NCBI GenBank assembly: GCA_903857255.1
Contig: CAIODY010000089.1
Span: 1 to 34,635, forward strand
Source: an uncultured bacterium
Lineage (GTDB): Bacteria; Bacteroidota; Bacteroidia; Chitinophagales; CAIODY01
Length of the DNA stretch: 34,635 bases
Direction: 5' to 3'
Within the stretch, counting starts at the first letter, position 1; every line of letters begins with the position of its first letter. The translations under genes were made by a program, and so were the position numbers. The notes under the pieces are model-generated. The model worked only from the letters and a program-made list of their open reading frames with translations, had not been told where the DNA came from and ran no database searches. Below, piece by piece: positions 1 to 34,635 of the stretch.

Positions 1-56
1 AAAAAATAGTGAAAGAATAATGAGAAATTATTTTGATTGTAGGGTATTGTATTGCT

Positions 57-100
57 CCCTCTCCATTGAAGAGGGCTGGGGTGAGGTTGGGCGAGGTGAA
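57..100. repeat. Small CCCTCT/AGAGGG hairpin with G-rich flank
   Basis: CCCTCT (57-62) pairs with AGAGGG (70-75) over a 7-nt loop, followed by a G-rich segment containing GGCTGGGGTGAGGT. Short intergenic inverted repeats of this composition recur in many bacterial genomes. Family membership is from memory; only the inverted repeat itself is seen here. Confidence 0.4.
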
Positions 101-151
101 TTTGTTAAAGAATAAAATAAAGTGCATAAATAAAACAAAATGGTTAATTAT

Positions 152-244
152 ATGAAAAAAATTACCTTACTAATTCTCCTTGTATTTTGTCTGTTTGAAA
201 CAAACAAAGCACGGTCTGTTCAGGCAAATTCCCGTAGTCGCTAA
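152..244 (+). pseudogene. Orphan signal-peptide ORF, possible gene remnant
   Basis: An ATG at 152 opens a 30-codon ORF ending in TAA at 242-244. The first 15 residues (MKKITLLILLVFCLF) have the basic start and hydrophobic core of an export signal. The sequence then becomes polar and stops, with no mature domain. It could be the 5' end of a decayed gene for an exported protein, a genuine tiny peptide, or chance. No strong ribosome-binding site or -7 box is obvious. The inverted repeat starting at 258 lies just beyond the stop, so truncation by a repeat element is conceivable but not shown. Confidence 0.25.
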
Positions 245-257
245 GTTGTGGTAGTTG

Positions 258-298
258 TTGCGAAGATGCAGCCGAGCTTTTGCGTAGGGTCTTCGTAA
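258..298. repeat. Inverted repeat, 9-nt arms
   Basis: TTGCGAAGA (258-266) can pair with TCTTCGTAA (290-298), with one G-T wobble, around a 23-nt spacer. No T-tract follows, so it does not look like an intrinsic terminator. It may be a small dispersed repeat, but only one copy is present in this window. Confidence 0.35.
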
Positions 299-391
299 CT
301 GCTTGGTTCAAAAAAATTCTTTGAAAAGTAGCTCAAACTGACTACTGATGTAAATTGAAAAGTAAGTAATGCAAAGTTTGTAAAGGAATAA

Positions 392-2041
392 CTATTGTTT
401 CACCAGTTTCAAATTATATACATTGCCATTTAGGCGCAAACGAATAAAATAAACACCACGGCTTAAGTTTTGGGTAGCATCCCAGCTATAGGTATCAAAA
501 ATATTTTCGTAGCTATTAAAATAGGTGGCACCCATCAGCCTGCCATCAATGCCGTATAATTCAGCATAGGCTTGTTGCTCGGCATTGCTATAAAAATAAA
601 TAGCACAGGCATGCAGGGTAGGGTTGGGGAAAATAACAGGGTTATTATTTTTGTTAAACAAGGCATTGTTTACCCCCGATAAAATCATATCAGCCAAGCG
701 GAAATCAGGAATGCCATACCCCATGCTATCATCGGGCGTAGCATATAAATGGGCACTTTGCTGAATAGCTTTCCTCACTTCGGCAGCCGTTTTATTAGGG
801 TATTTTTGCCACAAACAAGCCGCTAAACCACACAAAGTAGGGGAGGCGAACGAAGTGCCGCTGCCTTGGGCAATGTAATTATCTTTGGTAATCACAGCCG
901 TGTTTAAGCCTTTGGCGCATACATCGGGTTTCACTCTGCCATCGGCACTTGGTCCGAAACTGCTGAAAAAAGCATGATGTCGGTTATCATCTACTGCCCC
1001 AACTGTGAGAATGTTATCCGCATCAGCAGGCGAACTGATATAATGCCAATTGTTTGCGCCTTCGTTGCCTGCTGCTACACAAACCAAAATTCCTTTTTGA
1101 CCTGCCATCGAAGCCGCAATAGATGAAGGATTCGTGTGCCCGTTCATGTCATGGGCATATACATGATTGTTAGGCACAAAATCGAAAGTGGTGTAGCCCA
1201 GCGAACTATTGATAAGGTCAACGCCAATGCTATCAGCATGTTCAGCGCCTACGCTCCAGAAATATTCTTCCACTAAATTTTCAGAATAATTATTTTCAGT
1301 TTCAAATAAATAAAACGAAGCCTGCGGCGCAGTGCCTACAAACTGACCTGGCAAATTAACCCCCATACACGATAGCACATTGCCGCCATGTTCGGCATCG
1401 GTAAAAACTGAATCGGTCTGAAAGGTAAAATTATGAAAGCCCAGAATCCGGTTCTCTTGCCATAAATTTTGATAAGCACTATTATGTTCAACTCCAATGA
1501 ATCCAGCATCTAATATGGCTATTTGCATGTTTTGACCTTGAAAATTTTGTTGATGCAAAGCTTCGCCATGCATTTGTATCACTTGGTTGGATGTCCAACC
1601 ATAATAGGTATAGTCGCAGCAATTTGCCGTTGATAAAGGCTGACTGATTTGTTCTTTAAATTTTGTTGCGCTAATGCTTTTTTCAGCAGCTTTCACTTTT
1701 TCATATCGCATAACAAAAGGCAAAGTGAGCAGGTAATTCAATTGGGATGAATCGGTAACTTCTACAATTGCGCCATTCAGCCATTTTGAAATACCAGCAA
1801 TTTTGATACTGTGATTTTTTACGCTATCCACATAAAATTTCACCACAGGTAAATCTGACGAATCAATACCAATGCCTTGTCGGGTGCGCCTATCAATAGC
1901 TTTCTGACTTAAATATTGCAAAGGATGTTGCAAATCGAAATTTGATTTCTTGTATCTAAATGCTACAAAATACTGTGCATTTTGAGCAAAACTGCTTTGA
2001 TAAAAAAACAACAAAAACGCTAAGATTTTCAAAAATTTCAT
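392..2041 (-). CDS. Secreted subtilisin-like (S8) serine protease, T9SS cargo
   Basis: A 549-residue secreted peptidase. Residues 1-20 form a signal peptide ending SSFAQ. The catalytic triad of family S8 is readable: Asp178 in AILDAG, His218 in DAEHGGNV and Ser397 in GTSFASP, with the oxyanion-hole Asn326 in AAGNEG. Residues 30-120 resemble an inhibitor-like propeptide region. Residues 468-549 match a type A T9SS sorting domain, with FPNP near its start and a GVYFIRL...KLVKQ end. The protein is therefore expected to cross the inner membrane by Sec and the outer membrane by T9SS, and to be attached to the surface or released. The gene is monocistronic and divergent from the helical-repeat gene. 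A near-consensus -7 box (TACTTTTA on the minus strand, 2046-2053) sits only 4 nt before the ATG. The substrate is unknown. Confidence 0.93.
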   Translation of the reverse strand: MKFLKILAFLLFFYQSSFAQNAQYFVAFRYKKSNFDLQHPLQYLSQKAIDRRTRQGIGIDSSDLPVVKFYVDSVKNHSIKIAGISKWLNGAIVEVTDSSQLNYLLTLPFVMRYEKVKAAEKSISATKFKEQISQPLSTANCCDYTYYGWTSNQVIQMHGEALHQQNFQGQNMQIAILDAGFIGVEHNSAYQNLWQENRILGFHNFTFQTDSVFTDAEHGGNVLSCMGVNLPGQFVGTAPQASFYLFETENNYSENLVEEYFWSVGAEHADSIGVDLINSSLGYTTFDFVPNNHVYAHDMNGHTNPSSIAASMAGQKGILVCVAAGNEGANNWHYISSPADADNILTVGAVDDNRHHAFFSSFGPSADGRVKPDVCAKGLNTAVITKDNYIAQGSGTSFASPTLCGLAACLWQKYPNKTAAEVRKAIQQSAHLYATPDDSMGYGIPDFRLADMILSGVNNALFNKNNNPVIFPNPTLHACAIYFYSNAEQQAYAELYGIDGRLMGATYFNSYENIFDTYSWDATQNLSRGVYFIRLRLNGNVYNLKLVKQ

Positions 2042-2045
2042 GGCT

Positions 2046-2053
2046 TAAAAGTA
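2046..2053 (-). promoter_or_regulatory. Near-consensus -7 box of the S8 protease gene
   Basis: On the minus strand this reads TACTTTTA, 7 of 8 positions of the Bacteroidota -7 element TAnnTTTG. Only 4 nt separate it from the ATG at 2041, which would give a leaderless transcript if it is used. Confidence 0.35.
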
Positions 2054-2109
2054 GTAAACCATTGAATGTTTTTTCACACAAAAGTTTAAACCGAACCAAC
2101 GGAACTCCT

Positions 2110-2117
2110 TACATTTG
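2110..2117 (+). promoter_or_regulatory. -7 promoter box for the helical-repeat gene
   Basis: TACATTTG is an exact match to TAnnTTTG, 29 nt upstream of the ATG at 2147, inside the divergent intergenic region. I did not find a clear -33 TTTG element. Confidence 0.5.
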
Positions 2118-2146
2118 CGTTCCCAAAAAAATTGGAGAGCCATTTT

Positions 2147-4099
2147 ATGATGAAGGATTTAAACATCGAACAACACCAAGTTATCAAAGATTTATTGTTA
2201 GCGCATTACAACACTGCCAACCCTCGAATCATTGCTGCGGTTGAGAATAAAGCTGGTGTGCCTACTTTTGCTGTATCGTTGAGAGACGGACAATTTATTA
2301 CTATTGCTGAAATTATTCAACCTACAGTGCCCGTAACGGTTGATAAATTTGCCATGGAATGGATTAATGAAAAAATCAACGGCACATTAGGCGAAGCGGT
2401 GAAAAATGCTTTGAAAAAACGTGGCAAGGTTAATTATCAGGCTTTTGAAGTAGATAGTCGTGATGATAACAACAAAAGTGTTCGCCGTATTCAACCCTTC
2501 GGAACTATTGAATTTACTGAAATTTTACCACATACACAATTCAACTTTGATTATTATAAAGATGAAATAAACCACTTGGCTGAAACCATTCCGAGTTTGA
2601 CGGCTGATTTCAAAAAGCATTTTCAAAAGATTCAATCATTGCAAAATTCATTGAAAGAAACTTTGATTGAACCGAACAAGAAAAAGGAATTGTTTGAAAA
2701 ATTGCAAGAAAGTTATGTGCAATTAGAAAACAAACAATCGGCTGAAAAAGCTGAATTAGAAAAAAACTCTGCTGCTAATTATGCCGACATCAAAACCAAG
2801 TGTGAAGCGGCTTTGAACGGCATCAAGGAAAATAAAACATTTAAAGAAACTCGTGAGGCTTTATCCGAAATTCAAAATTTATTAAACGATAAAGATTTGA
2901 AACGTGAGCAGCGTAATGAGTTATACGAATTGGTGCATGCTTGTTATGCTGAAATTGATAAACGCCGCGAAGAAGAACAAGAGGAATATGAAAAAACAAC
3001 TTCAGCCAATTACGAAGCGGTAAAACCTAAGCTGGAAGCCTTTCAGCAAACGATTGCAAATTCAGAAAATGTACAAGAAACTCGTGAAGCATTAAAAAAA
3101 CTGCAAGCCGAAACTTGGGAAACACGATTAAAAAAAGAACATCGCAGCGAAGTGCATGATACTTTCAATAAATTGTTTGAAGCATTAAGCCAACGCTATG
3201 AAGCTTTGAAATTTCAATTTGAAAATGAAAGCAATGCCAACAAAGATGAATTGGCTTTGAGAGTGGAAGAAGTGGAAAAATTTGTTGCATCATCTACTGA
3301 TTTAAAGGCTACCAAAGAGCAGTTGAAGGCGATGCAAAAGCAATTGAATGAAATGAAACTGACACCTTATCATCGTCAGGAATTGTGGAATTTAATTGAT
3401 AAAGCTTTCAAAGAAGTCAACAAAAAAATGGATGAAGCTTTTGGTGATGAAAGAAAAGTGGCAGAAGAAAATTATGCTAAAATAAAACCACAAGTGGAAG
3501 CAGCAGTGGAAGCGGTGAAGAGCGAAAAAATGTTTAAAGAAGCTCGTGAAAAAATGAAAGCTGGCTTCGATTTAATAAAAGATAAAGAACTGAAACTGAT
3601 GCCACGTCAGCGTCAGGAGTTATGGAAAATGTTAGAGCAAACCAATATCGAATTAAATGAAAAAGCCGATAAGTTTTTTGCCAACAGAAAAGTGGAACGT
3701 GAGCAAAAAGAAAAAGAATGGTTGAATCGTCAGGCGGATAGAATGTTTAAAATGGAAAAATTAGTTAAGCATTTGCAACAAGAAAATTTAGACGAAAAAA
3801 CCAACTTGGGCAACATGGAAGATTGGTTAAACAAAGTGAGAGATAATGCAGCAACAAAAGAATTTCGCCAAAGCATTTTAGATAAAATTGAAGCTTCAAA
3901 AAAATTGACTGCTGATAGATTGAAGCGCATTGATGATATAAAAAATGAGTTGAAAGATATGCGCCAAAAAATGAGAGAAGCTGACGAAAAGAAAAAACAA
4001 GAAGCTGCTGAAGATGCCGCCAAAGCGCAAGAGAAAGCAAATGCAGCAAAAGAAAAAACACCCACTGCCGAAAATTCAACCACTGAAAACGCAGGATAA
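2147..4099 (+). CDS. Helical protein with tandem ~77-residue repeats
   Basis: About 650 residues, highly charged and almost wholly alpha-helical after residue 140. The first ~140 residues look globular. Then come about five repeats of ~77 residues. Recurring marks are ANY-[AE]-[DAK]-[IV]-K-[TP]-K near residues 215, 292 and 446, and RxEL[WY] near 261, 414 and 493, numbered from the TTG at 2132. The C-terminus is an Ala/Lys/Glu-rich coiled coil. The repeat layout recalls DUF349 proteins of Bacteroidota, but I cannot confirm that family. There is no signal peptide, so it is probably cytoplasmic. The ATG at 2147 is preferred over the TTG at 2132 because GGAG lies at 2134-2137, 9 nt before it; a second ATG follows at 2150. 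bamD begins 46 nt downstream. The function is not recognised. Confidence 0.85.
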   Translation: MMKDLNIEQHQVIKDLLLAHYNTANPRIIAAVENKAGVPTFAVSLRDGQFITIAEIIQPTVPVTVDKFAMEWINEKINGTLGEAVKNALKKRGKVNYQAFEVDSRDDNNKSVRRIQPFGTIEFTEILPHTQFNFDYYKDEINHLAETIPSLTADFKKHFQKIQSLQNSLKETLIEPNKKKELFEKLQESYVQLENKQSAEKAELEKNSAANYADIKTKCEAALNGIKENKTFKETREALSEIQNLLNDKDLKREQRNELYELVHACYAEIDKRREEEQEEYEKTTSANYEAVKPKLEAFQQTIANSENVQETREALKKLQAETWETRLKKEHRSEVHDTFNKLFEALSQRYEALKFQFENESNANKDELALRVEEVEKFVASSTDLKATKEQLKAMQKQLNEMKLTPYHRQELWNLIDKAFKEVNKKMDEAFGDERKVAEENYAKIKPQVEAAVEAVKSEKMFKEAREKMKAGFDLIKDKELKLMPRQRQELWKMLEQTNIELNEKADKFFANRKVEREQKEKEWLNRQADRMFKMEKLVKHLQQENLDEKTNLGNMEDWLNKVRDNAATKEFRQSILDKIEASKKLTADRLKRIDDIKNELKDMRQKMREADEKKKQEAAEDAAKAQEKANAAKEKTPTAENSTTENAG

Positions 4100-4145
4100 T
4101 TTTATGCTACAAAATAATTTCAGTTTTTTAAAGTTATCCAATGCA

Positions 4146-4961
4146 ATGAAAAAAATAAGTCTGTTGTTTTTTGCAATCATGGTTGCCGTTGGTTTTTCAT
4201 CATGCGACCCTTATTCAAAATTGTTGAAGAGCAGCGATTTGAATTTGAAGTTGACAAAAGCAAAAGAATTTTATAACAAAGAAGAATACGAAAAAGCGTT
4301 GCCTTTGTTTGAAGAAGTGTTAGCCACTTTTCGAGGCACAAAAAACTTCGAAGCCGTTTATTATTATTATGCTTGGTGTCAGTATGGTTCAGAAAATTAC
4401 ATGATGGCGGCTTATCATTTTAAATACATTGCTGAAAATTTCCCATCTAATGAACATGCTGCTGAATGTGAATACATGAGTGCTTTCTGCTACAATTTGT
4501 TATCACCTGATGTGAATTTAGACCAAGAAGATACCAAAAAAGCACTGGAGGCAATGCAACTTTTTATTAATAATCACCCCGAAGATGAACGGATTTCAAA
4601 AGCAAATGAAATCATTATGGCACTTCGTGAAAAGATGGAATTGAAAGCTACTCGGGCAGCTGAATTGTATTATAATATCAGTAGTTACAAAGCTGCTGTT
4701 ATCGCTTTTAAAAGTGTTTTAAAAGAATATCCTGATACCAAAAAAGCGGATTATCTAAATTTCTCCATCTTGAAAAGTAGCTATGATTATGCTACACAAA
4801 GCACGCCAGCGAAAAAAGAACAAAGATTCAATGAAACTTTGACCTATTATTTCAATTTTATTGATAAATTTGCAACTTCAAAATATGCAAAGCAGGCTCA
4901 AAGGATTTATGATGATTCAAAAAGCCAGTTAGAAAAATTAAAAAATAACAATAACAATTAA
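4146..4961 (+). CDS. bamD: Outer-membrane assembly lipoprotein BamD
   Basis: A 271-residue lipoprotein of the Bam complex, which inserts beta-barrel proteins into the outer membrane. The signal sequence MKKISLLFFAIMVAVGFSSC ends at a lipid-attachable Cys20. The mature part is a series of TPR-like helix pairs, for example YNKEEYEKALPLFEEVL and YKAAVIAFKSVLKEYP, as in the BamD/YfiO family, and its length is normal. The open frame extends upstream into the previous gene, but the signal peptide fixes the start at 4146. The stop codon is 2 nt from the start of rpoZ, so the two are probably translationally coupled. The protein ends in a run of five Asn. Confidence 0.92.
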   Translation: MKKISLLFFAIMVAVGFSSCDPYSKLLKSSDLNLKLTKAKEFYNKEEYEKALPLFEEVLATFRGTKNFEAVYYYYAWCQYGSENYMMAAYHFKYIAENFPSNEHAAECEYMSAFCYNLLSPDVNLDQEDTKKALEAMQLFINNHPEDERISKANEIIMALREKMELKATRAAELYYNISSYKAAVIAFKSVLKEYPDTKKADYLNFSILKSSYDYATQSTPAKKEQRFNETLTYYFNFIDKFATSKYAKQAQRIYDDSKSQLEKLKNNNNN

Positions 4962-4963
4962 AT

Positions 4964-5308
4964 ATGAGCAACAACAATAACGTTCCTGCTAAAAAAATGG
5001 TACCAAGCAATCCTGGTGTTGAAACTAGAAATGTGGATGGTTTGAAAAAACGCATTGGTAACACTTACGAAACAATTGTAGTGATAGCAAAACGTGCCAA
5101 TCAAATTAGCAATCATACTAAAGAAGAATTGCACAATAAATTGGCTGAATTTGCCAGCAGTACTGATAATTTAGAAGAAGTTCATGAAAATCGTGAACAA
5201 ATTGAAATCAGTAAATACTACGAAAAATTGCCTCATCCAACTATTTTAGCTACCCAAGAATATTTAGATGCAAAAGTTTACAGCCGCAATCCGGCTCGTG
5301 AGCAATAA
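4964..5308 (+). CDS. rpoZ: DNA-directed RNA polymerase omega subunit
   Basis: A 114-residue protein of the omega/Rpb6 family, which binds the beta' subunit and helps assemble and stabilise RNA polymerase. The characteristic core is present at residues 30-65: RIGNTYETIVVIAKRANQIS, followed by an EEL-HNKL-AEFAS segment. The N-terminus begins with an Asn-rich tail (MSNNNN). The gene starts 2 nt after bamD stops, a pairing I know from other Bacteroidota. There coaBC commonly follows, but here a strong terminator follows at once (5335-5369). Confidence 0.88.
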   Translation: MSNNNNVPAKKMVPSNPGVETRNVDGLKKRIGNTYETIVVIAKRANQISNHTKEELHNKLAEFASSTDNLEEVHENREQIEISKYYEKLPHPTILATQEYLDAKVYSRNPAREQ

Positions 5309-5334
5309 TTTTTCAAATAAATCATTTGTAATGA

Positions 5335-5369
5335 AGAGCTGACAATTAAAAATTGTCGGCTCTTTTTTT
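5335..5369 (+). terminator. Intrinsic terminator after rpoZ
   Basis: A 13-bp stem (5335-5347 with 5351-5363, one G-T pair) closes a 3-nt AAA loop and runs into seven T residues (5363-5369). It ends the helical-repeat gene/bamD/rpoZ transcription unit. Confidence 0.9.
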
Positions 5370-5401
5370 GGTGCACCTTTCTGTTTTTTCACTTTACTGA
5401 T

Positions 5402-5409
5402 TACATTTG
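5402..5409 (+). promoter_or_regulatory. -7 promoter box immediately before the 5414 gene
   Basis: TACATTTG matches TAnnTTTG exactly and ends 4 nt before the TTG at 5414. It lies between the rpoZ terminator and the next gene, so it is the natural promoter for the 5414/TonB-receptor pair. The spacing implies a leaderless mRNA. Confidence 0.55.
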
Positions 5410-5413
5410 TTTG

Positions 5414-5944
5414 TTGAAAAAAATCATTCCGATATCGTTGTTGATTATTTTAATGATGGCTACAATTGGCTACCATCCTATGTTTGCATTGTGGCAAAAT
5501 AAAATCAAACACGAAATGAGCGAATTGATTTTGAAATCTGATTCAAAAAATTTGCAACAATTTTCTTTTCAAATTCACGAAGGAAAAATTGTAGGCGATA
5601 TCAAATTTGAAAATGACAACGAAGTTGTGATTGATGGAAAATGGTTTGATATTTCTTCAAAAAAAATCGAAAACGGAAAAATTATTTTGAGTGTTTTGAG
5701 CGATGAAAATGAAACTGAAATTGTAAATGCTGATAAAGTGCAAACACTTGCCAACACTAATATTTCAACGAATCACAATCATTCTAAGAAAAATATTTCT
5801 ACACAAAATTCGATTAGTGAATTTGTAGTAGAATCTGGTTTATTTCTCTTCCCCAACAATTTATCTAACTCAATTTTTTCTGATTGCAAATTGCAAATTT
5901 CAGATTACAAAATGGGTTTAAATTCACCACCACCCAAAGTGTAA
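5414..5944 (+). CDS. Small membrane-anchored protein upstream of a TonB receptor
   Basis: About 176 residues. The N-terminus has a basic MKKIIPISLLIILMM-type hydrophobic segment, either a membrane anchor or a signal peptide. A compact middle region with alternating charged and hydrophobic residues follows (roughly 30-115), then a polar segment with HNHS and a C-terminus ending SPPPKV. Short proteins of this general layout, often His-bearing and ending in Pro-Pro, precede TonB receptors in other Bacteroidota; this one lacks the Cys pairs of the HYC_CC_PP type. The start is uncertain: no ATG fits, and TTG at 5414 (or 5411) directly follows a -7 box. A 7-nt-period tract (5884-5911) encodes part of the C-terminus. 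I do not recognise a function; a role in regulating or assisting the receptor is inference from position. Confidence 0.7.
   Translation: MKKIIPISLLIILMMATIGYHPMFALWQNKIKHEMSELILKSDSKNLQQFSFQIHEGKIVGDIKFENDNEVVIDGKWFDISSKKIENGKIILSVLSDENETEIVNADKVQTLANTNISTNHNHSKKNISTQNSISEFVVESGLFLFPNNLSNSIFSDCKLQISDYKMGLNSPPPKV
5884..5911 (+). repeat. Heptanucleotide tract 1
   Basis: Four consecutive 7-mers read TTGCAAA, TTGCAAA, TTTCAGA and TTACAAA. The tract lies in the coding region for the C-terminus of the 5414 gene. It has the same 7-nt period as tracts at 13603, 28538 and 33291. Confidence 0.7.
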
Positions 5945-6066
5945 ATAATTTTTTTTTCGAAAAGACGAAAAGTCGCAAGATGCAAAACTTAGTGTTTTTG
6001 CTGCTTTGTGCATTTTTTTTTAGTTCAGCAATTCAATTTATTAATTCAATCAAAATTTATTTTTCA

Positions 6067-8544
6067 ATGAAAAAAATATTCCTCTTTTTTATTTCAATTT
6101 TATTCATCAATGCAAATTTATTTGCACAAAATTCTTTAAAAGGAAAAGTAGTAGATGTCGCCACCAACAATGCTTTGGCGGCTACTCAAATTTATATTGC
6201 CGATTTAAAAACTGGTGCTATTGCAGATGCAGATGGTAATTATGCTATCAATAATTTGCCACAAGGCACTTATTTGGTAGAAGCAAAATTATTGGGTTAT
6301 GCTACCGTAACGCAAGTGGTTACAGTGCTTGGCGATGTGGTTGCCAATTTCAATTTAACAGTTTCAAAAAATGAATTGCATGAAGTGGTAATAACAGGAA
6401 CCGCTGTGGGTACGGATTTACAGCATTCGCCAGCAGCCATCACCGAAGTATCGCACGATTATTTGAACGAACATTCGGGCACAAATGTGATTGATGCGTT
6501 GTCAAATATTCCTGGTGTTAGTGCGATGACAGATGGTCAAAGCGTTGCCAAGCCTGTGATTCGGGGCTTGGGTTATAATCGAGTGTTGACATTAAATGAT
6601 GGTGTGATGCAAATGGACCAACCTTGGTTTGATGAATTTGGAATTGAAGTGGACCCCAATTCGGTTGACCGTGCCGAAATTTTAAAAGGACCTGCATCGC
6701 TTGCCTATGGCTCGGATGCGGTGGCTGGTGTGATTAATTTAATTCCCGAAAAACCTTTAACACCTGGCGAAATGAAAGGCGATGTGTTGTTTAATTATCA
6801 AACCAATAATGGTTTAATTGACAACATGGTGCATGTGGCTGGCAACACCAATGGCATTGCATGGTCTGGCAGAATTGACAACATCATGGCGCATGCTTAT
6901 CAAAATGCTAATGATGGCTATGTGCTCAATTCGCAGTTCAGCAATTTCAATGCTGATGGCACCATTGGCATTCATCGCAAATGGGGTTACTCACAAATTC
7001 ACGGTAGTTATTTTGATATGGCAACTGGAATCGTAGATGGCACAAGGGATTCATCGGGTACGATGCTGCAAGCAAATAATTCTGCGACAAATGGTTATGA
7101 AGTGCCTACCAATCAAATGTTCAAGTCGTACACACCTTTGGTGATTAATCAACGCATTCGCCACACCAAATTGGTTTGGGATAATAGTGTGGCTGTGGGC
7201 AAAGGTCGCTTCACTGCTTTGTTTTCGTTTCAAAAAAATCAACGACAAGAAACTAACGACCCAACTATTCCAAACACACCTGATATTTATTATCTCTCGA
7301 ATGCTGCAACGTATGATGTGCGCTACATTTTTCCGCAAAGCATTGGCTTTAATTTAGCGGTTGGTAGTAACGGTGCTTATCAAGAATCGAAAAGTTTGGG
7401 CACTGTAATGTTGATTCCTGATTACAATTTTTTGCAAATGGGGGGCTTTGCTATTGCCAGCAAACAAATCGGCAAACTCAATATCAGCGGTGGTTTGCGC
7501 TATGATAATAGAACATTTAATGGCATTGACCATTGGGTTGATTCTACCACACAAGCAGCAACTTCGGCAAATGCAGCGAATGCATTTCATGAATTTAATG
7601 GGTTCACTCACAATTATAATGGCATAAGTGGAAGTGTAGGAGCAACGTATGATTTTACCAAAAACTTTTTTGGCAAAATCAATGTGGCTCGAGGTTTCAG
7701 AGCACCTAATGTGGCTGAATGTGGCGCAAATGGTGTGCATGATGGAACGCCAGTGTATGAAATGGGCGATAACAATTTGAAACCTGAAACGAGCTTGGAA
7801 GAAGATGTAACATTGGGTTACAATGCAAAAGATTTTAGCATCGAAGCCAATGGATTTTTAAACGACATCAACAATTTTATTTACGCTAAAAGTTTGCAAA
7901 GCTATGCAGGTGGAGATTCTATCAACAACTCGTTATCGGCTGTGGGCTTGGGTTCTGCGCCTGTTTATCAATATTCTAATGGCAAAGCAGAAATGTTTGG
8001 TGGCGAAATTGGATTGAATATTCATCCATCTGCATTGCCTTGGGTAGAATTAAATTCTACTTTTAGCATAGTGGATGGTGGATTAAAAGGAGTGGCTGAT
8101 TCGGTAAAATATTTGCCGTTTGTACCACCTACAAAAATCACAACTGAATTAAAATTCAACATCAAATCTGTTGGCAAAAGTTTGAAAAATGTGTACATAA
8201 AAGTAGGAATGATTGATGTGATGCAACAATCGCACGTGTACTTGCAATCGGCTGTGTACAACGGTTTGATGCCAACTACGGCTGAATATATTGCCAGCCA
8301 ATCAGCTACAAAAGGCTATGTACTTTTTAGTGCAGGCATTGGTGGAAACGTAATAAATAAAGAAGGAAAAACGGTTTGTAAAATTTATGTAGTGGGCAAT
8401 AATTTGTTCAACACAGCTTACATGGATTACATGAATCGGTTTAAGTATTTGCCTGTAAACCTTTCCACTGGCAGAGTTGGCGTATTTAACATGGGCAGAA
8501 ATATCAGTGTGAAAGTAATTGTGCCGTTAGATTTTAAGAAATAA
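6067..8544 (+). CDS. TonB-dependent outer-membrane receptor
   Basis: An 825-residue outer-membrane transporter. A signal peptide (MKKIFLFFISILFINANLFA) is followed by a carboxypeptidase-regulatory-like beta domain (~23-105). Next are a TonB-box-like HEVVITG and a plug domain (~120-220) with PVIRGLGYNRVLTLNDG and VDRAEILKGPASLAYGSDA. A C-terminal beta-barrel ends in VIVPLDFKK. The IRGLGYNRVL-type plug is shared with receptors linked to metal or small-ligand uptake in related bacteria, but the ligand cannot be read here. The frame is open upstream to 5884, including an in-frame ATG at 5980; the signal peptide supports 6067. It follows the 5414 gene by 122 nt with no terminator between, and a strong terminator follows at 8566. 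Confidence 0.92.
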   Translation: MKKIFLFFISILFINANLFAQNSLKGKVVDVATNNALAATQIYIADLKTGAIADADGNYAINNLPQGTYLVEAKLLGYATVTQVVTVLGDVVANFNLTVSKNELHEVVITGTAVGTDLQHSPAAITEVSHDYLNEHSGTNVIDALSNIPGVSAMTDGQSVAKPVIRGLGYNRVLTLNDGVMQMDQPWFDEFGIEVDPNSVDRAEILKGPASLAYGSDAVAGVINLIPEKPLTPGEMKGDVLFNYQTNNGLIDNMVHVAGNTNGIAWSGRIDNIMAHAYQNANDGYVLNSQFSNFNADGTIGIHRKWGYSQIHGSYFDMATGIVDGTRDSSGTMLQANNSATNGYEVPTNQMFKSYTPLVINQRIRHTKLVWDNSVAVGKGRFTALFSFQKNQRQETNDPTIPNTPDIYYLSNAATYDVRYIFPQSIGFNLAVGSNGAYQESKSLGTVMLIPDYNFLQMGGFAIASKQIGKLNISGGLRYDNRTFNGIDHWVDSTTQAATSANAANAFHEFNGFTHNYNGISGSVGATYDFTKNFFGKINVARGFRAPNVAECGANGVHDGTPVYEMGDNNLKPETSLEEDVTLGYNAKDFSIEANGFLNDINNFIYAKSLQSYAGGDSINNSLSAVGLGSAPVYQYSNGKAEMFGGEIGLNIHPSALPWVELNSTFSIVDGGLKGVADSVKYLPFVPPTKITTELKFNIKSVGKSLKNVYIKVGMIDVMQQSHVYLQSAVYNGLMPTTAEYIASQSATKGYVLFSAGIGGNVINKEGKTVCKIYVVGNNLFNTAYMDYMNRFKYLPVNLSTGRVGVFNMGRNISVKVIVPLDFKK

Positions 8545-8565
8545 AAAGTTAAGATTGAATTTTTG

Positions 8566-8601
8566 AAAAAGGTTGGTGAAGCAATTCATCAACCTTTTTT
8601 T
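8566..8601 (+). terminator. Intrinsic terminator after the TonB receptor
   Basis: A 15-bp stem (8566-8580 with 8585-8599, one G-T pair) closes a GCAA tetraloop. The downstream arm merges into a T-run at 8595-8601. The A-rich upstream arm could let it work in both directions. Confidence 0.9.
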
Positions 8602-8646
8602 ATTGTAAGATTTATTTTCTTTTCATCTTTCTCTGCATTCGTTTTT

Positions 8647-8654
8647 TATCTTTG
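8647..8654 (+). promoter_or_regulatory. -7 promoter box for ettA
   Basis: TATCTTTG is an exact TAnnTTTG match, 20 nt before the ettA ATG and downstream of the preceding terminator. Confidence 0.6.
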
Positions 8655-8674
8655 CGCCTCTAAAAAAAATAGCA

Positions 8675-10369
8675 ATGGCAGATAATAACAATGCAGCATC
8701 CACACAAGTCATCTTTTCGATGGTGGGTGTGAGCAAAATAATTCCACCTAATAAAACCATTTTGAACAACATTTATTTGTCGTTTTATTACGGAGCAAAA
8801 ATTGGTATCATTGGTTTGAATGGTAGCGGAAAGTCAACGCTGTTGAAGCTTATAGCTGGTATCGACCAAAATTTTCAAGGCAAAATTGAGTTCAAGAAAA
8901 ATGATTATTCGGTTGGATATTTGGAACAAGAACCACATTTGGATGAAAACAAAACGGTTATCGAAATTATTCGAGAAGGCAAAAAAGAAATCTTCGATAT
9001 GCTGAAAGAATATGAAGAAATCAGCAACAAATTTGCCGAGCCGATGAGTGATGAAGAAATGGATAAATTGTTGAATCGTCAGGGCAATTTACAGGATAAA
9101 ATTGAAGCAGCCAATGGTTGGGAAATTGATACAATTTTAGAACGTGCTATGGATGCGTTGCAAGTTCCAGATGGTGATTCCTCTATCAAAACATTGAGTG
9201 GTGGTGAATTACGCCGTGTAGCTTTGTGTAGATTACTTTTACAAGAGCCAGATATTTTATTGTTAGATGAGCCTACGAATCACTTAGATGCTGAATCAAT
9301 TTTGTGGTTAGAAAAACATTTGGAACAATACAAAGGCACAGTAATTTGTATTACGCATGACCGTTATTTCTTGGATAATGTTGCAAAATGGATTTTGGAA
9401 TTAGACCGAGGCGAAGGCATTCCTTACAAAGGAAATTACACGAGTTGGTTAGAACAAAAATCTGCAAGATTAGCAGCCGAAGAAAAAGTAGAAAGCAAGC
9501 GTAAGAAAATTTTAGAACGAGAATTGGAATGGGTTCGTATGGCGCCAAAAGCCCGTCAGGCAAAGAGTAAAGCACGATTGGCTAACTACGAAAAAATGGC
9601 AAGTGAAGAAGGAAATGAACGTGAAGAAAGATTAGAAATCTATATTCCACCAGGACCACGTTTGGGTACAAAAGTTATTGAAGCACATGGTGTAAAAAAA
9701 TCTTTCGGCGACAAAGTATTGTTTGACGATTTGAATTTTGCTTTGCCGCAAGGTGGCATTGTGGGCATCATTGGACCAAATGGCGCAGGTAAAACAACTT
9801 TGTTCCGTTTAATCTTGGGTATGGAAAAGCCCGATGCTGGCTCGTTTGAAGTAGGTGAAACAGTGAAAGTGAGTTATGTTGACCAACATCATACTGACAT
9901 GGACAAAGAAAAAACCGTGTGGCAAACTATCAGTGATGATTTGGAATTTATTGAAGTGGGTAAGCACAGAATTAATTCAAGAGCTTATGTTTCTAAATTT
10001 AATTTTAGTGGCAACGACCAACAGAAAAAAATTGCTGTGCTTTCGGGTGGTGAAAGAAACCGTTTGCATTTAGCCATCACTTTAAAACGTGAAGCCAATG
10101 TTTTGTTGCTCGATGAACCTACGAATGATATTGATGTAAATACGCTTCGTGCATTAGAAGAAGCGTTGGAAAATTATGGTGGTTGCGCTGTTGTAATCAG
10201 CCATGACCGTTGGTTTTTGGATAGAATTTGCACACACATTTTAGCATTTGAAGGTGAGGGCAATGTATATTTCTTTGAAGGCTCATTCAGCGATTACGAA
10301 GAGAATAAAAAACAGCGCTTGGGTGAAAATGCGTTTAAGAAATTTAGGTATAAAAAATTGGTGGTGTAG
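8675..10369 (+). CDS. ettA: Energy-dependent translational throttle protein EttA (ABC-F ATPase)
   Basis: A 564-residue soluble ABC-F ATPase that binds the ribosomal E site and gates the first elongation steps according to energy state. There are two nucleotide-binding domains. The first has Walker A GLNGSGKST at 47-55, signature LSGGE at 174-178 and Walker B ILLLDEP at 194-200. The second has Walker A GPNGAGKTT at 367-375, signature LSGGE at 456-460 and VLLLDEP at ~476-482. Between them lies the charged linker arm (~240-320, ending PPGPRLG) that contacts tRNA in this family. The N-terminal SMVGVSKIIPPNKTIL and C-terminal SFSDYEENKKQRLGE are typical of EttA rather than of the resistance-type ABC-F proteins. 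There are no membrane segments. It is transcribed alone and is convergent with the TPR gene. Confidence 0.97.
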   Translation: MADNNNAASTQVIFSMVGVSKIIPPNKTILNNIYLSFYYGAKIGIIGLNGSGKSTLLKLIAGIDQNFQGKIEFKKNDYSVGYLEQEPHLDENKTVIEIIREGKKEIFDMLKEYEEISNKFAEPMSDEEMDKLLNRQGNLQDKIEAANGWEIDTILERAMDALQVPDGDSSIKTLSGGELRRVALCRLLLQEPDILLLDEPTNHLDAESILWLEKHLEQYKGTVICITHDRYFLDNVAKWILELDRGEGIPYKGNYTSWLEQKSARLAAEEKVESKRKKILERELEWVRMAPKARQAKSKARLANYEKMASEEGNEREERLEIYIPPGPRLGTKVIEAHGVKKSFGDKVLFDDLNFALPQGGIVGIIGPNGAGKTTLFRLILGMEKPDAGSFEVGETVKVSYVDQHHTDMDKEKTVWQTISDDLEFIEVGKHRINSRAYVSKFNFSGNDQQKKIAVLSGGERNRLHLAITLKREANVLLLDEPTNDIDVNTLRALEEALENYGGCAVVISHDRWFLDRICTHILAFEGEGNVYFFEGSFSDYEENKKQRLGENAFKKFRYKKLVV

Positions 10370-10387
10370 ATTACAATCAAAGAGAGT

Positions 10388-10399
10388 AGTTAATTAACT
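10388..10399. repeat. Perfect 12-nt palindrome between ettA and the TPR gene
   Basis: AGTTAATTAACT is self-complementary, 19 nt after the ettA stop, and is followed by CAATTTTTCTT. It may form a weak terminator for ettA (GAGT/ACTC stem) or be a chance AT-rich palindrome. Confidence 0.3.
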
Positions 10400-10485
10400 C
10401 AATTTTTCTTCGTATTTATTTTTTGAATGCGTTACTAAAAAATAGAAAAGCACATTGTAGCTTTCAGGTTATTGTTATTTCGGAA

Positions 10486-10522
10486 AGTGGTAGTAGAGGT
10501 TTCAAACATTATCACCACCACT
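10486..10522 (-). terminator. Possible weak terminator of the TPR gene
   Basis: Read as minus-strand RNA, 10522-10513 pairs with 10495-10486 over 10 bp, two of them G-U. On the plus strand the same positions would be mismatches, so the hairpin is strand-specific and lies downstream of the TPR gene stop at 10554. There is no good U-tract, so its role as a terminator is uncertain. Confidence 0.35.
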
Positions 10523-10553
10523 ATTGTAATCTTGAAAGTGCTGTTATTGGTTT

Positions 10554-11969
10554 TTAGAATAGCGTAGTTGCTACTACTTCATATTCCTTTTCCACTTTCA
10601 CAAACCGATGCAATAAATAATGCTCCACAATTTTTTCAATCGGCTTGATAGCGAATACCACAGCGAAGTTGGCGGCTAATGAAATGAAAAAGTTTTCGTG
10701 TGTATGTGGTGCAATCACAAAATGCAACAACGAATCTTCGGCGATGAAAAGCACAATGGCAATGATAGTGGTAATCGCTTTTGCACGGCGATTTATTTTT
10801 GAAAGAGAAAGCTCATCAATTGTTTTTTGCAACTCGATATTGGTTTCTTCAATTTTTTTCTTTTGCGCTTTGATGATAACATTTTCCTTTTTTGTTTGCT
10901 CCGCTTCAAAAATCATTTCGGCTCGTTTCAATTTTAATTCGCCATCTTCTTTTTCCACTTCGCGGTTGATTTGATGATACAATTTGTAATGCTCATAACT
11001 TTTTTGCACATCATTTTGCTGCTCATAAATTTCACTCAACAACAAATGAATCTGAAAAATTTTTGGCTTCACTTTTATTTGTTCGGCAATTTGCAATGCT
11101 TTTTGTAAATCGCCGATTGCCGCATCCACATTGCTTTTCAGCATATTTATTTTAGAGAGTTGTAAAATGTTGGTGATAGCGCCACCAAAAATTTTCAACT
11201 CTTGTCTGATGGCTAATGCTTCATTATTGTATTGAATGGATTTGTCAAAATCTTTTTTATCGAAATAATAATTCGCCAAATCACTCAACATCCTTGAATA
11301 AAAATTTTGGTTGTTGAATGTTTTGCCAATCGTTAATCCTTTCTGAAAAAATTCCATCGCTTTTTCATCTTGCCCTACTTGATGATAAATGTCGCCCAAG
11401 CAAGCGTAGGAAAGCATTTCGAAGTTGGCGTTGTTATATTTCAATGAAATTTCTAAACACAAATGAAACGCTGGAATGGCTTTTTCAAAACTTTTCATTT
11501 CCATGTAAATAGATGGAACGCCATAAGCCGCAATCACTTCAAACACTTTATAAGCATGTGTTTTATGCAATTGATGAAATGATTCGGTAAAATATTTCAA
11601 AGCCAATTCGGGGTTGCCCAACGACCTGTAAACACCGCCGTAGCTACATTTGCAGATAGCAATACCATCTTCATCATTCAAATCGGAAAATAATTTTTCG
11701 GCTTCGTTATAAATTTTCAACGCTTCATCATATCGCTCTTGATGAAAATTTACAAACGCCATGGTGAAAGTTGCCAATGCAAAAATGGTGGGTTGAGCTT
11801 TTCTATTTTCATCAGCCCAGTCATAAATTTTTTGAAAATAAATTCGCAATTCATCTTTGGGCAAACTCAAAGTTGGTATCCAATTTTCAGTAAAAAACTC
11901 AATTGGTTTTTCTGGATTTTTTTTGAACGATTCAAACAGTTGTTGCAGTTGTTCAATCTTTGGATGCAT
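10554..11969 (-). CDS. TPR-repeat protein with two C-terminal membrane segments
   Basis: A 471-residue protein with no signal peptide. Residues ~50-340 are TPR-type helix pairs, for example YDEALKIYNEAEKLF, PELALKYFTESFHQL and DEKAMEFFQKGLTIG. A charged coiled coil follows (~345-392), then two hydrophobic segments (~397-420 and ~426-447) and a short tail. In Bacteroidota, TPR domains of this kind often form the sensory half of histidine kinases or adenylate cyclases, but here no kinase, cyclase or DNA-binding domain follows the membrane segments. It probably sits in the inner membrane with the TPR region cytoplasmic; partner and role are unknown. A minus-strand -7 box lies at 12004-12011. Confidence 0.85.
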   Translation of the reverse strand: MHPKIEQLQQLFESFKKNPEKPIEFFTENWIPTLSLPKDELRIYFQKIYDWADENRKAQPTIFALATFTMAFVNFHQERYDEALKIYNEAEKLFSDLNDEDGIAICKCSYGGVYRSLGNPELALKYFTESFHQLHKTHAYKVFEVIAAYGVPSIYMEMKSFEKAIPAFHLCLEISLKYNNANFEMLSYACLGDIYHQVGQDEKAMEFFQKGLTIGKTFNNQNFYSRMLSDLANYYFDKKDFDKSIQYNNEALAIRQELKIFGGAITNILQLSKINMLKSNVDAAIGDLQKALQIAEQIKVKPKIFQIHLLLSEIYEQQNDVQKSYEHYKLYHQINREVEKEDGELKLKRAEMIFEAEQTKKENVIIKAQKKKIEETNIELQKTIDELSLSKINRRAKAITTIIAIVLFIAEDSLLHFVIAPHTHENFFISLAANFAVVFAIKPIEKIVEHYLLHRFVKVEKEYEVVATTLF

Positions 11970-12003
11970 AAAATGTAGTGGTGATTAACGAAAAAATAAT
12001 TTT

Positions 12004-12011
12004 CAAAAATA
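12004..12011 (-). promoter_or_regulatory. -7 promoter box of the TPR gene
   Basis: The minus strand reads TATTTTTG, an exact TAnnTTTG match, 34 nt upstream of the ATG at 11969. Confidence 0.5.
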
Positions 12012-12052
12012 GAAAACGAATTTTATTTTCGTGATTCAAAAAACAAAACATT

Positions 12053-12568
12053 ATGACACACCAAGAATTTTTCGCCAACAATTTTCACAAAGAAATGAAG
12101 CGCACTTTAGTTGCCATCAAAGGTTTGCCAACCGATATGAGCAAGCTGGAATACAAGCCCAATGAGAAGTCGCGAACTGCACATGAAATCATCGGGCACA
12201 TTTTACCACATGCCGAAGATTTGTTTTTAGCCATCACTTCAGGCGATATTAATGAGCAACAACTTACTTTTAAAAGCACCGAAGAAGCTGCCAACTATTT
12301 TGAAAAACATGCACAACTTTTAATTGAAAAAGTGAAAACGGTAAATGATGAAGATTGGTTGAATAAAACAATCAGTTTGAGTGTTCATGGCAGAAAAATT
12401 TACGAAGGTAAAATGGTGGATATGTTTTGGACAATTTTATTGGATTTGGTGCATCATCGTGGGCAACTATCTACTTATTACCGAGCAATGGGCATGCGCA
12501 ATCCATCTATCTACGGACCTTCGGCGGAAGACATGGAAGACATGATGAAAGCAGCAGCGAAGAATTAA
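12053..12568 (+). CDS. DinB-like four-helix metal-binding protein
   Basis: 171 residues with the layout of the DinB/YfiT superfamily: an N-terminal helix, a GHIL...HAED helix with His49 and His53, and a C-terminal helix LDLVHHRGQLSTYYRAMG whose His134-His135 and HRGQL motif are diagnostic. These histidines are the expected divalent-metal ligands. Superfamily members include thiol S-transferases and other small-molecule enzymes, so the reaction cannot be inferred. There is no signal peptide, so it is cytoplasmic. It is divergent from the TPR gene across 83 nt; a near match to the -7 box (TATTTTCG, from 12024) lies in that gap. A hairpin after the gene (12580-12604) may separate it from the cytochrome gene. 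Confidence 0.9.
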   Translation: MTHQEFFANNFHKEMKRTLVAIKGLPTDMSKLEYKPNEKSRTAHEIIGHILPHAEDLFLAITSGDINEQQLTFKSTEEAANYFEKHAQLLIEKVKTVNDEDWLNKTISLSVHGRKIYEGKMVDMFWTILLDLVHHRGQLSTYYRAMGMRNPSIYGPSAEDMEDMMKAAAKN

Positions 12569-12579
12569 TTTCAGCAAAC

Positions 12580-12604
12580 GGTCGTCAGCATTTTACTGAC
12601 GACC
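12580..12604 (+). terminator. Hairpin between the DinB-like and cytochrome c genes
   Basis: A perfect 9-bp stem GGTCGTCAG/CTGACGACC (12580-12588 with 12596-12604) has a 7-nt loop. Only TCTTTAA follows, so termination would be partial. Confidence 0.6.
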
Positions 12605-12634
12605 TCTTTAATAAACCAAACCTACTACAAAATC

Positions 12635-13594
12635 ATGAAAAAAGTTTTCAAAATTCTGTTGTACATCGTTGCAGCCGTTGCTGCTATTGTTGTTTGCTTC
12701 GTTGGCTTTATTCAATTCAGAGGCATCCCAAATTACACACCCACCAAAGTTGATTTAAAAATTGAGTACACACCACAACGAGCCGAAGAAGGCAAACGCT
12801 TAGCCAGTATGCTTTGTAAGAAATGCCACATGAATCAAGATGGTTCATCGGTAAGTGGCAGACACATGCTCGATTGCCCGGCTGCTTTTGGCGAAGCCTT
12901 TAGTGCCAACATTACACAAGATAAAGAACATGGCATTGGCAAATGGACGGATGGCGAATTGGCGGCTTACATTCGTACTGGTGTGAAGCCGAGCGGACAA
13001 TATGTGCCGCCTTACATGCCCAAGTTTCCACACTTAAGCGATGAAGATTTGGCTTGCATCATTTCATGGTTGCATAGCGATGACCCAGCAGTGAAGCCCA
13101 GTTCGGCAGTTTCTATTCCTTGTGAACCAAGTTGGTTTTGCAAATTTTTGTGCAATGTGGCTATCAAAGCATTGCCTTATCCAACAGCACCTATCGCCCA
13201 AGCTGATACCAATGATTTGGTGGCGTTGGGAAAATATTGTGTGCAATCGCGCTATCAATGTTATGCTTGCCATTCGGCAGATTTCGCTACCAATAAAGAA
13301 TTGCAGCCCGAATTAAGCAAAGGCTATTGCGGCGGTGGAAATAAAATGCCCGATTATTCACAAAAAATAATTCCTACACAAAACATTACCATGGATGAAG
13401 AAACTGGAATCGGAAATTGGAGTTTTGAAGATTTTAGCAAAGCACTAAAAAGTGGCATCATGCCCAATAATCAGCCAGCGTTGCGCTATCCGATGGACCC
13501 TTACATTAATTTGACGGATAAAGAAGTAGCGGCTATTTATGCTTATTTAAAAACTATTCCGAAAATAAAAAACAAAGTGGATAGAGGTGTGTAA
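12635..13594 (+). CDS. Membrane-anchored dihaem cytochrome c
   Basis: 319 residues. An N-terminal hydrophobic segment (~5-28) anchors the protein with the rest in the periplasm. Two c-type haem sites are present: C61-K-K-C64-H65 and C209-Y-A-C212-H213. Each is followed by the usual SANIT/TQNIT...GIG-W segment and a likely axial Met (Met128 in PPYMPK, Met287 in RYPMDP). The two halves are therefore a duplicated monohaem domain. Similar dihaem proteins pass electrons from periplasmic dehydrogenases to terminal oxidases, but no dehydrogenase or oxidase gene is nearby, so the partner is unknown. Extra cysteines occur at ~81, 141, 163, 169, 173 and 202. It is followed after 48 nt by the small exported protein, with a 7-nt-period tract in the gap. 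Confidence 0.92.
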   Translation: MKKVFKILLYIVAAVAAIVVCFVGFIQFRGIPNYTPTKVDLKIEYTPQRAEEGKRLASMLCKKCHMNQDGSSVSGRHMLDCPAAFGEAFSANITQDKEHGIGKWTDGELAAYIRTGVKPSGQYVPPYMPKFPHLSDEDLACIISWLHSDDPAVKPSSAVSIPCEPSWFCKFLCNVAIKALPYPTAPIAQADTNDLVALGKYCVQSRYQCYACHSADFATNKELQPELSKGYCGGGNKMPDYSQKIIPTQNITMDEETGIGNWSFEDFSKALKSGIMPNNQPALRYPMDPYINLTDKEVAAIYAYLKTIPKIKNKVDRGV

Positions 13595-13602
13595 AAAAAT
13601 AT

Positions 13603-13637
13603 CAGTTTGCAGTAATTAGTATTCAGTAAAATTCACC
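13603..13637 (+). repeat. Heptanucleotide tract 2 (intergenic)
   Basis: Consecutive 7-mers read CAGTTTG, CAGTAAT, TAGTATT, CAGTAAA and ATTCACC. The first four share AGT at positions 2-4. The fifth is the same 7-mer that is repeated four times at 28538-28565. The tract fills most of the 48-nt gap between two genes. Confidence 0.65.
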
Positions 13638-13642
13638 AAGCT

Positions 13643-14110
13643 ATGATAAAAACAATTGCGACAACATTTATTAGTGTGTTGCTTTTTTCAATCGTGCAAG
13701 CGCACTCCATCAATAAAAAAGATGCTCGACAATTATTAGAAAAAGCATGGGGCGATTTAAAAAAATCTGACAGCACGGCATTCGTCAATTTTTGGTCGCT
13801 TAATGATGAAGTTTCTATTCATCAAAAAAGACCACACAAAAAAGCGGAAATTATTTCCAACTTCAATGCTATGAAAGAATATTTGGCAACAGCATTAAAC
13901 AAGAATTTAAAGATTGATTTCATCGATGTTGACGAACAAAAATTAGACGGCACTGATACCGAATATTGGATTAAAGCATGGTTCAAGTATGATGAACATG
14001 AATACAAAAGTTTTGGATTTTACATCGCCTACAAAAACGAAAAATGGATTGTTCGTGATTATCCGAGTACATCAACCATCGTACATAATTCAACAACAAA
14101 AAAGAAATAA
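13643..14110 (+). CDS. Small exported protein of unknown function
   Basis: 155 residues. A signal peptide (MIKTIATTFISVLLFSIVQA) is followed by a mature domain of ~135 residues with an initial helix (KKDARQLLEKAWGDLKKSD), a middle helix and several strands ending in WIVRDYPS. The pattern resembles NTF2/SnoaL-like alpha+beta folds, but no diagnostic motif lets me assign that family. The tail is Lys-rich. It lies downstream of the cytochrome gene in the same direction, so it may be co-transcribed, and it is closed by a terminator at 14134-14171. Confidence 0.75.
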   Translation: MIKTIATTFISVLLFSIVQAHSINKKDARQLLEKAWGDLKKSDSTAFVNFWSLNDEVSIHQKRPHKKAEIISNFNAMKEYLATALNKNLKIDFIDVDEQKLDGTDTEYWIKAWFKYDEHEYKSFGFYIAYKNEKWIVRDYPSTSTIVHNSTTKKK

Positions 14111-14133
14111 CGCACGATAATTTTAGTAGAATT

Positions 14134-14171
14134 AAAATGCTGTTGCTTCAAAAAAGTAGTAGCATTTTTTT
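14134..14171 (+). terminator. Intrinsic terminator after the 13643 gene
   Basis: A 15-bp stem (14134-14148 with 14154-14168) includes three G-T pairs in its upper half, has a CAAAA loop, and merges into a T-run at 14165-14171. Confidence 0.8.
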
Positions 14172-14192
14172 ACATAAAATGGTTGCTTGTTG

Positions 14193-14200
14193 TAGTTTTG
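14193..14200 (+). promoter_or_regulatory. -7 promoter box for the DUF2461 gene
   Basis: TAGTTTTG matches TAnnTTTG exactly, 19 nt before the ATG at 14220 and just after a terminator. Confidence 0.5.
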
Positions 14201-14219
14201 TTTTCAAAATATTTTATCA

Positions 14220-14882
14220 ATGATTTCAGCTAACTCATTCAAATTTTTAAAAGCACTTAAAACCAATAACAACAAACCTTGGTTTGATGAACATAGGTCA
14301 GAATATGAAACTTTGAAAAAAGAAATGAGTAATTTATGTCAGCAAGTGATAGATGAAATTTCAAAGTTTGATAAAAGTATTATTGGTTTAGAACCCAAAG
14401 ATTGCACTTTCAGGATTAATCGTGATGTTCGATTTAGTAAAGATAAATCGCCTTACAAAACTAATGTTGGTGCTTATATGGCGAAGGGTGGAAAAAAATC
14501 GGATTATTGTGGTTATTATTTGCACATCGAATCTGGTAAATCGATGATGGCTGGCGGTTTGTGGATGCCTGATGCACCAAAATTAAAAACTGCTCGACAA
14601 GAAATTGATTACAATTTTGCTGATTTTAAAAAGATAATTGACGATAAAAAATTTACCAATTATTTCGGAAAAATTGGAGGTGAAAAATTGGTGAATGCGC
14701 CAAAAGGTTATGATGAAAATAATGTGGCAATTGATTTTTTGAAACATAAAAGTTGGGTAGTTACACATTCATTTTCCGATAAAGAAGTGATGGATAAAAA
14801 CTTCCCTAAAATTATTGCACAAGGTGGAAAATTAATGTTTCCGTTTTTACAATTTTTCAATCAAGCATTCACTGCCGAATAA
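14220..14882 (+). CDS. DUF2461 family protein
   Basis: 220 residues, the usual length for DUF2461 (TIGR02453) proteins. The family marks are present: NNNKPWFDEHRSEYE near residues 16-30, and FRINRDVRFSKDKSPYKTN near 63-81, followed by a glycine-rich KGGKKSDYCGYYLHI strand. It is a soluble cytoplasmic protein of unknown biochemical role. hscB starts 14 nt after it, with no promoter between, so the two form an operon. Confidence 0.92.
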   Translation: MISANSFKFLKALKTNNNKPWFDEHRSEYETLKKEMSNLCQQVIDEISKFDKSIIGLEPKDCTFRINRDVRFSKDKSPYKTNVGAYMAKGGKKSDYCGYYLHIESGKSMMAGGLWMPDAPKLKTARQEIDYNFADFKKIIDDKKFTNYFGKIGGEKLVNAPKGYDENNVAIDFLKHKSWVVTHSFSDKEVMDKNFPKIIAQGGKLMFPFLQFFNQAFTAE

Positions 14883-14896
14883 AAAAATATTGAAGT

Positions 14897-15400
14897 ATGA
14901 ATTATTTTGAGTGGTTCAATTTACCTGTTTCATTTGCTATTGATATTGCTGTTTTGAAAAAAAAATATTTCGAGTTGAGTAAAAAGTATCACCCCGATTT
15001 TTTTACACAAGTTGATGATACAGAGAAAGAAAAAGTTTTGGAGTTTTCAACGCTCAACACCAATGCCTTCAATACTTTGAACGATTTTAACAAACGATTA
15101 AAATATGTTTTGCAAATAAAAAACGTGATTAGCGTTGATGAAAAATTCGATTTACCCAATTCATTTTTAATGGAAATGATGGATTTGAATGAGCAAATTA
15201 GTGATGGAATTGCTTTGGAAAATTGTAAAAATGAAATTGAAAATTTAGAAACAAATTGGTTTAAAGCAATTGAAAAAATATTAACCGCAAGTGATTTGAA
15301 CAATGTTTCAGCAGCCGATTTGGAGCAAGTGAAATTATTTTATTTCAAAAAAAAGTACGTAAGCCGATTGAAAAATCAATTAGCAGAAAAGAGTAAATAA
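14897..15400 (+). CDS. hscB: Fe-S cluster assembly co-chaperone HscB
   Basis: A 167-residue J-domain co-chaperone that recruits the Hsp70 HscA to the IscU scaffold during Fe-S cluster transfer. The N-terminal J domain begins MNYFEWFNLP and carries the essential HPD at residues 32-34. The C-terminal three-helix domain has the FLMEMMDLNE motif that contacts the scaffold in HscB. Its length is typical. No isc genes are in the window, so it is separated from its partners and instead sits in a short operon with the DUF2461 gene. Confidence 0.93.
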   Translation: MNYFEWFNLPVSFAIDIAVLKKKYFELSKKYHPDFFTQVDDTEKEKVLEFSTLNTNAFNTLNDFNKRLKYVLQIKNVISVDEKFDLPNSFLMEMMDLNEQISDGIALENCKNEIENLETNWFKAIEKILTASDLNNVSAADLEQVKLFYFKKKYVSRLKNQLAEKSK

Positions 15401-15452
15401 AAATTTGTAAAACACTTTTCTTTATAAACTTCGTCAAAATCTTTTCGTTGCA

Positions 15453-15460
15453 TATCTTTG
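15453..15460 (+). promoter_or_regulatory. -7 promoter box for the DUF1599 gene
   Basis: TATCTTTG matches TAnnTTTG exactly, 30 nt before the ATG at 15491. A TTG at 15458 lies inside the box and so is not a plausible start. Confidence 0.6.
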
Positions 15461-15490
15461 GCAGCATCAAACCACTTGGCTTTAAAAATC

Positions 15491-16051
15491 ATGACAGCAT
15501 CAATGGATAAAACCCTTCAACAATACAACGAAGCAGTTGGCGAATGTGCAAAAATTTTTTTGCTAAAAACTAAAGATTATGGAACCGCTTGGCGCATCCT
15601 TCGTACATCGAGTATCACTGACCAAATTTATATTAAAGCGCAGCGTATTCGCACCATTCAGGATACTGGCGAACAACAAATCAGCGAAGGCATTGAATCA
15701 GAATTTATTGGTATTGTAAATTATGCAGTGATTGGTTTAATGCAATTAGAATTAAAGAATGATGAGCGAATGGAATTGAATTTTGCTGAAGTAGAAACCA
15801 AATTCAAACAAGTGATTGATGATACTCGAAATTTGATGCAGCGCAAAAATCATGATTATGGCGAAGCTTGGCGAAGTATGAGAGTGAGCAGCATTACTGA
15901 TTTAATTTTGATGAAGATTTATCGCATTCGTCAGATAGAAGACAACAAAGGTAAAACGCTGATTAGTGAAGGCATTGACGCATCTTACTATGATATAATT
16001 AACTATGCTTTATTCGCTCTTATTTTGATGAGCGAAGAAAAGAAAAAATAA
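15491..16051 (+). CDS. DUF1599 protein with two copies of the domain
   Basis: 186 residues from the ATG at 15491; ATG 15503 is an alternative. The domain is duplicated. The first copy has KDYGTAWRILRTSSITDQIY plus KAQRIRTIQ; the second has HDYGEAWRSMRVSSITDLIL plus KIYRIRQIE. Each copy then has an (I/L)-SEGI segment and a hydrophobic helix with [IV]NYA. DUF1599 (also called Nmad1) has been linked by others to nucleotide-modification contexts in phages, but in Bacteroidota chromosomes it is a conserved gene of unknown role. The protein is soluble. It has its own promoter and lies 43 nt before the dehydrogenase gene. Confidence 0.88.
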   Translation: MTASMDKTLQQYNEAVGECAKIFLLKTKDYGTAWRILRTSSITDQIYIKAQRIRTIQDTGEQQISEGIESEFIGIVNYAVIGLMQLELKNDERMELNFAEVETKFKQVIDDTRNLMQRKNHDYGEAWRSMRVSSITDLILMKIYRIRQIEDNKGKTLISEGIDASYYDIINYALFALILMSEEKKK

Positions 16052-16094
16052 TTTTTTTCATCCGCATACAACCATTTGCCACTTTTTTTCATCT

Positions 16095-17051
16095 ATGTTA
16101 ATGAAACCTACTGATTTTAATGCTTTAGTGTTGGATGATATTCATCCGATGTTTTTGGAAGAATTAGAAGCGTTAGGAATAAATGTTCTTCAAAAGTTGG
16201 GTATAGAAAGAAACGAATTGGAAACCATCATTTCACAATTTGATATTATTGTAGTGAACAGCAAAACCACTATTGATAAATATTTGATTGATGCGGCAAC
16301 GAACTTGAAATTCATTTGTCGACCAGGAAGCGGAATGGAAAATGTTGATGTGGCTTATGCCGAATCAAAAAACATTGGTTGTTTAAATTCGCCCGAAGGC
16401 AATTGTGTGGCAGTAGCCGAACATGCATTGGCAATGATAATGATGTGGTATCGGAATATTCGCAAAGCAGCAGATGAAGTGCGAAAAGGAATTTGGTTAA
16501 GAAAAGAAAATGCTGGTGAAGAATTGCATACGAAAACAATTGGGATAGTTGGATATGGGCACACAGGTAGCGCATTAGCCATTAGAGCGGCTGCATTAGG
16601 TATGAAAGTTTTAGCTTACGATAAATATAAAATGGGGTTTGGAAATGAGCAGATAGAAGAATGTTCTTTTGACAAAATAAAAAGCGATGCTGATATTATC
16701 AGTTTTCATTTACCGCTGACAATTGAAACAAAGTATTTAGCCAATGCAATCTTTTTTGAACAATTAAAAAAGGAAATTTTGTTGGTGAATACATCACGAG
16801 GAGGAGTAGTAGAAACAAGTGCGTTGATAAAGGCTTTACAAGAAAATAAAATTAAAGGTGCTTGTTTGGATGTGTTGGAAAATGAAAATTTGAAGTCTTG
16901 GAATTCAGAAGAAAAAAAGCAGTATCAATTTTTGTTTAAACAGGAACATGTGCTGATAACACCTCATATAGCAGGTTGGACAAATGAATCGAAATACGCC
17001 ATGGCAGCGGTTTTGATACAAAAGCTAAAAAAAAATTTAAAAATTAATTAA
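16095..17051 (+). CDS. NAD-dependent 2-hydroxyacid dehydrogenase
   Basis: 318 residues of the D-isomer-specific 2-hydroxyacid dehydrogenase family (phosphoglycerate dehydrogenase-like). The nucleotide fold has GYGHTG at 153-158, with Asp176 at the end of the second strand favouring NAD over NADP. The catalytic trio is readable: Arg235 in NTSRGG, Glu262 in LDVLENE and His291 in TPHIAGW. The substrate-side loop has RPGSGMENVD at 76-85. There is no C-terminal ACT domain, unlike long SerA enzymes, so it may be the short SerA type or another 2-hydroxyacid dehydrogenase; no serine-biosynthesis neighbour helps decide. ATG 16095 or 16101 could be the start. Confidence 0.92.
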   Translation: MLMKPTDFNALVLDDIHPMFLEELEALGINVLQKLGIERNELETIISQFDIIVVNSKTTIDKYLIDAATNLKFICRPGSGMENVDVAYAESKNIGCLNSPEGNCVAVAEHALAMIMMWYRNIRKAADEVRKGIWLRKENAGEELHTKTIGIVGYGHTGSALAIRAAALGMKVLAYDKYKMGFGNEQIEECSFDKIKSDADIISFHLPLTIETKYLANAIFFEQLKKEILLVNTSRGGVVETSALIKALQENKIKGACLDVLENENLKSWNSEEKKQYQFLFKQEHVLITPHIAGWTNESKYAMAAVLIQKLKKNLKIN

Positions 17052-17058
17052 CAACGTA

Positions 17059-17066
17059 TATCTTTG
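17059..17066 (+). promoter_or_regulatory. -7 promoter box of the four-gene surface-protein locus
   Basis: TATCTTTG matches TAnnTTTG exactly, 27 nt before the ATG at 17094. No other clear box occurs before the next three genes. Confidence 0.6.
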
Positions 17067-17093
17067 GCAACTTCAAATCAAAAAGTATAACCT

Positions 17094-20000
17094 ATGCACT
17101 CTAAAAGTACACTTTCATTTAGGTTTTTAATTATTGCGATTTTATCGTGCTGCTCATTTTCTGTGTTTGCTCAAAAAGGCGAAATTCATGGAACAGTTTT
17201 ATACGAAGCAGCCGATGGCACAAAAAAACCAATTGATTATTTAACGGTATTGGCTGTTCAAAATGGTTTGAACAAAGGCTTGGCTTATACGACTGATGAT
17301 GGTTCGTTTGTCATTAAACCGTTAGAAGCTGGTGAATATGAACTTTTGATTAAAGATTTGAAATACGATACAGTACGTATTTCGGGTTTGCAGGTTTCAT
17401 CTGATGGTGCAAGAATTATTTCTGAACCAATCATCTTACATAAAAAGAGCAATAAAATTCGTGAAGTAAGAATTGTTGCTAAAAAAGTTTTGATTGATGT
17501 TGGTAGTTCAGCTAATTCAAAAAAGATGACTGCTGAAGAAATTAAAAATGCACCAGTTCGTGGAATCAATGATTTGGTTGCTGCTGGTACACCTGGTGTT
17601 TATCAAGATAGAGATGGTGGTTTGAAAGTGAAAGGTGATAGAGGGCAAGGAACAAGAATGTATATTGATGGAATTGAAGTAAGAGGTGATGCGGCTATTC
17701 CTGTTGGTTCTATTTCTGAAACTGAAATTACTACTGGTGGAATTCCTGCGAAATATGGTGATGCCATTGGAGGTGTTATTAATGTGGTAACAAAAGGTGC
17801 TTCAAAAAAATTCTCTGGCGGAGGTGAAGTTGCTACATCAAAATTATTAGACCCTTACGGCTATTATTTAGGAGCAATTAATTTAACTGGTCCATTATTA
17901 TTTAGAAAAGATCCAGGTGCAAAAGAAAGAAAACCATTATTAGGCTATAACCTATCATTGGAATTTCAACACGATAAAGACCCAACTCCTTCTGCGATTG
18001 GGGCTTATAAAGTGAATGATGCTACATTATCTGATATTGAACAAAATCCATTATTACTAAATCCGAAATCGGGTTATGGTTATATTAGAAGTGCTGAATT
18101 TGTGAATGCTAACGATTGGGATAAAATTAAGTACCAACAAAATGTGGCACAAAACCAAGTAAGAATTGCTACTAAATTAGATTTCAACTTGAATCCTCAA
18201 ATTGCATTATCAGTTGGCGGAAATGGATTTTACACCGATAATCGTGAATATGTGAGAGAATACGCATTGTTTAATTCTCAAAATAACCCTGAAAACAGGA
18301 ATTATTCATGGAGAGTTTTTGCTCGTTTCAAACAATCAATTGGTAAAACGGATACTGCATCATTACGAAGAATGCAACAATCTGCAGTTCAAAATGCTTA
18401 TTATACTGTTCAAGTAGATTATAGTCAGGACAATTATTTAACCATGTCAGACAGAGATAAGAAAAATGCTTTCGATTATGGTTATGTAGGCAAATTCCAA
18501 ACATTAAGAGCAAAGCAATTTGTTAATGGTACAGATTCTTTAACTCACATAACGGGTGTTTTACAGACTTTTGATAAAGATACTATGGTGCTTTACTCAC
18601 CAGGTTCAGCAAATCCGAAAATGACAAATTACCCAACCCAATATTTTAATGCAGTTGGTGATGCCAGCAGTAATATTTACAATAGTAGTATTTCAAGCAT
18701 TTTGCAAGGAGGAGGCTTAATAAATGGTCAACGTCCTGGGGATGTAAATGGATTATGGTACAATACCGGAAGAACTTATGGTGGATATAATTACAGTCAA
18801 AATAATCAATTACGTGTTGCCGTGGATGGTTCATTTGATTTAAAATTGAGTAATAGGAAAGGGTCTAAGCCTCATAATATTGAGTTTGGTTTATTATACG
18901 AACAACGTAGTGATAGGTCATATAACATGAGTGCATTTGGATTATGGAGTTTGATGCGTTTGTTAGAGAATAATCAACTTTCGCAATTAGATAAATTGCA
19001 TCCAATAATTAAAGGCAATGGTACTGGTGGATTCCAAGATACTGTTTTCTATAATTATCAATATAATAAAGCTGACCAATACAATTTCGATAGAAATGTT
19101 CGTCAAGCATTAGGTATGGCTGCTAATAGCACTCAAAAAATTGATATTGATGCTTTAGACCCGAATTTTTTTAAATTAAGTATGTTTTCGCCTGATGAAT
19201 TATTAAATAATGGTAATAGTTATGTGAGCTATAATGGCTATGATTATATGGGTAATGTTTATCGCGGAACTGCTTCGTTTAATGATTATTTTACAAAAAA
19301 AGATGCCAATGGAAATTATTTGCGCCAAATAGGAGCTAACCGCCCTATTTATAATGCGGCATACATTCAAGATAAATTTTACTTCAATGATTTAGTGTTT
19401 AATGTGGGGTTGCGTATTGACCGATTTGATGCTAATACCAAAGTGCTGAAAGACCCATATTCGCTCTATGCGATTAAGTCAGTTGGCGAAGTGAGCGGTA
19501 GCCAAAATATTGCAAATGGAGGAAAGCACCCTTCGAATATTGGAAGTGATTATGCAGTATATGTTGACCAGCTATCTAATCCAGCAACTGCAAAAATTTT
19601 AGGTTATAGAAATGGTGACAATTGGTATGACGCAAACGGTACTTTACTAACTGACCCAACTGTTTTGGCAAAAGCAACTGCGACTAATAATATTTTGCCT
19701 TATTTGGCAGATACAAAAACCAAGATTACTGATACTACGTTTGACCCTAATACATCATTTAAAGATTTCAGTCCACAATTAAACTTCTCCCCACGTGTTG
19801 CATTTAATTTTCCAATTAATAATGATGAGGCTATGTTCTTTGCAAATTATGATGTTTTGGTTCAACGTCCACAAGCCAATAATTACATCACACCCGACTA
19901 TTATATGTTTATGGATAAAATTGCAACTGATGCAACTTTCCCAAATCCAAATTTATTACCTGAAAGAAAAATTGACTATGCTATTGGTTATAAGCAGTCA

Positions 20001-20858
20001 TTAACTCCTCGTTCGGCATTGACATTAACAGCTCATTTTATTGAGTATAAAGATTTAATTCAGATTACAAGATTAGCCTATTCCTATCCAGTGTCTTATC
20101 GTACTTTTGGTAATCGCGATTTTGCAACTAATAAAGGATTTGATGTAAATTATGAACAAATTGCGACTAAAAATTTACGATTGAACGTAAGTTATACTTT
20201 AGCATTTGCTGATGGTAGTGGTAGTGATGACCGTTCGCAAGCTGCCTTGATTGATGCTGGTGTTCCAAATTTGCGAACAGTGATGCCGTTAAGTTACGAC
20301 GTTAGACACACTATTGGTGGTAATATGGATTTCCACTTTGGTAGTGGTGATTCGTATAATGGACCGCAAGGTAAAATGAGAAAAATATTAGAAAGTGCTG
20401 GCTTTAATGTGATTTTCAGAGCTCGTTCTGGTGAGCCATATAGTAAGCTTGGTTTAGCAAGAGGGATGGCTTATATTAATCCTACTGGTTTTCAAGTTTT
20501 ACAAGGTTCAATCAATGGTTCAAGATTACCATGGAATTATAATTTTGATATTAAATTCGACAAGAACTTTTATTTCAAAGCCAAAACAACCAAAAAAGGT
20601 AGGGTTTCGAGAGGTACTGGCATTACTACTTATATAACAATTACCAATCTTTTGAATACCAAAAATGTAGCGTCTGTTTATAACTATACAGGCAATCCAA
20701 ACGATGATGGCTACTTAGGAAGTCCTGGCGCACAAAGTGCAATTGCTAACCAAAATAATCCACAAGGATTTATTGACCAATATCGGGTAAAGATGGATAA
20801 TCCTTCTAATTATTATTTACCTCGTCGTATCCGATTTGGAATCATTTTTAATTTCTAA
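17094..20858 (+). CDS. Large TonB-receptor-type outer-membrane barrel protein
   Basis: 1254 residues. A signal peptide ends ~27 (SFSVFAQ). A carboxypeptidase-regulatory-like domain follows (~28-115), then a TonB-box-like REVRIVA and a plug (~140-235) with RGINDLVAAGTPGVY, MYIDGIEVRG and PAKYGDAIGGVINVVTKG. A very long beta-barrel ends in RRIRFGIIFNF, with the C-terminal aromatic residue expected of Bam substrates. The barrel is larger than most TonB receptors. It leads an operon: the 1355-residue exported protein starts 22 nt after its stop, then a PorV-family barrel. In this setting a role in exporting or assembling the neighbouring protein, rather than nutrient uptake, is plausible but is inference. 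Confidence 0.9.
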   Translation: MHSKSTLSFRFLIIAILSCCSFSVFAQKGEIHGTVLYEAADGTKKPIDYLTVLAVQNGLNKGLAYTTDDGSFVIKPLEAGEYELLIKDLKYDTVRISGLQVSSDGARIISEPIILHKKSNKIREVRIVAKKVLIDVGSSANSKKMTAEEIKNAPVRGINDLVAAGTPGVYQDRDGGLKVKGDRGQGTRMYIDGIEVRGDAAIPVGSISETEITTGGIPAKYGDAIGGVINVVTKGASKKFSGGGEVATSKLLDPYGYYLGAINLTGPLLFRKDPGAKERKPLLGYNLSLEFQHDKDPTPSAIGAYKVNDATLSDIEQNPLLLNPKSGYGYIRSAEFVNANDWDKIKYQQNVAQNQVRIATKLDFNLNPQIALSVGGNGFYTDNREYVREYALFNSQNNPENRNYSWRVFARFKQSIGKTDTASLRRMQQSAVQNAYYTVQVDYSQDNYLTMSDRDKKNAFDYGYVGKFQTLRAKQFVNGTDSLTHITGVLQTFDKDTMVLYSPGSANPKMTNYPTQYFNAVGDASSNIYNSSISSILQGGGLINGQRPGDVNGLWYNTGRTYGGYNYSQNNQLRVAVDGSFDLKLSNRKGSKPHNIEFGLLYEQRSDRSYNMSAFGLWSLMRLLENNQLSQLDKLHPIIKGNGTGGFQDTVFYNYQYNKADQYNFDRNVRQALGMAANSTQKIDIDALDPNFFKLSMFSPDELLNNGNSYVSYNGYDYMGNVYRGTASFNDYFTKKDANGNYLRQIGANRPIYNAAYIQDKFYFNDLVFNVGLRIDRFDANTKVLKDPYSLYAIKSVGEVSGSQNIANGGKHPSNIGSDYAVYVDQLSNPATAKILGYRNGDNWYDANGTLLTDPTVLAKATATNNILPYLADTKTKITDTTFDPNTSFKDFSPQLNFSPRVAFNFPINNDEAMFFANYDVLVQRPQANNYITPDYYMFMDKIATDATFPNPNLLPERKIDYAIGYKQSLTPRSALTLTAHFIEYKDLIQITRLAYSYPVSYRTFGNRDFATNKGFDVNYEQIATKNLRLNVSYTLAFADGSGSDDRSQAALIDAGVPNLRTVMPLSYDVRHTIGGNMDFHFGSGDSYNGPQGKMRKILESAGFNVIFRARSGEPYSKLGLARGMAYINPTGFQVLQGSINGSRLPWNYNFDIKFDKNFYFKAKTTKKGRVSRGTGITTYITITNLLNTKNVASVYNYTGNPNDDGYLGSPGAQSAIANQNNPQGFIDQYRVKMDNPSNYYLPRRIRFGIIFNF

Positions 20859-20880
20859 TTCAAAAAATCAATTGATATAT

Positions 20881-23800
20881 ATGAAACGCATTAAGAGTAT
20901 ATTAATAGCAGCATCCTTATTTATTGCATACCAAGGTCAAGCTTTTGAGATTCTGAACCTACCTCATAAAACAGTAGTTGGCAATACCGGTTCAGGGAAA
21001 AGTGCTTTAGCTTCATGTGTGCAAACTACAGCAAACATTGATTTGGATATCAATAATGTAAGAGCTCGTATAATGAACGGTGGTGATATGTGGTGGGATA
21101 GAGGTTTAGGAGTTGCCCGTTATGAAGTGCCAAAAAGAAATTTAGCAACTGACAATGGAATGAGAGTTAGTTCACTATTTGCTGGTGCAATTTGGGTAGG
21201 AGGATTTGATGCCGCAGGAAATTTACGTGTTGCTGCACAAACTTATCGCCAGATTGGGAATGATTATTTTGCTGGTCCGTTAGATGCTAATGCTTCGGTT
21301 GATGCTGCAACTTGTACGCAGTATGATAGATTTTGGAAAATCAATTTAACTGAAATTCAGAGTTTTTGGAATGCGTCTGCAAATAATGGTTCAACAACTG
21401 CTGCAGCTTTTCCCGGAGTATATGATTGGCCTGCTAAAGGGAGTAAAACGGCAAATGATGCAAACGGAACTCCAATTGCGTCAGGAGGATTAGGCATTCC
21501 TTATGATTTGGCACCATTTTATGATGCTGGTGGTCCAAATGGGCAACCAGATGGACGTTATGACCCTACTTACGGTGATTATCCAGCATTTGACCCAACC
21601 TTACCAACTACATTTCCTGACCAAATGATTTTTTGGGTTTATAACGATAAAGGCAATATTCATACTGAAAGCCAAGAGCAAGCAATTGGCTTGCAAGTAA
21701 ATGCGATGGCTTTTGCTTTCTCTACAAATGATGATGTCAATAATATGACTTTTTATCGTTATGATTTATACAATAAAGGAAATTATGAATTGGATAGTAC
21801 TTATATGGTTCAATGGATTGACCCCGATTTAGGTTGTTATACTGATGATTATATTGGTTGTGATAGTTCTTCAGGGTTAGGAATTTGTTATAATGGTGAA
21901 GCTACAGATGTCCCTTGTCCTAATGGTTATGGTTCACCGGGCAATTATACTTTTGGTGATGGTACAGGAATTCCAATGGAAGGAGTAGATTTTTTTGAAG
22001 GACCAACTGATTCCAAAGGTAAGCAATTAGGAATGACAGGATTTTATTATTATTACAATACAACACCATCTTCACAAGCTGACCCAACCAATGGTGTACA
22101 GTATTACCAATATATGACTGGTACTTGGCGTGATGGAACTCCCTTTACTTCAGGAGGAGATGCACATTCTGGTTCAACAAGAACACATTTCGTATTTCCA
22201 GATGCCCCTGACCAACATGGAATTAATGCAGCAAGTGGTGCCCCCTATTGGTCAATGTGTAACCCAACTGTTCCGTTTGGTGATTTGCGTATGGTGCTTT
22301 CTTCAGGACCTTTTAAATTGATTCCAGGTGCAAGGCAAAGGATTACTGTTGGCGTGGTTTGGGTACCAGCAATCACTTATCCATGCCCTTCATTCGATAA
22401 GTTGTTGGCTGCTGATAGAAAAGCACAAGCTTTGTTTGATGCACATTTTAAATTGTTGAATGGACCAGATGCACCAGATGTTGCTATTGCAGAATATGAT
22501 AAAGAATTAATTTTACAACTCTCAAACAATACGATTACATCTAATAATTATCACGAACAATATTCGGAGTTCGATAATGAAATAATGCCTTATGTTGCTG
22601 TAAATCCCAAAGCACCAACTCGTGCTGATTCGGTTAAAGCATCATATCAATTGGAAGGCTATCAAGTATTTCAATTAGTTAGCAATGCAGTTTCTGTATC
22701 TGATTTGCAAGATGTTTCAAAAGCTCGCCAGATAGCGCAAGTTGATATTAAAAATGGGGTTACCAAAATAGTGAACTTTACACATGATAATAATACAAAT
22801 GCTGACGTACCAACATTGGAAGTTGATGGCGGTGATTTGGGGCTTAAGCATACGTTTGATATTAAAACCGATGCCTTTGCGTCGGGTACTAATGCTTTGG
22901 TAAATCATCAAACCTATTATTTCATGGTTATTGCTTATGCTTACAATAATTATAAGCAATTTGCGTCAAATGACCCAACATCTCAAAGTACACCTTATAG
23001 GTCGAGCCGTAGAAACATAAAAGTTTATTCTGGTATTCCTCATATTGTAACGCCAGAAAGAGGTGGAACTGTTTTACATTCAAAATATGGAGATGGTCCT
23101 TTTATTACAAGGTTGGAAGGTTTTGGTTGTGGAACAAATTTCTTGAATTTATCACAAACTTCAATTAGCAGTATTTTAGCCAATAATCATTTAGACCAAT
23201 TACAATATGATACTTTGGGTGGACCGTTTGTTGTATCTGTAACAGACCCTAAAAATGTTCAACCTAATGATTATGATGTTTATTTGATTGATTCTATTTA
23301 CTCGATTTCTGGAAATGCGGATGATAGCGTAAACACAAAAGGATATTGGAAAATTGTAAATAATACTACCGGTGAAACACGTTACGCTCTAAAAGATATC
23401 TCCAGTTCCGTTGACCAAGTTTTTGCCGATTGGGGCTTCTCTGTAAATATTGCTCAATCTGCATTTCCTGGTACCAAGATGGATGTTAGACAAAGTGGTT
23501 CGATTACTAACGTAGTTGAGTATGCACCAAATAATGGTTTAATCAGTTGGGCTTTTGAAGCAGCAAATCAAAATAATTTTTGGTATAATTATACGAATCC
23601 TGCAACCGCTGATGGCGAAGGAGATGCACCAAATAATTGGATACGTTCTGGCTCTTATGTCCCACAAAAACCTAATATAGTAACGGGTGATTATAATTTT
23701 ATTCCTGGGTCAAATGGTTCAGCACCTTCTTGTGACCCAATTGATAGAAATGAAGATTTTGAAAAAATTGCGGGTAGAACATGGGCACCATATAGACTTT

Positions 23801-24948
23801 GTCAAGCAAGTGTTTATTCTGTTCCATCTGATTCGGAAGCAATTATTGACCAAGCTGTTTTACCAGGATTAAGCGAATCGAATGTGGCAAATAATCATAA
23901 ACTTAGTGATATTTTTAGCTTTGATATTGTTTTTACAAGCGATAAATCTAAATGGACAAGATGCGCAGTTGTAGAAACTAATCCTCATCAACCTTTGACG
24001 AAAAGATTAATTGGTAAAAAACATCTATCTTGGGTAGATTATAATGCTGTTAATGCAGATGGTAGTCCGCAGTATGATAATTCAAGCAATCCAAGTACTG
24101 GATTAAGTTGGTTTCCTGGCTATGCAATAAATGTTGAAACTGGTCAACGATTAAATATGTTTTTTGGTGAGGATAGCCATTTGCCACTAAATAATGGTGA
24201 TGATATGTTGTGGAATCCAACTGATAGTTTATTTAATACTGTATTTTCAAGATTAGTTTATGGCGGTAGACATTATATTTACATCATGAATTCAGAATAC
24301 AATGATGATATAAACTACCAACAATCATATATCGCAAATGCTTTGCAAAATCTCCCGACTTCTACATTGAAACCATCTGATATCTTTAATAAAGTAGTAT
24401 GGGTGGGAGCACCAGTTCCTTTATTCCCATTAAAATCAGCTAAAGAAGGAATTATTCCAGCCGATTTAAAATTAAAAGTAAGAGTTTCAAAACCTTATTG
24501 TAAAGCGAATTATGGTAATAACAATCAATACCCTACTTATCCAAAATATAATTTTAGTATGAAGGGATTGGCTGTTGAGACTAATATTATGGATTCTGCT
24601 AAATCGGCATTAGACCTTATAAATGTTGTTCCAAATCCTTATTATGCTTATTCAACTTACGAATCGGGTTCATTGGATACCAAAGTTAGAATTACTAACC
24701 TACCCCAAAAATGCACAATTACGATTTACGCAGTTGATGGAACTTTAATTCGGCAATATAATAGAGATACTGAATTACCAACTTATCAAGAGTGGGATTT
24801 GAAAAATAGTGCAAATGTTCCTGTTTCCAGTGGGCTTTATTTAATTCATATATCCGCAACTGGATTGGGAAAAAATCAAAATGAATCGGCTCAAAAAGTT
24901 ATTAAATGGTTTGGAGTTATGCGTCAAGTAGATTTAAATACCTTCTAA
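20881..24948 (+). CDS. Giant exported protein with a modified T9SS-like C-terminus
   Basis: 1355 residues. A signal peptide (MKRIKSILIAASLFIAYQGQA) is followed by a characteristic N-terminal block, NNVRARIMNGGDMWWDRGLG and AGAIWVGGFD...RVAAQTYRQIGNDYFAGPLD (~58-134). I recall this block from large Bacteroidota surface proteins. The middle is rich in Asn, Asp and aromatic residues, with no catalytic motif. Residues 1248-1325 read like a T9SS type A domain (VVPNPYYA ... ITIYAVDGTLI ... SSGLYLIHI). An extra ~30 residues then end in KVIKWFGVMRQVDLNTF, unlike a standard sorting tail. A Walker-A-like GNTGSGKS at 34-41 is probably chance. The frame is open back to 20836, but the signal peptide sets the start at 20881. 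The function is unknown. Confidence 0.87.
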   Translation: MKRIKSILIAASLFIAYQGQAFEILNLPHKTVVGNTGSGKSALASCVQTTANIDLDINNVRARIMNGGDMWWDRGLGVARYEVPKRNLATDNGMRVSSLFAGAIWVGGFDAAGNLRVAAQTYRQIGNDYFAGPLDANASVDAATCTQYDRFWKINLTEIQSFWNASANNGSTTAAAFPGVYDWPAKGSKTANDANGTPIASGGLGIPYDLAPFYDAGGPNGQPDGRYDPTYGDYPAFDPTLPTTFPDQMIFWVYNDKGNIHTESQEQAIGLQVNAMAFAFSTNDDVNNMTFYRYDLYNKGNYELDSTYMVQWIDPDLGCYTDDYIGCDSSSGLGICYNGEATDVPCPNGYGSPGNYTFGDGTGIPMEGVDFFEGPTDSKGKQLGMTGFYYYYNTTPSSQADPTNGVQYYQYMTGTWRDGTPFTSGGDAHSGSTRTHFVFPDAPDQHGINAASGAPYWSMCNPTVPFGDLRMVLSSGPFKLIPGARQRITVGVVWVPAITYPCPSFDKLLAADRKAQALFDAHFKLLNGPDAPDVAIAEYDKELILQLSNNTITSNNYHEQYSEFDNEIMPYVAVNPKAPTRADSVKASYQLEGYQVFQLVSNAVSVSDLQDVSKARQIAQVDIKNGVTKIVNFTHDNNTNADVPTLEVDGGDLGLKHTFDIKTDAFASGTNALVNHQTYYFMVIAYAYNNYKQFASNDPTSQSTPYRSSRRNIKVYSGIPHIVTPERGGTVLHSKYGDGPFITRLEGFGCGTNFLNLSQTSISSILANNHLDQLQYDTLGGPFVVSVTDPKNVQPNDYDVYLIDSIYSISGNADDSVNTKGYWKIVNNTTGETRYALKDISSSVDQVFADWGFSVNIAQSAFPGTKMDVRQSGSITNVVEYAPNNGLISWAFEAANQNNFWYNYTNPATADGEGDAPNNWIRSGSYVPQKPNIVTGDYNFIPGSNGSAPSCDPIDRNEDFEKIAGRTWAPYRLCQASVYSVPSDSEAIIDQAVLPGLSESNVANNHKLSDIFSFDIVFTSDKSKWTRCAVVETNPHQPLTKRLIGKKHLSWVDYNAVNADGSPQYDNSSNPSTGLSWFPGYAINVETGQRLNMFFGEDSHLPLNNGDDMLWNPTDSLFNTVFSRLVYGGRHYIYIMNSEYNDDINYQQSYIANALQNLPTSTLKPSDIFNKVVWVGAPVPLFPLKSAKEGIIPADLKLKVRVSKPYCKANYGNNNQYPTYPKYNFSMKGLAVETNIMDSAKSALDLINVVPNPYYAYSTYESGSLDTKVRITNLPQKCTITIYAVDGTLIRQYNRDTELPTYQEWDLKNSANVPVSSGLYLIHISATGLGKNQNESAQKVIKWFGVMRQVDLNTF

Positions 24949-24989
24949 ATTTTATTTCAATATCAAAATTGTAATTAATCTGAAATTAT

Positions 24990-26084
24990 ATGATTAAAAT
25001 TAAACGATTATTATTAACGGTTTTATCTGGTACATTGTTTTTGGGGCAGCCATTATATGCTGGAAATCCAGATAGAGCAGGGCAGGCAGGTGCTTATGAA
25101 TTATTGATTAATCCTTTTGCCCGAAGTTCGGGGTGGGGTGGGGTTAATTTTGCGAATGCAAATGGTATTGAAGCTATGCGCTTAAATGTAGCTGGCTTGT
25201 CAAGCGCAGAGAACACTGAAGTGAGTTTCACAAAAGATGTTTGGTTGCAATTACAAGGGGCAAACATTGGAGTTAGTGACTTAGCGTTTGCTCAAAAACT
25301 TGGAAAAAACGGCGGTGTTTTAGGCATTAATTTGTTAGGGATGTCATTTGGAGATATTCCTATTACTACAACTGGAGTTCCAGATGTTGTGAATGGTCAA
25401 GCTACTTTGGGTACTTTTAAACCACAATATTATAATTTCTCATTGTGTTATTCTAAAAAAGTTTCGCAATCTATTCAAGGTGGGTTTGGTATCACCGGTA
25501 TTTCAGAGCAAATTCCCAATGCAAAAGCGCAAGGGTTAGCATTGGATGCTGGTATTCAATATACGCCTGTTGCCCAACCTCAAATTCATTTTGGTATTTC
25601 ATTGCGCAATGTAGGTGTAGGTATGGGATTTGGCGGTGATGGTATTTCATTTACAGGCGCATCACAAGGAGGTGGATATACACAAGTGGAACAAATGAGA
25701 ACAGCACAATTTGAATTACCGTCTCAATTAAATATTGGGGGTGCTTATGATTTTAAATTTAATAAAATTGATGAAAATTATTTTATGCATCGTTTGACGA
25801 TTGATGCTGCATTCATTTCAAATTCATATTCTGCAGACCAATATGGAATTGGTGTCGAATATTGCTATCGAGAAATGTTTATGCTTCATACAGGTTATAG
25901 ATACCAAGCAGGAATGTTAAGTAACACACAGGTTCATACAAATGTTTATACTGGTGTAAGTGCTGGATTTACTTTTATTGTCCCGTTGAAAAAAGATGGT
26001 CCAAAATTAGGGATTGATTATTCATACAGAACTACAAATCCATTCTTTGGCACCCATTCAATTGGTGTTTCGATAGCTTTATAA
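24990..26084 (+). CDS. PorV/PorQ-family outer-membrane barrel protein
   Basis: 364 residues. A signal peptide (ending ~24, PLYAG) is followed by RAGQAGAYELLINPFARSSG and a NANGIEAMRLNVAGLS segment, which identify the PorV/PorQ (UPF0164, FadL-like) family. The rest is regular beta-barrel sequence ending in the strand GTHSIGVSIAL. PorV of the type IX system binds cargo C-terminal domains and hands them to the attachment machinery. This gene sits 41 nt after a putative cargo gene and 25 nt before another, so it is more likely a locus-specific paralogue than the core PorV; no porU or other core T9SS gene is present. Confidence 0.9.
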   Translation: MIKIKRLLLTVLSGTLFLGQPLYAGNPDRAGQAGAYELLINPFARSSGWGGVNFANANGIEAMRLNVAGLSSAENTEVSFTKDVWLQLQGANIGVSDLAFAQKLGKNGGVLGINLLGMSFGDIPITTTGVPDVVNGQATLGTFKPQYYNFSLCYSKKVSQSIQGGFGITGISEQIPNAKAQGLALDAGIQYTPVAQPQIHFGISLRNVGVGMGFGGDGISFTGASQGGGYTQVEQMRTAQFELPSQLNIGGAYDFKFNKIDENYFMHRLTIDAAFISNSYSADQYGIGVEYCYREMFMLHTGYRYQAGMLSNTQVHTNVYTGVSAGFTFIVPLKKDGPKLGIDYSYRTTNPFFGTHSIGVSIAL

Positions 26085-26109
26085 TTTAATTACTATAATA
26101 TTCTTTTGC

Positions 26110-27645
26110 ATGAAAAAAATATACTTATTCTTCTTATTGATTTTTATTGGTTACAATGCTCTGTTAGCTCAATGCAACCTAAATATCCATATTGCAACAA
26201 CAAACAATGATTCTATTTGCAAAGGCAAAAATACATGGTTGTATATTGGAAGCAAGTATGGAAATACCTCAAAATATTCTATCACTTGGACACCAACATT
26301 ACCAACAAAAGATTCAGTAGCAATTGCACCAACTGTTACTACAAAATACAAAGTGGTTGTAGATAGTGCTAGTGTTTGTTCAGGAAGTGACTCTATTACT
26401 ATTACAGTGCTGGCATTGCCTATTACTACAATTCAGTCTTCATCGCCTTCTTATTGTAACGGTACTGCTAATCCAGTAATTCTTTCATCATCTAATACTA
26501 CTTTACCTGCTTACTTATGGTCATTCAATCATAGTTCAAATTTTATTGATTCGATTTTTCCAACTGCAAACACAAATGTATCTTTGAGAATAACCGACTC
26601 CTTTGGGTGTGTGAATAATTATACTAAACTTGTTTACTTAAACAAACCAAATTTTTCGTGGGCAATGTCAGTTGATACAGTTGCTTTCTCAAATACTTCA
26701 AGTGGAAATGATTTATTGTATAATTGGAGTTTTGGTGATGGTTCAGGAAGTTCCGTTCAAAATCCCCGACATTTTTACTCAATATTTTGTAAAACTTATT
26801 TAGTGAAATTAACAATTACTGATACAGTTACTTCTTGTGTACTTTCTTATCAAGATTCTATATACGTTACGCCAGGCTCTTTATCAGCCAATTTCACGTA
26901 TACTGTTAGTGGTAGTAATGTTGTTGCCACTAATACATCTTCAGGTACATTTATTAAAAGTTATTGGAATTGGGGGGATGGAAAAATTGATTCATCGTCA
27001 TTTAATGCGTCGCACACCTACACATCAAATTACACACGTGATTCTATTACATTAACTGTTAAAAACAGTTTCGGTTGTTTATCGTCTAAGCTAAAAACGC
27101 AATATACAGGCTGTAGGGATAGTTTTAAATATACCATTAATGGAACTACTTCCATTGATTCAGTTAAATTCACATCATGGAGTAACCAAACCGTTGCCCA
27201 CTTTACTTGGACATTAAATGGAGGAAGTTTATTAACGAATTCTTCCTCAAATCCATTAGTAATTGCAATTACATCACCAATTGCTTATAACATGTGTTTG
27301 AAAACTACCGATGCTAATAGTTGTATTTCAACTTTTTGTAAAACGATTGATTTATCTACGGGAATAAATACAGTTAATTTCGCTGATAATTTCAATGTTT
27401 TTCCAAATCCAACAAATAGTGTAGTAAATATAAATTTCAATTTGAATCAATCTGATAAAATTTATTTTACTATTTATGATGTAACAGGAAAAAAATTATT
27501 CAATACAGAAAAAGAATATTCTTCTGTTGGCTTGAAACAAGAAACATTTGATGTAGCCAAATTCAACAACGGACTTTATTTATTAGAAATAAAAAACCAG
27601 AGCAAGTCTTCTCTTTTTAAAAAGATTGTAGTTTCAAAAAACTAA
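26110..27645 (+). CDS. PKD-domain secreted protein with type A T9SS sorting domain
   Basis: 511 residues. The signal peptide ends at ~20 (NALLAQ). An Ig-like N-terminal region with paired cysteines is followed by two PKD-type domains: ~181-253, with YNWSFGDGSG and NPRHFYS, and ~259-318, with YWNWGDGK and ASHTY. A third, degenerate repeat (~335-415) precedes the T9SS sorting domain at 428-511, with NVFPNPTNSVV, IYDVTGKKLF, NNGLYLLEIK and a KKIVVSK end. It is predicted to be an extracellular adhesive or structural protein secreted by T9SS. As the fourth gene of the operon, it has a conventional sorting tail, in contrast to the protein encoded at 20881. Confidence 0.9.
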   Translation: MKKIYLFFLLIFIGYNALLAQCNLNIHIATTNNDSICKGKNTWLYIGSKYGNTSKYSITWTPTLPTKDSVAIAPTVTTKYKVVVDSASVCSGSDSITITVLALPITTIQSSSPSYCNGTANPVILSSSNTTLPAYLWSFNHSSNFIDSIFPTANTNVSLRITDSFGCVNNYTKLVYLNKPNFSWAMSVDTVAFSNTSSGNDLLYNWSFGDGSGSSVQNPRHFYSIFCKTYLVKLTITDTVTSCVLSYQDSIYVTPGSLSANFTYTVSGSNVVATNTSSGTFIKSYWNWGDGKIDSSSFNASHTYTSNYTRDSITLTVKNSFGCLSSKLKTQYTGCRDSFKYTINGTTSIDSVKFTSWSNQTVAHFTWTLNGGSLLTNSSSNPLVIAITSPIAYNMCLKTTDANSCISTFCKTIDLSTGINTVNFADNFNVFPNPTNSVVNINFNLNQSDKIYFTIYDVTGKKLFNTEKEYSSVGLKQETFDVAKFNNGLYLLEIKNQSKSSLFKKIVVSKN

Positions 27646-27657
27646 TTTTAAATTTCT

Positions 27658-27665
27658 TATTTTTG
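27658..27665 (+). promoter_or_regulatory. -7 promoter box upstream of greA
   Basis: TATTTTTG matches TAnnTTTG exactly, 65 nt before the greA ATG. A terminator-like hairpin (27671-27702) lies between the box and the gene, so transcription from here would include the hairpin in the leader. Confidence 0.45.
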
Positions 27666-27670
27666 CATCA

Positions 27671-27710
27671 AGCAGGGCGTATCTAAAAAGATATGCCCTG
27701 TTTATTTTTT
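27671..27710 (+). terminator. Terminator-like hairpin between the surface-protein locus and greA
   Basis: Stem 27673-27684 with 27689-27700 (12 bp, one G-T) can be extended by two pairs to 14 bp. It closes an AAAA loop and is followed by TTTATTTTTT (27701-27710). It most simply ends the four-gene locus. Because an exact -7 box lies just upstream, it may also act as an attenuator in the greA leader. Confidence 0.85.
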
Positions 27711-27730
27711 ACAGAACAAAACAAAACAAC

Positions 27731-28201
27731 ATGGTATATACTTATTTAACAGCTGAAGGATTTGAAAATTTAAAAAACGAAGTAAATGAATTAAGAAAAA
27801 AGGGAAGGGCAGATATGGCTCGACAAATTGCCGAAGCTCGTGATAAAGGCGATTTGAGTGAGAATGCTGAATATGATGCAGCTAAGGAAGCACAAGGACA
27901 TTTAGAAGCGAAAATCGCAAAATTAGAAGCAATGTTAGCCGTTGCTCGTGTGATGGACTCGAGCACGATTGATACCTCAAAAGTATCGGTGATGTGCAAT
28001 GTGAAATTAAAAAATTTAAAGGATAAAAAAATAATTACTTACCAATTGGTGAGTGAAAAAGAAGCTGATTTGAAAACTGGAAAAATTTCCGTGAATTCGC
28101 CTATTGGTAAAGGTTTGTTAGGTAAACATGTTGGCGAAGTAGCTGAAATTATTGTTCCAGCAGGAACATTGAAATTTGAAGTGCTTGCCATTGGCATTTA
28201 A
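27731..28201 (+). CDS. greA: Transcription elongation factor GreA
   Basis: 156 residues, the standard length. GreA enters the RNA polymerase secondary channel and stimulates cleavage of backtracked RNA. The N-terminal coiled coil carries the ARDKGDLSENAEYDAAKEAQ motif (~36-55), whose acidic tip residues complete the active site. The C-terminal FKBP-like domain has NSPIGKGLLGKHVGE. It is transcribed alone, between two strong hairpins. Confidence 0.97.
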   Translation: MVYTYLTAEGFENLKNEVNELRKKGRADMARQIAEARDKGDLSENAEYDAAKEAQGHLEAKIAKLEAMLAVARVMDSSTIDTSKVSVMCNVKLKNLKDKKIITYQLVSEKEADLKTGKISVNSPIGKGLLGKHVGEVAEIIVPAGTLKFEVLAIGI

Positions 28202-28217
28202 TATTTTGTTTTATAAA

Positions 28218-28285
28218 AGAATGAGTATTTTGAAATCATCGTAACTTGGTTGCAGAAATATCAAAATACTCATTCTCTTTTTTTT
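28218..28285 (+). terminator. Long-stem terminator after greA
   Basis: A perfect 16-bp stem (28218-28233 with 28261-28276) with a 27-nt loop is followed by C and eight T residues (28278-28285). The next gene's only plausible start, TTG at 28284, lies in the last two bases of this T-tract. Confidence 0.8.
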
Positions 28286-29561
28286 GAATAAAATTCTCAT
28301 TTACATATCGCAACCATCATCACGAGCTAAATATACTTTTTCGATTTTGCTGAAAACCTTATTGGGATTAGATTTCGAGATAACACACGATGAAAATTAT
28401 TTCAACAATTTTGTAGGTACAAAAATTTCTTACACAAAAGATAAATTGAACAACGAGTTGTTTTTTGCTGCCACTGATTTGTTGTTTGAAAAAAATATCA
28501 ATCCCGAAAACTATTTAAAACTTACTATTGATGAAGCATTCACCATTCACCATTCACCATTCACCTTTGATATTTTTGCCGCTTCATTTTTTTTATTGAC
28601 TCGATATGAAGAATATAGCAATGAAAATTTCCAGCATCAGCATAGCATTTTATTTCGTTCCAATCTTTTGCAAACGCCAATTATTAATCAATGGGTGATG
28701 CAATTAAAAACTATTTTGCAACAATATTTTCCTGAATTAAAATTTCAAAAACGAAATTATCAATTCACTCCAACCATTGATGTAGACAGGGCTTTCGCAT
28801 TTAAAGGAAGAAATAATTTTAAAACAATTGGCGGTTTTGCAAAAGATTTTTTGAAAGGAAATTTCTTTGAAATAAAAATGCGTTTTGCAGTTTTATTTCA
28901 AAACGAAAAAGACCCGTTTGATGTGTTTGACGAATTGGAAAATGTGCATCAGCAAAATAATTTACGAGCAAAATATTTTTTTCATTGTGGCAATTATGAT
29001 GGCGTTGATAAAAATATTGATTTGCAAAATACCAATTTTAAAACATTAATCAATCGCTTGCAGACTACAGCAGATATAGGTTTACATCCATCAGTAAAAT
29101 CAAACTACAATTTTGAATTATTGCAAAATGAAAAAAAAGTGTTAGAAAATTTGTTGCAAAAAAAAGTAAATGATAGCCGCCAACATTTTATTCAATTACA
29201 TTTTCCAAACACTTATCATCGTTTAATTGAACTCGACATCAAAAATGATTACACGATGGGTTACGCCACCACAGCAGGTTTCAGAGCTGGTATTTGTAAT
29301 TCATTTCATTGGTACGATTTAAAAAATGAAACAGAAACTGATTTAACTATTCATCCATTTTGTTGGATGGAAACAGTTTTTCAAGAATTTCAAAAAGTAA
29401 GCGATGAAGAAATGTGGCGGCAAACAAAACAAATCATCAATGCTGTAAAGCAAGTGGATGGCGAGTTTTGTGCTGTGTGGCACAATCATTCATTAAGTGA
29501 ATTGTATGAATTTAAAGGTTGGAAAAATAAGTATGAACAATTTGTAAAACTGGCGAAATAA
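28284..29561 (+). CDS. Polysaccharide-deacetylase-like protein
   Basis: 425 residues from a TTG start; no ATG or GTG lies near the conserved N-terminus (KILIYISQPSSRAKYTF). The C-terminal half carries the NodB-type (beta/alpha) fold marks. PTIDVD holds Asp166 and Asp168; IGLHPS has His268; DSRQHFIQLHFPNTYHRLIE spans 298-317; HNHS holds His400 and His402. Bacteroidota have a conserved family of this length annotated as polysaccharide deacetylase, whose substrate is not known to me. There is no signal peptide, so it is probably cytoplasmic or membrane-peripheral. A four-fold 7-nt repeat lies inside the gene (28538-28565, residues ~86-94). lnt follows after 45 nt. Confidence 0.82.
   Translation: MNKILIYISQPSSRAKYTFSILLKTLLGLDFEITHDENYFNNFVGTKISYTKDKLNNELFFAATDLLFEKNINPENYLKLTIDEAFTIHHSPFTFDIFAASFFLLTRYEEYSNENFQHQHSILFRSNLLQTPIINQWVMQLKTILQQYFPELKFQKRNYQFTPTIDVDRAFAFKGRNNFKTIGGFAKDFLKGNFFEIKMRFAVLFQNEKDPFDVFDELENVHQQNNLRAKYFFHCGNYDGVDKNIDLQNTNFKTLINRLQTTADIGLHPSVKSNYNFELLQNEKKVLENLLQKKVNDSRQHFIQLHFPNTYHRLIELDIKNDYTMGYATTAGFRAGICNSFHWYDLKNETETDLTIHPFCWMETVFQEFQKVSDEEMWRQTKQIINAVKQVDGEFCAVWHNHSLSELYEFKGWKNKYEQFVKLAK
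28538..28565 (+). repeat. Heptanucleotide tract 3: four perfect ATTCACC units
   Basis: ATTCACC is repeated four times without interruption inside the deacetylase-like gene, encoding roughly FTIHHSPF. Gain or loss of one unit would shift the reading frame. Confidence 0.9.
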
Positions 29562-29606
29562 AATTTTTCTTCTTCTCAATCCAACTATTTTTACGCCTCA
29601 ATTTTT

Positions 29607-31193
29607 ATGAACAAAAAAATATTTTCTCTTTTCGCACTTAGCGGAATTTTATTGTGTTTGAGCTGGTGTCCTTTGCCCACAGCGGCTTTGCTATTTGTTG
29701 CTTTTATTCCGATGTTGTATGCTTTAGAATTATGCAAAGGCAAAAAAAACAGTTTTGCTTGGGCTGGAATTTATTGGACATTGCTGATTTGGAACATTGG
29801 CACTACTTGGTGGGTGTGGAATGCATCGGCTGGCGGTGCAGCAGCAGCAATAGTTTTAAACGCTTTGCTGCAAAGTTTTCCCATTCTTTTGTTTTATGTT
29901 TTACAAAATAAATTGCCACAAAAAACAAAATGGTTTGCGCTTCCCATTTTTTTTATTGCGTTTGAAAAAATACATCTCACTTGGGAATTTACATGGCCTT
30001 GGCTTACGCTGGGCAATGGTTTTGCATCGTTTCCACAATGGGTGCAATGGTATGAATTTACTGGGCATTTAGGTGGCTCAGCTTGGATTTGGTTATGCAA
30101 TATCAGTTTGTATTTGGCCATTTTTCAAAATCAAAACAAACCATTTTTTAGTCGCTGGATTCAACCATTTGCCGCTATGGCTGTGCCTTTACTGTTTTCA
30201 TTCATCATTCAATATACGCATCAAAAAAACGAAGCAGCGATAAAAAGAGAAACGAAAAATTTTGTGTTGGTGCAACCCAATATTGACCCTTACAACGAAA
30301 AATTTAACGAAGGCACAGAAATAAATCAAGTGAATAAATTTTTGAGTTTGGCTGAAAAAAATATTGATTCTACACAATCTACAATTTTAGTTGCACCCGA
30401 AACTGCGCTACCATCGGGCATTTGGTGGCATCATTTTGAAAATGACGAACAAATTATTCCGATTCGCAAATTTTTACAACAACATAAAAATGTAAGCATG
30501 GTTATTGGTTCAACTATATTAGAAGAATACGATTCGCCCAAAACACCCTCTGCATCTGCATTTGGTAAAACGGGCAAGTTTGTTGACATGTTCAATACTG
30601 CTTTGTTGCTCGATTCTACAAAAACTGTTCAAAAATATTACAAGTCGAAATTGGTGCCGGGTGTTGAACGAATGCCTTATCCTGGCTTCTTTAAATTTTT
30701 AAAACCGTTGTTGATTAACATGGGCGGAGTGAGCGACAACACTGGTACACAGGAAGAACGAACAGTTTTTCATGTCAACAATTTTGGCATAGCACCATTG
30801 ATTTGTTATGAATCAATTTATGGAAGTTTTGTTTCAAAATTTGTAAAAAATGGTGCCAACATTTTATTGATTATTACCAACGATGGTTGGTGGGGCAATA
30901 CGCCTGGGCATGTGCAACACTTTGAATATGCTCGATTACGAGCAATTGAAACACGGCGATATGTATTGCAATGCGCCAACACGGGCATCAGTGGTGTGAT
31001 TGATAACAAAGGAAATATTTTGCAAAAAACTGATTATTGGAAAGAGGCTGTAGTGAAAATAAAAGCACCACTTTTTTACGACAAAACTTTTTTCGTAAAA
31101 TTCGGTGATGAGCTGGAATGGGCTGTGGTGGCGTTGGCTGTAATGTTGGTTATTGCTGCTTTGCTATTGAATAGCTTGAAATTGAAAATTTGA
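29607..31193 (+). CDS. lnt: Apolipoprotein N-acyltransferase
   Basis: A 528-residue inner-membrane enzyme that adds the third acyl chain to the N-terminal Cys of lipoproteins. Hydrophobic membrane segments occupy ~1-200, plus one at the C-terminus (~500-522). The periplasmic nitrilase-type domain (~215-490) has the expected catalytic residues: Glu265 in VAPETALP, Lys346 in YYKSKLVPGVE and Cys400 in LICYESIYG. The supporting NDGWWGNTPGHVQHFEYARL segment is also present. The gene follows the deacetylase-like gene by 45 nt; a near-consensus box TATTTTTA (29586-29593) could give it its own promoter. It is convergent with the DUF983 gene, with only 17 nt between the stops. Confidence 0.95.
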   Translation: MNKKIFSLFALSGILLCLSWCPLPTAALLFVAFIPMLYALELCKGKKNSFAWAGIYWTLLIWNIGTTWWVWNASAGGAAAAIVLNALLQSFPILLFYVLQNKLPQKTKWFALPIFFIAFEKIHLTWEFTWPWLTLGNGFASFPQWVQWYEFTGHLGGSAWIWLCNISLYLAIFQNQNKPFFSRWIQPFAAMAVPLLFSFIIQYTHQKNEAAIKRETKNFVLVQPNIDPYNEKFNEGTEINQVNKFLSLAEKNIDSTQSTILVAPETALPSGIWWHHFENDEQIIPIRKFLQQHKNVSMVIGSTILEEYDSPKTPSASAFGKTGKFVDMFNTALLLDSTKTVQKYYKSKLVPGVERMPYPGFFKFLKPLLINMGGVSDNTGTQEERTVFHVNNFGIAPLICYESIYGSFVSKFVKNGANILLIITNDGWWGNTPGHVQHFEYARLRAIETRRYVLQCANTGISGVIDNKGNILQKTDYWKEAVVKIKAPLFYDKTFFVKFGDELEWAVVALAVMLVIAALLLNSLKLKI

Positions 31194-31210
31194 TGGTGCT
31201 TGAATTATAA

Positions 31211-31594
31211 TTATTTATTGAAACTACTATCGTATTGCACAAAAAAACTCAGATAAAAAACCCTTGAAAATCTTACTAACCAAGGCATTGAAATAGCTAA
31301 TACGGCTGCATTGGCAAATAAAAATCCCCATACGCTATAAATGGTTGCCCAATGAAAAATTGGTGTAAACCAAACTACATTTAAGGCAGAAATAATCACC
31401 GCCAAACCATAACTAATATAGCCAGTGCCCCACCAGAAGCCAGTTTCCAGCTCTGTAATTTGATGACAAGTAGAGCATTCATCTTTCATGTCTAATATTT
31501 TTTTACTGAAATTATAAGGATTAGAATGATGAAATAAATTTTCCTGACGACAACGTGGACAACGACAAAGAAATGTAGCGGTAAAATAATTCAT
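31211..31594 (-). CDS. DUF983 family membrane protein
   Basis: 127 residues. Two cysteine pairs, CPRC (12-15) and CSTC (40-43), suggest a zinc ribbon, followed by two membrane segments (~55-80 and ~85-108). This is the layout of DUF983. The function is unknown. A perfect -7 box (TATCTTTG, minus strand) ends only 4 nt before the ATG, implying a leaderless mRNA. It follows ade on the same strand with 45 nt between. Confidence 0.87.
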   Translation of the reverse strand: MNYFTATFLCRCPRCRQENLFHHSNPYNFSKKILDMKDECSTCHQITELETGFWWGTGYISYGLAVIISALNVVWFTPIFHWATIYSVWGFLFANAAVLAISMPWLVRFSRVFYLSFFVQYDSSFNK

Positions 31595-31598
31595 TGGG

Positions 31599-31606
31599 CA
31601 AAGATA
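31599..31606 (-). promoter_or_regulatory. -7 promoter box immediately before the DUF983 gene
   Basis: The minus strand reads TATCTTTG-CCCA-ATG. The box matches TAnnTTTG exactly, and transcription should begin at or next to the start codon. Confidence 0.6.
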
Positions 31607-31639
31607 AAAATCTTTAGCAGGTGGTTTTGGTAACTGATG

Positions 31640-33298
31640 TTACAAATTGGTAAACTCAAATTTTTCTCCATCAAATAACCCTTTATTGCTCAATTTTAAT
31701 TTTGGAATCACAAGCAAAGCCATAAAAGATAAAGTCATAAAAGGCGCATCCAATGTGCTTCCCAACGATTTTGCAAACGCATCAATCTCGGAATATTGTT
31801 TTGCAACAGCATAACCATCTTGCTCACTCATTAAGCCTGCAACAGGCAAAGGCAATATTTTTTCTTCGGAATGATTTACGGCGCAAATGCCGCCATTATT
31901 TTTCATCAATAAATTTATCGCTTGAATAACCGAATCATCATCTGCACCAACAGCAATAATATTGTGGCTATCATGTGCAACACTACTTGCAATTGCGCCA
32001 GTTTTTAATCCAAAATTTTTAATAAAAGCAACAGCAGGTTTTGCTTTTTGATAACGATTAACGCAAACAATTTTCAACACATCATTCTCCACATCACTCA
32101 CGATTTCATCGCCTTGTAACTTCGGTGTACAAAGTATTTCATGTGTTATTAATTGTCCGTTGAATGCTTCGATGACTTTTATTTTTCGTCCTTCGACAGG
32201 CTTAGGATGACCGTCATGGTGAGCTTGTCGAACCATTATTTCGTCTTTAGAAATTTCGTAACTGAAAAAATTATTGATGATTTTTTCTTGCACACTTTCA
32301 ATTTTTGAAACGCCATTTTCAGCCGCCAAATTTCCTTTGATGAAAGTTTTTTTGATGTTGAAATTTTGAAAATTATCAATCAAAATAAAATCAGCCGAAT
32401 CATTTTCACGAAGCAAACCAACTGGAATTTTGTAGTGCAATGCCGGCAAAATGCAAGCGGCATATAAAATCTCAAACAAGTCGAAACCTTTAGCCAAAGC
32501 ACGTTTCACCAACAAATTAATATGCCCAGCCACCAAACTATCAGGATGTTTATCATCGCTGCAAAACATAATTTGCCGTGGATGCGTAATCATCAAATCA
32601 ATCAAATTCTCAAAATTTTTTGCTGCACTTCCTTCTCTAATTAAAATCTTCACACCCAAATTTGCTTTCTCTAACCCTTCTTCAAAAGTGAAACATTCAT
32701 GGTCGGTTGAAATGCCTGCAGCAAAATATTTTCGTGCATCATCGCCTCGTAATGCAGGCGCATGACCATCTACAGGCTTGTTGTGTTTTTTTGCAGAATT
32801 TATTTTTTTCAAAACTTCTTCATCATTGAATAAAACGCCAGGAAAATTCATCATTTCACTCAAATAAAAAATATCGGGCGATTGCAATAATTCATCTACC
32901 AAAGTCGCATCCAAAGCTGCTCCTGCAGTTTCAAAAATTGTGGCTGGCACACAACTTGGCGCACCAAAACAAAAATGAAACGGTACTTTTTTCCCATTTT
33001 CAATCATGTATTTTACGCCCTCAATGCCACATACATTGGCGATTTCGTGTGGGTCGCTTACAGTTGCAACTGTGCCATGAACAACCGCCAATCGTGCAAA
33101 TTCGCTGGGCAATAACATTGAACTTTCAATATGCACATGGGCATCAATAAAGCCAGGCATGGCGATGGGCAACGATTTATCATCAGCTATTGGAATTATT
33201 TTTTGAATGATTCCATTTTCGATTTTTATTTCAGCTGAAAAAATATTTTCGTTGAAAATATCTACCACATTGGCTTTGAAAGAAAATGAATTAGTCAT
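31640..33298 (-). CDS. ade: Adenine deaminase
   Basis: 552 residues from the ATG at 33298. The enzyme converts adenine to hypoxanthine in purine salvage and belongs to the metal-dependent amidohydrolases. Metal-site motifs, numbered from this start, are H54-V-H56 in [13 protein letters not shown], His179 in DGHAPAL, His200 in STDHECFT and Asp248 in FCSDDKHPD. The C-terminal part has [17 protein letters not shown] and [12 protein letters not shown], typical of bacterial Ade. Oddly, residues 355-371 ([17 protein letters not shown]) are encoded by a palindromic repeat inserted in frame (32186-32236). Upstream in-frame ATGs at 33319 and 33364 exist; the first arises from a 7-nt-period tract (33291-33325), and 33298 best fits the family start. 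Confidence 0.93.
32192..32232. repeat. Imperfect palindromic element inside ade
   Basis: The 20-nt arms 32192-32211 and 32213-32232 are inverted copies with 4 differences, around a single central C. Two of the differences are G-T pairs. The arms begin TTCGACAGGC and end GCTTGTCGAA. Intergenic elements of this type (TTCGACA-AGCTC-type palindromes) are common in Bacteroidota as I recall them. Here it is translated in frame as part of a 17-residue insert. Confidence 0.85.
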
Positions 33299-33325
33299 TG
33301 GTAATTTGCGATTAGTCATTTGTAA
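33291..33325 (-). repeat. Heptanucleotide tract 4 over the ade start region
   Basis: Five consecutive 7-mers read, on the plus strand, TTAGTCA, TTGGTAA, TTTGCGA, TTAGTCA and TTTGTAA. The exact TTAGTCA copies are 21 nt apart, which places two ade ATG codons (33298 and 33319) in the same frame seven codons apart. Confidence 0.75.
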
Positions 33326-33335
33326 AACAAAAAAG

Positions 33336-33343
33336 TAAAGATA
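33336..33343 (-). promoter_or_regulatory. Near-consensus -7 box for ade
   Basis: The minus strand reads TATCTTTA, 7 of 8 positions of TAnnTTTG, 37 nt before the ATG at 33298 and 16 nt before the ATG at 33319. Confidence 0.35.
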
Positions 33344-33380
33344 GGCTTCACAATTTTTATTCACAATCGGTGTTTAGATT

Positions 33381-33388
33381 TATATTTG
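33381..33388 (+). promoter_or_regulatory. -7 promoter box of the second DinB-like gene
   Basis: TATATTTG matches TAnnTTTG exactly, 24 nt before the ATG at 33413. A TTG at 33386 overlaps the box and is not a plausible start. Confidence 0.55.
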
Positions 33389-33412
33389 AATTTCAACAAA
33401 AATCAATTTGCT

Positions 33413-33928
33413 ATGAAACCATTGCCCAACGAATCTTCCACTTATTATCATTCCTACATTGATACAGTTTCTTCAACTGATTTAATCGTGGAATTAAAAA
33501 AAACCAAAACAAATTTTCAAACTGAATTTTTTAAATTGGATGATGCCATTGCAAATTATCAATATGCGCCTGATAAATGGACGGTGAAAGAATTGCTGCT
33601 GCATTTAATTGATTGCGAAAGAATATTTGCCTATCGTGCATTGTGCATTGCACGAGGCGAACAGCAAGGCTTGCCGGGTTTTGAAGAAAATGATTATGCC
33701 AAAAACTGTAAAGCCGAAAAACGGACTTTGCAAGGTATTTTAGAAGAATTTTTAGCTGTGAGAGCCTCTACCATTGTATTATTTGAGAATTTAGATAAAC
33801 AAGATTTATTGCGAATTGGCAAAGCAAATGGAAATGAAATTTCAGTAAGAGCTATCGGCTTTATTATAGTTGGTCATCAAAACCATCACTTCAAAATTTT
33901 AGAAGAAAGATATTTGCGCCGCTTGTAA
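33413..33928 (+). CDS. DinB-like four-helix metal-binding protein (second copy)
   Basis: 171 residues of the DinB/YfiT superfamily, but a different branch from the gene at 12053. YAPDKWTVKELLLHLIDCER spans 51-70 with His64, and IVGHQNHHFKILEERYL holds the C-terminal His155-x3-His159 pair. The three histidines are the expected metal site. The RALCIARGE...LPGFEENDYA segment recurs in a well-populated Bacteroidota subgroup. The reaction is unknown. It is divergent from ade, and its stop is 30 nt before the scpA start, though scpA has its own -7 box. Confidence 0.92.
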   Translation: MKPLPNESSTYYHSYIDTVSSTDLIVELKKTKTNFQTEFFKLDDAIANYQYAPDKWTVKELLLHLIDCERIFAYRALCIARGEQQGLPGFEENDYAKNCKAEKRTLQGILEEFLAVRASTIVLFENLDKQDLLRIGKANGNEISVRAIGFIIVGHQNHHFKILEERYLRRL

Positions 33929-33943
33929 TGTTGCCTAAATCTT

Positions 33944-33951
33944 TATATTTG
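33944..33951 (+). promoter_or_regulatory. -7 promoter box just before scpA
   Basis: TATATTTG matches TAnnTTTG exactly and ends 7 nt before the GTG at 33959. The expected transcript would have almost no leader. Confidence 0.55.
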
Positions 33952-33958
33952 CAGCCTT

Positions 33959-34635
33959 GTGGCAAATCAATACGAAATAAAATTACCGCAGTTTGAAGGT
34001 CCGTTCGATTTATTACTCTTCTTTATTGAAAGAGATGAATTGGATATTCAGGATATTCCAATCACCAAATTAGCAAAAGATTTTTTGGATTATATTCATC
34101 AAATGGGTGAAATGAATATTGAAATGGCAAGCGAATTCATTTTGTTTGCAGCCACTTTGATGAAGATAAAAGCCAAAATGTTGTTGCCTCGAAAAGAGAA
34201 AGATGAATTTGGAAATGACATTGACCCACGGACTGAATTAGTTCAAAAGCTGCTTGAATACAAGCGTTTCAAGGCTACGCTGCCTGAATTGCAAACGATG
34301 GAAGAGGTTCGTTTACGTCAAACAAAACGTGGCAACTTAACTACCGAATTGGCGCAAATTGCAGAGCTACACAACACTGAACATGAAATTCATTCGCTTA
34401 CTTTATTCAAATTATTAAAATCGTTTGATAAAGTTATTCAACGATTCAATACCCAATCAACGCCAGTTCAGCACACGGTTGTGCGCTATAATTATAGCTT
34501 AGAAGATTCAAAAATTTATTTGCAAACCTTAACTCGGCATCATAAAGAAACACCTTTTGAAAAAATGTTTGAAGTTTGTCAGGATAGAATTCATGCGGTT
34601 TTTGTGTTTCTTGCTATGTTGGAATTAGTTCAGTT
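33959..34635 (+). CDS. scpA: Segregation and condensation protein A (5' part)
   Basis: 225 codons are present; the gene runs off the window. ScpA is the kleisin subunit that bridges the SMC dimer with ScpB during chromosome condensation. The diagnostic N-terminal segment is LPQFEGPFDLLLFFIERDEL, followed by DIQDIPITKLAKDFLDYI and a second helix block SEFILFAATLMKIKAKMLLP that binds the SMC neck. A basic linker follows, and the winged-helix C-terminal end is cut off. The GTG at 33959 is the only usual start between the in-frame stop at 33926 and the conserved region. Confidence 0.93.
   Translation, partial: MANQYEIKLPQFEGPFDLLLFFIERDELDIQDIPITKLAKDFLDYIHQMGEMNIEMASEFILFAATLMKIKAKMLLPRKEKDEFGNDIDPRTELVQKLLEYKRFKATLPELQTMEEVRLRQTKRGNLTTELAQIAELHNTEHEIHSLTLFKLLKSFDKVIQRFNTQSTPVQHTVVRYNYSLEDSKIYLQTLTRHHKETPFEKMFEVCQDRIHAVFVFLAMLELVQ

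Follow-up and report, generated by a model that had tools for sequence, protein, structure and literature searches.

Three neighbouring genes in the stretch of DNA analysed here (34,635 nucleotides, referred to as the window) form a set that is conserved as a unit over much of the Bacteroidota. They encode a TonB-dependent-receptor-type barrel, a giant exported protein (the cargo) and a barrel of the PorV/PorQ family. On balance, we favour the view that the three products form a complex on the surface of the outer membrane, in which the cargo, exported by the T9SS, would sit on a barrel of its own and work together with the TonB-type barrel.

Organisation of the locus

The genes lie on the forward strand, and the coordinates and spacing found here agree with a previous sequence-only reading of this DNA, which described four co-directional genes with gaps of 22, 41 and 25 nt. 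The features are as follows.

17059..17066, + strand: -7-box-like motif TATCTTTG, at chance level (motif count against simulation)
17094..20858, + strand: gene 1, TonB-dependent-receptor-type barrel, 1254 residues, with a PF07715 plug and an N-terminal carboxypeptidase-regulatory-like domain; conserved upstream of the cargo gene
20881..24948, + strand: gene 2, giant exported protein (cargo), 1355 residues; family conserved in relatives and in the phylum
20881..20943, + strand: probable signal peptide of the cargo, residues 1-21, read from the sequence
20998..23046, + strand: N-terminal half of the cargo, residues 40-722, predicted to be mostly β (AlphaFold2, mean pLDDT 87.3)
24607..24945, + strand: C-terminal PorZ/PorU-type T9SS domain of the cargo, residues about 1243-1355 (NF052228, family profile, Foldseek)
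24990..26084, + strand: gene 3, PorV/PorQ-family barrel, 364 residues, proposed dedicated anchor (NF033709, 123 bits; PorV 6h3i_F; tree branch)
26110..27645, + strand: gene 4, PKD protein with a type A T9SS signal, outside the conserved module (TIGR04183, 38.7 bits; same genus only)
27670..27703, + strand: terminator-like hairpin, strong, with a stem of 15 pairs followed by a T-run

Profile matches confirm the domain families previously given to the products of genes 1, 3 and 4 (TonB-type, PorV/PorQ-family and PKD/T9SS, respectively). The description of the cargo was incomplete, its own C-terminal T9SS-type domain having been overlooked. The single terminator placed 3' of the four genes corresponds to the strong hairpin at 27670-27703. 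The promoter box proposed before gene 1 did not survive: TATCTTTG exists at 17059, but its frequency is that of chance (the + strand contains 30 copies, and simulated sequence 29.3 ± 5.7), and after the simulation it was dropped as evidence for a promoter. The serA-like gene upstream ends only 42 nt from the start of gene 1, so that a separate transcript is only a possibility.

The fourth gene had also been counted as part of the module. Its product combines PKD domains with a type A T9SS signal. Among the 34 same-order neighbourhoods, the gene is present only in a relative of the same genus. Being confined to the genus, it is ruled out as a member of the conserved unit.

Other genes in the window include a subtilisin-like protease that bears a type A T9SS signal (392-2041, - strand), BamD (4014-4961, + strand) and, right after greA, a VimE-like deacetylase (28284-29561, + strand; 147.6 bits against a cut-off of 440). 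VimE functions in a sugar pathway that is connected with the attachment of T9SS cargo. No copy of the VimE-like gene or of the Lnt gene, both downstream of the module here, was found near the module in the neighbourhoods fetched from elsewhere.

Conservation of the gene set

Homologues of the cargo are found in 113 of 150 relatives, and its profile matches 135 genomes in a phylum-wide sample of 395. The sequence-only reading had raised the question of whether the TonB-type, cargo and PorV-family genes would be found mostly apart in other genomes. This check was run, and the three are linked far beyond chance. The order TonB-type, cargo, PorV-family is kept in 34 of 34 same-order neighbourhoods (long form), mostly with a serA-like gene and greA on the flanks. 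These flanks are conserved within the order as well, and part of the synteny is thus plain descent. Outside the order, all three genes are present and in order in 19 of 20 neighbourhoods, and in the remaining one a contig end falls before the third gene; the stretches fetched there contain greA in 1/20 and the serA-like gene in 7/20.

A separate scan of named genomes gave full triads at 67 of 80 loci, eight loci with the giant gene alone and five partial ones. The 67 comprise 66 recognised by script and one (L174) where the script took a second cargo gene. The carriers are labelled Chitinophagales, Saprospiraceae, Flavobacteriales, Bacteroidales and others; they are mostly metagenome assemblies, and the labels are as recorded. 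A cultivated carrier, Membranihabitans marinus, has the module at L176. At three loci (L174, L193 and L212) a second cargo gene lies immediately 3' of the barrel gene, which suggests a tandem duplication with a shared barrel. A further variant (L136:1476-5487, - strand) has the TonB gene followed directly by the PorV-family gene, with a lipoprotein-like gene ahead of both.

The genes are also absent together. Profiles of the TonB-type gene and of the barrel were run on 37 genomes. The ten cargo-positive genomes all have orthologues of both, with very high scores. Neither is present in the cargo-negative genomes, save for a TonB fragment that lies at the end of a contig in one draft, which is 72% complete.

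The C-terminal domain of the cargo and its probable link to the T9SS

The model for type A signals, TIGR04183, gives 14.2 bits with the whole cargo and 17.7 bits with its end alone, below the cut-off of 23. The C-terminal part of the PorZ model NF052228 does match the end of the window's cargo (E 6e-8), and it matches 32 of 32 ends of the cargo family. A profile was built from 32 such ends across the phylum and compared with the PDB, where PorZ (5m11) came first (E 5e-8) and PorU (6za2) second (E 0.0018). The cargo C-terminal half is predicted with a mean pLDDT of 84.6, and a Foldseek search with this model again ranked PorZ first. With PorZ or PorU as its closest match in both sequence and predicted fold, the end is assigned to the PorZ/PorU type of C-terminal domain.

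PorU and PorZ are themselves exported and retain their signal; their ends are longer than usual, at 96-108 residues, and carry an insert after strand 5 (PMC11285876). From the PNP to the terminus, the cargo end measures 107 residues in the window and 91-108 over the 32 members, which agrees with the PorZ/PorU type, and a segment aligns with the PorZ insert (the insert being judged from sequence only). By analogy, it is likely that the cargo signal is retained after export. It is no more than likely, since in P. gingivalis the insert by itself does not block cleavage (PMC11285876).

The presence of the cargo follows that of the translocon component SprA. SprA is over its cut-off in 135 of 135 cargo-positive genomes; among the 395 genomes of the phylum, a further 168 have SprA without the cargo and 92 have neither, these being raw counts that ignore kinship. 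Taken together with the homology of its C-terminal domain, this co-occurrence points to a cargo that would depend on the T9SS. Two families of the order lack the whole set in complete genomes and keep SprA, which implies that the module is not needed for the T9SS itself.

It had been suggested that the locus is a self-contained export module relying on core machinery encoded elsewhere. The first part is too strong, as nothing at the locus replaces the translocon. The second part holds: the window's genome has SprA, PorU, PorZ and PorV, together with a PorQ gene that is split across two contig ends (L237, L238) where the assembly is broken.

The PorV-family barrel

The gene 3 product matches the PorV/PorQ family model NF033709 (123 bits, cut-off 90), and its profile matches PorV (6h3i_F, E 9e-13). 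Its scores against the equivalog models are well below their cut-offs, at 43.4 bits for PorV (NF033710, cut-off 250) and 52.5 bits for PorQ (NF033711, cut-off 220). In a tree, it groups with barrels that accompany the same cargo family, on a branch separate from PorV, PorQ and PorV2. No Pfam match was obtained for this barrel, and it falls outside FadL/Toluene_X as defined by those models.

PorQ retains PorZ at the surface, and PorV does the same for PorU (PMC5562754). Given a cargo with a PorZ/PorU-type end and a PorV/PorQ-family gene adjacent to it, homology suggests that the neighbouring barrel probably docks and anchors the cargo. The sequence-only reading suggested that both barrels could be dedicated to the neighbouring cargo. 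For the PorV paralogue this idea is strengthened by the type of the cargo end and by the PorZ-PorQ and PorU-PorV pairs; for the TonB-type barrel, a role in exporting the cargo is not borne out.

In several lineages (L050, L054, L056, L059, L061, L063 and L064) the module barrel bears one or two C-terminal OmpA-like domains, which suggests extra anchoring to peptidoglycan. The window's own genome also contains a second pair (L235:6771-13247, - strand), consisting of a 1752-residue protein with a PorU-like end and a 395-residue PorV-family barrel; here an adjacent TonB-type gene is absent.

The TonB-type barrel and the body of the cargo

Gene 1 has a plug domain (PF07715, 32.7 bits, cut-off 23.9), which matches CirA (E 3e-13), and the N-terminal domain matches that of a SusC homologue. 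A TonB-box-like stretch can be seen by eye ahead of the plug. The protein looks like a partner or a transporter, and not like an exporter of the cargo.

Inspection of the cargo shows a probable N-terminal signal peptide and no lipobox cysteine. No SusD match was found among the profile models searched, and the whole cargo, searched by sequence against the PDB, had no hits. The predicted N-terminal half (residues 40-722) has a faint Foldseek likeness to β-sandwich regions of sugar enzymes of the GH15/GH94/GH116 kind (best E 1e-5, TM 0.27). The window's own genome encodes a 559-residue paralogue of the N-terminal part (L068:3432-5111, - strand), which has a genuine type A T9SS signal at its end and neither a barrel nor a TonB gene next to it.

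The plug, the SusC-like N-terminal domain, the faint likeness to sugar enzymes and the multi-copy triads found elsewhere (described below) weakly favour a role for the TonB-type barrel and the cargo in capture and import.

A wider class of triads

The PorV/PorQ family is usually taken as part of the T9SS machinery. For two complete genomes, most of the additional family members that were examined belong to fixed triads, and may be one-to-one surface anchors. In one distant complete genome (G177), 10 of the 15 PorV-family loci examined consist of a TonB gene, a gene for a protein with a C-terminal T9SS domain (CTD) and a PorV-family gene, one of the ten having a 1.6-kb gap; the other five loci comprise PorV, PorQ, a PorV2-type gene and two more. 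Of seven PorV-family loci examined in another complete genome (G325), four are triads, and PorV, PorQ and a PorV2-type gene make up the rest. The middle proteins are diverse in size and sequence, with related ends.

For the ten triads of one genome, the distances among TonB, CTD and barrel sequences correlate with one another (Mantel r 0.66-0.86, p 2e-4), most closely between the TonB-type gene and the barrel (r 0.86). This shows that triads spread as units. Protein contact may be one explanation of the matched distances; block duplication is another, and could suffice alone.

We advance, tentatively and as something rather less than probable, the idea of a phylum-wide and often multi-copy class of TonB-dependent uptake systems, in which a capture protein delivered by the T9SS would be lastingly anchored by a dedicated PorV-family barrel, as a T9SS-built counterpart of SusC/SusD. 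If so, many genes annotated as PorV-family would encode anchors and not parts of the secretion system. The triads offer a handle on two open questions, namely which surface proteins retain their T9SS signal, and how such proteins remain bound to the cell when neither lipid nor LPS links them to it. Should the TonB partner work with them, they would represent a second route by which Bacteroidota have arrived at SusCD-like importers. Among openly licensed PMC papers, no description of the triad was found under PorV paralogues, PorV2 or PorV with TonB. The parts are of known kinds; their fixed three-part combination and its spread appear to be undescribed.

Proposed mechanism and alternatives

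We propose that the giant protein is exported via Sec and then by the ordinary T9SS (SprA), and that its C-terminal domain, being of the PorZ/PorU kind, would remain uncut after export, as in P. gingivalis. This domain would dock on the PorV-family barrel encoded alongside, which would act as dedicated collector and lasting anchor, a role comparable to that of PorQ towards PorZ and of PorV towards PorU. Once anchored, the cargo would be positioned over or beside the TonB-dependent-type barrel from the same locus. Together they would most likely act as an importer driven by TonB, with the cargo as the part that captures outside the cell. SusC/SusD would be the parallel, except that here the surface component would be delivered by the T9SS and not as a lipoprotein. 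The three-way complex and the transport role are the least secure steps of this proposal.

A simpler arrangement would comprise only the cargo and its dedicated shuttle: the PorV-family barrel would collect and anchor the cargo, and the TonB-type barrel would merely be co-regulated, making no contact. There is good precedent for two-part pairs of cargo and barrel (PorZ-PorQ, PMC5562754; type B CTD with SprF, PMC12618676), and some loci have a cargo gene and no TonB gene. However, the TonB-type gene is lost or kept jointly with the other two, and it is this gene whose distances follow those of the barrel most closely. We therefore regard the two-part arrangement as unlikely, though the strongest of the alternatives.

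It is less likely still that the set is a surface-assembly or maintenance factor for other outer-membrane components, much as BamG and BamH extend BAM. The set is single-copy and syntenic across much of an order, and BAM does have FadL-family barrels that hold surface proteins (PMC12578637, PMC12611786). Against this, whole families of the order manage without all three genes in complete genomes, the protein families are not those of BamG/BamH, and the multi-copy triads with diverse middle proteins found elsewhere are a better fit to transport.

Finally, an ordinary operon kept by descent, in which the cargo is a usual T9SS substrate of the general PorV and its neighbours have no dedicated role, is very improbable: it would account for the serA-like and greA flanks being retained within the order, and for the short paralogue, which has a genuine type A signal and lacks a barrel next to it, but outside the order the triad persists with greA near in only one of 20 loci, triads predominate among the PorV-family loci examined in a complete genome, and the CTD in the window scores below the type A cut-off.

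Comparison with known systems

The complex of cargo, PorV-family barrel and TonB-type barrel that we favour resembles several known systems in part. One is the T9SS attachment complex, with its PorZ-PorQ and PorU-PorV pairs, which likewise has a surface protein with an end of the non-cleaved type and a holder from the PorV/PorQ family. The module differs in that the body of the cargo is unrelated in sequence to PorZ or PorU, that a TonB-type barrel is added, and that its PorV-family barrel is distinct from the PorV and PorQ equivalogs; PorU, PorZ and PorV are encoded separately in the same genome.

Substrates with a type B CTD are paired with cognate PorP/SprF shuttles in a signal-specific way (PMC12618676, PMC9143113), and share with the module the layout of one cargo and one barrel directly downstream. 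The CTD and barrel families are different, and no TonB-type partner has been described for type B. The module was considered as such a pair and this was rejected: no model of that kind matched, and the barrel is of the PorV/PorQ family.

In BamG/BamH, too, a surface protein is bound and positioned by a barrel of the FadL type. The families are again others, BamH is a lipoprotein, and the partner of BamG/BamH is BamA and not a TonB-type barrel. Membership was rejected, as the barrel has no Pfam match and the cargo is unmatched, and only the analogy is retained (PMC12578637, PMC12611786, both 2025).

In SusC/SusD, as in the module, a TonB-type barrel with a carboxypeptidase-regulatory-like N-terminal domain adjoins the gene of a large surface protein, and both systems are multi-copy in some genomes. 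The surface protein of the module is neither a lipoprotein nor a SusD homologue and has a T9SS-type end, and a PorV-family barrel is present as a third component.
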